From: Capnocytophaga canimorsus
GTDB taxonomy: Bacteria; Bacteroidota; Bacteroidia; Flavobacteriales; Flavobacteriaceae
NCBI RefSeq assembly: GCF_002302565.1
Contig: NZ_CP022382.1
Span: forward strand, 1,249,001 to 1,313,000
Direction: 5' to 3'
DNA: 64,000 nucleotides
Program-made: the position numbers and the translations under genes
Part shown: one piece after another, positions 1 to 64,000 of the stretch
How positions within the stretch are numbered: position 1 is the first letter of the stretch
Layout: every line of letters starts with the position of its first letter
Notes under the pieces: generated by a model
What the model was told of the DNA's origin: nothing
Databases searched by the model: none
Seen by the model: the letters and a program-made list of their open reading frames with translations, nothing else

Positions 1-96
1 CTTTATTCTTAATTAAAAAAAACAGCACAAAGACACTAGCCTTGACTGGTTAATCACCAAGCAAAGGTAAAAAATATAATTCGGCTAAAAAATTAT

Positions 97-291
97 TTAT
101 TTCAGCTTGTCGTTGATTTTTCTGGAAACATAAAGCAATGCTAGTAGCATCAAGGCGCATAAAGCGGCAACAATGGCTATGATAGCCACCATACTATTGC
201 CCGAAAACGGATTGTCCAAATCAATGTAAGTAATATTAAACCCTATAAGTACAAGGGCTACTATTACCAAAATAATAGATAAAATTTTCAT
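97..291 (-). CDS. small two-helix membrane protein
   Basis: A 64-residue protein with two hydrophobic stretches, about residues 4-22 and 33-54, joined by a short polar loop and followed by a basic tail, so probably a small inner-membrane protein. I do not recognise the family. Its start codon lies inside the 3' end of the MarC-family gene (56 bp overlap, different frame, same strand), which suggests that the two are cotranscribed and translationally coupled. The good hydrophobic pattern and basic tail argue that the reading frame is real, but nothing in the sequence indicates a function. Confidence 0.6.
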   Translation of the reverse strand: MKILSIILVIVALVLIGFNITYIDLDNPFSGNSMVAIIAIVAALCALMLLALLYVSRKINDKLK

Positions 292-925
292 TGTATGCTG
301 TTTTTTCCTCAGTTTTTTTCAATAGCTCTTCAGTTTGTTTCTCTTTGATGAGAATCATAAGTTTACTTCCGTTTTCTGCAAAAAGTTTTATAGCAATGGC
401 AAGTAAAATCACACCGAAAACTTTACGCACAATACTAATACCTTGTTTACCTAAAAAATCATATATTTTTTTAGCAGATTTAAGCACTAAGTAAACAATA
501 ATCAGGTTAATAAGAATGGCAACAATAATGTTTTCGGTATGATATTTAGAGCTGTAATTCAAAATCATTGTTAAAGAAGTAGCTCCTGCAATGAGCGGAA
601 AAGCAATAGGTACGATTGAAGCCGTTTCGGGGTGGTCATCTCGGTAAAGCGAAATACCCAAAATCATCTCTAAAGCAAAAAAGAAAATAATAAAAGAACC
701 CGCTATAGCGAAGGTTTGCTCGGTAAGCCCTATAAACTCCAATATTTCCTTACCTAAAAAGAGAAAAGCAATCATCAAAAGCCCAGCCACTATGGTAGCT
801 TTTTCCGAATGGATATGTCCCACTTTTTTCCGTAAGTCCAATACAATGGGAATACTCCCAATGATATCTATCACAACAAATAATTCAGCAGCAATTGTTC
901 GAATTTCGGCTAAATCAAAGTTCAT
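236..925 (-). CDS. MarC family integral membrane protein
   Basis: A 229-residue polytopic membrane protein of the MarC (UPF0056) family. These proteins have about six transmembrane segments, and their substrates are mostly unknown despite the old link to multiple antibiotic resistance. Visible support: the N-terminal helix containing FVVIDIIGSIPIVLDL, which matches the family's D-x-I-G-x-x-P signature near residues 19-25, then a run of hydrophobic segments with the family-like GAT and GISLYR regions. The last 20 or so residues are hydrophilic and overlap the next gene, so the tail is either a natural extension or shows a drifted stop codon. A good promoter lies upstream at 962-994. The family call is secure; the substrate is unknown. 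Confidence 0.85.
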   Translation of the reverse strand: MNFDLAEIRTIAAELFVVIDIIGSIPIVLDLRKKVGHIHSEKATIVAGLLMIAFLFLGKEILEFIGLTEQTFAIAGSFIIFFFALEMILGISLYRDDHPETASIVPIAFPLIAGATSLTMILNYSSKYHTENIIVAILINLIIVYLVLKSAKKIYDFLGKQGISIVRKVFGVILLAIAIKLFAENGSKLMILIKEKQTEELLKKTEEKTAYNENFIYYFGNSSPCTYRV

Positions 926-961
926 TGGTTACAAATTTAAAAATTATCCTGATTTTTGAGG

Positions 962-994
962 CAAAAATAATAAAATTCAGCATATCAAAAACAA
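962..994 (-). promoter_or_regulatory. Bacteroidota-type promoter of the MarC gene
   Basis: On the minus strand the -7 element TATTTTTG occupies 969-962 and a TTG is at 994-992, 22 bases upstream. This fits the TTG-N17-23-TAnnTTTG consensus of the Bacteroidota housekeeping sigma factor. It lies about 40 bases before the MarC start codon. Confidence 0.6.
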
Positions 995-1069
995 CTATCA
1001 ACTCCATTTATTTTTACATTTTTAAGCCGAAGCGACTCTTAAAAAAGATTTACATCCGAACAATTTGCG

Positions 1070-1077
1070 TATTTTTG
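1070..1077 (+). promoter_or_regulatory. -7 promoter element of the M3 peptidase gene
   Basis: TATTTTTG matches TAnnTTTG. No clear TTG lies at the expected distance. A transcript from here would begin near 1085, downstream of the first in-frame ATG (1065), which is why the start of the peptidase is placed at 1104. Confidence 0.45.
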
Positions 1078-1103
1078 CCCCTCACTTACAGATTCAAATA
1101 AAA

Positions 1104-3128
1104 ATGACTATTAAAAATATTTTTTCCACCCCTTACGACACAGCTCCTTTTAGCCAATTTGGGGTTACAGATTATAAACCTGCCATTGAAAACGCTATTA
1201 CCGAAAGTTTAGCTGAAATTGAGCAAATTACTAACAATTCAGAAATACCTACTTTTGAAAATACCATTGAGGCATTGGCTTTTTGTGGCGAAAAGTTAGA
1301 CCGATTATCGTCAATGTTCTTTAATCTTAACAGTGCTGAAACCAGCCCTTTGATGCAAGAACAAGCCCAGCTAATTTCGCCTATTTTAACTGATTACACC
1401 AATGATATTCGGCTAAATACCGCTCTTTTTCAGCGCATCAAGGTGGTTTATGAGCAAAAAGAAACCCTTTCTTTGTCTGCCGAAGAACAAACACTTTTGG
1501 AAAACACTTACAAAAGTTTTACCCGAAATGGCGCCAACTTACCCGAAGAAGAAAAACAAAAACTGCGTGAGATTGATAAAAAACTCGCCGCTTTAAGTCT
1601 GCATTTCGGTGAAAACGTACTTGCTGAAACCCAAAATTACGAACTACTCATCACCGATGAAAACGACCTTAAAGGTTTGCCCGAGCAAGTGATTGAAGCC
1701 GCTGCTCAATTAGCTCAGGAAAGAAACAAAAAGGGTTGGATTTTTACTCTTGATTTTCCAAGTTATGTGCCTTTTCTGAAATATGCCAAAAATCGTGATT
1801 TACGAAAAACTCTTTTTTTAGCTTACAGCAGCAAAGGTTTTCATAACAATAAACACAATAACGAAGAAACCGTGCTTGAAATTGTAAAGCTGCGAGAACA
1901 AAGAGCCAAATTATTAGGTTACAACAATTATGCACATTTCGTTTTGGAGGAACGTATGGCACAATCCCCCGAAAAAGTAAATATTTTTCTAAAAGACTTA
2001 CTCCAAAAGGCACTCCCTGCTGCCAAACACGAATTGGAAGATTTAAAAAAATATGCCTTTGAGAAAGACGGCATCATCGACCTACAAAAATGGGATACTT
2101 CTTACTATGGTGAAAAACTCAAACAAGAGCGTTTTGAGTTTGATGATGAAATTCTGAAACCTTTTTTTCGTTTAGAAAACGTGGTAGAAGGAATGTTTAA
2201 AATAGCTCATCGGCTTTACGGATTGCATTTTACTCCAACAAACGCCATTGATAAATACCACCCCGAGGTGGATACTTACCTCGTTACCGATGATCAAAAC
2301 AACGAAGTAGCCGTTTTTTACACTGATTTTCATCCGCGCGTAGGCAAACGAAACGGAGCTTGGATGACTTCCTTCAAAAACCAATATAAGCGGTATGGCG
2401 TAAATTCTCGTCCGCATATTTCCATCGTTTGCAATTTTACTCGTCCCACAAAAAGCGAACCTTCACTGCTTAATTTCAACGAAGTAACCACCCTCTTCCA
2501 CGAATTCGGACACGCGCTTCACGGTATGTTGGCAAACACTACCTATCCGAACCTCAGTGGAACCAACGTCTATTGGGATTTCGTGGAACTTCCCAGCCAA
2601 ATTATGGAAAATTGGTGTTATGAACCGGAAGCCTTAGCCTTATTTGCCCATCATTACAAAAACAACACACTCATTCCCATTGATTTAGTTAACAAAATCA
2701 AAGAAGCAGCCACCTTTATGGAAGGTATGCAAACCATACGTCAGCTGAGTTTCGGTTTATTAGATATGGCTTGGCATACTTATCCTTCAAATGAAATAAA
2801 AAACGTAAAATCTTTTGAAAATGAAGCGATTTCAGCTGCTGAAATCCTACCTAATATAGATGAAATTTGTACCTCAACGGCGTTTTCTCATATTTTTCAA
2901 GGAGGATATGCCTCAGGATATTATAGTTACAAATGGGCGGAGGTACTTGACGCTGATGCTTTTGAGTTTTTTTCCGAAAACGGAATTTTCAATCGAGAAA
3001 CAGCAGATAAATTCAAAGAACACATTTTAAGCAAAGGAGGAAGCGAACACCCGATGACGCTTTATGAACGTTTCCGAGGAAAGAAACCTTCAGCAGAGGG
3101 ACTGCTCAAACGTGCTGGACTCATATAA
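1104..3128 (+). CDS. dcp: M3 family zinc metallopeptidase (peptidyl-dipeptidase Dcp type)
   Basis: A 674-residue M3 (thimet oligopeptidase / Dcp) metallopeptidase that cleaves short peptides, probably in the cytoplasm since no signal peptide is visible. The zinc-binding HEFGH is at residues 466-470, inside the family-typical TTLFHEFGHALHGM. The conserved downstream glutamate region (WDFVELPSQIMENW) and the C-terminal FQGGYASGYYSYKWAEVLDADAF block are also present, so the full M3 domain is intact and of usual length. The frame is open from an ATG at 1065, but a promoter -7 element overlaps that region, and the family N-terminus (about MTIKNIFSTPY) begins at 1104. The glycosidase gene follows after 28 bp on the same strand. 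Dcp and oligopeptidase A are hard to separate by eye; Dcp is favoured by length. Confidence 0.88.
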   Translation: MTIKNIFSTPYDTAPFSQFGVTDYKPAIENAITESLAEIEQITNNSEIPTFENTIEALAFCGEKLDRLSSMFFNLNSAETSPLMQEQAQLISPILTDYTNDIRLNTALFQRIKVVYEQKETLSLSAEEQTLLENTYKSFTRNGANLPEEEKQKLREIDKKLAALSLHFGENVLAETQNYELLITDENDLKGLPEQVIEAAAQLAQERNKKGWIFTLDFPSYVPFLKYAKNRDLRKTLFLAYSSKGFHNNKHNNEETVLEIVKLREQRAKLLGYNNYAHFVLEERMAQSPEKVNIFLKDLLQKALPAAKHELEDLKKYAFEKDGIIDLQKWDTSYYGEKLKQERFEFDDEILKPFFRLENVVEGMFKIAHRLYGLHFTPTNAIDKYHPEVDTYLVTDDQNNEVAVFYTDFHPRVGKRNGAWMTSFKNQYKRYGVNSRPHISIVCNFTRPTKSEPSLLNFNEVTTLFHEFGHALHGMLANTTYPNLSGTNVYWDFVELPSQIMENWCYEPEALALFAHHYKNNTLIPIDLVNKIKEAATFMEGMQTIRQLSFGLLDMAWHTYPSNEIKNVKSFENEAISAAEILPNIDEICTSTAFSHIFQGGYASGYYSYKWAEVLDADAFEFFSENGIFNRETADKFKEHILSKGGSEHPMTLYERFRGKKPSAEGLLKRAGLI

Positions 3129-3156
3129 ATCATCGTTTTAAAACAAAAAATACATT

Positions 3157-5802
3157 ATGGACAATTTTTCTACTTTTGAATCTTCGGAAAAGCAACGTAT
3201 TGAAGAAAAAAACAAACGCGAAAAACAATGGCTCAATTGGGGACCCTATCTCAGTGAACGCCAATGGGGAACTGTTCGTGAAGATTACAGCGCCAATGGC
3301 GATGCTTGGAATTACCTCTCGCACGACGATGCCCGAAGCCGAACCTACCGCTGGGGGGAAGACGGACTGGCTGGAATCTCAGACCGATTGTGTAACATTT
3401 GCCTCTCCGTAGCCCTTTGGAACGGAAAAGACCCCATACTTAAAGAACGACTCTACGGACTAAGCAACAATCAAGGCAACCACGGGGAAGACGTTAAAGA
3501 ATTGTACTATTATTTAGACAATACCCCTACTCACGCCTATATGAAATACCTCTACAAATACCCTCAAAATGAGTTCCCTTATCAACTTTTGGAACAAACC
3601 AATGCAGAACGTGGGCTTCACGACCCCGAATTTGAACTCATTGAGACAGGTATTTTCGACCAAAATGCCTATTTCGACATTCAAATTGAATACGCCAAAG
3701 CCAGTGAAAACGATATTTTTATGAAGATAACGGCAACCAATCAAGGCGATGAAACGGCACCACTGACCCTACTACCTACTCTTTTGCTTCGTAATTATTG
3801 GAGCTTTATCGAAATTGATAAAAAACCAGAAATTATTTTGGAAAGCGATAACCAAAACCATTTTGTGCGTATCGAACACGAGAGTTTAGGCACTTATTAT
3901 TTGTATTTCGACCGCGCCTTACATCATCTATTCACTGAAAATGAAACCAATGACGAAAAAATACATTGTCACCCTAACGATCATCCTTTCAAAAAGGATT
4001 TGTTTCATACAGCAGTAATTTCAGGAGATATCTCTCTACCAACACAGCGCAAACACGGCACAAAGTTTGCCCCAATGTATCAATTTGATATTGAAGCAAA
4101 AAGCAGTAAAACCATTTTTCTTCGATTATCTAATCAAAAACAAAATCAGCCCTTTATCCATTGTGAAAATTTATTTTTACAAAGAGCTAAAGAGTGTGAC
4201 GATTTTTATCGGGATATTCTTAAACCTAAAAGCGAAGAACTATTCTATATTCAAAAACAAGCTCTTTCAGGATTACTTTGGAGCAAACAATACTACTATT
4301 TTGACGTTGAGAAATGGCTGGAAGGCGACCCTAAACAACCCCAGCCCCCAAAACAACGTTGGCAAGGCAGAAATGCCCATTGGCAAACACTACGCAATCA
4401 CGATATTTTGCTGATGCCTGACAAATGGGAATATCCGTGGTACGCCTCGTGGGATTCAGCTTTCCACTGCGTGAGTATGGCAATGATTGATAGTCAGTTT
4501 GCTAAAGAGCAACTGCTACTATTTACTAAAGAATGGTATATGAAGCCCAACGGGCAGATACCGGCTTACGAATGGAATTTCAGTGATGTCAATCCTCCTG
4601 TACAGCCTTGGGCTACGGTAATGATTTATCTTATAGATAAAAAACAAACAGGAAAAGCTGATATTGCTTTCCTTAAACGTATGTTTAACAAACTTACCGT
4701 AAATTTCACTTGGTGGGTTAACCGATTAGACCGTACTGAAAACAACGTTTTTGAAGGTGGATTTTTAGGACTAGATAACATCGGGATTTTCGACCGCAGT
4801 CAAGGCATTCCTGGGGTAAAAGTTTTAGAACAAGTTGATGGTACAGCTTGGATGGCTCTTTATTGTCTTTCTATGCTAAAAATCAGCCTTGAAATTTCAA
4901 AAGAAGACGAATCCTATGAAGAAATGGCAACCAAATATTTTGGTCACTTCATTCATATTGCCAAAGCCTTAAACCATATGAACGAAGAAAACAAGGGAAT
5001 TTGGGACGAAAACGACGGCTTTTTTTACGACAAAATCATCTTCCACGATGGAAATTCAAAGTTGGTAAAAGTACGTTCGGTGGTAGGTATGCTTGCCTTA
5101 ATCGCTGTATTGTATATCGACAAAGAAACTTTAGACCGTCTCCCACGATTTAAAAATAGTTTTTCGTGGTTTAAAAAACACCGAATGAACAAATTAAAAC
5201 ACCCTATCATCCAAACTCAAGCATCAGATGATGGTATTTTATTGTCTTTGGTACCTAAAAACCGAATCGCTAAGCTCATACGTACACTCATCAACGAAAA
5301 AGAATTTTTAAGCGACTATGGCATTCGTTCGCTTTCAAAAGTATATGAAAATCCTTTTTCAGTGCCTCTTGAAGGCAATAATTACCAAATTGCTTATGAC
5401 CCTGCCGAATCTACCAGCCACCTCTTTGGAGGCAATAGCAATTGGCGAGGACCTATATGGTTTCCTATCAACTATATTTTGATTGATGCCTTACGCGAAT
5501 TATCTCATTTCTATGACGATACTAAATTTGAATTTCCTACTGGAAATAGCGAAAATCAACTCAATTTTAAAGAGATTTCAAATGAAATTAGCAAACGTTT
5601 AATCCGTATTTTTGAAAAAGACAAACAAGAAAACCGCCCCGTAAACTTGTTGCATCAGGATTTATATCAAAGAGAAGCCTTCAAACACTTAATTCTATTT
5701 TACGAGTATTTCCACGGCGATAACGGACGAGGTGTGGGGGCTTCGCACCAAACTGGGTGGACTGCCTTGGTAGCCAACCTAATAGAAGAATTATATAACT
5801 AA
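3157..5802 (+). CDS. glycoside hydrolase, MGH1/GH63-like (putative glucosidase)
   Basis: An 881-residue protein resembling the large bacterial GH63 / MGH1-like group, whose C-terminal alpha-toroid cleaves alpha-linked glucosides or glycosyl-glycerates. Supporting blocks are the N-terminal LNWGPYLSERQWGTVREDYS with the following RWGEDGLAGISD, the central YASWDSAFHCVSMAMID (about residue 430), IPAYEWNFSDVNPPVQPW, and the C-terminal GNSNWRGPIWFPINYILI (about residue 762). No signal peptide is seen, so it is probably cytosolic and acts on stored or imported glycans. It follows the M3 peptidase by 28 bp and is likely cotranscribed. The stop overlaps the stop region of the convergent hydrolase gene by 4 bp, leaving no room for a separate terminator. 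The family is fairly sure; the substrate is not. Confidence 0.8.
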   Translation: MDNFSTFESSEKQRIEEKNKREKQWLNWGPYLSERQWGTVREDYSANGDAWNYLSHDDARSRTYRWGEDGLAGISDRLCNICLSVALWNGKDPILKERLYGLSNNQGNHGEDVKELYYYLDNTPTHAYMKYLYKYPQNEFPYQLLEQTNAERGLHDPEFELIETGIFDQNAYFDIQIEYAKASENDIFMKITATNQGDETAPLTLLPTLLLRNYWSFIEIDKKPEIILESDNQNHFVRIEHESLGTYYLYFDRALHHLFTENETNDEKIHCHPNDHPFKKDLFHTAVISGDISLPTQRKHGTKFAPMYQFDIEAKSSKTIFLRLSNQKQNQPFIHCENLFLQRAKECDDFYRDILKPKSEELFYIQKQALSGLLWSKQYYYFDVEKWLEGDPKQPQPPKQRWQGRNAHWQTLRNHDILLMPDKWEYPWYASWDSAFHCVSMAMIDSQFAKEQLLLFTKEWYMKPNGQIPAYEWNFSDVNPPVQPWATVMIYLIDKKQTGKADIAFLKRMFNKLTVNFTWWVNRLDRTENNVFEGGFLGLDNIGIFDRSQGIPGVKVLEQVDGTAWMALYCLSMLKISLEISKEDESYEEMATKYFGHFIHIAKALNHMNEENKGIWDENDGFFYDKIIFHDGNSKLVKVRSVVGMLALIAVLYIDKETLDRLPRFKNSFSWFKKHRMNKLKHPIIQTQASDDGILLSLVPKNRIAKLIRTLINEKEFLSDYGIRSLSKVYENPFSVPLEGNNYQIAYDPAESTSHLFGGNSNWRGPIWFPINYILIDALRELSHFYDDTKFEFPTGNSENQLNFKEISNEISKRLIRIFEKDKQENRPVNLLHQDLYQREAFKHLILFYEYFHGDNGRGVGASHQTGWTALVANLIEELYN

Positions 5803-6743
5803 TTTTGAGTGAGAAAATCAGTAATTTGCTTTACAAGTTCTGTTGAAATAGGGTATTTGGGGTTGATGTATGTTTGTTGATTCTCGTAAAGATTATTTGC
5901 TATTTTAAGCACGTGTGTCATATTTTCAATAATTACCAATCGGCTATCACTGGCTACGGTGTGCATTTTCTTTGCATCGGCTGGGCTTACTTGCAAATCG
6001 GAAGTACCGTTAATAATCAGTATCGGGAGCTGTAGCTTTCGGATTTCTTGAACGGGCGTGTATTTGTTGTATGATTGTAAGAATTTCAGATTTACTGGGG
6101 CAAAAATCGAAATCAAAAACGGATGTACCTGAGCGATATTTCCCGTTTCCATCAACTCCTGAAAGTGCTCTTTGGCTTTATCGGCAAGTGCTGGAGACTG
6201 CTTTCTAAGCTGAGCTACAAGAGTTTGCTCGACATTTTCAGAAGGACCCGCTACACAAATTAGACGACTAATATCGCTATCAATAGCCAACATCGCTACC
6301 AAAGCCCCTTGGCTATGCCCCAACAAGTTGACTGATGAAAAACGCTCATCATTACGGAAGTAGGATATGATTGCCTTAACGTCTGACACAAAATCCTCAA
6401 AACAAATGGATTGACTAAGAAGTGCCTTATTTTTAGTGTTTGCCGTACGTTTATCATAACGAAAAATAGCAATACCTTTTGCAACCAAAGAATCTGCTAA
6501 CTGCTGAATATAAGAAGCTTGTACAAAAGTATTAGGTTGATTACCATTTCGGTCTATATTGCCTGAACCTGGCACATAAATCAGCAGTGGAGACTTGATT
6601 TTGTCTGGAAGTTGCAAAACCCCATCAATAGCAAAATCTCCATTGGTTAGCTGTATTTCTTGTGACTTTTTAACCTCTTGGGCGTTAATCACCGTTAAAA
6701 ATAAAACGCTCAAAACGACTAGTAATGCCTTCATAATTTTCAT
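5799..6743 (-). CDS. secreted alpha/beta hydrolase
   Basis: A 314-residue alpha/beta-hydrolase with an N-terminal signal peptide ending near VINAQ (residues 1-22), so exported to the periplasm or beyond. The oxyanion-hole region is LLIYVPGSGNIDRNG, followed by IAIFRYDKR. The nucleophile elbow GHSQG places the catalytic serine at residue 144. An acid (INGTSDLQVSP, near residue 250) and a histidine (ENMTHVLK, near 279) complete the triad. It resembles the acyl-peptidase or esterase-like hydrolases of the S9/S33 type; the substrate cannot be told. A second ATG nine bases downstream is an equally possible start. It is transcribed separately from manC, which ends 174 bp upstream behind a terminator. 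Confidence 0.82.
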   Translation of the reverse strand: MKIMKALLVVLSVLFLTVINAQEVKKSQEIQLTNGDFAIDGVLQLPDKIKSPLLIYVPGSGNIDRNGNQPNTFVQASYIQQLADSLVAKGIAIFRYDKRTANTKNKALLSQSICFEDFVSDVKAIISYFRNDERFSSVNLLGHSQGALVAMLAIDSDISRLICVAGPSENVEQTLVAQLRKQSPALADKAKEHFQELMETGNIAQVHPFLISIFAPVNLKFLQSYNKYTPVQEIRKLQLPILIINGTSDLQVSPADAKKMHTVASDSRLVIIENMTHVLKIANNLYENQQTYINPKYPISTELVKQITDFLTQN

Positions 6744-6845
6744 TTTAAGGTAAAAGTATAATATTAGTCGAACTTTCCCAATTTTTATATGTTAATTTTT
6801 ATTGCATTTGCCCTTTGATAGTGAATAAAACGATATTTTGATAAA

Positions 6846-6884
6846 AAAATCTCAAAGGTAATCAAGGGTTATATTTGAGATTTT
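6846..6884 (-). terminator. intrinsic terminator after manC
   Basis: AAAATCTCAAA (6846-6856) pairs perfectly with TTTGAGATTTT (6874-6884), followed on the minus strand by a T-run. It lies 33 bp past the manC stop codon. Confidence 0.75.
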
Positions 6885-6916
6885 ATTTCATTTTCAGGAA
6901 GTTATTTCCCTTAAAA

Positions 6917-7999
6917 TCAACCTAAATGGTCACCAAATTTAACCTTGACTTCATTGAGTATTTCTTTGATTTGCTGTTCTTTATACTTAGGATATATCAA
7001 AAGAACTTCTTCTTTATCAACAACAATATAATCATCAAGTTCGTCAATAATCACAATTTTTTTATTTTCAGTTCGTACGATGTTATTCTTGGCACTTTTA
7101 AAAAGCACTTGGGCATTGACCGTGGCGTTTTGCTGTTCATCTTTAGGCAATTTTTCGTGAAGAGAGCCCCAAGTACCCAAGTCGTTCCAATCAAAATGAG
7201 CTGGATATACAAAAATATTATCCGAAGGCTCTAAAATCGCATAATCTACCGAAATATTTTCTGCCTTAGGATATTGTTCTTTAATAAAATCTGCCTCAGA
7301 AGAAGTGTTGTAATATTGATTCCCTGCCTCAAAAAGAGCAAAAAGCACGGGTTGATATTTTTCAAACTCTTTTAAGACACTACTTACGCTCCATACAAAA
7401 ATCCCAGCATTCCACAGAAAATTTCCTTCATTTAAAAAGGATTTTGCCGTTTCATAATCAGGCTTTTCACGAAATTTATTTACTTTTTTAATGTGCCGTT
7501 GTGTTTGCTTTTCATACTGAATATAGCCGTATCCCGTATTGGGAAAAGTAGGTACAATCCCCAAAGTCATCAAAATATCTGAAGTTTTAGCAGCTTCAAA
7601 ACACGCTTTTACATCAGATATGAAAGCTATTTCATTTTCAATCCAATGGTCGCTAGGAGCAACAATCATTACAGCATTGGGGTTTTTCTGCTTGATTTTC
7701 ATAGCCGCATATAAAATACAAGGTGCTGTATTTCGCATACAAGGCTCTGAAACCACATTCTCTGAGTGTAAATCGGGTAATTGCTGGTGAACCAAATCAA
7801 AATACATCGCATTGGTAAGCACCAATATATTTTCTTTGGGAATAAAACCACTCAAACGGTCAAACGTTTTCTGTAGTAGCGTTCTTCCCGAACCCAACAT
7901 ATCGTGAAATTGCTTAGGATAATCTGAAGTGCTTATAGGCCAAAAGCGAGAGCCTATCCCTCCTGCCATAATTACTGCATAATGATTGATATCCATCAT
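6917..7999 (-). CDS. manC: mannose-1-phosphate guanylyltransferase
   Basis: A 360-residue nucleotidyltransferase that makes GDP-mannose from mannose-1-phosphate and GTP, feeding polysaccharide, glycoprotein and lipid glycosylation. The N-terminal signature AVIMAGGIGSRFWPIS (residues 8-23) and the P-K-Q-F lysine motif just after it are characteristic, as are the SEPCMRNTAPCI, FREKPD, NAGIFVWS and FDWNDLGTWGS blocks. The length matches the single-domain bacterial enzyme, with no isomerase domain fused at the C-terminus. The gene lies 10 bp downstream of the SprT-like gene on the same strand, so they form a two-gene unit ending at the terminator at 6846-6884. Specificity for mannose over glucose is inferred from the family blocks and is fairly secure. 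Confidence 0.92.
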   Translation of the reverse strand: MMDINHYAVIMAGGIGSRFWPISTSDYPKQFHDMLGSGRTLLQKTFDRLSGFIPKENILVLTNAMYFDLVHQQLPDLHSENVVSEPCMRNTAPCILYAAMKIKQKNPNAVMIVAPSDHWIENEIAFISDVKACFEAAKTSDILMTLGIVPTFPNTGYGYIQYEKQTQRHIKKVNKFREKPDYETAKSFLNEGNFLWNAGIFVWSVSSVLKEFEKYQPVLFALFEAGNQYYNTSSEADFIKEQYPKAENISVDYAILEPSDNIFVYPAHFDWNDLGTWGSLHEKLPKDEQQNATVNAQVLFKSAKNNIVRTENKKIVIIDELDDYIVVDKEEVLLIYPKYKEQQIKEILNEVKVKFGDHLG

Positions 8000-8009
8000 A
8001 AAAATAAAG

Positions 8010-8615
8010 TTATTGTGTAATGCGAAGAGGCTCCACCTCGGCGTGAGGCTGAAATATAAAAATTCGTCCTGAACTAACCTCTAAACATTCGTATCTTTTA
8101 ATTCGTTTTTTACCTTTTTGAAATACCCTCCCATCATCGGTTCGAAAAATACTACCTAAAGGGAGCTCAAATATATAATTTTTATCGTGCTGTTGATCAT
8201 ATTTTTTCAAAGCTACCGACAAGTGTACATCAATGTCACTACTAGCCGTTGGATTTTTAAAATGCCTTGCTACAACCTGAAGTAACTGTGCTGGAAAAAT
8301 TTCAGGACGAATAAAAGGCAACATCAATTGCTGAAAAGTATATTTCCACTCCTGTCCGTGAGGTTTTATCTGTCTTCCAAAGCGTTGAAAAGCCACCAAA
8401 TGAGCTATTTCGTGGATTAACGTGATTAAAAAACGATACTTATTCCCCCCTGCATTAACAGTAATTTGATGCTGACCATCAGGCAACAACCGATAATCTC
8501 CGTGTCTGGTACGTCGCTCGTTTACAATTTTTAAATGCACTTTGTAGTGCTTTATCATTTCAAAACAAACCAACACAGCTTTCTCAGGAATATATCTACC
8601 TAAAATTTGTTCCAT
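8010..8615 (-). CDS. SprT-like zinc metalloprotein
   Basis: A 201-residue protein with a SprT-like domain. Zinc ligands are visible as HEIAH (residues 68-72) and a third histidine in IKPHGQEW about 15 residues later. In eukaryotes the related SPRTN degrades DNA-protein crosslinks; the role of bacterial SprT is not established. The frame is open up to 8681, but the ATG at 8615 gives MEQILGRYIPEKA, which looks like the family N-terminus, whereas the upstream 22 residues look like untranslated sequence. A TAnnTTTG-like box (TACATTTG) lies only 5 bases before this ATG (8627-8620 on the minus strand), which would make the message nearly leaderless if it is used. manC follows after 10 bp. Confidence 0.8.
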   Translation of the reverse strand: MEQILGRYIPEKAVLVCFEMIKHYKVHLKIVNERRTRHGDYRLLPDGQHQITVNAGGNKYRFLITLIHEIAHLVAFQRFGRQIKPHGQEWKYTFQQLMLPFIRPEIFPAQLLQVVARHFKNPTASSDIDVHLSVALKKYDQQHDKNYIFELPLGSIFRTDDGRVFQKGKKRIKRYECLEVSSGRIFIFQPHAEVEPLRITQ

Positions 8616-8832
8616 CAAGCAAATGTAATCATTTTTTTCTAAATTTTTAAGGAATATTTTAAAGAGGTACATTCGGCACATTCAACCCCAAGTGCAATTT
8701 TTTTATACCACGAATTTATAAAATAAATTTCAGGCTATCAAAAATGGAATCTTGATACCTAATCTTACTTTATTCGAGAAATAATTTCAGAATTCATAAT
8801 AATTCAATACATTCGCATAAAAAATTAATGTT

Positions 8833-9882
8833 ATGAATTTAGAGATAGAACGCGTAAAACAAAGTCGTATCGGTCAAGTAGATTTTTCCAACTTGGCTTT
8901 CGGAAAAATATTTTCAGATCATATGTTTTTCTGCCATTATAAAGACGGTCAATGGCAGCAACCTCAAATAAAACCTTACGCTCCGATTACCTTAGAGCCT
9001 TCAGCCAGCGTATTTCATTACGGTCAGGCGGTTTTTGAAGGAATGAAAGCTTACAAGGATGATGCTGGAGATATATTTCTCTTCCGCCCTTTTGAAAACT
9101 ATCGTCGTTTAAATAAATCCTCAAAGCGCTTAGCTATCCCTGAATTTCCCGAAGAATGGTTTGACCAAGGTTTGCGTCAGCTACTTAAAATAGATAGCGA
9201 TTGGATTCAGAAAGGATTTGGTAATTCCTTATATATACGTCCGTTTGTTATTGCTATGGCACCTGGAGTAATGGCCTCACCTTCAAAAGAGTATATGTTT
9301 TTCATCATCACCTCTCCAGTACAATCGTACTACGGAGGAGATGTAAAGGTAAAAATAGCTGACTATTACAGCCGTGCTGCCAATGGTGGTTTTGGGGCAG
9401 CAAAGGCAGCAGGAAACTATGCTGGGCAGTTTTATCCTACTCAATTGGCTATTCAAGAAGGCTACCAGCAAATCATCTGGACAGACGACACCTCCCACGA
9501 GTATTTGGAAGAAGCTGGAACAATGAACCTATTTTTCCGTATTGATGACACATTGATTACTTGCCCAACCAGCGATCGTATATTAGATGGAGTAACCCGA
9601 AAAAGCGTTATTACTATGGCAGAAAAATTAGGAATTAAAGTTGAGGTTCGTCCTGTAAAAGTCCAAGAATTAGTACAAGCTGCTGAAAAGGGTACGCTTC
9701 AAGAAATTTTTGGTAGCGGAACGGCTGCAGTTATCAGTCCCATCAGCGGATTTGGCTACAACGGAAAAGACTATACCTTTACACGTCCTGAAAAAACATA
9801 CGCACAAACCATTAAAGACGCTATTTTGAATATACAATACAATAAAACCGACGATCCTTTTGGTTGGCGTATTAAAATTTAA
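8833..9882 (+). CDS. ilvE: branched-chain amino acid aminotransferase
   Basis: A 349-residue class IV PLP aminotransferase that interconverts leucine, isoleucine and valine with their 2-oxo acids. The length and the blocks HYGQAVFEGMKAYK, FRPFENYRRLNKSSKRLAIP, NSLYIRPFVIA and EAGTMNLFF identify the type II (eukaryote-like) subgroup. The PLP-binding lysine is probably Lys191 in FGAAKAAGNYA. An out-of-frame ATG five bases upstream is closed at once by TGA, so 8833 is the only sensible start. The gene stands alone, and its 3' side leads into tRNA-Arg with that gene's own promoter. No other branched-chain biosynthesis genes are nearby. Confidence 0.94.
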   Translation: MNLEIERVKQSRIGQVDFSNLAFGKIFSDHMFFCHYKDGQWQQPQIKPYAPITLEPSASVFHYGQAVFEGMKAYKDDAGDIFLFRPFENYRRLNKSSKRLAIPEFPEEWFDQGLRQLLKIDSDWIQKGFGNSLYIRPFVIAMAPGVMASPSKEYMFFIITSPVQSYYGGDVKVKIADYYSRAANGGFGAAKAAGNYAGQFYPTQLAIQEGYQQIIWTDDTSHEYLEEAGTMNLFFRIDDTLITCPTSDRILDGVTRKSVITMAEKLGIKVEVRPVKVQELVQAAEKGTLQEIFGSGTAAVISPISGFGYNGKDYTFTRPEKTYAQTIKDAILNIQYNKTDDPFGWRIKI

Positions 9883-9943
9883 TGACATAACCACCTCATA
9901 ACAAGAAAAAAATTTATTTTTTTGAAAAATAACGAGACAACAC

Positions 9944-9973
9944 TTGTATAGAACTAAAAAAGTTGTATATTTG
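9944..9973 (+). promoter_or_regulatory. promoter of tRNA-Arg
   Basis: TTG at 9944-9946 and TATATTTG at 9966-9973, separated by 19 bases, match the Bacteroidota promoter consensus. The tRNA begins 13 bases after the -7 element. Confidence 0.8.
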
Positions 9974-9985
9974 CATCCACATTTA

Positions 9986-10059
9986 GGCCTCGTAGCTCAA
10001 CTGAATAGAGCACTTGATTACGGCTCAAGAGGTTTCAGGTTTGAATCCTGACGAGGTCA
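9986..10059 (+). tRNA. tRNA-Arg (anticodon ACG)
   Basis: A 74-nt cloverleaf. The acceptor GGCCTCG pairs with CGAGGTC (one G-U pair), the D stem is GCTC/GAGC, the anticodon stem CTTGA/TCAAG encloses the loop TTACGGC with anticodon ACG, and the T arm is TCAGG-TTTGAAT-CCTGA. The 3' CCA is not encoded. The ACG wobble A needs conversion to inosine by TadA, which is encoded in this window at 35268. Confidence 0.96.
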
Positions 10060-10069
10060 CAAAACACAA

Positions 10070-10104
10070 AATAACTCTCTGTAAAACAGAGAGTTATTTT
10101 TTTT
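10070..10104 (+). terminator. terminator of tRNA-Arg
   Basis: ATAACTCTCTG (10071-10081) pairs with CAGAGAGTTAT (10087-10097) around a 5-base loop, followed by a T-run to 10104. Confidence 0.88.
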
Positions 10105-10263
10105 AGAAGTAGCAGATATTTGCTCTTCATTCATCTTCAATAAAGCTTATCCTGATTTAGCCTTTAAATTATCAAAAAAAAGTAAATCAAAAAAAATTAC
10201 CGATTGGAGTTTGCTCTTTAAACCATAAACTGAATACTAAATCATATCTCTTTTCCATAAAAA

Positions 10264-10298
10264 TACCCCCAAAATAGTGTATCACTTTTTTGAGGGTA
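10264..10298 (-). terminator. terminator after the M16 peptidase pair
   Basis: On the minus strand TACCCTCAAAA (10298-10288) pairs with TTTTGGGGGTA (10274-10264) with one wobble, followed by TTTTTAT. It lies 28 bp past the stop of the second M16 gene. The 160 bp between this and the tRNA terminator hold no gene that I can see. Confidence 0.72.
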
Positions 10299-10325
10299 AT
10301 TATAGCGAACTACTTTTTAAGTAAT

Positions 10326-12404
10326 TTATTCAAAATCAGCATCTGAAACATCACTATTTATCTTGATTTCTTGAACTTTAAAATCTAAAGTTTGTCCCAT
10401 TATCGCAATGGATATTGTAAAAGGAAATTTAACCCCGTTTACTTCTTTGTAATCTTTGTAAAACACCGTGTTTTCAATAGTTTGTCCGTTCATTTCTTGA
10501 GTAGAAACTTCTTTGATTTTGAGTCCACTTGAAATGCTGTAAAACACATTTTTGTTAACGGTTACTTGCAAGTTATAAGCCTCTTCTTCGCCTACTTTTT
10601 CAACTCCCACCAGTGTAACTTCTGGATGATTTTTAAAATGATTTTCAGGAAAAATACCACTTTCTTGTTGTAAAACAGCTAAATCTTTACCTTCAATAGA
10701 AACTCTTTGCCCCTGAACTTCAGCATATCCGCTATTGCCATTGTAAACTTGTTTTGAAACCACATTGCCCATCATACTCAACGTTTGATTGAACTTATTT
10801 TGTTTGCTTCTTTTAATAGCAATATCAAGAGTCATTCCTTGAACTTCAGCTTTTCCGAAAGTTGCCGTGGTTTTCACTGCATTCACGGCTTGAGGGCTTC
10901 CTAAGGCGTTGAAATATTTTTCGATTACATTTTGAGCAGTAACATCGTTAGGTATAACCTGATTTTTAGGAGCTTCTGTTCTATTACCAAATTTATCAAA
11001 ATAAAATACAGGCATCGCTTTTCCGTTGTGAGTAAGAGCTTCCAATTTGGGCGCAACCTCACTACCTTTCCCTACGATAGTAAATCTTAAATTATTGGTT
11101 TTGAAATATTTGTTTACCACCCGTTTAATATCTTCTTTGGTAACAGCATTGATGTTGGCAATGTAATTTTTATAAAAATCCTCAGGGAGATTTTGGGTTT
11201 TGATATTGATGGCATACTGTGCCATAGTTGCCGGATTTTCAGTAGCCATAATAAACTTACCTAAATATTGTGCTTTAGCTTGAGCAAGGCTTTTATCGGT
11301 TACATATTCTTCACGGATACGATTTACTTCTTTCAAAATTTCAACCACAGCACTATCAGTTACCGCATTGCGTACCTTGGTTTGAATTTTAAAATTTGAT
11401 TTCGTCCATTTATTAGTACCTACGGAAGACCCCGCGCCATAAGTAAAGGCGTGTTTTTCACGAAGATTCATATTGATGTAGCTTCCAAAATCACCTCCTA
11501 AAATATGGTTTGCAATTAAAACAGCAAAGAAGTCTTTATTGGAAAGCGTTAAATCTACCAAGTTATTTACTCGAATCTCCGATTGAACGGCATTGGGCAT
11601 ATCCACAAAATTGATTTGGGTGTATTGCACATCGGTAGGAGAGCTTACCGTTTTTTGCATCGCCGTTGAAGGCATCCAATTGTAAAAGTGTTTAGAAATC
11701 AACTCTTTTGCTTGTTCTTCCTTAATATCTCCTGAAACTACCATATACACATTAGCAGGAGAAAAATGGTCTTTATAGAAGCTATTAACATCTTCCAAAG
11801 TAATACTATTGATGGTTTGTTCGGTGGCGTACTCTCCGTAAGGATGCTGACTGCCGTAGATTAAAACTCCTTGTACTCGTGAAGCGATAGCATCGGCACT
11901 ATTTTCTCCAGATTTAATACCTTGAATCAGTCGAGCCTTTTCTTTATCCAATTCTTCTTGAGTAAAATTAGGGTTTAGTGCTGCATCAGCCATCATTTCT
12001 ACAATTCGTGGAAAATATTTAGGTAAAGACGATGCACTACCACCACCAGTAGACAAATGAATGCTTCCTCCTAAAAAATCAACTTCTTCATTGAAATCAT
12101 CTTTCGAAATGTTTTTTGAACCATTACCCATCATTGAAGACGTTAGGTCTGAAATCCCTGCTTTATCGCCTTCTGCAAAGGGAGCTACATCCATAACAAA
12201 ACTTAATCGAACCCAAGGAAGCTTATGATTTTCAACCACTAAGAGCGTAATTCCGTTGGGTAATTTATGAATAGCCGGAGTTTTTAGATTGATAGCTGGA
12301 GTTTTGCCTGGCTTAGGCATTTTTGAACGATTATTTTGTGCCATAGTTACTACTGTGAAACAAGTAATTAAAAGCGTAATTATAAATTTGATATTTTTTT
12401 TCAT
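10326..12404 (-). CDS. M16 family peptidase, non-catalytic partner (no HxxEH)
   Basis: A 692-residue M16 (pitrilysin/insulinase) protein with a signal peptide ending near VVTMAQ, so periplasmic or exported. Both M16 repeats can be followed: the N-terminal fold around LPNGITLLVVENHKLPWVRLSFVMD and the C-terminal QSEIRVNNLVDLT / GGDFGSYINMNLREKHAFTYGA region, where the glycine-rich loop and R/Y pair of the partner subunit sit. Where active members have HxxEH, this one reads GISDLTSSMMGNG, so zinc binding is lost. About 190 further residues form an extra C-terminal domain. The open frame begins at a TTG (12413); the ATG at 12404 (MKKNIKF) gives a normal signal peptide. It lies 41 bp downstream of the HxxEH-bearing partner, so the two probably form a heterodimer like mitochondrial processing peptidase. 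Confidence 0.88.
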   Translation of the reverse strand: MKKNIKFIITLLITCFTVVTMAQNNRSKMPKPGKTPAINLKTPAIHKLPNGITLLVVENHKLPWVRLSFVMDVAPFAEGDKAGISDLTSSMMGNGSKNISKDDFNEEVDFLGGSIHLSTGGGSASSLPKYFPRIVEMMADAALNPNFTQEELDKEKARLIQGIKSGENSADAIASRVQGVLIYGSQHPYGEYATEQTINSITLEDVNSFYKDHFSPANVYMVVSGDIKEEQAKELISKHFYNWMPSTAMQKTVSSPTDVQYTQINFVDMPNAVQSEIRVNNLVDLTLSNKDFFAVLIANHILGGDFGSYINMNLREKHAFTYGAGSSVGTNKWTKSNFKIQTKVRNAVTDSAVVEILKEVNRIREEYVTDKSLAQAKAQYLGKFIMATENPATMAQYAINIKTQNLPEDFYKNYIANINAVTKEDIKRVVNKYFKTNNLRFTIVGKGSEVAPKLEALTHNGKAMPVFYFDKFGNRTEAPKNQVIPNDVTAQNVIEKYFNALGSPQAVNAVKTTATFGKAEVQGMTLDIAIKRSKQNKFNQTLSMMGNVVSKQVYNGNSGYAEVQGQRVSIEGKDLAVLQQESGIFPENHFKNHPEVTLVGVEKVGEEEAYNLQVTVNKNVFYSISSGLKIKEVSTQEMNGQTIENTVFYKDYKEVNGVKFPFTISIAIMGQTLDFKVQEIKINSDVSDADFE

Positions 12405-12445
12405 ATTTATCAATACTTTAAATGGATAATTGTTTTTGTAAAAAC

Positions 12446-13768
12446 TTATTTTTTAGTGCTTTCTGGCAAGTAATCCAAATCCAAACGTTGGTTCGGGTTT
12501 AGGTATTCTCTGGCAGCACGTTGGATGTCTTCACGAGTGATAGAACGATAAATTTCTACCGATTTATTGATTAAATTGGTGTCTTTGTAGAAGGTGTAAT
12601 AATCGGCTAACGACAAGGCAATTCCCTCTGTACTTTGATTAGAGTTTACGAAATTAGTCTCTATTTGATTGCGAAGTTTCTCAAATTCGCGCTCAGAGAT
12701 GAGTTGGTTTTGTAGTTTTTCAATTTCTTGGTCAATGTCTTTTCCTAAATCATCTAAACTTACTCCTGCCATAGGCAAAGCCCCAATGATGTATGTGCCG
12801 TAATCTTCTTGAGAATCAGAAAAAGCCAATACTTGCAAAGCTGATTTTTTATCATCTACCATTTTTTTATACAAACGTGAACTTTTTCCTCCTGAAAGAA
12901 TCGATGAAATCAGGTTTAAAACATAGGCATCTTTTTCTTTCATTCCTGGAGTGCGGTAAGCATATAATTTCATCGGAATCTGAATATTTGCATCGTATTC
13001 AGTAACTTTGATGGTCTGTTTTATAGGCTCTTCTTGAATATCCACTCGCTTGGGCTTTGCAGCCGTATTAGGGATTTTTCCGAAATACTTTTCAATCCAT
13101 TTTTTAGTTTGTGCAATGTTAATATCACCTGCAACTACCAAAACAGCATTGTTAGGATTATAAAATTTCTTCTTAAAGGCGATGAATTCGTCTAAGGTGG
13201 CAGCATCTAAATGCTCCATACTCCCGATAACGGATTGTCCGTAAGGATGTTTTTTAAACAAATGAGGATTTACGCCCGTTCGGTAAATGATTTTTCCGTA
13301 AGGCGCATTGTCAATACGTTGACGCTTTTCTTCTTTAACCACCTCATTTTGAGTATCCACCCCTACTTGATTGATTACTGGGTGTAACAAGCGCTCGGAT
13401 TCCATCCAAAGGGCTAATTCCAAATTATTGGAAGGGAAAACCTCATAGTAGTAAGTTTTGTCTTGTGTAGTAAAGGCATTATTTCTTCCACCATTTGAAG
13501 AAACAATATCGAACCATTTACCACGTTCAATATTTTTAGTTCCTTCAAAGAGAAGATGTTCAAAAAAATGAGCGAATCCTGTACGTGTAGGGTCTTCGTC
13601 TTTTGCCCCAACGTGATACATCACTCCAGTGGTAACCACGGGTGCAGAATTGTCCTGATGTAAAATTACGTGTAAGCCATTGGCTAAATCATACTCTTCA
13701 AAAGCAACTTCTTGTGCCATAGATAAGCCTCCTGTAAGTAAAAATGCGGTTAATAAATGTCCCTTCAT
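12446..13768 (-). CDS. M16 family zinc peptidase, catalytic subunit
   Basis: A 440-residue M16 peptidase with a signal peptide (cleavage near SMAQE, residue 18-19). The inverted zinc motif HFFEH is at residues 67-71 within GFAHFFEHLLFEGT, and the downstream glutamate ligand lies in the NEVVKEEKRQR segment, so this is the catalytic subunit. It is a half-length enzyme with two repeats. The partner with the substrate-gripping loop but no zinc site is encoded immediately downstream. The pair most likely degrades peptides in the periplasm. No processing target can be named from sequence. No clear promoter motif was found in the 150 bp shared with the divergent pncB gene. Confidence 0.9.
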   Translation of the reverse strand: MKGHLLTAFLLTGGLSMAQEVAFEEYDLANGLHVILHQDNSAPVVTTGVMYHVGAKDEDPTRTGFAHFFEHLLFEGTKNIERGKWFDIVSSNGGRNNAFTTQDKTYYYEVFPSNNLELALWMESERLLHPVINQVGVDTQNEVVKEEKRQRIDNAPYGKIIYRTGVNPHLFKKHPYGQSVIGSMEHLDAATLDEFIAFKKKFYNPNNAVLVVAGDINIAQTKKWIEKYFGKIPNTAAKPKRVDIQEEPIKQTIKVTEYDANIQIPMKLYAYRTPGMKEKDAYVLNLISSILSGGKSSRLYKKMVDDKKSALQVLAFSDSQEDYGTYIIGALPMAGVSLDDLGKDIDQEIEKLQNQLISEREFEKLRNQIETNFVNSNQSTEGIALSLADYYTFYKDTNLINKSVEIYRSITREDIQRAAREYLNPNQRLDLDYLPESTKK

Positions 13769-13863
13769 ATTTATTAAATATTTATTTTATTTCTGTGTGC
13801 TAAAATATAAAAATATTTCAGATAATGATAACGATTCACAAAAGATATCAGCTAATATTGATT

Positions 13864-13892
13864 TTGTTTTTCAGATAAATATATTACATTTG
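13864..13892 (+). promoter_or_regulatory. promoter of pncB
   Basis: TTG at 13864-13866 and TACATTTG at 13885-13892, separated by 18 bases, match the Bacteroidota consensus. The pncB ATG follows 26 bases later. Confidence 0.75.
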
Positions 13893-13918
13893 CTTGTCAA
13901 CCCAAATTAAAACTCGGT

Positions 13919-15109
13919 ATGCAAACAACAAATGAAACCTTTAGGGTATTTAACTCAATGTTAGATAATGATTTTTATAAATTTACGATGCAATGTGCCG
14001 CCGTAAAACTATTCCCTAATGTAAAAGCACGGTACAAATTTATCAATCGTGGAGAGCACAAATTCCCTGAAGGTTTTGCCGAGGCAATGCGCGTTTCGGT
14101 AGCCCAAATGGCACAACTTAAACTAACTAAAGACGAAAAAAAATTCCTCATAAAAAACTGTCCGTATTTAAATCCGGCCTATATTGACTTTTTGGAAGGA
14201 TACCGTTACGACCCCTCAGAGGTACATATTGAACAAGAGGGAGAAGACCTTCAGGTGCAAATTTCAGGATATTGGTACCGCACCATTTTATGGGAAGTAC
14301 CTCTCTTGGCAATGATTAGCGAACTGTATTACAAACTTACAGGAGCAGTGCATTGGGAGGATACAAAAATCATTGAAAATACCATTGAAAAAATAAAATT
14401 GTACAATGAACTGGAAGTACCTTTTGCCGAATTTGGCACACGTCGTAGGCATTCTTATCACGTACACGACTTGGTAATGCGCACCTTAAAGAGCAATCAA
14501 CAGAAGAGTTTTATAGGGTCGAGCAATGTACATTTCGCAATGAAAAATCAAGTAAAACCCATCGGGACACACGCTCACGAATGGTTTATGTTTCACGCAG
14601 CTGAATACGGGTACAAAATGGCAAACGCAATGTCGCTGGAGCATTGGGTAGATGTTTTTCGAGGTGACTTGGGTGTGGCACTTTCCGATACATATACCAC
14701 AGAAGTATTTTTCAAACATTTTGATACTAAATTTGCCAAACTTTTTGACGGAGTCCGTCACGATAGCGGTGACCCTATCGCCTTTGCCAATAAAACCATC
14801 GAGCATTATAGAAAACACGGTATCAACCCAATGTACAAATACATCATCTTTTCAGATGGGTTAAATCCTAAGAAAGTAACCGAAATTACTGAGGCAACCA
14901 AAGGCAAAATTGGTATTTCGTTCGGTATCGGCACGAACCTTACTAATGATGTAGGATTACGCCCGATGAACATCGTCATCAAACTTACCGAAGTGCTTAC
15001 CAGCGATAACGAATGGGTACCTACGGTTAAAATTTCTGATGAGCCCAATAAACATACTGGAGAACCTCGTATGATTCAGTTAGCCAAAGAGTTATTACGA
15101 ATTGATTAA
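13919..15109 (+). CDS. pncB: nicotinate phosphoribosyltransferase
   Basis: A 396-residue enzyme of the Preiss-Handler NAD salvage route, joining nicotinate and PRPP with ATP hydrolysis to give nicotinate mononucleotide. Diagnostic blocks are the N-terminal LDNDFYKFTMQ, EFGTRRRHS (phosphate binding), SNVHFAMK, GTHAHEWFM (the conserved histidine cluster), LSDTYTTEVF and VRHDSGDP. The length matches the PncB subgroup found in Gram-negative bacteria. A promoter sits at the expected place, and a small membrane protein follows after 9 bp, ending at the terminator at 15415-15444. Confidence 0.95.
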   Translation: MQTTNETFRVFNSMLDNDFYKFTMQCAAVKLFPNVKARYKFINRGEHKFPEGFAEAMRVSVAQMAQLKLTKDEKKFLIKNCPYLNPAYIDFLEGYRYDPSEVHIEQEGEDLQVQISGYWYRTILWEVPLLAMISELYYKLTGAVHWEDTKIIENTIEKIKLYNELEVPFAEFGTRRRHSYHVHDLVMRTLKSNQQKSFIGSSNVHFAMKNQVKPIGTHAHEWFMFHAAEYGYKMANAMSLEHWVDVFRGDLGVALSDTYTTEVFFKHFDTKFAKLFDGVRHDSGDPIAFANKTIEHYRKHGINPMYKYIIFSDGLNPKKVTEITEATKGKIGISFGIGTNLTNDVGLRPMNIVIKLTEVLTSDNEWVPTVKISDEPNKHTGEPRMIQLAKELLRID

Positions 15110-15118
15110 AAATAACAA

Positions 15119-15331
15119 ATGAAGAAAATGAATAACAAGTGGTTGTATGTTTGTATGCTTTTAGGCGTAATATTGGCTTTTTCCAGAGATTTTTTTGATG
15201 AGAAATATCATCAATGGATGTTAGTGCTGGGTATGGCATTGCTTTTCTTTGGAATTTACAGCCTTTCCAGAAATCTTCCTCCCAAAAGAAAAGAAGATTT
15301 TGAAAGTCCTCCAACAAAAAGAGAGGAATAA
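15119..15331 (+). CDS. small two-helix membrane protein
   Basis: A 70-residue protein with hydrophobic segments at about residues 9-22 and 33-49 and a charged proline-rich tail (PPKRKEDFESPPTKREE). No family is recognised. The 9-bp gap to pncB and the shared terminator suggest cotranscription, though a link to NAD metabolism would be speculation. Confidence 0.6.
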   Translation: MKKMNNKWLYVCMLLGVILAFSRDFFDEKYHQWMLVLGMALLFFGIYSLSRNLPPKRKEDFESPPTKREE

Positions 15332-15414
15332 TAAAATGGTATTTTTGCTGTATAATCTGTAAAATCAAGCATACTTCTTGAGGAATTATCACCAAAAAAG
15401 ATGTATAAAAATGT

Positions 15415-15444
15415 AAAAAACACGGTCGCTAAACCGTGTTTTTT
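15415..15444 (+). terminator. terminator after pncB unit
   Basis: AAAAAACACGGT (15415-15426) pairs perfectly with ACCGTGTTTTTT (15433-15444) around a 6-base loop; T-rich on both strands. Confidence 0.88.
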
Positions 15445-15606
15445 ATGATGTAGTAAGACGTATGTTCCCTAATACCACGCTTTTTCCTTACATTTTACCA
15501 TCAATTATTTAAATAAGTAACAAAAATTTATATATCACTATATATCAAATAATTAAAAAACATCAAAAATTATTATTTATATATATTCTAAATAAAAATA
15601 AAGTGC

Positions 15607-15614
15607 TATATTTG
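15607..15614 (+). promoter_or_regulatory. -7 element before the PepSY/DUF2271 unit
   Basis: TATATTTG matches TAnnTTTG; no TTG is found 17-23 bases upstream. The 320-bp gap from 15332 otherwise holds the pncB terminator and a very AT-rich stretch (15,520-15,600) with repeated TATATATCA/TATATATT runs that could be a curved or regulator-bound segment. I see no gene in it. Confidence 0.5.
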
Positions 15615-15652
15615 CCCCGAGTTTAGTCTAAAATACTTAATATTCAGAAGAT

Positions 15653-16555
15653 ATGAAAAGATTATTTGTTGTTTTATGTGTGATTTCTTTTTTAGCAGAA
15701 GTTAAGGCTCAAAACAAGAAAGATATTGAGTCCATAAAAAGTATGTGTGGCTGTTATGAGGTAACGTTTCAGTATGCAGAAACGTTTCAGTATGGTGCTG
15801 ATTCTACATATGTGCCTTCAAAATCAAGTCGTTCCAAAGCTTTGGAATGGGTAGAGCTTATAGAAAACAATAAAAAGAAACTCGTTTTGCAACATTTGCT
15901 TGTAGTGGGAAAAAGAGATAAACAGCACGTTATCAAGCATTGGCGACAAGATTGGATTTATCAAAACACTGACCTTCTAAAATATATAAAAGACAATGAG
16001 TGGAGTAGTTATTCCTTACCCAAATCGGCAGTGAAAGGACAATGGACACAAAAAGTCTATCAAGTAGATGACAGCCCACGTTACGAACAAACCGCTACTT
16101 GGGTTCACGTGGACGGCAAAAGTTTTTGGGAAAGTGAAGCAGATGCCCCAATGCCACGACGCGAACAAGAAATCCGAAACGATTATAACGTGCTTTTAAG
16201 ACGTAACCGACACGAAATCACCAATTACGGTTGGTTGCACCAGCAAGATAACGATAAAGTTTTACGTCGAGATGATAAAGACGATTTGGTCATTGCACAA
16301 GAACGAGGCTACAATACTTACAAAAAAGTAGCTGATGAAAAATGTAAGGCGGCTCAAGAATTCTGGCAAGAAAATAAAGAAAAATGGGCTTTAGTTCGCA
16401 ATCGTTGGGAGAAGGTTTTTGAGCAAAAAGGAAATCTCAAAGTACAGGAAAAAATAGAGGGAAAAACTCTGTACGAACACCTTTTAAATGAAGAAAAATA
16501 TAAAACTCAAGAACAAATCAATGCCATAATAGATATTTATGTATCTAAACAATAA
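15653..16555 (+). CDS. secreted DUF6607-like protein
   Basis: A 300-residue exported protein (signal peptide to about VKAQN, residue 20). It resembles the Bacteroidota family I know as DUF6607, with the N-terminal DIESIKSMCGCYEVTFQYAETF block, a tryptophan-rich middle (KHWRQDWIYQN, YEQTATWVHVDGKSFWES) and a charged C-terminal helix. No enzymatic motif is visible, and the family number is from memory. It heads a same-strand run of six genes (to 22074) with gaps of 33-112 bp. The downstream genes encode parts of a transmembrane electron-transfer system, so a periplasmic role alongside it is inferred. Confidence 0.65.
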   Translation: MKRLFVVLCVISFLAEVKAQNKKDIESIKSMCGCYEVTFQYAETFQYGADSTYVPSKSSRSKALEWVELIENNKKKLVLQHLLVVGKRDKQHVIKHWRQDWIYQNTDLLKYIKDNEWSSYSLPKSAVKGQWTQKVYQVDDSPRYEQTATWVHVDGKSFWESEADAPMPRREQEIRNDYNVLLRRNRHEITNYGWLHQQDNDKVLRRDDKDDLVIAQERGYNTYKKVADEKCKAAQEFWQENKEKWALVRNRWEKVFEQKGNLKVQEKIEGKTLYEHLLNEEKYKTQEQINAIIDIYVSKQ

Positions 16556-16588
16556 AACATAAAAAACTTTATTACATATCAGCACATT

Positions 16589-17290
16589 ATGAAAAAAGAA
16601 CTTTTAAATATATTGCTATTTTTAATAGGTTGCTTAACGACATACGCTCACACCGTGTGGATAGAAACCGATGCTAACGGAAAATTGAACAAACCCCATC
16701 AAGTAAAAGTTTTCTTCGGAGAGCCTGATAGCCCTACCTTTACTGAAAAATGGTTTTCAGACATTAAAGATTTAGAGCTGTTGCTCATATATCCGTCAGG
16801 GAAAAAAGAGGTTTTGAACAAAACTCAAAAAGAAAGCCATTATTTGGCATCGTTTATTCCTTCTCAAAAAGGCATCTACACGCTTTCGGTAAAACATCTG
16901 GTAAAAGATGTATTCAAGGAGATGAAAATTACCTATCAGTCGGTAGCGTTTGTAAGTGTCGGCACGAAAGAAGTCTCAGAACTTACATTAGGAGAATTGC
17001 CCTTGCAGCTTTCTTTTGATACTTCGGCAGTAAAAACAAACGGAACAAAGATTTTTAAAATGCTCAAAGAAGGTAATGTTGCCGGGAAAGAGCGTGTCAG
17101 TATCACTTCCGAAAATGGCTGGGCAATGGCATATCGTACTGATAGCAACGGAAGGATTAAATTCAATCCGCTTTGGAAAGGAAATTATCTGCTTGAGTTT
17201 TCGTGGTCAAACAAAGAAGAGGGCGACCACAATGGGAAATCGTACAAAATGAATTATCAAACCATCAATTATTTAATTAAAGTGAAGTGA
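16589..17290 (+). CDS. DUF4198-like periplasmic protein
   Basis: A 233-residue exported protein with a signal peptide ending at TTYAH; the mature protein begins HTVWIETDANGKLNKPHQVKVFFGEP. A mature N-terminal histidine followed by an immunoglobulin-like beta domain is the pattern of DUF4198, related to the NikM/NikA-type metal-binding carriers, where that histidine can be a metal ligand. A second beta domain follows (residues 130-233, with KEGNVAGKERVSITSENGWAMAYRTDSNGRIKFNPLWKGNYLLEF). It is the second gene of the unit. Members of this family often sit beside TonB receptors and PepSY proteins in iron or copper loci; no receptor is encoded here. Confidence 0.7.
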   Translation: MKKELLNILLFLIGCLTTYAHTVWIETDANGKLNKPHQVKVFFGEPDSPTFTEKWFSDIKDLELLLIYPSGKKEVLNKTQKESHYLASFIPSQKGIYTLSVKHLVKDVFKEMKITYQSVAFVSVGTKEVSELTLGELPLQLSFDTSAVKTNGTKIFKMLKEGNVAGKERVSITSENGWAMAYRTDSNGRIKFNPLWKGNYLLEFSWSNKEEGDHNGKSYKMNYQTINYLIKVK

Positions 17291-17343
17291 TCCGTTTTTA
17301 AACGTTATTAGTTATTTTAAACTATAATTCAGTTATATAGGAT

Positions 17344-18825
17344 ATGAAAAAACAACTCTTTTTGGTATTTTTATGGGTGTTTGCTTTTGCAAATGCACAA
17401 CAAAACACTTTCCACACTGCTGATTTTTGGAAGTTAAACCCCACAGTTGAACAGGTAAAACAAAAAATTGCAGAAGGCAACAGCCCTACTTCATTAAACG
17501 AACGTGCTTATGATGCCGTTTCAATGGCAATTATTAACGATGCTTCCTTAGAAGTAATTTCATATTTGCTATCGTTAGAGGGCAACGATGTACATAAACG
17601 TACTCACGACAAACGTACCTATCTGTTTTGGGCAGCTATGAAGGGGAATTTACCTTTAGCTGAGAAACTTATAAAATTAGGAGCAGATGTAAACCTATAC
17701 GACTCACACCTATACAACCCCATTTTGTTTGCCGCAGCCCGTGGAACAGACAATCAACCTGTAATTGAGCTACTTATTAAAAACGGAGCAGATATTAACT
17801 ATCGTAACGAGCAAGGGGCTAATGCTTTGCTTTTAGCTATCGGTAATATGAAAGACATAAAAGAAGCTGACTTTTTTATCAAAAAAGGATTATCCTTAAA
17901 AAGTACTGACCACAACGGAAACAACGCTGCATTTTATGCCGCTCGTTCAGGAAATGAAACTCTTGTTAAGCAACTTAAAAAACGAAAAATAAATATCAAA
18001 GCCCTGAATAAAAAAGGAGAAAACCTAATGTTTGCTGCTGCACAAGGTGCACGAATGAAAACCAACACCCTTGACTTTTTTCAATTTTTAGAAAAACAAG
18101 GTATTTCTCCAAACCAGCCTAACAATGAAGGAATAACCCCCTTAATGATTGTTGCTTCATCAAATAAAAATTTAGAGGTGATTGATTACTTCATCAAAAA
18201 AGGCAATGATGTAAATCAGGTAGATAAAGAAGGAAACACTCCTCTGATGTGGGCAGCCTTGCGCAACTCTCGCGAAGTGGTGGTAACACTTACTCAACAT
18301 TGCAAAAATATCGACACTCAAAATAATGAAGGCTTTTCTGCCCTTACCCAAGCCGTGCGCGGCAACACCCCTGAAGTGGTAAAATTTTTGCTTGAAAAAG
18401 GAGCTGATGTAACAATTAAAGATAAAAATCAAAACACATTGGCATATCATTTGTTGGATAATTTCTCGCCTCGAAATCTGAAAGCTTTTGAACAAAAATG
18501 GAAACTTTTATCCGACGCAGGTTTGGATTGGACTGCCTTACAGGCTGGGAACAACACCCTGTACCACATCGCTGTAGAAAAAAGCAATACCGATTTAGTA
18601 CAGAAAGTAAGTAACGTTAACAATTCTATAAACACTAAAAATGACGAAGGTTTAACGCCACTTCAAAAAGCAGCAATGACGGCAAAAAATACTGACCTAT
18701 TACATTTATTACTTAAATTAGGAGCAGACAAATCCGTTACCACTGATTTTGGAGAAACTGTTTTAGAACTTGCTCAAGAAAATGAGTTTTTAAATCAGCA
18801 CAACCTTGATTTCTTGAGAGATTAA
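17344..18825 (+). CDS. secreted ankyrin-repeat protein
   Basis: A 493-residue protein with a signal peptide ending near AFANAQQ (residue 18-19) followed by about twelve ankyrin repeats filling the rest of the chain. Typical repeat cores include NLPLAEKLIKLGADVNLYD, PVIELLIKNGADINYRNEQG, EGITPLMIVASSNKNLEV, EGNTPLMWAALRNSREVV and TPEVVKFLLEKGADVTIKD. Exported ankyrin proteins act as protein-binding scaffolds. In this operon it may bind the DUF6607, DUF4198 or DUF2271 partners, but no partner can be identified from sequence. Confidence 0.85.
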   Translation: MKKQLFLVFLWVFAFANAQQNTFHTADFWKLNPTVEQVKQKIAEGNSPTSLNERAYDAVSMAIINDASLEVISYLLSLEGNDVHKRTHDKRTYLFWAAMKGNLPLAEKLIKLGADVNLYDSHLYNPILFAAARGTDNQPVIELLIKNGADINYRNEQGANALLLAIGNMKDIKEADFFIKKGLSLKSTDHNGNNAAFYAARSGNETLVKQLKKRKINIKALNKKGENLMFAAAQGARMKTNTLDFFQFLEKQGISPNQPNNEGITPLMIVASSNKNLEVIDYFIKKGNDVNQVDKEGNTPLMWAALRNSREVVVTLTQHCKNIDTQNNEGFSALTQAVRGNTPEVVKFLLEKGADVTIKDKNQNTLAYHLLDNFSPRNLKAFEQKWKLLSDAGLDWTALQAGNNTLYHIAVEKSNTDLVQKVSNVNNSINTKNDEGLTPLQKAAMTAKNTDLLHLLLKLGADKSVTTDFGETVLELAQENEFLNQHNLDFLRD

Positions 18826-18866
18826 ACGATTTAAGTTAATTAAAAGATTAAAAAAGACATAAAAAT

Positions 18867-19346
18867 ATGAATTTAAAAAAGATATTATTGGCATTGGTAG
18901 TGGTTTTGACAGTATTTTCATTTACAAGCCAACAGCCTTCAACGAAATATAAATGTATGATTCAACTGACCAACTATCAGGGTGAGGGCGCTTACATCGT
19001 GGTGTCGCTACTCGACCCTAACGGAGCTTATGTAAAAACTTTGCAAGTATTGGGTGACGACCCCGAATGGTATAGTGATTTACCCGAATGGTGGAAATTT
19101 TACGGAAAACGAGAAACCATTGATGCCATTACTGGAGCAACCATCAGCGGCGGACAAAGAGCCATAAAAATTATTGAAATTGATGACGACAAACTTAACA
19201 AAGGCTACAAATTGCGTTTTGAAACAGCTGTGGAAGACCAAAAATACTACGCCAAAGATGTAGAGTTTGAACTCACTACCGAAAATCTAAAAGGGAAAAT
19301 AGAAGGAAATGGATACATCCGTTATGTACGAATGATACCTAATTAG
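18867..19346 (+). CDS. DUF2271 protein with flavinylation-like motif
   Basis: A 159-residue exported protein (hydrophobic N-terminus, residues 5-19, ending around FTSQQP) with a single DUF2271 domain. The segment DAITGATISGG (about residues 91-101) closely resembles the D-x-x-S/T-G-A-T motif whose threonine receives FMN from ApbE transferases in FMN-binding domains. The GDDPEWYSDLPEWW block just before it is typical of DUF2271. It lies two genes upstream of a PepSY-flavodoxin-reductase fusion that could reduce such a flavin. I infer a covalently flavinylated periplasmic electron carrier; FMN attachment is not proven, and no apbE gene is in this window. Confidence 0.75.
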   Translation: MNLKKILLALVVVLTVFSFTSQQPSTKYKCMIQLTNYQGEGAYIVVSLLDPNGAYVKTLQVLGDDPEWYSDLPEWWKFYGKRETIDAITGATISGGQRAIKIIEIDDDKLNKGYKLRFETAVEDQKYYAKDVEFELTTENLKGKIEGNGYIRYVRMIPN

Positions 19347-19458
19347 ATATCATTTTGAGTTCTCTAGACATCAAGTTTTAACAACGAACTAACACATTTA
19401 TTTTTAATAACCTCAGGTTTTTTAGTACCTTTGTCCCTTAATTTTTATCAAAAAATAT

Positions 19459-19845
19459 ATGAAAAGAAAAGTAATTAAATTATTTCTCCCATTAGGATTG
19501 TTGTTATTCTTGAGCTCTTGTTCACCGAAAATTACAGGAACTTGGCAAGTAAGTAGGTATGAAACCTATACTCCCGAAAAACAAGGGGTTATTTTGAGTA
19601 ACATCGGAACCATAAAATTAGACCGAGACGGCTCAGGCGAACAGCACTTAACCTACAGCATCTTTGGGGTTACTCACAATGAAAAATCGCCACTTAGTTG
19701 GAAAAGAAAAGGAAGGAGGGTTGTCATTGGAGGAAATTACAGCGAATTTGCCCGAACTTGGAAAATCACCCAAAGCAAAAGGAAAACCCAAAAATGGGAA
19801 ACTTCAGAGGGCGAACGCATACAAAAACTTGAACTCAAAAGATAA
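19459..19845 (+). CDS. small lipocalin-like lipoprotein
   Basis: A 128-residue lipoprotein: signal peptide with the lipobox LFLSSC (cysteine at about residue 21), followed by a short beta-rich domain beginning ITGTWQVSRYE, as in small lipocalin-like domains. The sequence after the cysteine (SPK) lacks the K-D/E-rich surface-export signal described in Capnocytophaga, so it may face the periplasm. A TAnnTTTG element (TACCTTTG, 19426-19433) lies in the 112-bp gap upstream, so this gene and the next may have their own promoter. Function unknown. Confidence 0.65.
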   Translation: MKRKVIKLFLPLGLLLFLSSCSPKITGTWQVSRYETYTPEKQGVILSNIGTIKLDRDGSGEQHLTYSIFGVTHNEKSPLSWKRKGRRVVIGGNYSEFARTWKITQSKRKTQKWETSEGERIQKLELKR

Positions 19846-19905
19846 TCAATCTTAGCGATAGAAGATTGATTTAATTTGACTTATATAGCTTTCTGATTTT
19901 TAGAT

Positions 19906-22074
19906 ATGATTTTTTCCCTTTGGAGGTACGCTCATTTGGCACTGGCTTTGGTGGCTTCATTTTTTATTTTCATAGCTTCGGCAACAGGTATTATTTTAGC
20001 CATAGAACCGATTGAAAATCAACTAAAACCACTAAAATCAGCTGAATTTGAAAACACGCTTTTGAGCCAAACCCTACAAGCGGTCAAAAATAAATATCCT
20101 GAAACAGTTCGTTTAGAGGTAGAACATAGTGGTTTTGTGCTTATTGAAACCATAAATGAACAAGGCGAAAACGAAACCTTTTACATTCACCCCAAAACCG
20201 CAGAAAAAATAGGAAGCTCAAGCCCTAAAAAGCCTTTATACCAGTTCGCTACCACTCTGCATCGCTCTTTATTTATGGGTAGTGTAGGTCGGGTTATTAT
20301 GGCAATTACTTCGCTTCTACTACTTTTAATAGCTCTTACGGGGATTTGGCTAATTATTAAACGTCAAAAACATTGGTGGCGTTTTTTTCATAAGGTAATC
20401 AAAGACGGTTTCTACCCTTACTATCACGTGATTTTGGGTAGATGGACGCTTATTCCTATTGTTATTATTTCTTTTACAGGGATTTATCTTTCAATCGAAA
20501 AATTTTCGTGGCTACCTGATGCCTCCCCAAAACACCATTTTAATCCCCCACAAGAAAACTTATCAAAAGCCGAGCAAGAAATGGGAGCTTTCGACAAACC
20601 GCTCTCACAAGTCAAGCAATTGGAATTTCCGTTTTCTGATGACCCCGAAGACTATTTTACCCTACAACTAACTCATAAAGAGTTACTGATTCACCCCCTT
20701 TCTGGCGAAATCATCAGCGAATATGATTATCCGTTAACCAAAATGATATCGTATTATAGCTTTATTTTACACACAGGTCAAGGGAACATTTTTTGGGCTA
20801 TAATACTCATTTTTACTTGCTTCGGATTACTATTTTTTATGTACTCTGGGTTTGCCATCACTTTAAAACGAAAAAATACCGCAATAAAAAACCTTTACAA
20901 AAAGGAAGATTGTCCATATCTAATTTTGGTAGGCTCGGAAAGTGGCTTTACCCTTGCTTTCGCTGATTTATTGCACCAATCCCTTTTAAAACAAGGCAAA
21001 AAATCATTTCTTACCACAATGAATGCTTATACACCTTACCCAAAAATGAAGCATTTGGTGATGATGACTTCTACTTATGGGCAGGGTGATGCTCCTTCTA
21101 ATGCAAATAAATTTGAAGACATTTTCGAAAAACATCCGCCGATGGCTGATTTTTCATTTGCCGTGGTGGGATTTGGCTCGTATGCCTATCCTGATTTTTG
21201 CAAATTTGCTTTTCAAACAGAAATTTTATTAAGAAAACTACCTAATGCTCAAGCTCTTTTACCTATTTATACCATAAATAATCAATCGTTTGAAGATTTT
21301 ACGCAATGGGTAAATTTGTGGGCGGAGAAACATCAAATTTCGCTTACTATTGAAGCCAATAACTTACAAAGAAAAAAACACAAACAACAGCTTTTCAAAG
21401 TAGTTCAAAAATCAGTTATCAATCAAGACGATACATTTTTAATCACATTGAAAATTATTGGCAATAAAAGTTTCCAATCAGGTGATTTATTAGGAATTAC
21501 TAGTGATGTTGACCAACGTGAACGATTATATTCTATCGGAAAAATTTCTAAAAAAAACATTTTGCTCAGTATCAAAAAACACGAGAAAGGACTGATTTCA
21601 AATTTACTATACACCACAACAAACATAGGCGATATCCTAAAAGCTCGTATTATAAAAAACACATCGTTTCACTTCCCACATCGAACTACAAAAGTAATGT
21701 GTATTGCCACTGGTACAGGAATCGCTCCTTTTTTAGGAATGATGACTCATCGCCCGAAAGCCGAGCTATACTTATTTTGGGGTGGAAAAACCCAAAAGTC
21801 TTTCGAAATTTATCGTCCTTGGATAAGCAGTAAAATATTTTGCGAATTTGCCTTTTCACAAAATACTCCAAAACAATACGTACAAGACTTAATTTCAGAA
21901 AGAAGAACATTGGTAGCTGAATTACTTAGCCAGCGAGGCACCATTATGATTTGTGGCTCCGTAGCTATGCAAAAAGAGATTCTTGAAGTTTTGGAAAACA
22001 TCTGTAAAAATCAGTTAAACAAGCCTCTACATCATTTCCAAAATCGCGGACAATTGCGTATGGATTGTTACTAG
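19906..22074 (+). CDS. PepSY-flavodoxin-NADPH reductase fusion (transmembrane electron transfer)
   Basis: A 722-residue fusion. Residues 1-330 are a PepSY-associated transmembrane region with four hydrophobic helices (about 8-32, 128-152, 182-205 and 292-318) and histidines near the helices (for example ALHRSLFMG-type TTLHRSLF, FYPYYHVIL and FILHTGQGN) that could hold heme. Residues about 335-470 are a flavodoxin-like FMN domain (LILVGSESGFTLAFADLL, MTSTYGQGDAPSN). The rest is a ferredoxin-NADP reductase-like domain (RERLYSIGKIS, IATGTGIAPFLGMM, ICGSVAMQKEILEVL, and a C-terminal aromatic residue). This is the architecture of sulfite-reductase-type diflavin enzymes joined to a membrane conduit, moving electrons from cytosolic NADPH to the periplasm. 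Partners are probably the DUF2271 protein and possibly ferric chelates. Confidence 0.85.
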   Translation: MIFSLWRYAHLALALVASFFIFIASATGIILAIEPIENQLKPLKSAEFENTLLSQTLQAVKNKYPETVRLEVEHSGFVLIETINEQGENETFYIHPKTAEKIGSSSPKKPLYQFATTLHRSLFMGSVGRVIMAITSLLLLLIALTGIWLIIKRQKHWWRFFHKVIKDGFYPYYHVILGRWTLIPIVIISFTGIYLSIEKFSWLPDASPKHHFNPPQENLSKAEQEMGAFDKPLSQVKQLEFPFSDDPEDYFTLQLTHKELLIHPLSGEIISEYDYPLTKMISYYSFILHTGQGNIFWAIILIFTCFGLLFFMYSGFAITLKRKNTAIKNLYKKEDCPYLILVGSESGFTLAFADLLHQSLLKQGKKSFLTTMNAYTPYPKMKHLVMMTSTYGQGDAPSNANKFEDIFEKHPPMADFSFAVVGFGSYAYPDFCKFAFQTEILLRKLPNAQALLPIYTINNQSFEDFTQWVNLWAEKHQISLTIEANNLQRKKHKQQLFKVVQKSVINQDDTFLITLKIIGNKSFQSGDLLGITSDVDQRERLYSIGKISKKNILLSIKKHEKGLISNLLYTTTNIGDILKARIIKNTSFHFPHRTTKVMCIATGTGIAPFLGMMTHRPKAELYLFWGGKTQKSFEIYRPWISSKIFCEFAFSQNTPKQYVQDLISERRTLVAELLSQRGTIMICGSVAMQKEILEVLENICKNQLNKPLHHFQNRGQLRMDCY

Positions 22075-22101
22075 TAGAAAATGCTTTGCAAAAACCAAAA
22101 A

Positions 22102-22800
22102 CTAAACCTCTAAGGCATAGTGTTTAATAAGGTCGATATTAATTTCGGCAGCAATTTTACCTGCTTCTTGTACAAACTGTTCGTAGGATTGTGCGTTTCC
22201 TTCTCCAGCTTTATCGGAGATGGCTCTGAGCATAATAAAAGGGACTTGCATTAAATAGCAAGTTTGTGCAATGGCAGCGGCTTCCATTTCAACTGCTTTT
22301 GCTTTAGGAAATTGTCTTTGAATATTTTGTAAACGTTTAGGATCGTGAATAAAAGCATCTCCGCTAACTACCAATCCGTAATGAAGCTGTTGGGTATGCT
22401 TTTTAGCAATAGCTTTAGCCTTTTCAAACCATTGATTATCGGGAAGATAAGCTGCTGGCATTTGCGCTTGTTGTCCCATTTGATAGCCAAAAGCAGTAAC
22501 ATCTACATCGTGATGGCGTACTTCGGTAGCTAAAATAAGGTCGTGTACCGAAGTATCACCCAACCCTCCAGCAGTTCCTGTATTGATAATAATATCAGGA
22601 TGATACTTTTCTATAAGTAAAGTAGTTGCTACAGAAGCACTTACCTTACCTATTCCCGAAAGTAGTACCACTACCGAAACTCCTGCTATACTTCCTTTAT
22701 AAAAAGTAAAAGCGGCTATTTTTTGGACTTCTAAATCTTCCAATTCATTTTTTAACCGATTTATTTCAAGCTCCATAGCTCCTATAATCCCTATTCTCAT
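22102..22800 (-). CDS. mtnN: 5'-methylthioadenosine/S-adenosylhomocysteine nucleosidase
   Basis: A 232-residue enzyme that hydrolyses MTA and SAH to adenine and the thioribose sugars, removing methyltransferase product inhibition and feeding methionine salvage. Characteristic blocks are the N-terminal IGIIGAMELEI (catalytic Glu12 type), LLSGIGKVSAS, NTGTAGGLG, VVSGDAFIHD, KAVEMEAAAIAQ (ribose-binding Met-Glu) and the catalytic aspartate in RAISDKAGEGN. Length is normal. A TAnnTTTG element (TATCTTTG, minus strand 22876-22869) lies about 70 bp upstream. The gene is convergent with the PepSY fusion, 27 bp apart. Confidence 0.95.
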   Translation of the reverse strand: MRIGIIGAMELEINRLKNELEDLEVQKIAAFTFYKGSIAGVSVVVLLSGIGKVSASVATTLLIEKYHPDIIINTGTAGGLGDTSVHDLILATEVRHHDVDVTAFGYQMGQQAQMPAAYLPDNQWFEKAKAIAKKHTQQLHYGLVVSGDAFIHDPKRLQNIQRQFPKAKAVEMEAAAIAQTCYLMQVPFIMLRAISDKAGEGNAQSYEQFVQEAGKIAAEINIDLIKHYALEV

Positions 22801-22937
22801 CTATTTCTGATAAATATGTTGTTAATCAAATCTACACCGCACTGAACTGCAGCTATTTCAAGATTAGGCAAAGATAAATATTTCCTTTCAAAGAAAATTT
22901 GAAAATGACATATTCAATGAAAAATAAAAATTATTTA

Positions 22938-22967
22938 TTGTTTTTCAATAAATATTTATTATGTTTG
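22938..22967 (+). promoter_or_regulatory. promoter of the DUF2975-HTH module
   Basis: TTG at 22938-22940 and TATGTTTG at 22960-22967, separated by 19 bases, match the consensus. The first gene starts 26 bases later. If the HTH protein of this module is autoregulatory, its operator is likely here. Confidence 0.8.
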
Positions 22968-22992
22968 CATCATAATTTTAAAATCAGATACA

Positions 22993-23532
22993 ATGAAAAA
23001 GATTACATCTTCCGATTTTCAACTCATTAAATTAACTGTTTGGTTGATATTAGTGATATTTTCTTTTGATGCAATACGAATGTTGTTCGAATTCATATTC
23101 CCTTTGATTTTTTTGAGAGAGAACAACACATCAAGCTGGGGTAGAAAATTGATATTCTTCCAAAATCACCCAATTTATTACGGAATTATTGTTTTTTTTG
23201 AGTTAATTATTGCCTTTTCAAAAATTTATATGAGTTTCATAGCGGCTAAATCTGTTTCAAAATTAAATGTGAACAACTCGTTTTTTAAAGAGAAATTGGC
23301 TGACAATTTTTTAAAAATCAGTAAAATAGCTATTTCTTTGAGTTGCTTCATATTTATTTTTCAAGCCATAAGTGATTTTATTTTTATTAACACCCCGTCA
23401 TACCAAGAATTTAATCGTAGAACGGCATCGGATATGGGAATAATACTTCTTTTAGGGTCAACGATGTATGTACTTGCTTACATTTTCAAAAAAGGAATAG
23501 ATTTACAAGAAGAAAACGATTTAACTATTTGA
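22993..23532 (+). CDS. DUF2975-like four-helix membrane protein
   Basis: A 179-residue membrane protein with four predicted helices (about residues 12-35, 60-82, 108-130 and 147-165), matching the DUF2975 (YoaS-like) pattern in which such a protein is encoded next to a small YozG-type helix-turn-helix protein. The next gene is a shorter relative. Both end with almost the same cytoplasmic tail (QEENDLTI here, KEENDLTV in the neighbour), hinting at a shared contact with the HTH protein. It may act as a membrane anchor or sensor controlling that regulator; this is inference. Confidence 0.72.
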   Translation: MKKITSSDFQLIKLTVWLILVIFSFDAIRMLFEFIFPLIFLRENNTSSWGRKLIFFQNHPIYYGIIVFFELIIAFSKIYMSFIAAKSVSKLNVNNSFFKEKLADNFLKISKIAISLSCFIFIFQAISDFIFINTPSYQEFNRRTASDMGIILLLGSTMYVLAYIFKKGIDLQEENDLTI

Positions 23533-23536
23533 TATT

Positions 23537-24016
23537 ATGCGAAAAATATTTATTCTAAAAACTATTCTCGACTTGCTATTTATTTTATCAATTTTCGGGG
23601 TTTTGAGTTTTATTTCATTCTTTTTGGAAGAGACTATCAGAGTGAACGGTTATGATGTTACGGCTGACACATTATTCGCTAAAATTGTGCTTTGGCTTTG
23701 GTATATTGGTTATCTTTTGTTCATATATATTCTTTATCTTTTCAGAAAAACTGCATACTTATTTCTTCGAGTACGAATTTTTAACGAGAAAGTGGTTAAA
23801 AACTTGAATAAAATAGGAATTCTACTGATAATCATAATTATATGTACTGATATTTCTTTAATGATTTATAGCGTTATAGAACGCAAAAATATAGGATTCC
23901 GATTGGATACAAATCCTATGTTGTTTAAGATAGCTGTGGGCTTGTTATTTATGACTTTGAGTGAAGTGCTTAAAATAAGTACAAAAATGAAGGAAGAAAA
24001 TGATTTAACTGTTTGA
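23537..24016 (+). CDS. DUF2975-like four-helix membrane protein (paralog)
   Basis: A 159-residue membrane protein with four hydrophobic segments (about residues 9-30, 47-68, 95-115 and 130-148), starting 4 bp after the previous gene's stop. The overall layout and the tail KEENDLTV match the preceding protein, so the pair probably arose by duplication within the DUF2975 family. It is followed by a 4-bp gap and the HTH gene; all three share the sequence context GATATTATG at the start codon. Function unknown. Confidence 0.7.
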   Translation: MRKIFILKTILDLLFILSIFGVLSFISFFLEETIRVNGYDVTADTLFAKIVLWLWYIGYLLFIYILYLFRKTAYLFLRVRIFNEKVVKNLNKIGILLIIIIICTDISLMIYSVIERKNIGFRLDTNPMLFKIAVGLLFMTLSEVLKISTKMKEENDLTV

Positions 24017-24020
24017 TATT

Positions 24021-24230
24021 ATGCCAATTATTGTAAATTTAGATGTAATGATGGCAAAGCGAAAAATATCGTTAAATGAGCTTTCGGAAAAAGTAGGTTT
24101 AACGCTTTCCAACCTTTCCATTTTGAAAACAGGAAAAGCCAAAGCCATCCGATTTAGCACCCTCGAAGCTATTTGTAAAGCACTTGACTGCCAACCTGCT
24201 GATATTTTGGAATATAAAGAAGAACTTTAA
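24021..24230 (+). CDS. small helix-turn-helix regulator (YozG/XRE type)
   Basis: A 69-residue Cro/C1-type DNA-binding protein made up almost only of the HTH domain: MMAKRKISLNELSEKVGLTLSNLSILKTGKAKAIRFSTLEAICKALDCQPADILEY. This is the YozG-like group encoded with DUF2975 membrane proteins. The start at 24021 follows the upstream stop by 4 bp, giving a tightly coupled three-gene operon that ends at the strong hairpin at 24231-24270. It probably controls its own operon; other targets are unknown. Confidence 0.88.
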   Translation: MPIIVNLDVMMAKRKISLNELSEKVGLTLSNLSILKTGKAKAIRFSTLEAICKALDCQPADILEYKEEL

Positions 24231-24270
24231 AAAACAAAGGGAATGTGATTAACTACATTCCCTTTGTTTT
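24231..24270 (+). terminator. bidirectional terminator
   Basis: A 16-bp perfect stem, 24231-24246 with 24255-24270, with an 8-base loop, A-rich on the left and T-rich on the right. It can stop the HTH operon from the left and the GH20 gene from the right. Confidence 0.85.
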
Positions 24271-24280
24271 TCAATTTTCA

Positions 24281-24312
24281 TTGTCAGGCTGTGACTTCGC
24301 TCAGTCTGACAA
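24281..24312. repeat. GTCAG/CTGAC intergenic palindrome
   Basis: TTGTCAGGCTG (24281-24291) pairs with CAGTCTGACAA (24302-24312), one wobble, with loop TGACTTCGCT. It resembles the short TGTCAGGCTGAGC-type palindromic elements dispersed between genes in many flavobacterial genomes. I see only this one copy in the window. Confidence 0.55.
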
Positions 24313-24338
24313 AATACTTGATACCATATGCTTTCTTA

Positions 24339-26282
24339 TCAATCTTTCAAATATTCTACTTTTAAATCGGTAATTTTTCCGTTGAAGTGTTCTAATTTTT
24401 TGAGTGGGAAAACTAAGGTTTGTACCCATTTTCTGGGTTTGTCCAAATGAGCATCATCTTTATGCGGAACAATTTCTAAGGTTTCGATAAGTTCATCGTT
24501 TACGTACAATGAAGTCGATTTATTAGTTCCCTTAACAATGATTTTCAGCTTTTTGTTTGTGGGCAGAAAATAATTGAATTGATAATCGTATCCATCACGG
24601 CTAAAACCTACTTTTCCACTTTTAGGATCTGATAAATAGAAAGTTGCATAATCAGAAGTAAATAAAGCAGTTCCTTTCGGATTGCTCTTTGCATTGATGT
24701 AGAAAGTTACTCGGTAATCATAACCAATATCGGTTAGTTTTTGCCCCAATTCTTTACCTTTTTCAGGATTTTTGATTTCAAAAACCACACCTTTTTCATT
24801 TTTTTCAGGACGCCCTAATACGTTTACCGCAGGAGCTTCACTAAGCAAGAGGCGTTTCTTATCGAAGTCAGCAAAAGGGAGTGTTGTGTTTTTTCCGTTC
24901 CACATCTTTACAGAAAGCGTTTGCATTGCTGGAAATACTCGATGATAAACATCTTGCTGACTGATTCCGTTTCCGCAATGGTCGTTCCAAACGGCAAACA
25001 TTCCACCTTTAATTTGAGGATGATTTTCTTCAAAAACTTCTTTTCCGATGGTAGCTGGCGTCCAACTTTCATATAACTTTTTGATATTCAAGTAATCGTA
25101 ATAATATCCTGCTTGTGGTACAATGTACACCAATCCATCAGGAATGCTAACCACATCATATCCCAAAGCAATCATATCGCGAGGTTCAGCATATCCGTTG
25201 TACCAGCAAAACATCAGTACATCTTCCACTTTTACAGGAGTTTTACCCTTAGCGTGAGTCAAAGCTCCCCAAAGTGCTGCTTTTTTTCCGAAACTTTCGA
25301 TATACTTGATGTAATAGTCTGTGAAATAGCGAAATTTCTCTACCACTTCGGGGTCTTCATTGTTGTATTCGTCTGTGCCGATATGTACTAGCGGATTTAC
25401 AAAAATGGGATTTTCGCCTTCCAGATATTCTTTAAATAACTGATTAAGAAATTCATAAGTTTTCGGATTGAATAAGTCGACGTGGTCTTTACCGTATTTA
25501 TCACTTCCGATTTCGGGCAGATAATGAGCAAAAGCCAATGTGTGTGCAGGAGCATCAATTTCTGGAATGATGGTAACTCCCTGTTTCAGAGCATCTATTT
25601 GAAGTTGACGGAATTCATCTTTGGTGTAATGCCCATCTTTTGCAGCAAGACCAGGGAAAGTGGTGCTTTCTAACCGAAATGCGGAATAGGTTTTGTCCCA
25701 ATCCTCATTAAAAAATTTCTTGAACCCATTGTCATTCAGGTGAATTTGAAAGGTATTCATCTTGTAGTAAGCCATCAATTTCACTACCGATTTGAGGTAA
25801 TCAATGGTAAAGAATTTTCTGCCAACATCGAGCATAAAACCACGAAGGGGATATTGCGGATAGTCTATGATGGTTCCGCAAGGAAGGTCAAAAGATTGTT
25901 CGGAAAGTTGCAACAAAGTACGCGTAGCCCAATACAGCCCTTTGGTGGAATTTGCACTAACTTTTATCTGTTGCCCAATTTCGATTTGGTAGGCTTCTTC
26001 CCCTTTATCCTTCAAAATATCTGAATGTATTTCAAAATGAATGTCTGATTTTGAGTTGTTTACTTTCAGATTTTTTCCAAACATCGTTTTGAAATCATCA
26101 GTAAAGGCTTGTGCCACCTCTGCCGATTTCATATCTGCTGAAATAGATGTTTTTTCGGAAATTGTGAAGTTCCCCTTACCCTGTTGCCACTGGCTAAGTT
26201 CAGGAATTACAAAGGGCTTGGTGTTTTGTGCCGTGCTGATGCCAAAAAATAGACAAAAAGCAATAATCATAAAGTGTTTCAT
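24339..26282 (-). CDS. beta-N-acetylhexosaminidase (GH20)
   Basis: A 647-residue exported glycosidase with a signal peptide ending at GISTAQ (about residue 19). An N-terminal GH20b-like domain (residues 25-140) is followed by the GH20 barrel. RGFMLDVGRKFFTIDYLKSVVKLMAYYKMNTFQIHLNDN opens the barrel, and HIGTDE at residues 300-305 carries the catalytic Asp304-Glu305 pair. WNDHCGNGIS and the C-terminal lectin-like domain (residues 495-645, with VTFYINAKSNPKGTALFTSDYATFYLSD) complete it. It removes terminal GlcNAc/GalNAc from glycans, useful for foraging on host glycoproteins. No lipobox is seen. It has its own promoter at 26308-26338. Confidence 0.93.
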   Translation of the reverse strand: MKHFMIIAFCLFFGISTAQNTKPFVIPELSQWQQGKGNFTISEKTSISADMKSAEVAQAFTDDFKTMFGKNLKVNNSKSDIHFEIHSDILKDKGEEAYQIEIGQQIKVSANSTKGLYWATRTLLQLSEQSFDLPCGTIIDYPQYPLRGFMLDVGRKFFTIDYLKSVVKLMAYYKMNTFQIHLNDNGFKKFFNEDWDKTYSAFRLESTTFPGLAAKDGHYTKDEFRQLQIDALKQGVTIIPEIDAPAHTLAFAHYLPEIGSDKYGKDHVDLFNPKTYEFLNQLFKEYLEGENPIFVNPLVHIGTDEYNNEDPEVVEKFRYFTDYYIKYIESFGKKAALWGALTHAKGKTPVKVEDVLMFCWYNGYAEPRDMIALGYDVVSIPDGLVYIVPQAGYYYDYLNIKKLYESWTPATIGKEVFEENHPQIKGGMFAVWNDHCGNGISQQDVYHRVFPAMQTLSVKMWNGKNTTLPFADFDKKRLLLSEAPAVNVLGRPEKNEKGVVFEIKNPEKGKELGQKLTDIGYDYRVTFYINAKSNPKGTALFTSDYATFYLSDPKSGKVGFSRDGYDYQFNYFLPTNKKLKIIVKGTNKSTSLYVNDELIETLEIVPHKDDAHLDKPRKWVQTLVFPLKKLEHFNGKITDLKVEYLKD

Positions 26283-26307
26283 ACCGAGAAAAATGTTGGT
26301 TTCTTGG

Positions 26308-26338
26308 CAAAAATAACTATTAAAAAAAGAAAAAACAA
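26308..26338 (-). promoter_or_regulatory. promoter of the GH20 gene
   Basis: On the minus strand TTG at 26338-26336 and TATTTTTG at 26315-26308 are separated by 20 bases, 26 bases before the ATG. Confidence 0.75.
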
Positions 26339-26543
26339 GGAATAATAAGCAGGATAAAGTTCAGACGGATAAAGATTAAAGAATAAAGTAAGGAGAAACA
26401 AATAAAAAGAAAGAACAAGCCACCAAATGACAAGCAACTTACTCTTGTTAAGCTATTTGTACAGATTTTAAGTCGATTTTCTCTCTCGAATAAAATCTAT
26501 TGCAAGATGATACTTCCCTATTATCGAAATTGGTAATCGATAT

Positions 26544-26574
26544 TTGGCATAGGACAAACATTTCTCTACCTTTG
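26544..26574 (+). promoter_or_regulatory. promoter of a short intergenic transcript
   Basis: TTG at 26544-26546 and TACCTTTG at 26567-26574 with 20 bases between them match the consensus. It faces away from both flanking genes, which are on the minus strand, so it must serve something inside the 535-bp gap 26283-26817. The left part of that gap (26,320-26,430) is a purine-rich stretch with no gene visible. Confidence 0.6.
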
Positions 26575-26588
26575 AGTTCAATACCAAC

Positions 26589-26663
26589 GTGAAAGACATT
26601 TACAAACCTAATTTACTAATGTTGGAGCAATTGCAGGAGAAAGCACATAAAAAACAAGGCTAA
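26589..26663 (+). other. possible 14-24 codon ORF or small RNA
   Basis: Between the promoter at 26544-26574 and the hairpin at 26640-26686 lies a short frame: GTG at 26589 or ATG at 26619, ending at TAA 26661-26663. From the ATG it reads MLEQLQEKAHKKQG, basic and helix-prone. The whole unit would give an RNA of about 105 nt. Whether the product is the peptide or the RNA cannot be decided from sequence; it could also be the tail of a decayed gene, as the frame stays open back to a TAG just before 26554. Confidence 0.35.
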
Positions 26664-26686
26664 AACGCTGTGTTTTTTGTGCTTTT
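26640..26686 (+). terminator. terminator-like hairpin of the short transcript
   Basis: AAAGCACATAAAAAACA (26640-26656) pairs with TGTTTTTTGTGCTTT (26671-26685) with one bulged base, followed by a T and then AT-rich sequence. Confidence 0.6.
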
Positions 26687-26817
26687 ATATATCTTTGTCC
26701 GTGATAATGAAATCATCAAAAAATGTATATTCCATTTTGAATTTTGGTACATTTGGTTTTACGGATTATAGTTATATTATCTTCCCTTGAAGTTCTGTAA
26801 CTTTTATTACAAAAGGA

Positions 26818-27333
26818 TTATTTACCATAAAAATTCTCGATAACTTTTCGGATTGAAACAAAGCCAATTTCATTAAAATCCATCTGTTTAGGGTTTTTCC
26901 AAATCAAAGCTTTGATTTCATCAGGAGCAGCCACCGAAAGATCTTGGTTTTGAAGCGGACATTCAAAAAAGATATCCATCGTGCGGTAAAGTACGTCTTT
27001 GTAAAGATAATTATTGGGCTGAGTAGTGATATATTTAAGACGATCGGGAGCGATTTCAAGTCCCATTTCTTCTCTAATTTCACGACAAGCAGCTTGTTCG
27101 GCATTTTCCTCAGGGTCAATAAATCCGCCTGGTAAATCAAGTTTTCCTTTATCGGGTTCTTGATTACGAACAGTGAAAAGCACCTGCCCTTCAAAGGTAA
27201 AAACTACAGCAACAGCTGCCGCTATGTTATGGAAGTAAACAAATCCGCAATCGTTACAAGACAAACGTACTTGATTGGGAAAAATAATATCTGACGAACC
27301 ACAAGAAGGGCAAAAATTGAAAAAAGTTTTCAT
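26818..27333 (-). CDS. NUDIX hydrolase with N-terminal zinc ribbon
   Basis: A 171-residue NUDIX pyrophosphohydrolase. A zinc ribbon with Cys8, Cys11, Cys26 and Cys29 precedes the domain, and the complete Nudix box GFIDPEENAEQAACREIREEMGL runs from Gly70 to Leu92 with the REIREE metal-binding core. The zinc ribbon plus Nudix order is shared with NADH pyrophosphatase-like and ADP-ribose-type enzymes, but the substrate is not readable. The gene starts 2 bp after the stop of the DUF3999 gene, so it is the last gene of the DUF2339-DUF3999-NUDIX unit. Confidence 0.9.
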   Translation of the reverse strand: MKTFFNFCPSCGSSDIIFPNQVRLSCNDCGFVYFHNIAAAVAVVFTFEGQVLFTVRNQEPDKGKLDLPGGFIDPEENAEQAACREIREEMGLEIAPDRLKYITTQPNNYLYKDVLYRTMDIFFECPLQNQDLSVAAPDEIKALIWKNPKQMDFNEIGFVSIRKVIENFYGK

Positions 27334-27335
27334 CT

Positions 27336-28565
27336 CTATTTCTTTTCGCGTAACATTTTAAAAGAAAAGTAAAACAAAAGTACCACCATAAAAACAACAA
27401 TACCCCAAAGCCAATTTTTATTATTCGTGGCAAGTACGGTATTCTCATTTTTGCTTTGTCTTAAACGCTCAATCCCTCCCAAGGCAACGGAAGCTATATC
27501 GGCAGGAATGTTTTGCATAAAGCGAGATATATCGTAATCAGGTTGATAATCATTGACTTTTCCATAAACCAAAAAATAATCCGCTTGTTTTTCTGGAAAA
27601 CGAGCCGTTACTTGGTAATGAGTTCCGTAAACCTCAACGGCGTTGATTTGTAAGGGTTCATTATCTTGATTATCTATCCGAATTACAAGATTATCCAGCA
27701 TTTGCATAGACAAATCATAAATATTTTTGTTTTGTGAAGTAAGCACATCAGAGGCTATGGTTACAAAGCGCTTTTGCCAACCTTTTCGAGTTTGAATACT
27801 GTCTTCGTATCCGATGCGTATAGGTCTGAAATAATCGTGAGTTTGTTGGGGTAACACCCTTAAAGTTGAAATGGGTAGCAAAGTATTTAGTTGTACGCGC
27901 ACCCAAGTTTCTTTGTGTTTTTTATCCTCATTAACAGCAAATTGCGACTCATATTCGTATATCAAAATAGAAGTTTTTTGCCGATGATTCACTGTTGCCG
28001 AAACAAATTGTATTGCGTGGGAAGGGTCAGGGATAAAGATACGATAGTACAGATATTCCGATTCGTTGAATTCTAACGTATTGTAAACAAAAGAAACCGA
28101 TTCGTTTTTTATTGCTACCACGCGATAATCTTTCAGCAGGGTAAACCATTGGTTTTGGTCGTTACTGCCTTCGAGGGTGATTTTTCGGTCAAAATTCTGG
28201 TTTTCAAAAGTAAGCTCAATCTGGTCAATGATTTCTTTCTTCGGATTTTTCAGCGTTAGAAACGTACCTTCACTTGTACGAGATTGATTGATTACTTGAA
28301 AAAGTATAGGCAAAAGCTCTGTTTTGGAGTGATTTTTATCCAAAATATACGGAACCTCTATGGTATCTTTTTCAGTGGTTATTCCGTAGATTCTCAAGTC
28401 ATTCCCTTCGCTTTTGAGTTTAGCATATACCAATTCGGGCAAGGAAAAGCGCTTCCACTCCCCTGCTTTGGCTCCTTTTATTTCCTGCTTGTAGTCGTAG
28501 GTGTGCATTTGAGCAAACCCCAAAACACAAAAAAATAGCAAACAAAACGATAAATATCTTTTCAT
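27336..28565 (-). CDS. DUF3999 family envelope protein
   Basis: A 409-residue protein with a signal peptide (to about VLGFAQ, residue 18), a long extracytoplasmic beta-rich region (residues 20-375, with a jelly-roll-like stretch QIELTFENQNFDRKITLEGSNDQNQWFTL) and a single C-terminal transmembrane helix (about 383-402) followed by KMLREKK. This layout and its position immediately downstream of a DUF2339 gene (16 bp) match the conserved DUF2339-DUF3999 pair. The F5/8-like segment suggests carbohydrate binding, and the pair probably acts together at the inner membrane. The role is unknown. Confidence 0.8.
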   Translation of the reverse strand: MKRYLSFCLLFFCVLGFAQMHTYDYKQEIKGAKAGEWKRFSLPELVYAKLKSEGNDLRIYGITTEKDTIEVPYILDKNHSKTELLPILFQVINQSRTSEGTFLTLKNPKKEIIDQIELTFENQNFDRKITLEGSNDQNQWFTLLKDYRVVAIKNESVSFVYNTLEFNESEYLYYRIFIPDPSHAIQFVSATVNHRQKTSILIYEYESQFAVNEDKKHKETWVRVQLNTLLPISTLRVLPQQTHDYFRPIRIGYEDSIQTRKGWQKRFVTIASDVLTSQNKNIYDLSMQMLDNLVIRIDNQDNEPLQINAVEVYGTHYQVTARFPEKQADYFLVYGKVNDYQPDYDISRFMQNIPADIASVALGGIERLRQSKNENTVLATNNKNWLWGIVVFMVVLLFYFSFKMLREKK

Positions 28566-28581
28566 AAATACAGGTACGATT

Positions 28582-30948
28582 TTATTTTTCTTCCTCCGCC
28601 TCTATACGATTGGTATATTTATTGTATAAAAACGAAGCCAAAAGCAACAATACCCCCAAAGAAATAAAAACTATGGTTTTGGCAATTGTAGTTAGATTAG
28701 CAATATCATAGAAAAAGAGTTTTAAGAGTGTAACTCCAAAAAGTGCTATTCCACCCAAACGCACATAACGACGCCTTTTGAACAATCCTAAAACGACCAT
28801 AAATACAGCATACACGCCCCATAAAATACTGATTCCTAATTTATAATTATTAGTTTGTTGATACATCTGCGTCCAATGCAACAATTCGCTACTTACTACC
28901 CATAAAATGGTTATGTGTAATGCCAAAGCAAAGAAAGGCAATCTTCTGAATTTTAACAAATTTGATTGCAACAAAGTGCGTAAGGCAAAAATCAAATAAG
29001 CGAAAAAAGCTAACGAGATATAACGTATGTATAGGTGCATCATATCCGCATCAGTATATCCTATCTCTTCAGAGAAAAGATACGACTCCCTAAGCTCACT
29101 AATCGCATACAAACCAAAAGTAAGGAAAACAAATGCCGATAAAAAGCCTATACTTAAAGCAATATAACCAATAGTCTCTTGTCTTATCTTCATTATTACT
29201 AATAAAATAAATGAAGCCACAAAAAACAAAGTATAATTTATAAGCCACAACTTTTTAAAATAGTTATACTGCCAATACTTATCTTCATCGTTGTAAAAAT
29301 TAAAATCCCAATAATATCCTATCTCTTGATAAAAAACCAAATACAACAAAAGTAAGCAACCACCTCCAAACACGTATGATAGTGGTTTGGTGTAACGTTC
29401 CGTATATTTTCGATTTATGTACCAAGCGAAAGCCAAAAGGGCAACTACAAACAATGAAGTAGGCAAATAAACATTTAAAAAAGGCTGTATGTAGCTGGAT
29501 TTTTCCGCTACATATCTTTCAAAATAGATAAGATTATACACCTCTCTATCGTGTAAAAGGCTAAAAAATGTGATTGCCATAAGCGGATAGGAAAGCCATT
29601 CGTAAAAGGGCATTTTCTTACTTCGAGCTACCCAAAACAAAAGGGCGGCTTGTGTAGCCCAAAAAAGAGTGACCACAAATCCGTCTGCCATAATAGGAAG
29701 CACTATGGTGGCAAACCCTAAAACGAGTATTATTGACAGATAATACATATTGTTTTTCAAATCTTTGGAACGCAAAAACACCGCCAACAAAAAGTGAAAA
29801 AGTGCATTTGCCAAAGTGAAAAATCCTAATGAAATAGAGCTGTTTGAAGTACTTCCGCTTAAGAGCGAATATCCCAGCAAAAATACCAAAATACTATTAC
29901 ATAACATTAAAACTAAGTCTGTCCATCCAAATACATAGTCCTTCTTTTTAATTCCGATAAGCAAAGGAATATGAAAAATCAAGAAATACACCAAACAAAA
30001 CAGATAATACGTATGCAGATACTGTTCTTGATAATATCCTCCTCGTGCTATCAAATACATCAACCAAGTTAGGGAAAAAGCAGTTATTTGTAAAATTCTC
30101 CATTTCTTGAAGATAAAAATAATCATAATCCCGATGTTAATTATTGCCACATAAGTGAACAAAATTGGAATATTTCCCGAACCATCACTAAGTAAAAAGG
30201 GCACGGCATACCCCCCTACTAAACCTAATAAAGCGATAAGTTGTCGATTGTAATTCAATGCTGAAACCACAGCAAAAGCGGTAAATGAAAACATCATAAC
30301 AAACGCTAAAACTCTGGGAAACAGATTGTAAAAATCAAAAGCAATATAAGTAATAAAGTAGAAAATAGTCAGCGCCCCACTAACCAAAACAGCACTAAAA
30401 GCCTCATACTTAGCCTTTAGTTTAAACCCAAAAACTAAAAGCAACGTTCCTGTTACGTACCCTAAAACTACACGCATCAGCGGACTAATCAAGTTATTAT
30501 CAATGGAATATTTTACTCCAATAAAAACTCCGATAATCAAAACGAAAATACCCACCTTATTGAGTAAGTTTTCTCCCAAAAATCGCTCTAAACTGTTTTG
30601 GGTTTTCGGCAATGGTGGTGAAAATAGAGTGTCTTGAGGATGTTTTTTCTGTCGCTGTTCTCTTTCAAACACCTCTGGATCTTTGAATGACCAACCTTTT
30701 TTCGGTTCAGTGGCCTGTAGTGGTGATGGCTCCTCCAACACAGGTTTAGTTGCTGTTTTTGGCTCAAAAACCTCCAATTGCGCATCATTGAAATGTACTT
30801 GTTCCTCCTGCGAATATTTTCCCGTTTGGTTGAGCATACTATCCAAAACTTGACGAATTTCGTTGATTTCTGTCATAAAAAGCTCTTGCCTTTTAAGCAA
30901 CTCTCTAAGTTTTTCCTGTAACGCTTGTATCTCTTTTTCCGAAGCCAT
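28582..30948 (-). CDS. DUF2339 polytopic membrane protein
   Basis: A 788-residue protein with an N-terminal coiled coil (residues 1-45, KEIQALQEKLRELLKRQELFMTEINEIRQ), a linker to about residue 120 and then some 20 transmembrane helices to the end, as in DUF2339 (a large membrane protein family of unknown function). The start of the membrane part, LGENLLNKVGIFVLIIGVFIGVKYSIDNNLISP, is the strongly conserved family block. It has its own promoter at 30970-30999 and heads a unit with DUF3999 and a NUDIX hydrolase. The cytoplasmic coiled coil may recruit a partner. Confidence 0.85.
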   Translation of the reverse strand: MASEKEIQALQEKLRELLKRQELFMTEINEIRQVLDSMLNQTGKYSQEEQVHFNDAQLEVFEPKTATKPVLEEPSPLQATEPKKGWSFKDPEVFEREQRQKKHPQDTLFSPPLPKTQNSLERFLGENLLNKVGIFVLIIGVFIGVKYSIDNNLISPLMRVVLGYVTGTLLLVFGFKLKAKYEAFSAVLVSGALTIFYFITYIAFDFYNLFPRVLAFVMMFSFTAFAVVSALNYNRQLIALLGLVGGYAVPFLLSDGSGNIPILFTYVAIINIGIMIIFIFKKWRILQITAFSLTWLMYLIARGGYYQEQYLHTYYLFCLVYFLIFHIPLLIGIKKKDYVFGWTDLVLMLCNSILVFLLGYSLLSGSTSNSSISLGFFTLANALFHFLLAVFLRSKDLKNNMYYLSIILVLGFATIVLPIMADGFVVTLFWATQAALLFWVARSKKMPFYEWLSYPLMAITFFSLLHDREVYNLIYFERYVAEKSSYIQPFLNVYLPTSLFVVALLAFAWYINRKYTERYTKPLSYVFGGGCLLLLYLVFYQEIGYYWDFNFYNDEDKYWQYNYFKKLWLINYTLFFVASFILLVIMKIRQETIGYIALSIGFLSAFVFLTFGLYAISELRESYLFSEEIGYTDADMMHLYIRYISLAFFAYLIFALRTLLQSNLLKFRRLPFFALALHITILWVVSSELLHWTQMYQQTNNYKLGISILWGVYAVFMVVLGLFKRRRYVRLGGIALFGVTLLKLFFYDIANLTTIAKTIVFISLGVLLLLASFLYNKYTNRIEAEEEK

Positions 30949-30969
30949 ACTTTTTTATTCAATGAATAA

Positions 30970-30999
30970 CAAAGATATACAAGTTTTTTAAATAGACAA
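30970..30999 (-). promoter_or_regulatory. promoter of the DUF2339 unit
   Basis: On the minus strand TTG (30999-30997) and TATCTTTG (30977-30970) are separated by 19 bases. The ATG follows 22 bases later. Confidence 0.75.
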
Positions 31000-31081
31000 T
31001 TTATAAATTGAAATAAAATTCATAATTGACCACTAACACTAAAAAATTATCATCATACTTTTTATAACACAACCTCCTTTT

Positions 31082-31095
31082 GTATGTAAACATAC
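31082..31095. promoter_or_regulatory. 14-bp dyad upstream of the AlkD-like gene
   Basis: GTATGT-AA-ACATAC is a perfect 6-bp inverted repeat with a 2-base centre, 37 bp before the GTG start of the AlkD-like gene. The size suits a dimeric regulator site, but no promoter motif accompanies it. Confidence 0.35.
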
Positions 31096-31131
31096 CATTT
31101 TCTAAAGATAACGACATTCATTTAAAAAAAT

Positions 31132-31896
31132 GTGATTAGTTTTGCTAAAAAATTAAAAGTGGGAACTAATTACAGTATTACCGAAAAATTTGGAGCAAAT
31201 CTCGCTGAATTTTTGGCTCAAAAAATTCAAAAAATCTACCCAAAGTTTGATTCGGAACACTTCATACAAGATACCGAAAGCAAAACCATAGGACAGACCT
31301 ACACGCAACGTGTAGCATCCCTTGCCGAACTTTTAAAAAACTATTTACCTGCTGATTATAAAGAGGCTTTAACCATTCTATTTGCAATTTTGGGCGAAGA
31401 AAATCCGAATCAAACGGGAATGTTTACTCACTTTTACTGGATTTTACCCATAGGAAAATTTGTACAAGAGTACGGATTGAACAATTTTGAACTTTCAATG
31501 AAAGCTATCGAAGAAATCACCAAAAGAAATACAGGGGAATACGCCGTTCGCCCCTATATTCGAAAGCACCCACAAGCCGCTCTCGAAATCGTTAAAATAT
31601 GGGCAAAATCACCCAATTTTCACTTGCGCAGATTGGCAAGTGAAGGGCTACGACCAAAGCTCCCTTGGGCAAGTAAATTAGATACTTTCATAGAAAACCC
31701 TACCCCTGTTTTCGAAGTTCTCGAACTATTAAAAGAAGATGAAATTTTGTTCGTTAAAAAATCGGTTGCTAACCACCTTACCGATTGGCTCAAAGTAAAT
31801 CGCCAAGCCGTTTTACCTTTGATTGAACGCTGGAAAACTTCCGAAAACCCAAACACTCAATGGATTATCAAAAGAGCCACACGTAAAATACAATAA
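31132..31896 (+). CDS. AlkD-like DNA alkylation repair protein
   Basis: A 254-residue all-helical HEAT-like repeat protein resembling the AlkD family of DNA glycosylases that remove alkylated bases such as 3-methyladenine and N7-methylguanine. Family-like stretches are the EYAVRPYIRKHPQAALEIVKIWAKSPNFHLRRLASEGLRPKLPWA block and the C-terminal VKKSVANHLTDWLKVNRQAVLPLIERW. The frame has a TAA at 31123 and the first usable start is GTG at 31132; an ATG two bases earlier is out of frame and closed at once. The gene is alone, upstream of pheS. Whether it has glycosylase activity is not certain. Confidence 0.82.
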   Translation: MISFAKKLKVGTNYSITEKFGANLAEFLAQKIQKIYPKFDSEHFIQDTESKTIGQTYTQRVASLAELLKNYLPADYKEALTILFAILGEENPNQTGMFTHFYWILPIGKFVQEYGLNNFELSMKAIEEITKRNTGEYAVRPYIRKHPQAALEIVKIWAKSPNFHLRRLASEGLRPKLPWASKLDTFIENPTPVFEVLELLKEDEILFVKKSVANHLTDWLKVNRQAVLPLIERWKTSENPNTQWIIKRATRKIQ

Positions 31897-31954
31897 TTTG
31901 TTGCGTATTATTTATTTAATTAGACTTTGTCCCCATTTTTTGCTAAAAAATATG

Positions 31955-31962
31955 TAGTTTTG
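31955..31962 (+). promoter_or_regulatory. -7 element of pheS
   Basis: TAGTTTTG matches TAnnTTTG, 36 bases before the pheS ATG. The nearest well-placed TTG is at 31927-31929, a 25-base spacing, slightly long. Confidence 0.5.
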
Positions 31963-31998
31963 CCCTTTTAGAATTTCACAAAAAAGGAAACTACACCT

Positions 31999-33018
31999 AT
32001 GATTGACAAAATTAAGGAAGATATTGCTCAAGTAGAAGGTTTTAACGCAACTACAAAAGAAGAAATTGAACAGTTTCGCATCCAGTATTTAGGAAAAAAA
32101 GGAATTTTAAATGATTTTTTTGCTGCTTTTAAGCAAGTTCCTAATGAAGAAAAAAAGGCTTTCGGGCAAGTTATCAATGAGCTGAAAAATAAGGTAGAAG
32201 CCAAAGTGCAAGAACTTCGTGATGCTTTGGAACAACAACAAGAAAGCAAAGGCGTTTATGGAGATTTAACACGTCCTGCCACACCCATCAGCTTGGGAGC
32301 AAGGCACCCAATATCACTGGTAAAAAAACAAATCGTGGAAATTTTTTCTAACATTGGGTTTAACGTTTCCGAAGGACCTGAAATTGAAGACGATTGGCAT
32401 AATTTCACGGCATTGAATTTACCTGAATATCACCCTGCTCGTGATATGCAAGATACGTTTTTCATTCAAACTAATCCTGATATTTTGCTCCGTACGCATA
32501 CTAGTTCGGTACAGGTTCGGTATATGGAAAACCACCAACCGCCAATTCGTACCATTTCTCCAGGACGTGTATTCAGAAATGAAGCTATTTCGGCACGTTC
32601 GCATTGTTTATTCCATCAGGTAGAAGGGCTTTACATCGACAAAGACGTATCTTTTGCTGATTTGAAACAAACATTGCTTTATTTCACTAAAGAAATGTTC
32701 GGAAAGTCAAAAATTCGTTTGCGTCCGTCGTATTTTCCGTTTACAGAGCCTTCTGCGGAAGTGGATATTTATTGGGGCTTGAATAACGAAATTGATTATC
32801 GCATCACTAAAGGAACGGGTTGGCTCGAAATTATGGGTTGTGGAATGGTTGACCCTAATGTATTGAAAAACTGCAATATAAATAGTGAAGAGTACAGTGG
32901 TTTTGCTTTCGGAATGGGAGTAGAACGTATAGCGATGTTGCTTTATCAAATTGGAGATATTCGTATGTTTTATGAGAATGATGTCCGTTTTTTAGAGCAG
33001 TTCAAAAGTTCTTTTTAA
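31999..33018 (+). CDS. pheS: phenylalanyl-tRNA synthetase alpha chain
   Basis: A 339-residue class II aminoacyl-tRNA synthetase subunit that charges tRNA-Phe as an alpha2-beta2 enzyme with PheT. Residues 1-90 form the N-terminal coiled coil (EEIEQFRIQYLGKKGILNDFFAAFK). The catalytic core shows GARHPISLVKKQIVEIF, motif 2 around VFRNEAISARSHCLFHQVEGLYI, PSYFPFTEPSAEVDIY and motif 3 GFAFGMGVERIAML. Length is normal. pheT is not in this window, so the two subunits are unlinked here, as often in Bacteroidota. A 99-residue membrane protein follows after 9 bp. Confidence 0.97.
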   Translation: MIDKIKEDIAQVEGFNATTKEEIEQFRIQYLGKKGILNDFFAAFKQVPNEEKKAFGQVINELKNKVEAKVQELRDALEQQQESKGVYGDLTRPATPISLGARHPISLVKKQIVEIFSNIGFNVSEGPEIEDDWHNFTALNLPEYHPARDMQDTFFIQTNPDILLRTHTSSVQVRYMENHQPPIRTISPGRVFRNEAISARSHCLFHQVEGLYIDKDVSFADLKQTLLYFTKEMFGKSKIRLRPSYFPFTEPSAEVDIYWGLNNEIDYRITKGTGWLEIMGCGMVDPNVLKNCNINSEEYSGFAFGMGVERIAMLLYQIGDIRMFYENDVRFLEQFKSSF

Positions 33019-33027
33019 GAGGAACAG

Positions 33028-33327
33028 ATGAAATCAAACATAATACATTTTCTTGTCCGTTTTTTAGGTTTCTTTTTGGTGTTTTTCATCATAAGATATG
33101 TCTTTTCAAAAATGGATGATGGCATCAAAATGGAAAAGTTTTTGTTTTTATGTCTTTTTCTGTGGAGCGGTATTTCTTCTTTGTATTTGATGGCGGAATC
33201 CTACTTTTTACTGACTGAAAAACGAAAAACTAAAGGTTTCATTAGTCTTGGTATAGGTGTTATGACAATTATTTACACTTTAATTGGGTTGAATCTGCTT
33301 ATAGAAGTGTATTTTATGATAGCTTAA
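33028..33327 (+). CDS. small three-helix membrane protein
   Basis: A 99-residue protein with three hydrophobic helices (about residues 6-26, 38-57 and 72-96). Not recognised. It starts 9 bp after pheS and ends at the terminator at 33351-33381, so it is probably cotranscribed with pheS. Confidence 0.62.
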   Translation: MKSNIIHFLVRFLGFFLVFFIIRYVFSKMDDGIKMEKFLFLCLFLWSGISSLYLMAESYFLLTEKRKTKGFISLGIGVMTIIYTLIGLNLLIEVYFMIA

Positions 33328-33350
33328 AGTTTATACAATGACTTTACAAT

Positions 33351-33381
33351 AAAAAAGCAAGTCTTAAAAACTTGCTTTTTT
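33351..33381. terminator. bidirectional terminator between pheS unit and the M56 gene
   Basis: AAAAAAGCAAGT (33351-33362) pairs perfectly with ACTTGCTTTTTT (33370-33381) with a 7-base loop. It serves the plus-strand pheS unit and can also stop the convergent M56 gene ending at 33406. Confidence 0.88.
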
Positions 33382-33405
33382 GTTTTCATTCACAGAAAAA
33401 CGACA

Positions 33406-34635
33406 TTACTTTTCTTTGACAGGCACCGGAGGTGGTGGCGGAGGCGGTAATTCCGTACTTTTTTTCATTTTGCCAACCGGTGTTGGAGGAGCAGGAGGCG
33501 GTGGTAATTCCTCAGCTTTTTTTACTCTGATAGCAGATGGTGGAGTTGGTGGCGGAGGCGGCAATTGTAAGCCATACTTCTTAGTAAAAGCCTCTCTTTC
33601 TGATTTATTGGTAATTTGCTCCACAATTTCATTACCTGCTTCATCTGTCAGAGTAACAGTTGTTTTTTCTCCTTTTCCCTTAAGACTTACACCTTCTACT
33701 CTTATTATTTTATATTTGGCAGATGCTTGTAAGGGAGAAACTTCTTTTTGTTTTTCCGCTTCTTGGGCGTAGCTTTTTTCGGCAAAAACCACAAGGAATA
33801 GAACACTTGTTGGGATAAGCAACGCCATTTTACATAAATTACGAAAATGATTTACTTTTGTTTGTAACATAATCAGACGTTTTTTGGTGTTGTAAAAATT
33901 GAAATAATTATAAAATGGGACATTTGCAGAAGCAGCTCTTTTGAGTATAAGCATTTGATATTCTGCAATATTTGTGTGTTTAGAAACCACACAAGCATCG
34001 GCTAAAAACTCGTGATTGATTCGGATAGCTTTCCCAAACAAATGCACCATAGGGTGAAACCAAAACACGATTTTCAAAAACTCGACAAAAAGCAAATCCA
34101 AAGAATGTTTTTGCCGAATGTGGGTCAGTTCGTGTAATAAAACTTTCTGTTCATAGGCATCTTTTTTATTGATAAAAATGTAATTCCAAAATGAATGGGG
34201 TGCACATTCTTCTTCCAAAATTACCAAATAAGCTCCTTCGTAAACTTGTTTAGGATGTTTTTTGATTTTATTGAAGATTTTAAGCAAGTTACGTAAGAAT
34301 CGAAATAGCATCAGAAACGCAATCACTCCATATAAACATATGATAATCAGATTTGTAAAGTCTTTAGTTTCTATAATCAATTGCTCTGTTGTTGGATTTA
34401 CGTAAATTGAGGAATTGTTAACTTCTTGTGTAACGACTGTTTTCTCGAATGTTTTTTCAAATATGAGTTGAAAAGGCATTTCAATGGTAATCAGCGGAAA
34501 AACAAACGAAGCTACCAAAGCCAAGAGCAAGAAAAACCGATTGAATATCAGCATTTTTTCTCGCGATAGCAACAAGTGATACAATGTGTAGAAACACATA
34601 CCACATAATAGCGTTTTGATAAGATACGGTATCAT
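33406..34635 (-). CDS. M56 (BlaR1-like) membrane metallopeptidase with proline-rich tail
   Basis: A 409-residue sensor-type protease. Transmembrane helices lie near residues 5-22, 33-50, 93-112 and 272-290; the zinc motif HELTH is at 168-172, with the downstream EFLADACV segment. M56/BlaR1 proteins sense a signal and cleave the partner BlaI/MecI-type repressor, here encoded directly upstream (1 bp gap). Unlike BlaR1 of staphylococci there is no penicillin-binding domain. The last helix is followed by about 115 periplasmic residues ending in three proline repeats (LPPPPPTPP, LPPPPAPPTP, LPPPPPPPVP, residues about 345-405), each spaced by a KK/KKAEE-type linker. The DNA of this tail is distinctly GC-richer than its surroundings. 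The inducing signal is unknown. Confidence 0.87.
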   Translation of the reverse strand: MIPYLIKTLLCGMCFYTLYHLLLSREKMLIFNRFFLLLALVASFVFPLITIEMPFQLIFEKTFEKTVVTQEVNNSSIYVNPTTEQLIIETKDFTNLIIICLYGVIAFLMLFRFLRNLLKIFNKIKKHPKQVYEGAYLVILEEECAPHSFWNYIFINKKDAYEQKVLLHELTHIRQKHSLDLLFVEFLKIVFWFHPMVHLFGKAIRINHEFLADACVVSKHTNIAEYQMLILKRAASANVPFYNYFNFYNTKKRLIMLQTKVNHFRNLCKMALLIPTSVLFLVVFAEKSYAQEAEKQKEVSPLQASAKYKIIRVEGVSLKGKGEKTTVTLTDEAGNEIVEQITNKSEREAFTKKYGLQLPPPPPTPPSAIRVKKAEELPPPPAPPTPVGKMKKSTELPPPPPPPVPVKEK

Positions 34636-34636
34636 T

Positions 34637-35005
34637 TTATTCCTTTTTAAGGTTTGAATCTACTATTTTTTTCAATTCTTCCCATTGCTCGGGAGTCATC
34701 GAAATTTCTTTTGCAAAAAAGGAAGCAAACTGAAAAGCTGAATTTCCAAAATAATCACTGATAATGGTTTTCATCTTTCGGGAAAAATAGCTGTTTTTAG
34801 AAATTTTCGGATAATACTCACGTGAATTTCCCCGCTGATGATACCCAACCATCTGCTTGTCAATCATTCGTTTAAGAAGCGTAGCGATGGTTGTACTTGC
34901 CGGTTTTGGGTCAGGATAAGCCTCCAATAAATCTTTCATATAGGCAGTTTGTTTCTGCCATAAATATTCCATAAGCTGTTCTTCTGTATTTGATAATTTT
35001 TTCAT
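34637..35005 (-). CDS. BlaI/MecI family transcriptional repressor
   Basis: A 122-residue winged-helix repressor of the BlaI/MecI/CopY type: MKKLSNTEEQLMEYLWQKQTAYMKDLLEAYPDPKPASTTIATLLKRMIDKQMVGYHQRGNSREYYPKIS is the DNA-binding domain, and residues 75-122 form the dimerisation part that holds the protease-sensitive region. It binds TACA/TGTA dyads, and such a dyad lies 24 bp upstream of its start (35029-35040). The M56 protease gene follows after 1 bp, so the pair is one autoregulated operon. A beta-lactamase is not encoded here; other targets are unknown. Confidence 0.92.
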   Translation of the reverse strand: MKKLSNTEEQLMEYLWQKQTAYMKDLLEAYPDPKPASTTIATLLKRMIDKQMVGYHQRGNSREYYPKISKNSYFSRKMKTIISDYFGNSAFQFASFFAKEISMTPEQWEELKKIVDSNLKKE

Positions 35006-35028
35006 TTTCTACAAGTTTAGATTTTACA

Positions 35029-35040
35029 CTACAAATGTAG
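35029..35040 (-). promoter_or_regulatory. BlaI-type operator overlapping a promoter -7 element
   Basis: CTACA-AA-TGTAG contains the TACA-N2-TGTA core of BlaI/MecI operators. The minus strand of the same bases reads TACATTTG (35039-35032), a perfect TAnnTTTG -7 element, so a bound repressor would sit directly on the promoter. No TTG lies at the usual distance. A second half-site-like TCTACAAG occurs at 35008-35015. Confidence 0.7.
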
Positions 35041-35124
35041 AAACAAATTTTAAATAGAAAAAATTTTTCTCCAACTTTTTTTCAAAATATTTTTCATTGT
35101 AATAGAAAATTTACTTGTAAGTAG

Positions 35125-35152
35125 TTGATTTTATGTAAGTATTGTAGTTTTG
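35125..35152 (+). promoter_or_regulatory. promoter upstream of tadA
   Basis: TTG at 35125-35127 and TAGTTTTG at 35145-35152 (17-base spacing). A second -7-like element, TACTTTTG, lies at 35237-35244, nearer the tadA start. Between them is a pyrimidine-rich leader with CTTTTTGCTTTAT repeated twice. Confidence 0.6.
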
Positions 35153-35267
35153 GTTATTTCTTGTTATTTTCTCTTTTTGCTTTATTCTTTTACTTTTTGC
35201 TTTATCCCCCACTCTTTATCATATTAAAAAAAATAGTACTTTTGGCAATAAATAAACTGATTGTGTT

Positions 35268-35711
35268 ATGAATACATTTTTCACAGATGAATATTTTATG
35301 AAAAAAGCCCTAGAAGAAGCTCAAAAGGCTTTGGAGGAAGATGAAATTCCAGTAGGAGCAATCATTACCACAAACAATCAAATCATCGCCAAAGGGTATA
35401 ATCTTACCCAAAAACTCAATGATGTTACCGCTCACGCTGAAATACAAGCCATAACAGCAGCATCAGGATATTTAGGAGGTAAATATTTGAAAAATTGCAC
35501 TTTATACGTAACTCTTGAACCTTGTATTATGTGTGCTGGTGCCCTATTTTGGAGCCAAATATCGCGTGTGGTTTTTGCCGCTGACGACCCCAAACGTGGC
35601 TTTAGAACCGTAGGCAATTTGCTTCACCCCAAAACAGAAATTCAAAGTGGCGTATTGCAACACGAGGCAACACAACTTCTACACCAATTCTTTAATAAAA
35701 AAAGAAAGTAA
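35268..35711 (+). CDS. tadA: tRNA-specific adenosine deaminase
   Basis: A 147-residue cytidine/adenosine deaminase-fold zinc enzyme that converts A34 of tRNA-Arg(ACG) to inosine. The catalytic H-A-E is at residues 56-58 and the zinc cysteines are in PCIMC (Cys86, Cys89). DDPKRGFRTVGNLLHP and the C-terminal helical tail fit TadA. Its substrate tRNA is encoded at 9986-10059 in this window. The outer-membrane protein gene starts 11 bp downstream, a likely cotranscript. Confidence 0.93.
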   Translation: MNTFFTDEYFMKKALEEAQKALEEDEIPVGAIITTNNQIIAKGYNLTQKLNDVTAHAEIQAITAASGYLGGKYLKNCTLYVTLEPCIMCAGALFWSQISRVVFAADDPKRGFRTVGNLLHPKTEIQSGVLQHEATQLLHQFFNKKRK

Positions 35712-35721
35712 CCTTTTGAAT

Positions 35722-37575
35722 ATGAAAGTTCAACAACTATTTTGGATATTTTTATTCCTCTTAAGCACAAGCACTTACGCTCAGCAAGAGGAAAAAGACT
35801 CTTTGCCAAAAATAGAAGTTGATTCCAACAGGATTAAAAAAAACATTGAGTTCTACAAAGGAATTCAAGATTACTCCAAAAGAAGTAAACTGATGCGAAT
35901 GCTACACCAGATAACTTTTGAACGCATTCGCCCTGCGGATAAATCTGACCCTAAAAAACAAGTAGAACAACGTGAGTTTGCACAATATCAAGGAAAAATC
36001 ATTCGAAATATTGAAATTTATCCTTTAGACCCTTTCGGATTTGACGAAAAAGACCTAAATAAAAAACCCTCCCGAAATATTGACCGCTGGGGTAATGCCT
36101 TACACGGACGAACCAAAAAGTTTACCATCAAAGGGCAGTTACTCATCAAAGAAAATATGCCTCTGGACTCGGTATTACTCAAAGAATCGGAACGTATTTT
36201 GCGAAGTCGCAGATATATACGCCGTGCTTTGATTACTCCCATAGCTCTGGAACAGACTTCCGATTCTGTGGATATTCAAGTGGCGGTACTTGACAACTGG
36301 AGTATTTATGTTGATGCAGACGGTTCGCAAACACAAGGTAAAGTTCGGGTTCGTGAGCGCAACTTTCTTGGGCTTGGGCACGAGGCTACAGGTATTTATC
36401 GTCAACGATTTGACAATTGGCAGAAGAACGCATTCGCCTTAGGGTATCGAGCTGATAATCTATATAATAGCCAAATAAACGCCATTATTGAATATGATTT
36501 TAATTTCGATAATCAATACCACAAGCAATGGGTAATTGAGCGTCCGTTTTTTTCTCCGTATGCGCGTTGGTCAGGCAGCATTGGGCTGTACAAAAACAGA
36601 TGGCGCGATGAAGTTCCTATCAATGACAGCATACATCGTCCAATGTTAAAAACTACAAAATTCGACGCTTATGCAAGTTATGCGTTTCCCATTTTCAAAA
36701 AGCGAAAAGATAGAACCAATCTCATTTTTTCAACAAGATATAAACTTTTGAATTATCACGAACGCCCCAAAGATTATATTTATGCCGATTTATATTATTC
36801 CAATGAAAGACTCTTTTTGGCAGAAGTCTTGCTCAATCGGGTGGACTATAAACAAGACCGATACATCTTCAGGCACGGCGACACAGAAGATGTTAGTACA
36901 GGGAAAAGTTTTGCTTTAACTTCTGGAATACTCCATAAAAATCAGGTAAATTACCCTTATTTGGGGGCAAGTTTCATTTGGGCGAATTACACGAATAGGG
37001 GATATTTTGGAGTTAAAACGGAAGCAGGTAGTCTGTTTTTGGTTGACCGAACCCAACAAACCGTTTTAAGAGGAGAGGTTACTCATTTTTCGAACCTTTT
37101 CCGTATGGGAGATTGGCATTTTAGGCAGTTTTTAAAAACGCATCTTACGGTGGGCTTTAATCGCAGGGGATTTGTAAAGGATCGTATCACCCTCAATGAT
37201 GAGCACGGCATATCGGGCTTTCGAAGTAATTTTGTTTATGGCACTCGTCGTTGGGTGATTTCCTCACAAACACAGTCGTATTCGCCTTTTGAGTGGATTG
37301 GTTTTCGTTTCAGCCCTTTTTTGGTGGGTGACATTGGGTTTATAGGCTCAGAGCACGAGCCTTGGTTTAAAAACCAAGTGTACTCAAAAATTGGCATTGG
37401 GTTTTATGTAACGAATGATTACCTAATGTTCGGTGATTTTCAAGTATCATTTTGCTATTTTCCGAGGATTCCCGGAAGCGGTGATCATATTTATAACTTT
37501 ACCAGTGTGCGTAATTATGATTTTGAGCTTCAAGATTTAGAAAAACGCATACCTCACATTATTGAGTTTAAGTAA
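35722..37575 (+). CDS. putative outer-membrane beta-barrel protein with POTRA-like region
   Basis: A 617-residue exported protein with a signal peptide ending at STYAQQ (residues 1-20). A charged N-terminal region (to about 90) is followed by a POTRA-like segment (GKIIRNIEIYPLDPFGFD, then LLKESERILRSRRYIRRALITPI) and a long C-terminal half rich in alternating aromatic strands (for example YEASYAFP-type DAYASYAFPIFKKR, YLGASFIWANYTNRGYFGV, FQVSFCYFPRIPG). This is the layout of Omp85/BamA-like outer-membrane proteins, but it is too short for a five-POTRA BamA. The frame opens at 35647 inside tadA; the ATG at 35722 gives the signal peptide. Substrate and role unknown. Confidence 0.72.
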   Translation: MKVQQLFWIFLFLLSTSTYAQQEEKDSLPKIEVDSNRIKKNIEFYKGIQDYSKRSKLMRMLHQITFERIRPADKSDPKKQVEQREFAQYQGKIIRNIEIYPLDPFGFDEKDLNKKPSRNIDRWGNALHGRTKKFTIKGQLLIKENMPLDSVLLKESERILRSRRYIRRALITPIALEQTSDSVDIQVAVLDNWSIYVDADGSQTQGKVRVRERNFLGLGHEATGIYRQRFDNWQKNAFALGYRADNLYNSQINAIIEYDFNFDNQYHKQWVIERPFFSPYARWSGSIGLYKNRWRDEVPINDSIHRPMLKTTKFDAYASYAFPIFKKRKDRTNLIFSTRYKLLNYHERPKDYIYADLYYSNERLFLAEVLLNRVDYKQDRYIFRHGDTEDVSTGKSFALTSGILHKNQVNYPYLGASFIWANYTNRGYFGVKTEAGSLFLVDRTQQTVLRGEVTHFSNLFRMGDWHFRQFLKTHLTVGFNRRGFVKDRITLNDEHGISGFRSNFVYGTRRWVISSQTQSYSPFEWIGFRFSPFLVGDIGFIGSEHEPWFKNQVYSKIGIGFYVTNDYLMFGDFQVSFCYFPRIPGSGDHIYNFTSVRNYDFELQDLEKRIPHIIEFK

Positions 37576-37697
37576 TTTTCTATGAATGATTTATTGAAAA
37601 ACAGGTCAAATCTTGCTGCTTTTTTACGAGGTGCTTTGGGCAGAAGATAGGTTTTGTGACAACAAAAAACATTAAGCATTTAGACGCCATTTAATTG

Positions 37698-37882
37698 AAT
37701 TCACACTTATGAATTGACTCCTCAAAAAGATACTTAAACCATTCACAGCAGTGAATGGATCACTTTTGAAGAAATGGAGTAATTCACACCCGTGAATTAG
37801 GAGTATTGGGTAGAACTTTATAAATTCATAGCTGTGAATTTATAAAATAAAGAGAATTTTAATCAATTCACATTAGTGAATA
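37698..37882. repeat. array of five palindromes at 41-42 bp intervals
   Basis: Five 18-bp dyads start at 37698, 37740, 37781, 37823 and 37865. They share an AATTCAC-N4-GTGAATT plan: AATTCACACTTATGAATT, CATTCACAGCAGTGAATG, AATTCACACCCGTGAATT, AATTCATAGCTGTGAATT and AATTCACATTAGTGAATA. The starts are 42, 41, 42 and 42 bp apart, close to four helical turns. The 23-24 bp between dyads are unrelated to each other. The array fills the 324-bp gap between two convergent genes (ends at 37575 and 37900), so it is not a promoter region. The fourth copy extends to a longer palindrome reaching TATAAATTCA/TGAATTTATA. Confidence 0.85.
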
Positions 37883-37899
37883 AAAGTAAATATGGTTCA

Positions 37900-38628
37900 T
37901 TACTTCTGATAAGATATCAAATCTTGAAGTATCAGGTTTCGGATGTGATTTTTTAGAGCATTTTTATCTTCCAATGATAACCCTTTGGTAGATTCAAAAG
38001 CGTGAATATGTACACGTAACCTTCCGGGAGCCCCTGCTGTGAGTCGCCACGGAAAACGCTTTTTATTATCAAGAAACGTCATCGGAATAATAGAGATTTG
38101 ATGCTCAATGGCCAATCGGAAAGCCCCGTCTTTAAATTGGTCTAAAATCACGAATTCCTCAGGGATTCCCCCCTCGGGAAAAATACAGATACTCAAGCCC
38201 AATTCCAATCGTTTCTTAGCGTGGTCATACACTTGTTTTCTACTTTTTGCATCAGAACGATCCACCAAAATAGCCACTCTTTTGTAAAAATAACCAAAAA
38301 CAGGAAGCTTTGAGAGCTCTTTTTTTCCTACAAAAACAAAAGGTTGAGTACTACAATACATCATAAGCATAATGTCAATCATACTTACGTGATTGGCAAC
38401 CAGCATATAACTTTGTCCGCTTTTGAAAGGCATTTCCTGCTGTATTTTGGGGAATAATCCCATTCCCCAAAGTATGGGTTTTGCCCAAAAATTACGTACA
38501 ACCCAGTAAAATTTCCCATACCAAAGAGGATTACTTATCAAAATCAGCAAAAAAGGAATCAAAAACACAATGAGCAATCCTGTGAGTAAATAAAACCAAA
38601 TTCGCCAAGCCAATATCAAAATTCGCAT
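37900..38628 (-). CDS. plsC: 1-acyl-sn-glycerol-3-phosphate acyltransferase
   Basis: A 242-residue PlsC-family acyltransferase that adds the second acyl chain to lysophosphatidic acid at the inner membrane. Two hydrophobic segments lie at residues 6-33 and 42-60. The H-x4-D catalytic motif is NHVSMID (His80, Asp85), and the acyl-acceptor FPEGG motif is near residue 150 (CIFPEGGIPEEF). Length is normal. It lies 137 bp downstream of ccoG but behind a terminator, so it is probably a separate unit, with a TAnnTTTG-like element (TAAATTTG, minus strand 38661-38654) just upstream. Confidence 0.88.
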   Translation of the reverse strand: MRILILAWRIWFYLLTGLLIVFLIPFLLILISNPLWYGKFYWVVRNFWAKPILWGMGLFPKIQQEMPFKSGQSYMLVANHVSMIDIMLMMYCSTQPFVFVGKKELSKLPVFGYFYKRVAILVDRSDAKSRKQVYDHAKKRLELGLSICIFPEGGIPEEFVILDQFKDGAFRLAIEHQISIIPMTFLDNKKRFPWRLTAGAPGRLRVHIHAFESTKGLSLEDKNALKNHIRNLILQDLISYQK

Positions 38629-38698
38629 TATTAACTATGTTTTTAATAGAGGACAAATTTATTAAATCAGTAGAAAAAAGAGCGAAAAAAACATAAAA

Positions 38699-38726
38699 AA
38701 GGGACTGAACTTGCACTCAATCCCTT
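38699..38726 (-). terminator. terminator of the cbb3 operon
   Basis: AAGGGACTGA (38699-38708) pairs with TCAATCCCTT (38717-38726) with one wobble, followed on the minus strand by a T-run (38700-38695). It lies 39 bp past ccoG. Confidence 0.75.
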
Positions 38727-38764
38727 CTCTCTTAAATAAAATGAAAACAAAAACTAAAAGTACT

Positions 38765-40189
38765 TTATCTGAATATTCGAGGACCTAAGAAAGTAGTTTT
38801 AGTACTTTCTATTTTTTTACCATTGCTATACACCTCTATTTCAAAAACAGTGGTGTCATCTTTAAGTAAAAAGTCTTTGGTTTTGATAAATAGCGTTCCT
38901 TCTGCCATACCCTGCTTAGGAATGAAAATGGTTTCTTTGGAAACCAAAACAACATCTGCTGCTATGGGTGAAACGACCTTAAAGGAAACATTTTCAAAAT
39001 CTTTAGTGGTTTTATTGATGATTTTATACGTATAGACATTACTAATAACATCATCTGGCTCGTGTTGGTACAGTTGCCCAGGTAAGCGCAAAACAGTAGC
39101 TTGTAATTCCGAACGTAAAAAGAGCATCCCTATAAGCACAATTATCAATGCCGATAAAACAGCTGTGTATCCTTTCATTCGTAAATTAAACTTAAAGGGA
39201 GCTTTTTTAGCGATGTTTTCTTCACTAGCGTATCGGATAAGCCCTTTAGGATAGCCTACTTTTTCCATTACTTCATCACAAGCATCAATACAAGCCGTAC
39301 AGTTTACACATTCCAATTGTGTTCCGTTACGGATATCTATTCCAGTAGGGCAAACGTGAACGCATTGCATACAGTCAATACAATCTCCATAACCTAAGGC
39401 TTGTCGGTCTTCATTTTTACGAAATTTCTTACGTCCGTTTTCACCCTCGCCACGTTTGTAATCGTAAGCTACTACGATGGATTGGTTATCCAAAAGTACC
39501 CCTTGCAATCGTCCGTAAGGACAAGCAATGATACAGGCCTGTTCACGAAACCAGCTAAACACGAAGTAGAAAATACCTGTAAAAATAAGCAATGCAACGA
39601 AAGTACTCAAATGTGCCAAAGGTCCATCGGCAATGAGTTTTAGTAGCTCATCACTTCCGATAAGGTATGCCAAAAAGATGTTGGAAATGGCAAAAGAAAT
39701 GATAAAAAAGATACTCCATTTGAGCAGTCGTTTTCTGATTTTTTCTCCATTCCAAGGTTGTTTATCCAATCGCATCTGTGCCCCACGATCGCCATCAATC
39801 CAATATTCAATACGGCGAAAAACCATCTCCATAAATATGGTTTGAGGGCAAATCCAGCCACAGAAAATCCTTCCGAAAGCCACCGTAAAGAGCGTAACAA
39901 AAACCACCCCAATAATCATCGAGATTACAAAAAGATAAAAATCTTGGGGCCAGAAAGGCAGTCCAAAAATATTAAATCGACGCTCCAAAACATTGAACAT
40001 CAGAAATTGATTCCCTTCAATTTTAATAAAAGGAGCCGTAAAAAGGAATAAGAGTAAAAAATAACTTACGTACTTACGATAGTTGTAAAACTTCCCAGAA
40101 GGTTTTTTGGGATAAACCCAAGCCCGTTTTCCTTCCTCACTAATTGTACCAATGGAGTCACGAAAGACTTCTTTATTCTGTTCAGCCAT
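38765..40189 (-). CDS. ccoG: cytochrome c oxidase accessory protein CcoG
   Basis: A 474-residue membrane iron-sulfur protein needed for cbb3 oxidase assembly, involved in copper handling (reduction of copper for CcoN). Helices are seen near residues 40-56, 86-108, 155-178, 190-212 and 342-362. Two [4Fe-4S] motifs, CIDCMQCVHVCP and CVNCTACIDACDEVM, lie near residues 272-310, and an FRE-Q-ACIIACPYGRLQ block precedes them. The C-terminal beta domain (residues 365-474) is the immunoglobulin-like FixG domain. It is the last gene of the leftward cbb3 operon, 133 bp after ccoP with a long inverted repeat in that gap. Confidence 0.95.
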   Translation of the reverse strand: MAEQNKEVFRDSIGTISEEGKRAWVYPKKPSGKFYNYRKYVSYFLLLFLFTAPFIKIEGNQFLMFNVLERRFNIFGLPFWPQDFYLFVISMIIGVVFVTLFTVAFGRIFCGWICPQTIFMEMVFRRIEYWIDGDRGAQMRLDKQPWNGEKIRKRLLKWSIFFIISFAISNIFLAYLIGSDELLKLIADGPLAHLSTFVALLIFTGIFYFVFSWFREQACIIACPYGRLQGVLLDNQSIVVAYDYKRGEGENGRKKFRKNEDRQALGYGDCIDCMQCVHVCPTGIDIRNGTQLECVNCTACIDACDEVMEKVGYPKGLIRYASEENIAKKAPFKFNLRMKGYTAVLSALIIVLIGMLFLRSELQATVLRLPGQLYQHEPDDVISNVYTYKIINKTTKDFENVSFKVVSPIAADVVLVSKETIFIPKQGMAEGTLFIKTKDFLLKDDTTVFEIEVYSNGKKIESTKTTFLGPRIFR

Positions 40190-40224
40190 AGGTGTGTTTG
40201 TTGTCAGTTAGTTTAAGTAAGCAA

Positions 40225-40296
40225 AGGTTGCTTTAAGTTTTTCAGCATATCTTCTTTTTGATAGAGAAGTTAAGGAAAAGCCACTTAAAGCAACCT
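40225..40296 (-). repeat. long inverted repeat between ccoP and ccoG
   Basis: AGGTTGCTTTAAGT (40225-40238) and ACTTAAAGCAACCT (40283-40296) are perfect 14-bp inverted copies with a 44-bp loop. The left arm also overlaps a second palindrome, AAGCAA-AGG-TTGCTT. Within the operon mRNA this could form a stable stem that controls relative expression or processing. It has no T-run, so it is not a simple terminator. Confidence 0.7.
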
Positions 40297-40322
40297 AAAC
40301 AAAATATTTTAAAAAAGGTTTT

Positions 40323-41222
40323 TTATAGAGAAACTTCTTGCTCTTGTGTGTCTTGGCTTGTTGTTTGCTCTACCCATAAGTCTCCTTCGGGTTCTTTAGG
40401 GTTTGCTGGAGTTTTTCCTCGTAATGATTTAATGTAACTTGCCACTTGTGCAATTTCTCTGGGTTTCAAGGTTGATTTCCAAGGCACCATACCTTTTCCT
40501 TCACGTCCTCCTTCAGAAATAGTAGTAAAAATTTCTTTTATACCACCTCCTAAAATCCAGTAATCATCGGTAAGATTAGGCCCAATACCTCCTCCACCAT
40601 CTGCCATATGACAAGCCACGCAATTGGTTTCAAAGGCAACTTTCCCTGCGGAAATATCAGCAGCATCGGTAAGAAGTTCTACGTTATCTGCATTTAATAA
40701 ATCGGGGGCGTTTCTTTTGTATTCTTCAATTTGAAGTTGCGCCTCGGCCACGGCTTTTTCGTATTCTGTTTTTTGATTGTCAGCACCCAAGATGTGGTAA
40801 CGCACCATATAAATTCCTGCAAAAATAATAGTTAGGTAAAACATATACACCCACCAAGGCGGTAAAGTATTATCCAACTCTTTAATTCCGTCATAATCGT
40901 GGTCAAGAATGATTTCGCTTTCTTTCTCAATAGGTTTTTGATCAAGCATTTTGGCATAGAACCGTCGGTACCAAGCATTTTTAGCCGCTTCTTTGTGTTT
41001 TTGGCGTTGTTCCTCAGTCATAATGGCTTCGGCAAGGGTTTTTAAAGACCCTAACATAATCTCAACAATTATCAGAACAATGGTAAGAAAAACCAAAAAA
41101 ACAGGAATTTCAGGATAAGTTATAATAGCGGGTTTCTCCCAACTTCCCAAGAAAAACTCAGCAACTAATGCTGCGAGGGCAACTATGGAAGTTACTCGTA
41201 AAAATGATGTAAAATTTCTCAT
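40323..41222 (-). CDS. ccoP: cbb3-type cytochrome oxidase subunit CcoP
   Basis: A 299-residue subunit III of cbb3 oxidase. Two N-terminal helices (about residues 11-27 and 40-60), a third near 130-146, then a cytochrome c domain with one heme motif, CVACH (near residue 202), and the axial methionine region in GMVPWKSTLKPREIAQ. Proteobacterial CcoP has two CxxCH motifs; only one is present here. Its start overlaps the ccoQ stop by 4 bp (ATGA), so translation is coupled. It transfers electrons towards the CcoO heme. Confidence 0.92.
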   Translation of the reverse strand: MRNFTSFLRVTSIVALAALVAEFFLGSWEKPAIITYPEIPVFLVFLTIVLIIVEIMLGSLKTLAEAIMTEEQRQKHKEAAKNAWYRRFYAKMLDQKPIEKESEIILDHDYDGIKELDNTLPPWWVYMFYLTIIFAGIYMVRYHILGADNQKTEYEKAVAEAQLQIEEYKRNAPDLLNADNVELLTDAADISAGKVAFETNCVACHMADGGGGIGPNLTDDYWILGGGIKEIFTTISEGGREGKGMVPWKSTLKPREIAQVASYIKSLRGKTPANPKEPEGDLWVEQTTSQDTQEQEVSL

Positions 41223-41413
41223 GATAAAGTGTCGTTATTTTCGTTGTCATTGTCAAAAGGGATGCTGTCCAGTTCTTTAATAGTTTCTTTTTTGTAGCCT
41301 ATTACCCACCAAAAAAGTCCCACAAAAAAAAGGAAGAAAATCAATAGGGATATGATGGGAAAGATTTCTATCCCATCAATACTTGCCATATGATCTTTAA
41401 CAAATTTCAGCAT
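41219..41413 (-). CDS. ccoQ: CcoQ/FixQ-like small subunit
   Basis: A 64-residue protein with one hydrophobic helix (about residues 19-39) and a short acidic C-terminus (ELDSIPFDNDNEN), matching the FixQ/CcoQ position and size. It sits between ccoNO (3 bp gap) and ccoP (4 bp overlap). CcoQ stabilises the oxidase. The assignment rests on size, topology and position, not on a sequence motif. Confidence 0.8.
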   Translation of the reverse strand: MLKFVKDHMASIDGIEIFPIISLLIFFLFFVGLFWWVIGYKKETIKELDSIPFDNDNENNDTLS

Positions 41414-41416
41414 AGT

Positions 41417-43603
41417 TTATTCCGCGTTAGCCGTTTTTACTTTAATATCAGTACCCAAACGCTGTAGATAGGCAATAAGCGCTACAATCTCACGGTCTTT
41501 CATTGCAACAAACTCTCTGCCTTCAGCCAAAGCTGCTTTTTTAGATTTCTCGTATGATTCCACAAATTTAGGATCGCTGTACAGATTCTTCTCAATCTGA
41601 GCGGCCTGCGCTTCCATAGTAGTGTGAGCATTTTCAATATCCTCATCAGTATAAGGAACCCCTAATTTTACCAAAGTGCGCATTTTCGCTTGAATATCAC
41701 TTCTGTCGTGTTTGTTGCTAATGAGCCAAGGATAAGCAGGCATAATACTTTTTGCCGAAGTACTCTCGGGCTTAAGCATATGGTTAAAGTGCCAGTTATC
41801 AGAATACTTGCCACCAACACGTAACAAATCAGGACCCGTACGTTTACTTCCCCACAAGAATGGACGGTCATAAACATATTCGCCTCCTTTTGAATATTCG
41901 CCATAACGTTCCACTTCACTTCTAAACGGGCGAATCATTTGTGAGTGACAACCCACACAACCCTCACGGATATACAAATCACGTCCTTCCAATTCCAAAG
42001 GCGTATATGGCTTTACGGTGCTAATGGTAGGAATGTTTTCCTTAACGAAAATAGTAGGAATAATCTGTACAAGTCCTCCAATAAGGATAGCTACAGTAGC
42101 CCAAATGGTCATCTGTACTGGGCGTCTTTCCAGCCAAGTGTGATAACCTTCGCCTTTCAAACGATGTTTAGAAATAGGTGCTAGTGCAGGGGCTTCTGCC
42201 AATTCATCTTTTAAGCTGTTGGCTCTTCCTAGAGTTACAACAACGTTATAAACTCCAACCAAAACACCAAACAGATATAGGCTTCCTCCTATAGCACGCA
42301 TCCAATACATTGGCATAATGTTGGTTACCGTCTCTAAGAAGTTTCCATAAACAAGTGTTCCGTCAGGGTTAAATTGCTTCCACATAGAGGCCTGCGTAAA
42401 TCCAGCTACGTATAAAGGCAAAGCATAAAGCACGATACCCAAAGTACCTATCCAGAAGTGGAAGTTTGCCAATTTGATAGAGTAAAGGTTTGTTTTCCAC
42501 ATTTTGGGCACCAAGTAGTAAATCATACCAAAAGCTAAGAAACCGTTCCAAGCCAAAGCCCCCACGTGTACGTGTGCAATAATCCAATCGGTAAAGTGAG
42601 CTACGGCATTGATATTCTTGAGCGAAAGCATAGGTCCTTCAAAGGTAGCCATACCATATCCAGTAATAGCAACCACCATAAATTTCAACACAGGATTTTC
42701 GCGAACTTTATCCCAAGCGCCTCTAAGAGTAAGCAATCCGTTAATCATACCTCCCCAAGAAGGAGCGATAAGCATTACCGAAAAGACAACCCCTAAGTTT
42801 TGCGCCCAATCAGGTAGTGCACTATACAATAAGTGGTGAGGACCTGCCCAAATGTAGATAAAAATCAAACTCCAAAAGTGAATGATTGACAATCGGTACG
42901 AATACACGGGACGATTCGCTGCCTTCGGAACGAAGTAATACATCAACCCTAAGAAAGGTGTGGTCAAGAAGAAAGCTACCGCATTATGCCCGTACCACCA
43001 TTGTACCAAAGCATCTTGTACCCCTGCATAAACCGAATAGCTCTTTAGTGCTGTAACAGGAAGCTCTAAGTTATTAAAAATATGCAAAACAGCTACAGTA
43101 ACAAAAGTTGCTAAGTAGAACCAAATCGCCACATAAATGTGTCGTTGTCTTCTCTTTAGTATGGTTCCAATCATATTTACCCCAAAGGCTACCCAAACCA
43201 AAGCAATGGCAATGTCAATAGGCCATTCCAATTCGGCATATTCTTTAGAAGAGGTGTACCCCAAAGGCAAGGTGATGGCTGCTGCAACGATGATTAACTG
43301 CCAACCCCAAAAGTTAAAGTTACTCAAAAAATCGCTAAACATACGCGCTTTGAGCAACCGTTGTAACGAGTAGTAAACCCCCGCAAAGATAGCATTCCCC
43401 ACAAAAGCGAAAATTACCGCATTGGTGTGCAACGGACGGATTCGCCCAAAGCTTAAGAAAGAAATATCTTGCGTTAGTCCTGGGAAAATGAAAAGGAAGG
43501 CCAAAATAAGCCCTACCAACATCCCTACAACTCCCCACAAGAGCGTTGCGAAAAGAAACTTACTCACAATTTTGTTGTCGTAATAAAATTGCTGTTTTTC
43601 CAT
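41417..43603 (-). CDS. ccoNO: fused cbb3 oxidase subunits CcoN and CcoO
   Basis: A 728-residue fusion of the catalytic CcoN and the cytochrome CcoO, the usual Bacteroidota arrangement. Residues 1-460 are the twelve-helix heme-copper core: RPLHTNAVIFAFVGNAIF with a heme ligand histidine, QWWYGHNAVAFFLT with the copper-ligand histidine, WAGPHHLL with the adjacent copper ligands, and WIIAHVHVGALAWNG with the heme histidines. After a linker with a helix (about 505-520), residues 535-728 are CcoO, with the heme-binding CVGCHSQMIRPFRSE and a methionine ligand in the SIMPAYPW region. It reduces oxygen with high affinity, coupled to proton pumping, under low oxygen. Confidence 0.96.
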   Translation of the reverse strand: MEKQQFYYDNKIVSKFLFATLLWGVVGMLVGLILAFLFIFPGLTQDISFLSFGRIRPLHTNAVIFAFVGNAIFAGVYYSLQRLLKARMFSDFLSNFNFWGWQLIIVAAAITLPLGYTSSKEYAELEWPIDIAIALVWVAFGVNMIGTILKRRQRHIYVAIWFYLATFVTVAVLHIFNNLELPVTALKSYSVYAGVQDALVQWWYGHNAVAFFLTTPFLGLMYYFVPKAANRPVYSYRLSIIHFWSLIFIYIWAGPHHLLYSALPDWAQNLGVVFSVMLIAPSWGGMINGLLTLRGAWDKVRENPVLKFMVVAITGYGMATFEGPMLSLKNINAVAHFTDWIIAHVHVGALAWNGFLAFGMIYYLVPKMWKTNLYSIKLANFHFWIGTLGIVLYALPLYVAGFTQASMWKQFNPDGTLVYGNFLETVTNIMPMYWMRAIGGSLYLFGVLVGVYNVVVTLGRANSLKDELAEAPALAPISKHRLKGEGYHTWLERRPVQMTIWATVAILIGGLVQIIPTIFVKENIPTISTVKPYTPLELEGRDLYIREGCVGCHSQMIRPFRSEVERYGEYSKGGEYVYDRPFLWGSKRTGPDLLRVGGKYSDNWHFNHMLKPESTSAKSIMPAYPWLISNKHDRSDIQAKMRTLVKLGVPYTDEDIENAHTTMEAQAAQIEKNLYSDPKFVESYEKSKKAALAEGREFVAMKDREIVALIAYLQRLGTDIKVKTANAE

Positions 43604-43618
43604 TATGTTAGTTGTTTA

Positions 43619-43804
43619 TTAGTGTTCTTTAATATTTTCTTTTTCAGTAGGAGCTTCCTCTACAAGTTCATCTTCAAAAAGCATTCGCACCGCTGGTGTG
43701 TGACTATCATCATACTGCCCTGTACGTACCGCCTTGATAAACAAAAAGAAAAATATCAAAGCCACTACAATGCTTATGGAAATTAACATGTAAATAACAC
43801 TCAT
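43619..43804 (-). CDS. ccoS: cbb3 oxidase assembly protein CcoS
   Basis: A 61-residue single-helix protein (helix about residues 3-23) followed by the CcoS pattern GQYDD-x-PAVRMLFEDE. It is needed for cofactor insertion in cbb3 oxidase. The frame is open to 43837, but the ATG at 43804 (MSVIYML) puts the helix at the N-terminus as in the family, and gives a 73-bp gap to ccoI instead of a shorter one. Second gene of the operon, before ccoNO (15 bp). Confidence 0.9.
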   Translation of the reverse strand: MSVIYMLISISIVVALIFFFLFIKAVRTGQYDDSHTPAVRMLFEDELVEEAPTEKENIKEH

Positions 43805-43877
43805 TATGTTTTTATTTACGATAAAGTTTTGTGGCAAAAGTAATTATCTTGGATAGTATAAAAAATGATTTTTGTCA

Positions 43878-46289
43878 TTATTTTTCAACAAGCCTGCGAT
43901 TCACTTCATTATTTGTATTGATTCTCAATTGCTTTGAAATGATATTAGTGGTAACAGTAGTAAAAACTACAATACTTATGGAACTCAACGGCATTAAAAT
44001 AGCCGCTACCACAGGCGATAAATTTCCGCTGATAGCAAACGACAACCCAACGATATTATACAAAAATGACAACCCAAAGCTCACCATAATTACCCGAATT
44101 GACTTTTCAGACAACTGCATAAACAAACCTAATTTGTTTATCTTTTGGGCATCTAAAATACCATCACAAGCTGGAGAGAATACGTTTACATTTTCCGAAA
44201 GAGCAATACCTACATCACTCTGTTGTAAGGCTCCAGCGTCATTTAGCCCATCGCCTACCATCATTACCGAATGCCCATTTTCTTGTTCTGTTTTAATGTA
44301 ATTGAGCTTATCATCAGGTTTTTGATTGAATAACATTTGAGCACTGGCAGGAAGCATCTTTTCAAGGGTTTGTCGTTCACTTTCATTATCACCAGAGAGA
44401 ATCACTAAGCGATATTTTTGAGATAGGGAATTGAACAGCTCTTTTATTCCTTTTCGATAAGCATTATTAAAGATAAAGCTTCCTTTATAGGTGTCATTTA
44501 TGGATATATGAACACTGGTTTTTAAGGTCTTGTTTGATTCGGCTTTACCTACAAAATTTGCCGAGCCTATCCTGATGTGATAGCCTTCTGCTTTTGCTTC
44601 AATTCCTTTCCCTGTAAACTCTTCAAAATGTGTTATTGACACCATTTTTTGTTCTGGTAAAAAATGGTAAAGCAACCTACTCAATGGGTGGTTAGAGTTA
44701 CGTAGGGCATTCTTTAGCACCTCCTCTTCTGTAGCAGTAAGGGTAATACCTTCATAGGTGATTTCTGATTTTTGAGCCGAAGTAATCGTTCCTGTTTTAT
44801 CAAATATGATAGTGTCAATTTGTGCCATTTGCTCAATGACCTTGCTGTTTTTGAGGTACAATTTTTCGTATCCGAAAATGCGCAACATATTTCCTAAAGT
44901 AAAAGGAGCAGACATTGCCAAAGCACAAGGACAGGCAATGATAAGAATTGCGGTAAATACGTTCCAAGCTATAAGCGGGTCAATAAAATACCAATACAAT
45001 AAGGAGGTAAAAGCAATACCAAGAATAACAATGGTAAAATATTGACTAATGCGATCGGTAAGGGTCTTAAAGCGATCGTGTTTATTTTTGCTAAAAATAT
45101 CATTGCTCCAAAGTTGCGTCAAATAGCTTTGCGATACGCTTTTAATGGCTTCAATTTCAATAGCTCCTCGGGTTTGTTTACCTCCTGCGAAAAGCTTGTC
45201 GCCACTGTTTTTCTGCACGGGAACAGATTCGCCCGTTACAAAGCTGTAATCAATATATCCATCACCCTGTATTAAGATAGCATCTACTGGAATAAGCTCC
45301 TGATTTCTAATAAGTAATTTATCCCCTCGCTCAATATCGTACACTTGTATGCTTTCTTCTTTTCCGTTGGCAATTCGTGTAATTCCGATAGGGAAATAGC
45401 TTTTGTAATCGCGTTCAAAGGAAAGAAAATTATAGGTTTTTTGTTGAAAAAATTTCCCTAAAAGCAAGAAAAAAAGCAGCCCCGTAAGGCTATCAAAAAA
45501 ACCTGGACCTGAATCGGTTACAATATCATATGTACTTCGCACAAAAAGAGCAACAATACCTAAAGCTATCGGAACATCAATATTCAAAAACTTGGAGCGC
45601 AACCCTTTATAAGCCGAAATAAAATAACTATTAGCCGCGTAAAAAACCACAGGAAGCGAAAGCAAAAACATCAACCCTCTGAAAAAATATTTGTATTGTT
45701 CTAACCAATATTCGTCAGACTCAAAATATTCAGGAAAGGAAAGCAACATTACATTACCAAAAGCAAACGAAGCTACGCCTAATTTATAGTAAATTTCTCG
45801 ATTTTGATGGTCTTTCTGCTTTTGAAAATCTTCCAAGCTAATGTAGGGCGAATAACCAATATGCGAGAGCAAAAGGACTAATTCTTTTAGGGAAATTTGG
45901 GTGGCATTGTAAGTGATACGCACCGTTTTTTTAGGAAAATTCACTAAGGAAGCATTTACAGCAGTGTGTAGTTTTTGTAAGTTTTCAAGCACCCAAATAC
46001 ACGAGCTACAATGTATGTGAGGAATAAAAAGTGTAACTACCTGAATGTTATCATCATTAAAATCCAGAAGTTTTTCAACGATTTTTTGATTATCTAAAAA
46101 CTGATATTTTTCAAAAGAGGTTTCAGGACGAGCCCCCGGATTTTTTTCAATATTGTAATAAGATTCTAAATTATTCTCCGTTAGTATTTCATAAACCGTT
46201 TTGCAACCTAAACAGCAAAAAAGTTTATCATCAGCGGTAAGGGTTTGTTCTTCGCATTCGCCTCCGCAATGGTAGCAAATATTTTGCAT
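43878..46289 (-). CDS. ccoI: cbb3-linked copper P-type ATPase CcoI
   Basis: An 803-residue heavy-metal P1B ATPase that exports copper to the periplasm for cbb3 oxidase maturation. An N-terminal cysteine cluster (CYHCGGECEE, then CCLGC) precedes a heavy-metal-binding domain with CSSCIWVLEN (near residue 94). Then come eight membrane helices with the CPC motif in ACPCALAMSAPF, the TGES motif (FVTGESVPVQKN), the phosphorylation site DKTGTITS, the HP motif SNHPLSRLLYHF and the GDGLNDAGAL hinge. As first gene of the operon it is divergent from the Crp/Fnr-type regulator, 34 bp apart, so the two share a promoter region. Confidence 0.95.
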   Translation of the reverse strand: MQNICYHCGGECEEQTLTADDKLFCCLGCKTVYEILTENNLESYYNIEKNPGARPETSFEKYQFLDNQKIVEKLLDFNDDNIQVVTLFIPHIHCSSCIWVLENLQKLHTAVNASLVNFPKKTVRITYNATQISLKELVLLLSHIGYSPYISLEDFQKQKDHQNREIYYKLGVASFAFGNVMLLSFPEYFESDEYWLEQYKYFFRGLMFLLSLPVVFYAANSYFISAYKGLRSKFLNIDVPIALGIVALFVRSTYDIVTDSGPGFFDSLTGLLFFLLLGKFFQQKTYNFLSFERDYKSYFPIGITRIANGKEESIQVYDIERGDKLLIRNQELIPVDAILIQGDGYIDYSFVTGESVPVQKNSGDKLFAGGKQTRGAIEIEAIKSVSQSYLTQLWSNDIFSKNKHDRFKTLTDRISQYFTIVILGIAFTSLLYWYFIDPLIAWNVFTAILIIACPCALAMSAPFTLGNMLRIFGYEKLYLKNSKVIEQMAQIDTIIFDKTGTITSAQKSEITYEGITLTATEEEVLKNALRNSNHPLSRLLYHFLPEQKMVSITHFEEFTGKGIEAKAEGYHIRIGSANFVGKAESNKTLKTSVHISINDTYKGSFIFNNAYRKGIKELFNSLSQKYRLVILSGDNESERQTLEKMLPASAQMLFNQKPDDKLNYIKTEQENGHSVMMVGDGLNDAGALQQSDVGIALSENVNVFSPACDGILDAQKINKLGLFMQLSEKSIRVIMVSFGLSFLYNIVGLSFAISGNLSPVVAAILMPLSSISIVVFTTVTTNIISKQLRINTNNEVNRRLVEK

Positions 46290-46341
46290 ATTATTTAATT
46301 GTATGAACTGACAAATTTCGACAATGTTTTGTTTTTACACG

Positions 46342-46372
46342 ATGACAAATATCATAAAAAATTTTATCTTTG
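46342..46372 (+). promoter_or_regulatory. promoter of the Crp/Fnr gene with FNR-like dyad
   Basis: TATCTTTG at 46365-46372 fits TAnnTTTG. Nine bases upstream lies ATGACAAATATCAT (46342-46355), which matches FNR-type sites (TTGAT-N4-ATCAA) at 7 of 10 positions. The -7 element falls inside the ORF's first in-frame codons, so translation should start at 46393 or 46396, not at 46324. Confidence 0.45.
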
Positions 46373-46392
46373 CGGAAGAAATTTCACCTATT

Positions 46393-47088
46393 ATGATGCA
46401 AACCCCTAAATGTGAACAATGTACCAACAAGCTAAACAATGCACTTAAATCATTAAGCATTAGTGAATTGGGTAAAATTTCGATGTGTAAATCTGGAATG
46501 ACAATAAAAAAAGGAGATGTCATTTTCGAAGAAGGAGAAACGCTCTCGGGGGTGTATTGCATTGTTGAGGGCGTATGCAAACTTAGTAAGCTGTGCACCA
46601 ATGGCAAAAGCCAAATTGTTCGATTCGTAGTCAAAGGAGATATACTAGGGCAACGTAGCGTAATAGGCAAACAACCCGCTAACCTTACAGCAGTAGCACT
46701 TACTGATGTACAAGCGTGTTTTATTCCTAAAGAAGAGGTATTAGCTTCCTTTGTTCAAAATACCGATTTTTCTTCGGAAGTTTTGAAAGAGGTTTGTGAG
46801 GAACTCAAAAGAGCTGATGATACCATTGTTGATTTAGCCCAAAAGACTGTAAAACAACGATTAGCAAGTGCTTTACTATTTTTAGAAAAAACCTTTGGCA
46901 ATGATAGTAACGGATTTATCAATGTACAACTCTCACGTGAAGAGATTGGCAATATGATAGGCTCAGCCACCGAATCACTCATTCGTATGCTTTCCGACTT
47001 TAATAAAAACAATTGGATTATTACTAAAGGAAAACGCATCCGAATAACTAACCCAAAGCAACTGCAAAAAATAGCCGAAGGGATTTGA
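46393..47088 (+). CDS. Crp/Fnr family transcriptional regulator
   Basis: A 231-residue regulator with a cyclic-nucleotide-binding-like sensor (residues 15-140, with KKGDVIFEEGETLSGVYCIVEGVCKLSKL) and a C-terminal winged-helix domain (about 160-225, with LSREEIGNMIGSATESLIRMLSDF, the Crp-type recognition helix). Cysteines cluster near the N-terminus (CEQC at residues 7-10, MCKSG near 34, C-x6-C around 55-62), which could hold an iron-sulfur cluster. Its position divergent from ccoI suggests control of the cbb3 operon by oxygen. The upstream frame extends to 46324, but the promoter element at 46365-46372 supports the ATG at 46393. Confidence 0.85.
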   Translation: MMQTPKCEQCTNKLNNALKSLSISELGKISMCKSGMTIKKGDVIFEEGETLSGVYCIVEGVCKLSKLCTNGKSQIVRFVVKGDILGQRSVIGKQPANLTAVALTDVQACFIPKEEVLASFVQNTDFSSEVLKEVCEELKRADDTIVDLAQKTVKQRLASALLFLEKTFGNDSNGFINVQLSREEIGNMIGSATESLIRMLSDFNKNNWIITKGKRIRITNPKQLQKIAEGI

Positions 47089-47232
47089 CTTTGAGTTTAA
47101 ACATTGCTAACTTACTTTTATTAAAAAGCAGAAACACAATTCTTAAAAGCTCCCAACACTACGCTGAAAAAACATTTTGCTTTTTCAAAAAATTGAGAAA
47201 CCTAATATTAAACTGCTTTTTTTCTTAGGAAA

Positions 47233-48033
47233 TCACTTTTCAAGAATTTCATCAAAAACACTCCAATTGCCACGAGTAAAATGCGTGAGGATACTATCGT
47301 GTTTGTATTGATTTTTGAGTATAAACAAACGCGTTACGAGGGTAGGCTGTTTGGTAGTGTCTGCTTTTACGCCATCTTCGGTAACTTCGATACCCAATTT
47401 TAGGGTGCTTTCTTTGTTATCGTGGTGAGAGAAAATTGCCAACAGACGGTCGTCCAGCTCCCAATGGTAGATAAATGAATCGTTATAAAAACCGTTTTCT
47501 TTTACCGTTGGTTTGCCGTGTTTTTGTTTTAAATAATCAAGCAAGGCTTTAAAATCGTCCGTACCTTTGCTTTCACTTTCAGCAACTAACGCCATAAAAT
47601 CGCCTTTAAGACTAGTTACCATATTGATTTTGCAAAAATGCATCTTCTGGAAATATGCTAAGCTATCAGAGGTGCTCCAACTCCGCATATCGTACTGATA
47701 CGCTATCGGATTTCGTTCGTCTTTATAGGTTTTGCCACTTAAAACGGTGTCTATTTCGATGACGTGAAAATCCAAAAGTTCCCAAATTTTCTCGGTCAAT
47801 GCTTCTTTTTCTTTTTCAGAAAAACCCTCCTTATCTCTTTTTTCTCTGAGTTTCTCCAATTCTTTCATATTTTCTTTGCCTTTCTTGATTTCATCGGCAT
47901 AAAAAGTTGCTACATCAAAATTTAGGTTGAATTTTTCCAAGTCCAATCGATTTTTTCCGAGTTTCGGAGACGAACAACTATACATCATAAGGGCAAGAAT
48001 TAAAAATAGGGTTGAATTTTTAATAGTTTTCAT
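47233..48033 (-). CDS. paralogous lipoprotein 1 of 4
   Basis: A 266-residue lipoprotein: signal peptide with lipobox LMMYSC (cysteine at about residue 20) then SSPKLGKNRLDLEKFNLNFDVATFYADEI, a lysine/glutamate-rich helical stretch (about 50-90), and a compact C-terminal domain with YDMRSWSTSDSLAYFQKMHFCKINM, GDFMALVAESESKGTDDFKALLDYLKQKHGKPTVKEN and HWELDDRLLAIFSH. It is very close to the genes at 50081, 50931 and 51793, so this is a local expansion. No family is recognised. The acidic surface-export signal described for Capnocytophaga lipoproteins is absent after the cysteine, suggesting a periplasmic-facing location. The 144 bp to the Crp/Fnr gene hold no clear gene. Confidence 0.75.
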   Translation of the reverse strand: MKTIKNSTLFLILALMMYSCSSPKLGKNRLDLEKFNLNFDVATFYADEIKKGKENMKELEKLREKRDKEGFSEKEKEALTEKIWELLDFHVIEIDTVLSGKTYKDERNPIAYQYDMRSWSTSDSLAYFQKMHFCKINMVTSLKGDFMALVAESESKGTDDFKALLDYLKQKHGKPTVKENGFYNDSFIYHWELDDRLLAIFSHHDNKESTLKLGIEVTEDGVKADTTKQPTLVTRLFILKNQYKHDSILTHFTRGNWSVFDEILEK

Positions 48034-48044
48034 ATTTTTATAAC

Positions 48045-48188
48045 TTATTGAATCATAAAAAGGACAACAGGAATAATAGGCAGTGTCATCAAAATTTCTG
48101 ATTTTAAATCAACGCCTTTTATGGTATATTTTTTCGTAATCTGATTTTCTATATTATATGCGAATTTTAAAGATATTATAATGCACAA
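48045..48188 (-). other. short open frame with membrane-like C-terminus
   Basis: Downstream of the 72-residue gene a frame runs to TAA at 48045, reading FAYNIENQITKKYTIKGVDL and ending with a hydrophobic stretch (TLPIIPVVLFMIQ). The only start candidate I can see is TTG at 48188; without it the frame is open further back into the preceding gene in another frame. It could be a tiny gene with an unusual start or the remains of a longer membrane protein cut by a frameshift. Low confidence. Confidence 0.3.
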
Positions 48189-48216
48189 AGCAGAAAATTT
48201 GAGCGTCTTGCTTTGT

Positions 48217-48435
48217 CTATTTAATAAGTTTATTAAGAGTTGTTATCAAGATATACATCATTATAAAACCTATGATGCCATATATAAATAACATAAAATA
48301 ATTAATGTTACGCAATAATTCATTGGCTGTGGCTTCTATTGACGAAACTTCTGAATTAGATACCATTACATCAAACAGATAGAAAGTTACACCTGCCAAA
48401 AAACCTATGACTGAAAACAAATATTTTTTATTCAT
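48217..48435 (-). CDS. small two-helix membrane protein
   Basis: A 72-residue protein with hydrophobic segments at about residues 5-25 and 45-66. Not recognised. It follows the 180-residue membrane protein by 34 bp on the same strand within the lipoprotein cluster. Confidence 0.55.
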   Translation of the reverse strand: MNKKYLFSVIGFLAGVTFYLFDVMVSNSEVSSIEATANELLRNINYFMLFIYGIIGFIMMYILITTLNKLIK

Positions 48436-48469
48436 TTTTGTGTTTTTTTATACTTAATTTGATGTTTTT

Positions 48470-49012
48470 TTAAACTCCCATACTTATTTCTAAATAACAA
48501 AAACAACAAACAAAACAGATATAATAAAATAGGCAAAGTATTATTGGGAAATATTGAGCGTAAAAATCCATTCTAATTTTCTTCTTATTTGACGCAGGAA
48601 AAAAAGCTTCTATATCATTTTTTAAATGCATATTAGGAGATAAGTAAAAATATGATTTATTTTCGTCTGATATTCTTATCATAAATGCTTTTTTAGAGTT
48701 GTAATTATACAAGTTATAATTAAAGTTTTTATCCAATTTTATTTCAGTATGATGTTCATCTTTTATCAAAATATTTTCATCCGATTTTATGAAATAAACT
48801 TTCTTCATTTTACTTTTCATAATGATGATCAAAAACCCAAATGTCATAGAAAGTAACAAAATAATGAGTTGTGTTTGGCTTGCTGTATTTTTAATATTGC
48901 CCGATTTTAATACTAATAATGCCATTGGAAAAAGAATAAAAATCGTGATAATACTCGCCCAAAAAGAATATTTCACATTAAAACTATCTATTTTAATTTC
49001 TTGATTTTTCAT
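48470..49012 (-). CDS. membrane protein of unknown function
   Basis: A 180-residue protein with two N-terminal helices (about residues 14-34 and 45-63), a soluble middle (70-140) rich in lysine and aromatic residues, and one C-terminal helix (about 150-173). The middle part, KVYFIKSDENILIKDEHHTEIKLDKNFNYNLYNYN, could be a small PH-like beta domain, but no motif confirms this. It sits in the AT-rich accessory cluster between paralogous lipoprotein genes. Function unknown. Confidence 0.6.
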   Translation of the reverse strand: MKNQEIKIDSFNVKYSFWASIITIFILFPMALLVLKSGNIKNTASQTQLIILLLSMTFGFLIIIMKSKMKKVYFIKSDENILIKDEHHTEIKLDKNFNYNLYNYNSKKAFMIRISDENKSYFYLSPNMHLKNDIEAFFPASNKKKIRMDFYAQYFPIILCLFYYICFVCCFCYLEISMGV

Positions 49013-49106
49013 TTCTTAATTTATATCAACTTACATTAACATTTAGATTCAACTTATAAAAATTTTCCTTTATAAATCGCTTTAAAATATATTTTTTGAA
49101 ACAAAA

Positions 49107-50027
49107 TTATTCACTATTTTTTATCAATTCTAAATCTTTTTGATAAAGGTTTTCGCCGTAATTATATCTAAAATTAATGGAAATTTTATCTTGTGGACTA
49201 AGCTCTTCGTATAGCTTGATTCTCAATTTGGCTTCCTGTAAGGTATCTTTTTCATAAGGAAATTGAACGCCATATTTGTCTATCAACAGTTGTTTTAGGG
49301 ATAATAATTTTTTATAATACTCCGTTTCTGATTTATTATTTTTTTTCAACCACTTTTCTTCGGATTGAATATAACTTGCCATAGGACTCAGGTTGGTGCC
49401 TTCTATTATGGGTTGTCCGCCTTTTTCTAAAAAATACAACGCCATATCAAAATTATCCAGCGTAACTTCTTTCATTATGTTATGTCCGCTCAGAGAAATA
49501 TTATTAATATCCGCCCCGTGAGCCAACAGATAATCCACCATGTTCTTTTCTACATATTTAAAACCAGCCAAAGATAAAGCCGTTACTAAAGGAGAGTTAC
49601 CTACTTTGGGATTGGGGTCGGCTTTAAACTCAAAAAGCAAGTCCAGCATTTTATAATTATTAAGTGCCACCGCGTGTTTTAATGGCGTACTATAATCAGC
49701 AGAAATAATATTAGGATTAGCCCCCAATTCCAGCAGCCTTCTCATCGCTTTTATATCTTCTATAATGGTGGCGTACATCAATAAGGTATAGCCTTTTTCA
49801 GGGTCTAATTGGTCGAGATTGACATTTTTTTGTTTAATTTCCTGCTCCATTCCCGCTATATCGCCGTCAAACATTTTTTGAGCAGCGGACAACGCCTCGC
49901 CACTAAATACCTTGGCAGGGGGATTTTGTGCACGGTTGGCATATTTACGCGACCTAAACCCCAAATCCGAAGAATAGATTAAGCCCAACAAAATCAGAAA
50001 TATAACAAAGCTTATCACGGTTCTCAT
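49107..50027 (-). CDS. ankyrin-repeat membrane or exported protein
   Basis: A 306-residue protein with an N-terminal hydrophobic segment (about residues 1-19, MRTVISFVIFLILLGLIYS) and four to five ankyrin repeats: GYTLLMYATIIEDIKAMRRLLELGANPNII, YSTPLKHAVALNNYKMLDLLFEFKADPNP, NSPLVTALSLAGFKYVEKNMVDYLLAHGADINN, and a further repeat before the C-terminal helical part. The frame opens at 50042, but the ATG at 50027 is preceded by ATAAAAAATATG-like sequence similar to that before the paralogous lipoproteins. Ankyrin proteins of this kind appear among immunity proteins of antibacterial effectors; that role here is speculation. Confidence 0.78.
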   Translation of the reverse strand: MRTVISFVIFLILLGLIYSSDLGFRSRKYANRAQNPPAKVFSGEALSAAQKMFDGDIAGMEQEIKQKNVNLDQLDPEKGYTLLMYATIIEDIKAMRRLLELGANPNIISADYSTPLKHAVALNNYKMLDLLFEFKADPNPKVGNSPLVTALSLAGFKYVEKNMVDYLLAHGADINNISLSGHNIMKEVTLDNFDMALYFLEKGGQPIIEGTNLSPMASYIQSEEKWLKKNNKSETEYYKKLLSLKQLLIDKYGVQFPYEKDTLQEAKLRIKLYEELSPQDKISINFRYNYGENLYQKDLELIKNSE

Positions 50028-50080
50028 ATTTTTTATAAACACTTAAAAATTAAATTATTACACTATTAAAATATAAAAAT

Positions 50081-50878
50081 TTACTTCTCAAGGATTTTGT
50101 AAAAAGCAACCCAATCACCCGAGTTTATATTTCTAATGATGCTATTGTGTTTGTATTGGTTTTTGAGTATAAACAAACGCGTTACGTGGGTGGGGTGTTT
50201 GGTGGTGTCTACCTTTACATCATTTTCGGTAACTTCGATACCCAATTTTAGGCTGCTTTCTTTGTTGTCGTAACGAGAAAAAATTGCCAATAAGCGGTCG
50301 TCCAGCTCCCAATGGTAGGTAAATGAACCGTTGTAAAAACTGTTTTCTTTTACCGTTGGTTTGCCGTGTTTTTGTTCTAAATAATCAAGTAAGGCTTTAA
50401 AATCGTCCGTACCTTTGCTTTCACTTTCAGCAACTAACGCCATAAAATCGCCTTGAAGACTGGTTGCCATATTGATTTTGCAAAAGTGCATTTTCTGAAA
50501 ATAGGCTAAACTATCACGAGTACTCCAACTTCGCATATCGTATCGATACGCCATCGGAGTTTTTTCTTTCGTAAATTCACCTTTAAAAACGGTGTCTATT
50601 TGAATGACGTGAAAACGCAAAAGTTCCCAAATTTTCTCAGTCAATTTTTCTCTTTCCTTTTCGGAAAGATTTTCTTTGTTTCTTTTTTCCAAAATTTTAT
50701 CGGATTCTTTCATATTTTTTTGAGCTTTTTCGATTTCATCGGTATAAAAAGCGGCTACATCAAAATTTAGATCGAATTTTTCCAAATCCAATCGATTTTT
50801 TCCGAGCTTGGGAGACGAACAACTATGCAACATAAGGATAAAAATAAAGAATAAGGTTAAACTTTTAATGGCTTTCAT
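50081..50878 (-). CDS. paralogous lipoprotein 2 of 4
   Basis: A 265-residue lipoprotein with lipobox MLHSC followed by the shared SSPKLGKNRLDLEKFDLNFDVAAFY block, very similar to the protein at 47233 over the whole length, including YDMRSWSTRDSLAYFQKMHFCKINMATSLQGDFMALVAESESKGTDDFKALLDYLEQKHGKPTVKEN. Differences concentrate in the lysine/glutamate-rich stretch (residues 50-100) and in the C-terminal 60 residues. The high similarity points to recent duplication or gene conversion. It follows the next paralog (50931) by 52 bp with a near-identical leader. Confidence 0.75.
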   Translation of the reverse strand: MKAIKSLTLFFIFILMLHSCSSPKLGKNRLDLEKFDLNFDVAAFYTDEIEKAQKNMKESDKILEKRNKENLSEKEREKLTEKIWELLRFHVIQIDTVFKGEFTKEKTPMAYRYDMRSWSTRDSLAYFQKMHFCKINMATSLQGDFMALVAESESKGTDDFKALLDYLEQKHGKPTVKENSFYNGSFTYHWELDDRLLAIFSRYDNKESSLKLGIEVTENDVKVDTTKHPTHVTRLFILKNQYKHNSIIRNINSGDWVAFYKILEK

Positions 50879-50930
50879 ACTTTTATAAATATTTAAAAAT
50901 TAAACAATTACATTATTAAAATACAGAAAA

Positions 50931-51725
50931 TCACTTTTTGAGAACTGCATTAAAATCTATCCAATCGCCAGAGCGAAAATTACTAATGATACTATCGTGT
51001 TTGTATTGGTTATTGAGTATAAACAAATGGGTTGTATTAAATCTAATGGTATCTGTCGTTGGATTGTTTTCAGTAGCTTCTTTACTTAATTTCAGTGTTA
51101 GATTTGCCTGTTTTTGTTGTTTAGAAATCATTGCCAATAGGCGGTCATCCAACTCCCAATAATAAATAGGAAAATTTCGGAAGAAGTTTTTTTCTTTTAC
51201 CGTTACCTTACCGTGTTTTTGCTCCAAATAACGGAGTAAAGCTTCAAAATCGTCCGTACCTTCGCCTTGGCTTTGGGCGACTAACGCCATAAAATCACCT
51301 TCAAGGCTTGTTGCCATATTTATTTTATGAAAGTGCATCTTATGATAATTCGCCAAACTGTCAGCAGAATTCCAGCCCCACATATCATATCGATACGCTA
51401 TCGGACTTCGTTCGTCCTCGTAAAATTGGGCGTTAAAAATCGTATCTTTTCGAATACTCTTAAAATTGAGAAGTTTCCAAGCCTTTTTGACCAATTCTTT
51501 TCTTGCCTTTTCAGAAAACCCCTCCTTTTCTCTTTTTTCCTCAAGTTTCTCCAATTCTTTCATATTTTCTTTGCCTTTGTTGATTTCGTCAGCATAAAAA
51601 GCCGCTACATCAAAATTTAGGTCGAATTTTTCCAAATCCAATCGATTTTTTCCGAGCTTCGGAGATGAGCAACTCATTGTAATTGCAACAAAAAAGAATA
51701 ATGCTAAATTTTTAATAGTCTTCAT
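50931..51725 (-). CDS. paralogous lipoprotein 3 of 4
   Basis: A 264-residue lipoprotein (lipobox ITMSC, then SSPKLGKNRLDLEKFDLNFDVAAFYADEINKGKENMKELEKL). It is the most diverged copy in its second half: YDMWGWNSADSLANYHKMHFHKINM replaces the MRSWST version, the QSQGEGTDDFEALLRYLEQKHGKVTVKEK and YYWELDDRLLAMISKQQKQ stretches differ, and the C-terminus has lost the ELGIEV-type line. The shared core remains, so the fold is probably kept while a binding surface changes. It lies 67 bp downstream of the copy at 51793. Confidence 0.75.
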   Translation of the reverse strand: MKTIKNLALFFFVAITMSCSSPKLGKNRLDLEKFDLNFDVAAFYADEINKGKENMKELEKLEEKREKEGFSEKARKELVKKAWKLLNFKSIRKDTIFNAQFYEDERSPIAYRYDMWGWNSADSLANYHKMHFHKINMATSLEGDFMALVAQSQGEGTDDFEALLRYLEQKHGKVTVKEKNFFRNFPIYYWELDDRLLAMISKQQKQANLTLKLSKEATENNPTTDTIRFNTTHLFILNNQYKHDSIISNFRSGDWIDFNAVLKK

Positions 51726-51792
51726 ATTTATGTATCAAGTATTTATGCATAAAAATTATCAAGATGTTATAAAAGTATATTATTCAGAGGAA

Positions 51793-52593
51793 TCATCTAC
51801 CATCGAGCAAATCGTTAAAATCACTCCATTCGCCACGAATGAAATGCGTCAGGATACTATCCTGTTTGTATTGGTTTTTGAGTATAAACAAACGCGTTAT
51901 GTGGGCAGGCTGTTTGGCTGTATCTGCCTTTACGCCATTTTCGGTAATTTCGACACCTAATTTTAAGGTGTTCTCTTTGTTATCGTAACGAGAGAAAATA
52001 GCCAATAGGCGATCGTCCAGCTCCCAATGGTAGGTAAAGAATCCGTTAAAAATTCTATCTTCTTTTACCGTTGGTTTGCCGTGTTTTTGCTTCAAATAAT
52101 GGAGTAAAGCCTCAAAATCGTCCGTACCTTTACTTTCACTTTCAGCAACCAATGCCATAAAATCACCTTTAAAACTGGTCGCCATCTCTATTTTGCAAAA
52201 GTGCATTTTCTGAAAATATGCCAAGCTATCATCCTGACTCCAATTCCACATATTATATTGATTAGCAAGAGGAATCCTTTTTCTATTCAAAATTTCATCT
52301 TCAAAAACGGTATCTATCTGAATACTTTTAAAATCCAAAAGCTCCCAAAATCTTTCTTGCATTTTTTGCCTTTCCTTTTCAGAAAGATGCTCATTTTCTC
52401 TTTTTTCCCTGAGTTTCTTTAATTCTTTCTCATTCCTTTTGCCTTTCTTAATTTCATCGGCATAAAAAGCATCAACATCGAAATTCAAGTCGAACTTTTC
52501 CAAATCCAAACGGTCTTTCCCGAGCTTGGGAGATGAGCAACTTATTGTAATTGCAACAAGGAGGAATAATGCTAAATTTTTAATGGTTTTCAT
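51793..52593 (-). CDS. paralogous lipoprotein 4 of 4
   Basis: A 266-residue lipoprotein (lipobox ITISC, then SSPKLGKDRLDLEKFDLNFDVDAFYADEIKKGKRNEKELKKL). It shares YFQKMHFCKIEMATSFKGDFMALVAESESKGTDDFEALLHYLKQKHGKPTVKED and HWELDDRLLAIFSRYDNKENTLKLGVEITENGVKADT with copies 1 and 2. As the first copy in transcription order it lies 209 bp downstream of dnaG and may be transcribed from a TAnnTTTG element (TATTTTTG, minus strand 52704-52697) in that gap. Function unknown; see the paralog finding. Confidence 0.75.
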   Translation of the reverse strand: MKTIKNLALFLLVAITISCSSPKLGKDRLDLEKFDLNFDVDAFYADEIKKGKRNEKELKKLREKRENEHLSEKERQKMQERFWELLDFKSIQIDTVFEDEILNRKRIPLANQYNMWNWSQDDSLAYFQKMHFCKIEMATSFKGDFMALVAESESKGTDDFEALLHYLKQKHGKPTVKEDRIFNGFFTYHWELDDRLLAIFSRYDNKENTLKLGVEITENGVKADTAKQPAHITRLFILKNQYKQDSILTHFIRGEWSDFNDLLDGR

Positions 52594-52802
52594 ATTTTAT
52601 AACTTACTGAACACAAGCAACAAATCATCACTAAATAGTTGTTTTAGATAAAAAAAGCATCTTGAAAGCCACCTTCAACACCACAAACCAATCTATCAAA
52701 AATAAGTTTTTGTAAATTGGTCTACTTTAACCATATAAACACCAAAATAAGTAATGTTTTTTTGCAAATACTTACGAATATTAGCAACTTACAATCTGAT
52801 AA

Positions 52803-54770
52803 TTAGACCACACGACTCAGACGATGAAACAACACTTTTCGCAGTTGCATATAATTGATGATATTTTCCAGAATATCACGTTTTTCGTCTTCCGAAACAG
52901 TTTCAGCAATTTGGTTTTGAAAATCAAAAATAATTTTATTTACCAAAAACAAACGAATATTGAGCAAGATATCATCAACAGCAAAAAAGGCAGTTTCTGA
53001 TTTGGACTTCACAACAATACCTCTTTTCTCCCAATCGCAAAGCTGTTCTTTTTCTTCGCTCATTAAAATCTCTGATACTTTAGGGCTTAGCTCCATCGGA
53101 AGCTCGTTGGCTAATGTACTTTGTTCAAAATCGGGATTTTGATGGTATTTAGCGATGATTTCACTATATATTTGTTGAAAATCGGGAGTACTAAGCTCAA
53201 TCTCATCTTGTTGTAGTTCCAAAAAGATTTTTTCGTGTACCTTCAGTTTGCGTTGTACCTCTTGCTCTTTGAGTTGGTTATTCTCATCTGCCACTAAAAT
53301 TTTTTCGGTAGAAATACCTTCTTCTTTTCCGTAAAGCAAAAGGTGTTTTACCAATTCGTATTCCAATGATTCGAGCCTATTGATTTGTGTTTTGAGCTGT
53401 TCTTCTTTGGTACGAACAAGCTCCATTGGTTTCTGGGTTTTACGCTCTTTTCGCTGATTTTCATAAATATCCTTTTTAGAAATTTGTGAAAGGGTAGAGA
53501 AAAGTACATCTTCCGAAATATCCATCAACACGGCACACTCACGCAGATACACCTCCTGTTTTATCATATCTGAAATTTTGGAAATACTTTCCACCATATC
53601 ACGAATGGTTTCCGATTTTTTTATAGGATCATTTTTTGCTTCTTGAACCAAAAGCGAGGCTTTAAAACGAATAAAATCAGTAGCATTTTCTTCCAGATAA
53701 AGCACCAAATCTTCAAAGGCGTGTTTCCGAGCAAAACTGTCAGGATCTTCTCCTTCTGGAAAGGTACAAATCTTTACGTTCATTCCTTGTTCCAAAATCA
53801 AATCAACACCGCGTAGTGAGGCTCTAAGTCCTGCTGCATCGCCATCATAAAGCAAGGTAATGTTTGGAGTGAGCCGATTGATAAGCCGAATTTGTTCGGG
53901 GGTCAGTGCCGTTCCACTAGATGCCACCACGTTTTCAATACCTCTTTGATGAAACTGAATAACATCAGTGTACCCCTCTACCAAATAACAGTTATTGGCT
54001 TTAGCTATAGCTTGTTTGGCGTGATAGATACCATAAAGTATTTTACTTTTATGATAGATTTCACTTTCGGGCGAATTGAGGTACTTGGCTGCTTTTTTGT
54101 CTTGAGTAAGGATACGTCCACCAAAGCCCAACACACGTCCGCTCATTGAATGAATGGGAAACATCACACGTCCTTTGAACCGATCGAATTTTTTATCGTC
54201 TTTAACTATCGTGAGCCCTGTTTCTTCCAAAAATTCGAGTTGATATCCTTGTTTTAAAGCCTCTTGAGTAAAGGCTTCCCAAAGGTCGGGCGAATACCCC
54301 AAATGAAACTTTTTGATGGTCTCTTCGGTAAACCCTCTTTCTTTAAAATAAGAAAGCCCAATAGCTTTACCTTCTTGTGTTTGCCAAAGGTTTTCCTCAA
54401 AAAACTGTTGAGCATACTGCGAAACGATGTAAAGGCTCTCGCGATGATCTGCCTTAACTTTTTCATCGTCATCGATTTGAGTTTCTTCAATTTCAATATG
54501 GTACTTTTTAGCTAAATACCGAAGAGCTTCTGGATAGGTAAAATGCTCGTGTTCCATCAAAAAAGCTACGGCATTTCCTCCTTTTCCGCTACTGAAATCC
54601 TTCCAAATCTGTTTCACTGGCGAGACCATAAAACTAGGGGTACGCTCATTTGAAAACGGACTCAGTCCTTTATAATTAGCCCCTGCCTTTTTCAGCTGTA
54701 CAAAATCTCCAATAACCTCTTCGACACGCATCGCGTCGAAAATTTTATCAATGGTGCTTTTTGAAATCAA
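52803..54770 (-). CDS. dnaG: DNA primase
   Basis: A 655-residue primase that makes RNA primers for replication with DnaB helicase. The N-terminal region aligns with the zinc-binding domain, but the ligands are gone: where E. coli-type enzymes have LCPFHNE and YHCFGCG, this one reads LSPFSNE (Ser37, Ser40) and IWKDFSSG (Asp58, Ser61). The TOPRIM core with VEGYTDVIQFHQRGIENVVASSGTALTPEQI, LLYDGDAAGLRASLRGVDL and EDPDSFARK is intact, and the C-terminal 200 residues are the helicase-binding part. It stands as a single gene, upstream of the lipoprotein cluster. Confidence 0.95.
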   Translation of the reverse strand: MISKSTIDKIFDAMRVEEVIGDFVQLKKAGANYKGLSPFSNERTPSFMVSPVKQIWKDFSSGKGGNAVAFLMEHEHFTYPEALRYLAKKYHIEIEETQIDDDEKVKADHRESLYIVSQYAQQFFEENLWQTQEGKAIGLSYFKERGFTEETIKKFHLGYSPDLWEAFTQEALKQGYQLEFLEETGLTIVKDDKKFDRFKGRVMFPIHSMSGRVLGFGGRILTQDKKAAKYLNSPESEIYHKSKILYGIYHAKQAIAKANNCYLVEGYTDVIQFHQRGIENVVASSGTALTPEQIRLINRLTPNITLLYDGDAAGLRASLRGVDLILEQGMNVKICTFPEGEDPDSFARKHAFEDLVLYLEENATDFIRFKASLLVQEAKNDPIKKSETIRDMVESISKISDMIKQEVYLRECAVLMDISEDVLFSTLSQISKKDIYENQRKERKTQKPMELVRTKEEQLKTQINRLESLEYELVKHLLLYGKEEGISTEKILVADENNQLKEQEVQRKLKVHEKIFLELQQDEIELSTPDFQQIYSEIIAKYHQNPDFEQSTLANELPMELSPKVSEILMSEEKEQLCDWEKRGIVVKSKSETAFFAVDDILLNIRLFLVNKIIFDFQNQIAETVSEDEKRDILENIINYMQLRKVLFHRLSRVV

Positions 54771-54834
54771 AAGAAAATAAAGTTTTTAAAAGATTGGAAT
54801 CCTTTGAAAGTTTTAAGTAAGTTTTGGATATTTA

Positions 54835-55152
54835 TCAGATAACCACTGCGGTTCCGCTTGCTGTAACCATAAGCATACCCCCACCGCTACCAACAGTTTC
54901 ATAATCAAGGTCAATACCTACTACTGCATTGGCTCCCAGCATAGCGGCTCGTTGTTGTAATTCGGCAATAGCCGTATTTTTAGCTTCAATAAGTACTTTC
55001 TCGTAGGTGGTAGAACGTCCTCCAAAAAAATCGGTAAGCCCTGCCATAAAATCTTTGATGGCATTAGCGCCAATAATCGTTTCACCCGTTACGATACCTT
55101 TATATTCTTTGATAGGGTGACCTTCAAGAGTTGGGGTTGTAGAGAGAATCAT
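54835..55152 (-). CDS. YbjQ/DUF74 family protein
   Basis: A 105-residue protein of the YbjQ (UPF0145, DUF74) family, a small beta-sheet pentamer-forming fold sometimes called heavy-metal-binding, without known function. The whole length matches: [89 protein letters not shown] -7 element, TACCTTTG (minus strand 55195-55188), sits 36 bp upstream. Confidence 0.92.
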
Positions 55153-55248
55153 TGTTTTTGAGATTTAAAAGTTAATTTCATAATGAACAAAGGTAGAAAA
55201 ATTATTCTAATAAGTATTGAAATTTTTACGTATCACATAAAAACGAAA

Positions 55249-55276
55249 GCGTAGGCTGTTGGTAATCAGCCTACGC
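55249..55276 (-). terminator. hairpin ending a small minus-strand transcript
   Basis: GCGTAGGCTG (55249-55258) pairs perfectly with CAGCCTACGC (55267-55276) around an 8-base loop. On the minus strand it is followed by TTTCGTTTTTATG, so it would end a transcript from the promoter at 55573-55603. Confidence 0.65.
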
Positions 55277-55379
55277 AGATAAATCATCTCTTCAAAATAA
55301 ATAACAATTTAATTGGTAAATGAATTGTTAAAGTTTTGGTTTGATTGGAAAAGTCTTGTAATTGTTGTTGCAGCAAAAT

Positions 55380-55514
55380 TTAGATGATGCTACCACTTAA
55401 TTTTGATTCGATGTTATTAGTTTTTATCCAAGAAACACCCCGCATCCTTGTTTTAAGAAAGATGTTATTGGCTGTATTTTTAGATAACGGGTGCGAGGTG
55501 TTGAATTTTATCAT
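55380..55514 (-). CDS. possible 44-residue peptide or structured RNA
   Basis: The frame from ATG 55514 to TAA 55380 reads MIKFNTSHPLSKNTANNIFL at the start and continues KTRMRGVSWIKTNNIES to a C-terminal KLSGSII; it is basic and has no cysteine. It lies between a consensus promoter (55573-55603) and a terminator hairpin (55249-55276), so a transcript of about 320 nt is expected. Inside the frame the RNA could also fold: AACACCTCGCACCC (minus strand 55502-55489) pairs with GGATGCGGGGTGTT (55447-55434) with one mismatch and one wobble, which is unusual for a coding sequence. The product could therefore be a regulatory RNA. Neither family is recognised. Confidence 0.4.
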   Translation of the reverse strand: MIKFNTSHPLSKNTANNIFLKTRMRGVSWIKTNNIESKLSGSII

Positions 55515-55572
55515 TAGGTTATGTGTTTGTATTTTATTAGTTTATCCTTTCGTATTCTTAATTTTATCGTAA

Positions 55573-55603
55573 CAAACCTATAAAAAAGACTAATTGCATT
55601 CAA
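55573..55603 (-). promoter_or_regulatory. promoter of the small minus-strand transcript
   Basis: On the minus strand TTG (55603-55601) and TAGGTTTG (55580-55573) are separated by 20 bases. It overlaps the -33 region of the plus-strand promoter at 55594-55624, so the two face away from each other from one point. Confidence 0.6.
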
Positions 55604-55624
55604 TGAATAAAAAGTGTATATTTG
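55594..55624 (+). promoter_or_regulatory. promoter of the AraC-type regulator gene
   Basis: TTG at 55594-55596 and TATATTTG at 55617-55624, separated by 20 bases. The leader to the regulator start is about 180 nt and contains a 19-codon frame (ATG 55660 to TAA 55719) that could be a leader peptide. The rest of the 660-bp gap 55153-55812 holds the divergent small unit and AT-rich sequence. Confidence 0.7.
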
Positions 55625-55812
55625 TATCTATTTCAAACATTTTTCCAAATCAAATTTTAATGAAAAATAATTTATTTTTAAAACCAAACAGCTTATTACC
55701 TTTTAATTACAATTTTTAACGCGTTTAAATTCATTTTTAAAAGGGATAAAAACAAATTATTTAAGTTGATAAAAAAAGTGTTATTATTTGCAAAGAAAGT
55801 AAAAGATAAAAT

Positions 55813-56673
55813 ATGACAACAACAGATATCTATCAAAAAATTTCTTTTGAAGAAACGAAAAAAAGTGACTCTTTCTTTCCTTTCGAATTGAAAATTTGGG
55901 ATTGCCAAATTTCGCAGTTAGAGCAATGTAGCAACGAACAACACGCTTTCGCACATTGGGTTTTATCTTGGAATACGAATGACAAAGTATTTATAGAATT
56001 TCAAGAACAAAGACAAGAAATGGCTTCCGATAAAGTTTATCTCATTTCACCCAACACGCTACATTCTAAATGGATAACAACTAACAACAACCAGCAGATC
56101 AAGCAAACAAAACCTCATCAAAACCTTTCAATACATTTCAATTTAGGCATTCCATTGGACTGGATGCCTCCTGCAATCTACACCATCTCACTCACACCTT
56201 GCCAACAAAAAAGACTTTTGTTTCTATTTGATCAATTAACAAAGAACAATCAATCTACCATTCAGTGTTGTTTTCATATTCAATCCCTTGTTTTTGAATT
56301 CTTAAGCTTATTGAACTTTGATTTCCAAACTCCGCTTCATATTGATTCTCGAATTTTACAGATTACTCAAAAAATCACCCAAAACCTTTCGCAAAACTAT
56401 ACAAATGACGAATTGGCTTCGTTTGCCAATATGGCGACTAATTCTTTTTCTCGTTTGTTTAAAAAACAGATGAAAATGTCCGTACAACATTTTATAAAAT
56501 CCGAAAAAATAAAGTTAGCTTGTAAATTATTAGACCGGAAAGAAATGTCTATTGAAAAAGTGGCTCATAATTTAGGTTTTTCTGACAGATACCATTTCTC
56601 TCGTATTTTCAAACAGTTAAAAAACTGTTCGCCTGGGCAATACTCCCAAAGGCATCCCGATTGCCATCAGTAG
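55813..56673 (+). CDS. AraC family transcriptional regulator
   Basis: A 286-residue regulator with an N-terminal ligand-binding-like part (residues 1-180, cupin-like beta strands such as HAFAHWVLSWNTNDKVFIEFQ) and a C-terminal AraC/XylS double helix-turn-helix (about 185-280: ITQNLSQNYTNDELASFANMATNSFSRLFKKQMKMSVQHFIKSEKIKLACKLLDRKEMSIEKVAHNLGFSDRYHFSRIFKQLKNCSPGQYSQRH). The arrangement matches regulators of carbohydrate use and stress. It is divergent from a small transcript with overlapping promoters, which makes that transcript its most likely local target. The target and inducer are not known. Confidence 0.87.
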   Translation: MTTTDIYQKISFEETKKSDSFFPFELKIWDCQISQLEQCSNEQHAFAHWVLSWNTNDKVFIEFQEQRQEMASDKVYLISPNTLHSKWITTNNNQQIKQTKPHQNLSIHFNLGIPLDWMPPAIYTISLTPCQQKRLLFLFDQLTKNNQSTIQCCFHIQSLVFEFLSLLNFDFQTPLHIDSRILQITQKITQNLSQNYTNDELASFANMATNSFSRLFKKQMKMSVQHFIKSEKIKLACKLLDRKEMSIEKVAHNLGFSDRYHFSRIFKQLKNCSPGQYSQRHPDCHQ

Positions 56674-56801
56674 TAACCTTTTCGAAAGATTTATCTTTAT
56701 CGTTTTCGTAGTTTTTTACACTTATTTTCATAAGAAAATACTAATGTTATTAAAATAAACGATACCTTTGTCTTCTAATTTTTAAAGATTATTTTAAGAA
56801 T

Positions 56802-58487
56802 ATGGAATGGTTTTTTAATTTGATGACTAATCACGAGAGTGTAGCCTACACCGTGATTGTTTACAGTGTTGTAATTGCTTTAGGAGTTGCCTTAGGGAAG
56901 GTGCGCATTGGAGGTATTTCTTTTGGGATAGCGTGTGTACTATTTGCTGGAATTGCTGCCGCTCATTTTGGTTTTACCGTAAACCACGAAGTACAACATT
57001 TTATAAAAGAATTTGGTTTAATCTTGTTTGTCTATACGATAGGTTTGCAAGTAGGACCAGGTTTTTTTGCCTCGTTTCAAAAAGAAGGGCTAAAACTCAA
57101 TTCTTTGGCAATTATAGCTGTTGTTTGCTGTGTGGCAACGGTAATCGCTATTCATTATCTGCTAGATATTGATATGCCTACACTAGTAGGGATTATGTCT
57201 GGTGCTGTAACAAATACCCCTGGTTTAGGGGCAGCTCAAGCTACCGTTACTGACCTTTCGGGAGGAACTATTTCAACTTCGGTGCTTTCTACCGGATATG
57301 CTGTAGCGTATCCTTTCGGGGTGCTGGGCATTATCATTGTAATGTTAGCAATGAAATCTGCTTTAAGAATCAATATCAATACAGAGAAACGACTTCATAA
57401 TTGGAAACATCACGATGACCAATCCTCTATCGCTCGTATTGCTATTGAAATAGACAATCCTGCATTGTTCGGCAAAAGACTTAGTGTGATTAACGAAACT
57501 TTGAATTTTAGTTTCATCATCTCACGGGTATTCAAAAGAAATACATCTGAAGAACATTTGGCAGATAACCAAATTATCCTTGAAGAAAAAGATGTGGCTC
57601 TGATTGTTTGTGATAAGAAAAACGTAGAAAAACTACTTAACCTAATGGGAAAACAAGTACAAGCGACAGAGTTTTTCTCTGAGGACGAAAAACAAATGAA
57701 AATCGTGTCACGTCGTATCAATGTCACTCAACGCAGTGCTTACACCAAAAAACTTTCAGAACTTAACGTACGTGGGCGTTTTGGGGTAACCATCACCCGA
57801 GTGTTCCGTGCTGGACTTGAATTTATTCCCAGCCCCAACACCAAGCTACAATTCGGCGATACCATTACCGTAATTGGCGATGAAGCAAGTATTCAATTGG
57901 TAAGCAAAGAATTCGGAAACTCCAAAAAGCGTATGCGTACTCCACACATTGCTGAACTTTTCTTAGGAATTACCCTTGGGGTTTTGGTAGGAAGTATTCC
58001 TTTCCATATTCCTGGCATTCCGGTACCTGTAAAATTAGGTTTGGCAGGAGGACCTTTAATTGTGGCTATTTTAATCAGCCGTTACGGAGGACGTTTATCC
58101 GTGACACATTACGTCTCGCAAAGTGCTAATTTAATGGTTCGCGAAATAGGTATTGTACTCTTTTTGGCAAGTGTGGGCTTAGATGCTGGAAAAACCTTTA
58201 TGGAGACCATTTTACACGGCGAAGGATTGTATTGGATGCTTATCGGAGCACTAATCACACTTATTCCACTTATCATCACGGCTTTAGTTTCCCGATTTAA
58301 CTACAAACTCACCTATTTGGAAACGTGCGGATTACTTGCAGGAGCCTCTACCGACCCACCAGCACTTGCTTTCGCTCACGATGTAACCAATTCTGACACT
58401 CCGGCACTTACTTATGCCAGTGTATATCCGCTCACTACCTTTATGCGGATTATGGTAGCACAACTACTTATCGTATTCTTTATGTAA
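56802..58487 (+). CDS. AspT/YidE/YbjL-family transporter with TrkA-C domains
   Basis: A 561-residue inner-membrane transporter of the aspartate:alanine exchanger (AAE) family. Two five-helix AspT-like membrane halves (about residues 15-190 and 380-561) flank a central soluble part with two TrkA-C domains (about 205-285 and 300-370: FGKRLSVINETLNFSF..., RGRFGVTITRVFRAGLEFIPSPNTKLQFGDTITVIGDE). Family blocks such as GLILFVYTIGLQVGPGFF, GIMSGAVTNTPGLGAAQ and CGLLAGASTDPPALAFA are visible, the latter two being internal duplicates. Substrate unknown. A TACCTTTG -7 element (56763-56770) lies just upstream and a terminator follows at 58515-58550. Confidence 0.9.
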   Translation: MEWFFNLMTNHESVAYTVIVYSVVIALGVALGKVRIGGISFGIACVLFAGIAAAHFGFTVNHEVQHFIKEFGLILFVYTIGLQVGPGFFASFQKEGLKLNSLAIIAVVCCVATVIAIHYLLDIDMPTLVGIMSGAVTNTPGLGAAQATVTDLSGGTISTSVLSTGYAVAYPFGVLGIIIVMLAMKSALRININTEKRLHNWKHHDDQSSIARIAIEIDNPALFGKRLSVINETLNFSFIISRVFKRNTSEEHLADNQIILEEKDVALIVCDKKNVEKLLNLMGKQVQATEFFSEDEKQMKIVSRRINVTQRSAYTKKLSELNVRGRFGVTITRVFRAGLEFIPSPNTKLQFGDTITVIGDEASIQLVSKEFGNSKKRMRTPHIAELFLGITLGVLVGSIPFHIPGIPVPVKLGLAGGPLIVAILISRYGGRLSVTHYVSQSANLMVREIGIVLFLASVGLDAGKTFMETILHGEGLYWMLIGALITLIPLIITALVSRFNYKLTYLETCGLLAGASTDPPALAFAHDVTNSDTPALTYASVYPLTTFMRIMVAQLLIVFFM

Positions 58488-58514
58488 CATTTTTTAGTGC
58501 GTTTTTATAAAAGG

Positions 58515-58550
58515 AAAACTCGGAATAAACCTATTGTTCCGAGTTTTTTT
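58515..58550 (+). terminator. terminator of the AspT-family gene
   Basis: AAAACTCGGAA (58515-58525) pairs with TTCCGAGTTTT (58537-58547) with an 11-base loop, followed by T to 58550. Confidence 0.85.
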
Positions 58551-58614
58551 ATTGAATTATGTCTGCTAAAAAACAACAGATTCAGCAACCTTTTTTAAAT
58601 TGCTGTTATAATTC

Positions 58615-58655
58615 TTACTTTAAAGAAAAGGTTATATCGTTATCATTTAAAGTAA
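58615..58655. repeat. inverted repeat before the 21-bp array
   Basis: TTACTTTAAA (58615-58624) and TTTAAAGTAA (58646-58655) are perfect 10-bp inverted copies with a 21-bp loop, which equals one period of the array that begins at 58704. Confidence 0.5.
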
Positions 58656-58703
58656 ATTGACTATACCACTTTGTAAATAAAAAATCTGTGCTAAAAAATG
58701 TAT

Positions 58704-58955
58704 TTTTACCAAAGTAAGATTATCTTTTATTAATTAAAAATTCTTTTTTACAGATAAGAAATTTAATTTTACCAATAGAATAATACTTTTTACTACTATA
58801 AAATGAGTTTTTACTGATAGAAAATTAAATTTTACAGATAGATAATAAGCCCTTACTGATATAAAATATAATTTTTATGCTAACAAATTTAATTTTACAT
58901 CAATAAAATTAAATTTTACTGATATAAAATTCAATTTTACGGATAAAAAATTATT
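58704..58955. repeat. array of twelve AT-rich units with exact 21-bp period
   Basis: Units start at 58704 and every 21 bp up to 58935 without a single indel. The pattern is TTTTAC-(T/A)-GATA, one variable base, then about AAAATT and two As. Clear copies are at 58746, 58809, 58914 and 58935; the weakest are 58725 (TTTTAT), 58851 (CCTTAC) and 58872 (TTTTTA). Adjacent copies make dyads such as AATTTTA-N6-TAAAATT. Read on the minus strand, each unit is seven codons of the form x-N-F-(I/L)-S-V-K, but TAA codons in the units at 58872 and 58725 break that frame. The array lies in the 594-bp gap between two convergent genes (58487 and 59082). Confidence 0.88.
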
Positions 58956-59006
58956 TATTCTTTAATCTTTGATTTATCAAATTATGGTCAAACATTAAAA
59001 AATAGT

Positions 59007-59039
59007 TGAGCCGAGTAAAACCTGTGCTTACTCGGCTCA
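59007..59039 (-). terminator. terminator of the plug-like gene
   Basis: TGAGCCGAGTAA (59007-59018) pairs perfectly with TTACTCGGCTCA (59028-59039) with a 9-base loop, followed on the minus strand by a T-run. Confidence 0.85.
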
Positions 59040-59081
59040 TTTCTTTAATTGATTTCTATTTCTTTTACAAGATATGGAATT

Positions 59082-59687
59082 TTACTTTTTAGTAGTTACC
59101 AAGATTACTGCTTTTTTATCTTTTGCTCCGTATTTTTCTAACGATTTTTGGTCTTTTAACACCTCTACCAAAAGTATTTTATTCGGGTCATAGGCTTGTA
59201 ATTCTTCGTGCGAAATCACTTTCCCGTCCATAATAACTAAAGTTTCATCAACAGACACCGAAGAATCTGTAATGGTGGATATATTTTGCTTATTTTCAGA
59301 TGTAGGAGCGTTTTTCATCTTAGTGGTTACAATAATAACTCCGTATTTTGCCTTTTCTCCATAAGTCTCAATGGCTTTTTCATCTTTTAAAATACTGATG
59401 TTTTCAATATTTTCGGGAGATAGTGCATTAAATTCAGTCAAGGTTACTTCCTTTTTATCAACAATTATCAAAGGTTCTTTGTAGGCGGTTTTAATTACGG
59501 GGTCTTTAATTACAAACGTTTTTGTTTCGATTGTTTTTACCTCCGGAGTTTCTTTGGAAGAGTCGTTCTTCGCTTTGGTTTCTTGTGCCTGAAGCGTGTT
59601 GTTTGAAAATAGGCATAAAATTGCTGTTGCTACCAACACCAGAGTAGCATAACTCCATTTGGCACGTACTGAGGATTGTTTTTTCAT
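59082..59687 (-). CDS. secreted protein with two TonB-plug-like repeats
   Basis: A 201-residue exported protein (signal peptide to about NTLQAQ, residues 12-33). Two copies of a plug-like motif follow: LSPENIENISILKDEKAIETYGEKAKYGVIIVTTK (about 90-125) and YDPNKILLVEVLKDQKSLEKYGAKDKKAVILVTTK at the C-terminus (about 167-201). The same unit is fused to the C-terminus of M56 proteins and to TonB receptors in Bacteroidota; here it is free-standing. The longer frame starts MTMKK at 59693; the ATG at 59687 is the likely start. It may interact with outer-membrane receptors. Function unknown. Confidence 0.75.
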   Translation of the reverse strand: MKKQSSVRAKWSYATLVLVATAILCLFSNNTLQAQETKAKNDSSKETPEVKTIETKTFVIKDPVIKTAYKEPLIIVDKKEVTLTEFNALSPENIENISILKDEKAIETYGEKAKYGVIIVTTKMKNAPTSENKQNISTITDSSVSVDETLVIMDGKVISHEELQAYDPNKILLVEVLKDQKSLEKYGAKDKKAVILVTTKK

Positions 59688-59712
59688 TGTCATATCAATT
59701 TAAATTTCTAAA

Positions 59713-61491
59713 TTACGAATTATGTCTGTAAAATTTATTGTACATCTCGGCGTATTTTTCTTTAATGATACGTCGCTTGAGTTTTAGTGTAGGGGTAAGA
59801 TGCCCAGCATCAATGCTCCACTCGTCAGGAGTAAGGTCAAACACTTTTATTTGCTCCCAATTGCCCAAATGGCTGTTTACTTTATGAACTTCCTTTTGTA
59901 TTCGGTCATAAACAGCTTTGTTTTTAGCCATTTCAGCATAAGTTCCCGAAAGTGGAATTTGGTGACGACGTGCCCATTCCTTTACAAACTCAAAATTGAT
60001 TTGTATGAAAGCGGCAGGCATTTTCTCACCCTCACCAACCACCATTGCTTGTTCTATAAATCGGGATTGTTTTAGCAGATTTTCAATCATTTGTGGGGCA
60101 ATATACTTCCCTCCCGAAGTTTTGAATATTTCTTTCTTCCGGTCGGTAATTTTCAAGAAGTTTTCACCATCAAGTTCACCAATATCCCCAGTGTGGAAAA
60201 ATCCGTCGGTGATGGACTGTTGTGTTAATTCAGGGTCTTTGTAATATCCGAGCATTACATTCTCTCCCTTACATAGAATTTCTCCGTCGTCTGCTATTTT
60301 AACTTCCAGATTATTGATAGGTTTTCCTACCGTACCTATTTTCCAATATCTTCCTGCTTCACGATTCACCGCGATTACAGGAGCGGTTTCGGTCAGTCCG
60401 TATCCTTCAACAATATGCAATCCTGCGGCAGCAAAAATACGAGCCAATCGAGATTGAAGAGGTGCACTACCCGATACCATCAATTCAAGTTCGCCTCCTA
60501 AGGCTTCGTGCCATTTTCTGAAAACTAATTTTCGAGCTATGGCAAGTTTCATTTGATAAAACCACCCATTAGCTCCATAAAGCTCATAATCAAATCCTAA
60601 ATTCAGTGCCCAGAAGAAAATTTTCCGCTTAAATCCGTTAAGCGAAGCACCTTTAGCATATATTTTGTCATACACTTTTTCCACCAATCTGGGTACTACC
60701 GTCATCATTTGTGGTTTTACTTCTCTGAGGTTATCTCCCATTTTTTCAATGGATTCAGCAAAATAAATGCGCATACAATTGTATTGATAGAAATAGATAA
60801 GCATACGCTCGAAAATGTGACATACGGGAAGGAAACTCAAACAACGAGAACCTCTTTTTACGGGCAAACGGTCTTGGCAGTTGATGATATTAGAAATAAT
60901 ATTACGATGCGAAAGCATTACTCCTTTGGGTCGTGCTGTAGTCCCTGAAGTATAAATGATGGTGGCTAAATCATCGGCTTTTACATTATCTTTATGTCTT
61001 TCTACTTCATTTTGATTGCTGGTATCGGCTCCTAATTCGGATAGGATATGCCAGTTTTGAGCGTTTTTAACCTCATCGAAAGTGTATATTTGCTCCAACA
61101 GAGGTAATTTTTCTCGGATAGAGGTAATCTTCTCAAATAATTGTTGGTCAGAAACGAAACAATACTTACACTCGGCGTGATTGAAAATGTATTCATAATC
61201 TTCTAAAGAAATGGTAGGATATACTGGAACGTTTTGCGCTCCGATTTGGAGTATTGCCATATCTAAAATATGCCATTCCGTGCGATTGTTTGATGAAATT
61301 ACTGCGATTTTATCCTCTTTTCTAACTCCTAAACGCAATAACCCACGACTAACCGTGTTTATACGATCAATATAGGTTTGGGTGGAAATGGATATCCATT
61401 TTCCGTCGTATTTTGTGGTAAAAGCTTCATCAGAAGGAAGCGTTCTTAATTGGTAATAAGGAATGTCAAACAAACGTGTGACTGAATTCAT
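59713..61491 (-). CDS. long-chain fatty acid-CoA ligase (AMP-binding)
   Basis: A 592-residue acyl-adenylate-forming enzyme that activates fatty acids to acyl-CoA with ATP. The AMP-binding signature YTSGTTARPKGVMLSHRN lies near residues 180-197, followed by SFLPVCHIFERM, GSAPLQSRLARIFAAAGLHIVEGYGLTETAPV (about 340-372), the FHTGDIGELDGENFLKITDRKKEIFKTSGGKYIAPQMIENLL linker region and a C-terminal lysine in TLKLKRRII. It resembles the FadD15/ACSBG-like group. It uses no signal peptide and is probably membrane-associated. It is followed after 19 bp by the plug-like secreted protein gene. Confidence 0.9.
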   Translation of the reverse strand: MNSVTRLFDIPYYQLRTLPSDEAFTTKYDGKWISISTQTYIDRINTVSRGLLRLGVRKEDKIAVISSNNRTEWHILDMAILQIGAQNVPVYPTISLEDYEYIFNHAECKYCFVSDQQLFEKITSIREKLPLLEQIYTFDEVKNAQNWHILSELGADTSNQNEVERHKDNVKADDLATIIYTSGTTARPKGVMLSHRNIISNIINCQDRLPVKRGSRCLSFLPVCHIFERMLIYFYQYNCMRIYFAESIEKMGDNLREVKPQMMTVVPRLVEKVYDKIYAKGASLNGFKRKIFFWALNLGFDYELYGANGWFYQMKLAIARKLVFRKWHEALGGELELMVSGSAPLQSRLARIFAAAGLHIVEGYGLTETAPVIAVNREAGRYWKIGTVGKPINNLEVKIADDGEILCKGENVMLGYYKDPELTQQSITDGFFHTGDIGELDGENFLKITDRKKEIFKTSGGKYIAPQMIENLLKQSRFIEQAMVVGEGEKMPAAFIQINFEFVKEWARRHQIPLSGTYAEMAKNKAVYDRIQKEVHKVNSHLGNWEQIKVFDLTPDEWSIDAGHLTPTLKLKRRIIKEKYAEMYNKFYRHNS

Positions 61492-61620
61492 AAACTTAAA
61501 TTGAATTAAAATGATTTCGCAAAGTAATAAAAAAACTCAATATCAGCAATCAATCGTAAGATATTTTAAAATGGTGATTTTAAAAAGAATTAACTTTCAC
61601 TGAGTTGGTCTCAAAACACT

Positions 61621-61650
61621 AAAAAAGGGATTGTACAACAATCCCTTTTT
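61621..61650 (-). terminator. terminator of the DUF5723-like gene
   Basis: AAAAAGGGATTGT (61622-61634) pairs with ACAATCCCTTTTT (61638-61650) around a 3-base loop; T-rich on the minus strand. Confidence 0.82.
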
Positions 61651-61681
61651 AAATATTTTAAAACTATTCTTTTTTGACCGA

Positions 61682-63025
61682 TTACAGACCAAAGCGCAGC
61701 CCAAAATACACATCAGCTTGTTTTGACTTGTTGGTCAGTACACTTAGCGCACTTCCTGAACCTACAAACAAAGGCCCCATTCGCAAAGCTACACCAGCAT
61801 TGAATTTTGATAAATCACTATAATTCAATGGCAAATAAAATCCAAAATATTTACCTTCAAATCGAGGCGTCAACGAATACGAATTGGCATAATACGCATT
61901 TTTTGCGCTATCTTCTTTACTTACCAAATTGAATTGTGAGGCAAATTCCACAAAAAATCGTGAACCTGCATAGTAATCAAAAATCAGGTTCAATGAAGTA
62001 GGTAAACTGGCTTTGTAACTATCGGATATTCCTCCCGTTTTAACGTATTCACTCTTTTTAAGGTTTTCTTGTATTTGGGTCAAATTATCTCCTAAATTAT
62101 CCAATCGGAAACGCTTCCCTGCAGGAACATTCAAAAGATATTGGAACGAATTTTGAGGATTTGACGAATATTTAATTCCACCGATATCCAACAATGAAAC
62201 CCCTATTTTGTATCTGTATCCTCTTCCTATTCCACAATTAGGGCACCAGTCGTCAGCACCTTCTAGCTGACGCTCATAAACCAACCCTAAGTCAAACCCG
62301 ATACCTTTGCCATACGACTTAGTAATATCCGAAACGTTTTTCAAATTAGTAAAATCAACTCCTGAATTGAGCATTACAACCCCTGCGTTGGCATTACTTA
62401 AGTAAACCTCATTTCCGTCTATTTCAATTTTAGCATCTTTAAGTCCGTTGATTTGAACGTATGAGCTAGTGAAACCTTGCAAAAGCTTGGCAGTTACCCC
62501 TGCTTTAATCACGTGATTCAAATCTTGAAAAAGCACCATAGAGAATGTACCACCAATTTCTGACCAACCATTAGCAGTCACACCTTGATTTTCTGGACTT
62601 TGCAGAACATAATTTTCTGTTAATTTATTCTCGCTCAAAGCCTTAAACAGATGAGTATTCAAGTTATTCAAATGAGCAAAAACACGAGCTCTTGATGTTA
62701 GGGCAAAGGCAAATTTGCTACCTCCTACCATAAATGAAGGACCTAAAACATCAGCATTTATAACTCCTGATATCTTATCATTTTCTAATTTAAATAAGTC
62801 ATCTTTCACAGAAGATAGCTTCAAATCGGTAGCATTGTTTGCAAAATTAACTTGAAAAGAAAGCAAATTGACGTCCCATTTTTTAGAAGAAGCTACAATA
62901 TTAGCAGGGTTAGATAGCGTACTTTGTACCCCTAAATAACTACTTGAGCGTATGCCCGAAAAAGGTTGTTGAGCCGAAACTCCAACAGAAAATAAAGCTG
63001 TTAAAGCAATAAAAATTTTCTTCAT
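61682..63025 (-). CDS. DUF5723-like outer-membrane beta-barrel protein
   Basis: A 447-residue exported protein (signal peptide to about VGVSAQ, residues 1-18) with the layout of the PorV/FadL-like barrels: SSYLGVQSTLSNPANIVASSKKWDVNLLSF near the mature N-terminus, alternating aromatic strands throughout, and a C-terminal strand ending in FGLRFGL. I assign it to the DUF5723 family from memory. The frame opens at 63058, but the ATG at 63025 gives the signal peptide, and the promoter at 63056-63084 lies just upstream. It may take up hydrophobic compounds; the neighbour FadD-like gene would fit such a role, but this is inference. Confidence 0.7.
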   Translation of the reverse strand: MKKIFIALTALFSVGVSAQQPFSGIRSSSYLGVQSTLSNPANIVASSKKWDVNLLSFQVNFANNATDLKLSSVKDDLFKLENDKISGVINADVLGPSFMVGGSKFAFALTSRARVFAHLNNLNTHLFKALSENKLTENYVLQSPENQGVTANGWSEIGGTFSMVLFQDLNHVIKAGVTAKLLQGFTSSYVQINGLKDAKIEIDGNEVYLSNANAGVVMLNSGVDFTNLKNVSDITKSYGKGIGFDLGLVYERQLEGADDWCPNCGIGRGYRYKIGVSLLDIGGIKYSSNPQNSFQYLLNVPAGKRFRLDNLGDNLTQIQENLKKSEYVKTGGISDSYKASLPTSLNLIFDYYAGSRFFVEFASQFNLVSKEDSAKNAYYANSYSLTPRFEGKYFGFYLPLNYSDLSKFNAGVALRMGPLFVGSGSALSVLTNKSKQADVYFGLRFGL

Positions 63026-63055
63026 TACAATAGTGTTATATTTTATAATCGGGTG

Positions 63056-63084
63056 CAAATATAATATTTAAAATTGATTGACAA
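63056..63084 (-). promoter_or_regulatory. promoter of the DUF5723-like gene
   Basis: On the minus strand TTG (63084-63082) and TATATTTG (63063-63056) are separated by 18 bases. Transcription would start near 63050, downstream of the first in-frame codon at 63058. Confidence 0.75.
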
Positions 63085-63090
63085 TAAAAA

Positions 63091-63127
63091 ACTAAAGTGC
63101 ACTTGAGAAATTCAAGTGCACTTTAGT
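63091..63127 (-). terminator. terminator of tRNA-Thr
   Basis: A perfect 16-bp stem, 63091-63106 with 63112-63127, with a 5-base loop and a T-run on the minus strand directly after it. Confidence 0.88.
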
Positions 63128-63130
63128 TTG

Positions 63131-63204
63131 AGCCGGCAGAGGGATTCGAACCCACGACCCCGAGATTACAAATCACGTGCTCTGGCCAACTGAGCTATGC
63201 CGGC
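63131..63204 (-). tRNA. tRNA-Thr (anticodon TGT)
   Basis: On the minus strand the acceptor GCCGGCA pairs with TGCCGGC, the D stem is GCTC/GAGC, the anticodon stem CGTGA/TCTCG (one T-T mismatch) holds the loop TTTGTAA with anticodon TGT, and the T loop is TTCGAAT. The discriminator base is T and CCA is not encoded. Confidence 0.95.
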
Positions 63205-63214
63205 ATTGCGGGTG

Positions 63215-63244
63215 CAAATATAGTATGTTTTTTCTTATTTGCAA
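63215..63244 (-). promoter_or_regulatory. promoter of tRNA-Thr
   Basis: On the minus strand TTG (63244-63242) and TATATTTG (63222-63215) are separated by 19 bases, 11 bases before the tRNA. Confidence 0.82.
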
Positions 63245-63262
63245 ATCCCTATCGCTATTTTT

Positions 63263-63532
63263 CTAGCTCAATTGATTCAATTTTTCAACCAATTTACCAG
63301 CCTCTACCTCGAAATCTTTTCGAACCGACTTCAAGTGTTCTCCTCTATTTTCTACATTTCTATCGGATATTTTAGACATAAAACCATCATACTTTGCCAC
63401 AATTTCTTGAATCAAAGCCGTTCCTTGTTCCGATTTTTGATTTCCAGTTGATAATTCCCACATTAGCACTGCATCAATGATATCTCCTAATACATAGTTG
63501 ATATCTTTTTTCAAATGTTTTATACTTGCCAT
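63263..63532 (-). CDS. conserved small helical protein
   Basis: An 89-residue all-helical soluble protein: MASIKHLKKDINYVLGDIIDAVLMWELSTG at the N-terminus, then a charged helix with MSKISDRNVENRGEHLKSVRKDFEVEAGKLVEKLNQLS. I do not recognise a family. A TAnnTTTG element (TACCTTTG, minus strand 63566-63559) lies 27 bp upstream, so it is a separate unit, divergent from recA. Its context (single gene next to recA and tRNA-Thr) does not suggest a role. Confidence 0.7.
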   Translation of the reverse strand: MASIKHLKKDINYVLGDIIDAVLMWELSTGNQKSEQGTALIQEIVAKYDGFMSKISDRNVENRGEHLKSVRKDFEVEAGKLVEKLNQLS

Positions 63533-63714
63533 AATTTCTAAAAATAATAATTTATGGGCAAAGGTATAAAAAATAGTGCAGAAATAACATAAACAAATAC
63601 AATGAGTAAAAAGTTAAACCTACCGTTTTATAAAAATATGTTATTTGATTTCGATTTTAAAAAATATTCATAATAAAATTGTAACTTGCGCTTTGATTTA
63701 AGATTACACAGATT

Positions 63715-64000
63715 ATGAGTAAAAAAGAAAATAAAGTAGAAAGCGCTCAAGAAGCCAAGTTAAAAGCCCTAAAACTTACCCTTGAAAAACTAGACAAAGC
63801 CTACGGAAAAGGAACTGTAATGCAACTAGGAGATGCTGCAGTTGAAGAGATTGAAACCATTTCTACAGGCTCTATTGGGCTTGATGTAGCTTTGGGGGTA
63901 GGAGGCTATCCTAAAGGAAGAGTTATTGAAATTTTCGGACCAGAATCATCAGGGAAAACCACCCTAACCCTTCACGCCATTGCCGAAGCTCAAAAATCAG
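63715..64000 (+). CDS. recA: recombinase RecA, 5' end (cut by the window edge)
   Basis: The first 95 residues of RecA. After a short N-terminal helix ([23 protein letters not shown]) the Walker A motif [10 protein letters not shown] and the preceding [26 protein letters not shown] are intact. RecA forms filaments on single-stranded DNA for strand exchange and triggers the SOS response. The reading frame runs off the right edge with no stop. The ATG at 63715 is preceded by TAACTTGC (63681-63688), a poor -7 match; no clear LexA-type box was seen. Confidence 0.96.

Follow-up and report, generated by a model that had tools for sequence, protein, structure and literature searches.

The window, a stretch of 64,000 nucleotides of Capnocytophaga canimorsus DNA, contains a gap between two convergent genes: an aspT/YidE-type transporter gene on the left (56802..58487, plus strand) and, on the right, a 203-aa gene with SusC/RagA (TonB) plug-like segments (59082..59693, minus strand). 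Within this gap lies an array of twelve 21-bp units (58704..58955), described here on the plus strand, the orientation that points to the gene in relatives linked to the PQLLE protein family. As the first-pass annotation had it, the array stands between convergent genes, and both gene ends are borne out. An intrinsic-terminator-like hairpin of the right-hand gene (59007..59039, minus strand; 13 pairs, 6 of them G-C, with a T tail) lies between that gene and the array. Behind aspT, an inverted repeat with a T run (58517..58552, plus strand) was picked out by eye and is perhaps also a terminator, its loop being longer than the terminator scan allows and therefore unscored. Because hairpins flank the array on both sides, read-through into it from either neighbour is unlikely, and no sense-strand gene lies directly behind it. 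Elsewhere in the window, a weak 57-bp periodicity (33405-33580) falls within a 409-aa open frame.

Register of the window array

The first unit starts at 58704 and the last at 58935, at a constant spacing of 21 bp; their consensus is TTTTACTGATATAAAATTAAA. The strict register without insertion or deletion that had been proposed was confirmed by a leave-one-out test within ±10 bp, in which the best offset was 0 for 12/12 units. Mean pairwise identity among the units is 0.654, and the suggested comparison with random AT-rich DNA leaves this value well clear: an order-2 Markov null of the same stretch gave a mean of 0.335 and a maximum of 0.413 (2000 draws), or a maximum of 0.447 when maximised over periods 12-31 (1000 draws), and the remaining periods from 15 to 29 reach at most 0.437 in the array itself. 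Tandem Repeats Finder reported a 21-bp array (67% matches, 3% indels) and also a 63-bp array (72% matches, 6% indels); this program may place gaps, whereas the ungapped register test requires none. Two more degenerate units (58662..58703, plus strand), each with about 11 of 21 matches by eye, carry the register further to the left, and the array may begin there, at about 58662. Taken alone, the window array has a 10.5-bp harmonic of column conservation with a share of 0.47 (p=0.004).

A CRISPR array was rejected, as the units abut without unique spacers, and an Rfam search of 58400-59200 returned three matches, each below its family's gathering score. Inverted end units, present in several related arrays, are not clear here. 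The array is genuine and non-random, and it is a member of something larger than was first seen.

Related arrays in the genome and the genus

Four more arrays of a related unit were found in the same genome by BLAST, directly and in a second step. The window array matches an array at 171.9 kb (68% identity, E=1e-17) and another at 1841.9 kb, and the 171.9-kb array in turn finds arrays at 1585.4 and 817.7 kb. The array at 817 kb, which belongs to a PQLLE gene, has no direct BLAST match to the window and is linked through the 171.9-kb array; a weak but direct match joins the window stretch to the array of a PQLLE gene in genome G003 (L014; 68% identity, E=2.3e-4). We also built a sequence-only model, R1, from 18 three-unit stretches of seven arrays (four from this genome and one each from G003, G005 and G019). 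R1 recovers the four arrays of this genome used to build it, and its matches at the window and at the genome's own PQLLE array prove no kinship, both being in the building set. With 150 candidates scored per genome, R1 places same-unit arrays in at least 8 of 20 genus genomes, this one included; only G002, G004, G009 and G016 among the eight are independent of the building set, and in G009 there is one weak match, inside a predicted gene.

Behind aspT no array was found in 18 relatives or in the part of G015 available (369 bases), with a cut-off of 60% periodic identity and a scan of all lags across 900 bases and of those near 21, 42 and 63 across 1500; the highest periodic identity among the 19 relatives is 0.59, versus 0.76 in this genome. 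Absence from close relatives had been named as an observation that would count against the array; it holds at this site and fails for the array family, since genus genomes carry arrays of the same unit. At 1585 kb, an orphan site, the array is common to five genomes and absent in G005 and G017, with no array in the 305 bases available from G014. This patchy presence at both sites indicates that arrays come and go by site. Behind the array at the 1585-kb site (L255-L259) an open frame of 85 codons is present in three genomes and is shortened to 40 in G002 and G003.

A preference for convergent gaps, which had been put forward as something to check, was not borne out: only 5 of 31 listed array loci, the window's included, lie in such gaps. 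Several arrays have inverted units at the end nearest the downstream gene, arranged around a near-palindrome in the same 21-bp register (register by eye), and some sister arrays are overlapped by open frames of 41 to 105 aa. In two genomes an array is followed, after about 160 bp, by a barstar-like gene (L089:4524-4844 and L100:5448-5768); the Pfam match to barstar is that of the L089 gene, to whose protein the L100 protein is 88% identical. A phage collection searched with array DNA gave no match.

Arrays upstream of PQLLE and DUF6261 genes

Genes of one family, NCBIfam NF052641 ("PQLLE family protein"), begin 29-111 bp downstream of seven of the arrays, and most loci examined among PQLLE genes of the genus and their distant paralogues have 21-bp-periodic DNA upstream, with very different unit sequences. 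Three sets of loci were tested. The named set holds 59 of 71 loci from a scan of bacterial genomes, after removal of 7 short of upstream DNA and 5 partial matches; its Bacillota, Anaerolineae and Lentisphaeria loci come from metagenome bins and may be misbinned. A significant upstream array was present in 42 of these 59 loci (at lags of 21, 42 or 63 in 37, of 41 or 62 in four and of 54 in one) and absent from 17. The genus set, which shares loci with the named set, comprises 50 matches, 30 with loci and 26 tested (L112, L122, L125 and L132 were dropped; L121 is a 53-aa gene fragment), and 22 of the 26 have an upstream array: 18 at multiples of 21, 3 at 41 or 62, and one an unrelated 61-bp repeat. 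In the phylum-wide set (31 matches, 30 with loci, 22 tested after three duplicates from this genome and five short loci were dropped; two of the 22 are genes of the short PQLLE kind from this genome), an array lies within 1200 bp in 16 of 22 loci, all 16 at multiples of 21 and three of them above 60% GC. By the same test, no array was found upstream of control genes, either of aspT (0/20) or of a membrane-fusion-protein family (0/30), and control regions gave 3/51 downstream of PQLLE genes, 1/48 far upstream and 4/270 for tiles in the array loci. In G005 (contig 11) a PQLLE gene appears to be split between L109 and L121, at about 109 kb and about 164 kb, with the array and the first ~53 codons at one site and the remainder, oppositely oriented, 55 kb from it, a pattern as from an inversion breaking inside the gene.

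Upstream arrays of 41-43 bp also reach significance in a second helical family, DUF6261, at 7 of its 14 genes examined, and the other 7 have no significant upstream array; some of these arrays, at 41 or 43 bp, are off exact helical phase. Homology between the two families was rejected by profile comparison (probability 0.8%). Both families are patchy, given the few genomes with a match (11 of 296 for PQLLE, 4 of them above the cut-off, and 3 of 99 for DUF6261). Separately, arrays of 42 bp were seen just upstream of PD-(D/E)XK nuclease-like and methyltransferase-like genes (L317:13787-14137 and L317:18913-19192).

One PQLLE protein was modelled with AlphaFold2: the confident model (mean pLDDT 92.8, pTM 0.78) is all helical, and its helix order occurs twice, each half with a 56-residue helix. 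Relatives of about 105 aa probably match one half of the full protein, by a weak alignment, and two such relatives in this genome also have arrays. A Foldseek comparison of the model with the PDB gave 0 matches at E<=0.001, and sequence comparisons with solved structures and with Pfam gave no convincing match. PADLOC and PHROGs, each searched with six proteins, yielded weak matches, none convincing, and phages and plasmids searched with one PQLLE protein yielded none at all. At the window locus itself, tblastn found no PQLLE gene or relic beside the array (no match at E<=1), and for this reason we call the window array an orphan.

Arrays were also sampled without PQLLE genes as a starting point, in 1.66 Mb from three genomes, window included. 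From this genome 864 kb were sampled, made up of the window and 40 evenly spaced stretches; of the 12 intergenic arrays there, 11 have a lag of 21, 42 or 63, one of the 11 with 7-bp sub-periods, and the twelfth has a lag of 43. The 400 kb sampled from G019 hold 11 intergenic arrays, 10 at 41, 42, 62 or 63 and one at 14/21. In 400 kb of G009 there are 23, a single one of which has a lag of 41; the lags of the other 22 differ from those above and are mostly 11, 16 and 22. This genome has many 11-, 22- and 16-bp intergenic arrays (L339-L358) in place of 21-bp ones. Genes of the PQLLE, short-PQLLE and DUF6261 kinds in the samples have an upstream array in 6 of 7 cases in this genome, 4 of 4 in G019 and 0 of 1 in G009, where the single gene is a PQLLE gene. 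Since G009, its sampled PQLLE gene array-less, has other periods, 21 bp is not a general slippage product of the genus. In the samples from this genome and G019, 13 of 23 intergenic arrays, the window's among them, adjoin neither a PQLLE nor a DUF6261 gene.

A fixed period, a changing unit and their possible function

Across 48 loci, the units of PQLLE genes whose proteins are less than 40% identical are no more alike than chance predicts (0.51 observed and expected), and above 70% protein identity the unit identity reaches 0.72-0.74 (Mantel 0.36, null maximum 0.21), and opposite-strand unit matches make up 0-4% of pairs in every band of protein identity. With unit identity tracking protein identity and opposite-strand matches so rare, the unit sequence changes along with the protein, and the period, place and orientation are kept. 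Among 83 arrays chosen for a 21-bp period (arrays of 41 or 62 bp left out; 50 of the 83 in one single-linkage cluster), the 10.5-bp harmonic has the largest Fourier share of column conservation, 0.206, and over 29 clusters its share is 0.22 versus a maximum of 0.211 in 2000 AR(1) nulls. Repetition of half-units (10-11 bp) inside units is slight, with a mean excess of 0.012. Between fixed anchors, two sets of four orthologous arrays measure 126, 147, 147 and 168 bp, and 161, 182, 182 and 245 bp, so that lengths within a set differ by exact multiples of 21 bp. The persistence of the period across unrelated units, the 10.5-bp harmonic, a weak 3-bp harmonic (0.057, under the flat level of 0.1) and the whole-unit changes together point to a constraint on double-stranded DNA rather than on codons. 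The earlier proposal of selection on a spacing of two helical turns is thus supported by comparison, as unrelated units keep 21 (or 41-43, 62-63) bp together with the helical harmonic. The AATTTTA-N6-TAAAATT dyads described with it can be read by eye in the window and are not general to the array family: dyad symmetry reached p<0.05 in 2 of 83 consensuses of 21-bp units, where 4.2 are expected, and in 1 of 18 longer units, and was rejected as a common feature.

The median distance from the end of an array to the start codon, or to the start of the match, is 41.5 bp, and by raw count the sense strand is purine-rich in 51 of 58 arrays. Bacteroidota promoters follow a TTG/TAnnTTTG type and sigma-54-like sites a GGCA-N6-TGC pattern; with these patterns, 10 full promoter matches, overlapping ones included, were found upstream of arrays at 6 of 46 loci and none inside or beyond the arrays, and 35 of the 46 loci have no promoter match upstream. 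Sigma-54-like sites lie upstream of the array in five loci and inside it in one; those before arrays of PQLLE genes are at L104, L107, L108, L110 and L126. Since the promoter matches lie ahead of the arrays, it is probable that some arrays are transcribed as leaders. From the position of the window array between two gene ends, a promoter role had been judged unlikely; for this type of array in general, neither a promoter nor a leader role can be called unlikely, as many members lie just upstream of a gene and the promoter matches found precede arrays. For either strand the mean RNA folding z-score is about -1, which is not decisive for RNA structure as a common feature.

Our preferred reading, held tentatively and at somewhat less than even confidence, is that the window array is an orphan of a phased family with a period of two helix turns, bound by protein as double-stranded DNA. 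It draws on the register, the related arrays, the association with PQLLE genes against controls, the tracking of protein identity by unit identity, the helical harmonic and the whole-unit changes; position, register, unit turnover and a single orientation relative to the gene are observed features of the family. Such an array would work as double-stranded DNA, each unit showing the same face to a protein that would bind cooperatively along it. The simplest candidate binder would be the product of the adjacent gene, which would then regulate itself through a unit specific to each paralogue. The window copy would have lost its gene or arrived without one, and might still bind a PQLLE protein whose own array resembles it; it may be a functionless orphan or a remote binding site. 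Counted against this reading are the lack of a structural match for PQLLE, the sampled arrays beside neither family, the non-dyadic units, the PQLLE and DUF6261 genes that have no array, the 41- and 43-bp periods of DUF6261 arrays and the missing PQLLE relic at the window, along with the promoters before arrays and the sense-strand purine richness, which an RNA-level role explains equally well.

Such a role, in which the array is a transcribed 5' untranslated region whose repeats bind the encoded protein or set its translation, with some likeness to type III toxin-antitoxin repeat RNA, and the window copy is a dead remnant, would fit the short distance to the start codon, the purine bias and the promoter placement. 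Single-stranded RNA, however, needs neither a 10.5-bp harmonic nor a 21-bp register across unrelated sequences, the folding scores are much the same for the two strands, and a terminator-like hairpin divides the window array from the right-hand gene, and perhaps another, seen by eye, from the left one; we regard it as unlikely. Another rival, in our estimate rather doubtful, is a minisatellite, selfish or neutral and without function for the host, that would spread and be replaced by whole units in the manner of BrickBuilt. The sporadic sites, orphan arrays, whole-unit length changes and inverted end units of several arrays are what it would produce, whereas the PQLLE association set against the control genes, one period across unrelated units with a helical harmonic, and a register held despite about 35% divergence between window units are not. 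That the array decayed from a heptapeptide-coding repeat on the minus strand seems highly improbable. The NFISVK frame does have two stops, as had been stated, 21 is 3 x 7, and the open frames across some sister arrays are consistent with coding, but the window array has stop codons in all six frames, a 3-bp harmonic is missing from the family, and the 41- and 62-bp periods of relatives refute coding as a general explanation.

Several known systems bear comparison with these arrays. In type III toxin-antitoxin loci (ToxIN), too, a small protein gene has tandem repeats immediately before it and in its own orientation; they differ in their endoribonuclease partner, where we have 21-bp units, an all-helical partner model and a helical harmonic. 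ToxI units are about 35 nt. For the window array, a type III system was rejected, as there is no sense gene directly behind it and the PQLLE model is all helical, with no convincing match in Pfam, PADLOC or solved structures. Iteron arrays of replication origins and phased operators are direct repeats of about 21 bp that a protein reads on one helix face; unlike iterons, the window array, on a contig the size of a chromosome, has a transporter gene and a plug-like gene as its neighbours, and the genes that follow related arrays are uncharacterised, each paralogue having a unit of its own. BrickBuilt of Porphyromonas gingivalis (also P. gulae) is a minisatellite MITE of one 23-nt unit family with a leader and a tail bearing terminal inverted repeats, and 5 of its 19 elements adjoin PorSS C-terminal-domain genes (PMC4596501). 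Our arrays resemble it in belonging to Bacteroidota, in their many intergenic copies, in being imperfect direct repeats without spacers, in expanding and contracting by units and in being gained or lost between strains, and differ from it in the 21-bp period, the many unrelated units and the PQLLE linkage (PMC4596501).

A literature search of open-licence papers found no account of 21-bp arrays paired with PQLLE genes. Beyond the phased-array reading of the window, we consider it possible, if on the doubtful side, that these arrays form an undescribed regulatory class of leader arrays, which would keep only their two-turn spacing while the unit is replaced along with the adjacent paralogous protein. 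A single genome would then hold many parallel, mutually insulated protein-array pairs, and orphan arrays such as the window's would be remote targets. If this is true, fixed-period 21-bp minisatellites and a helical PQLLE family annotated without function would become one testable pair, and nature would have supplied a set of protein-DNA pairs that differ in specificity but have one geometry.
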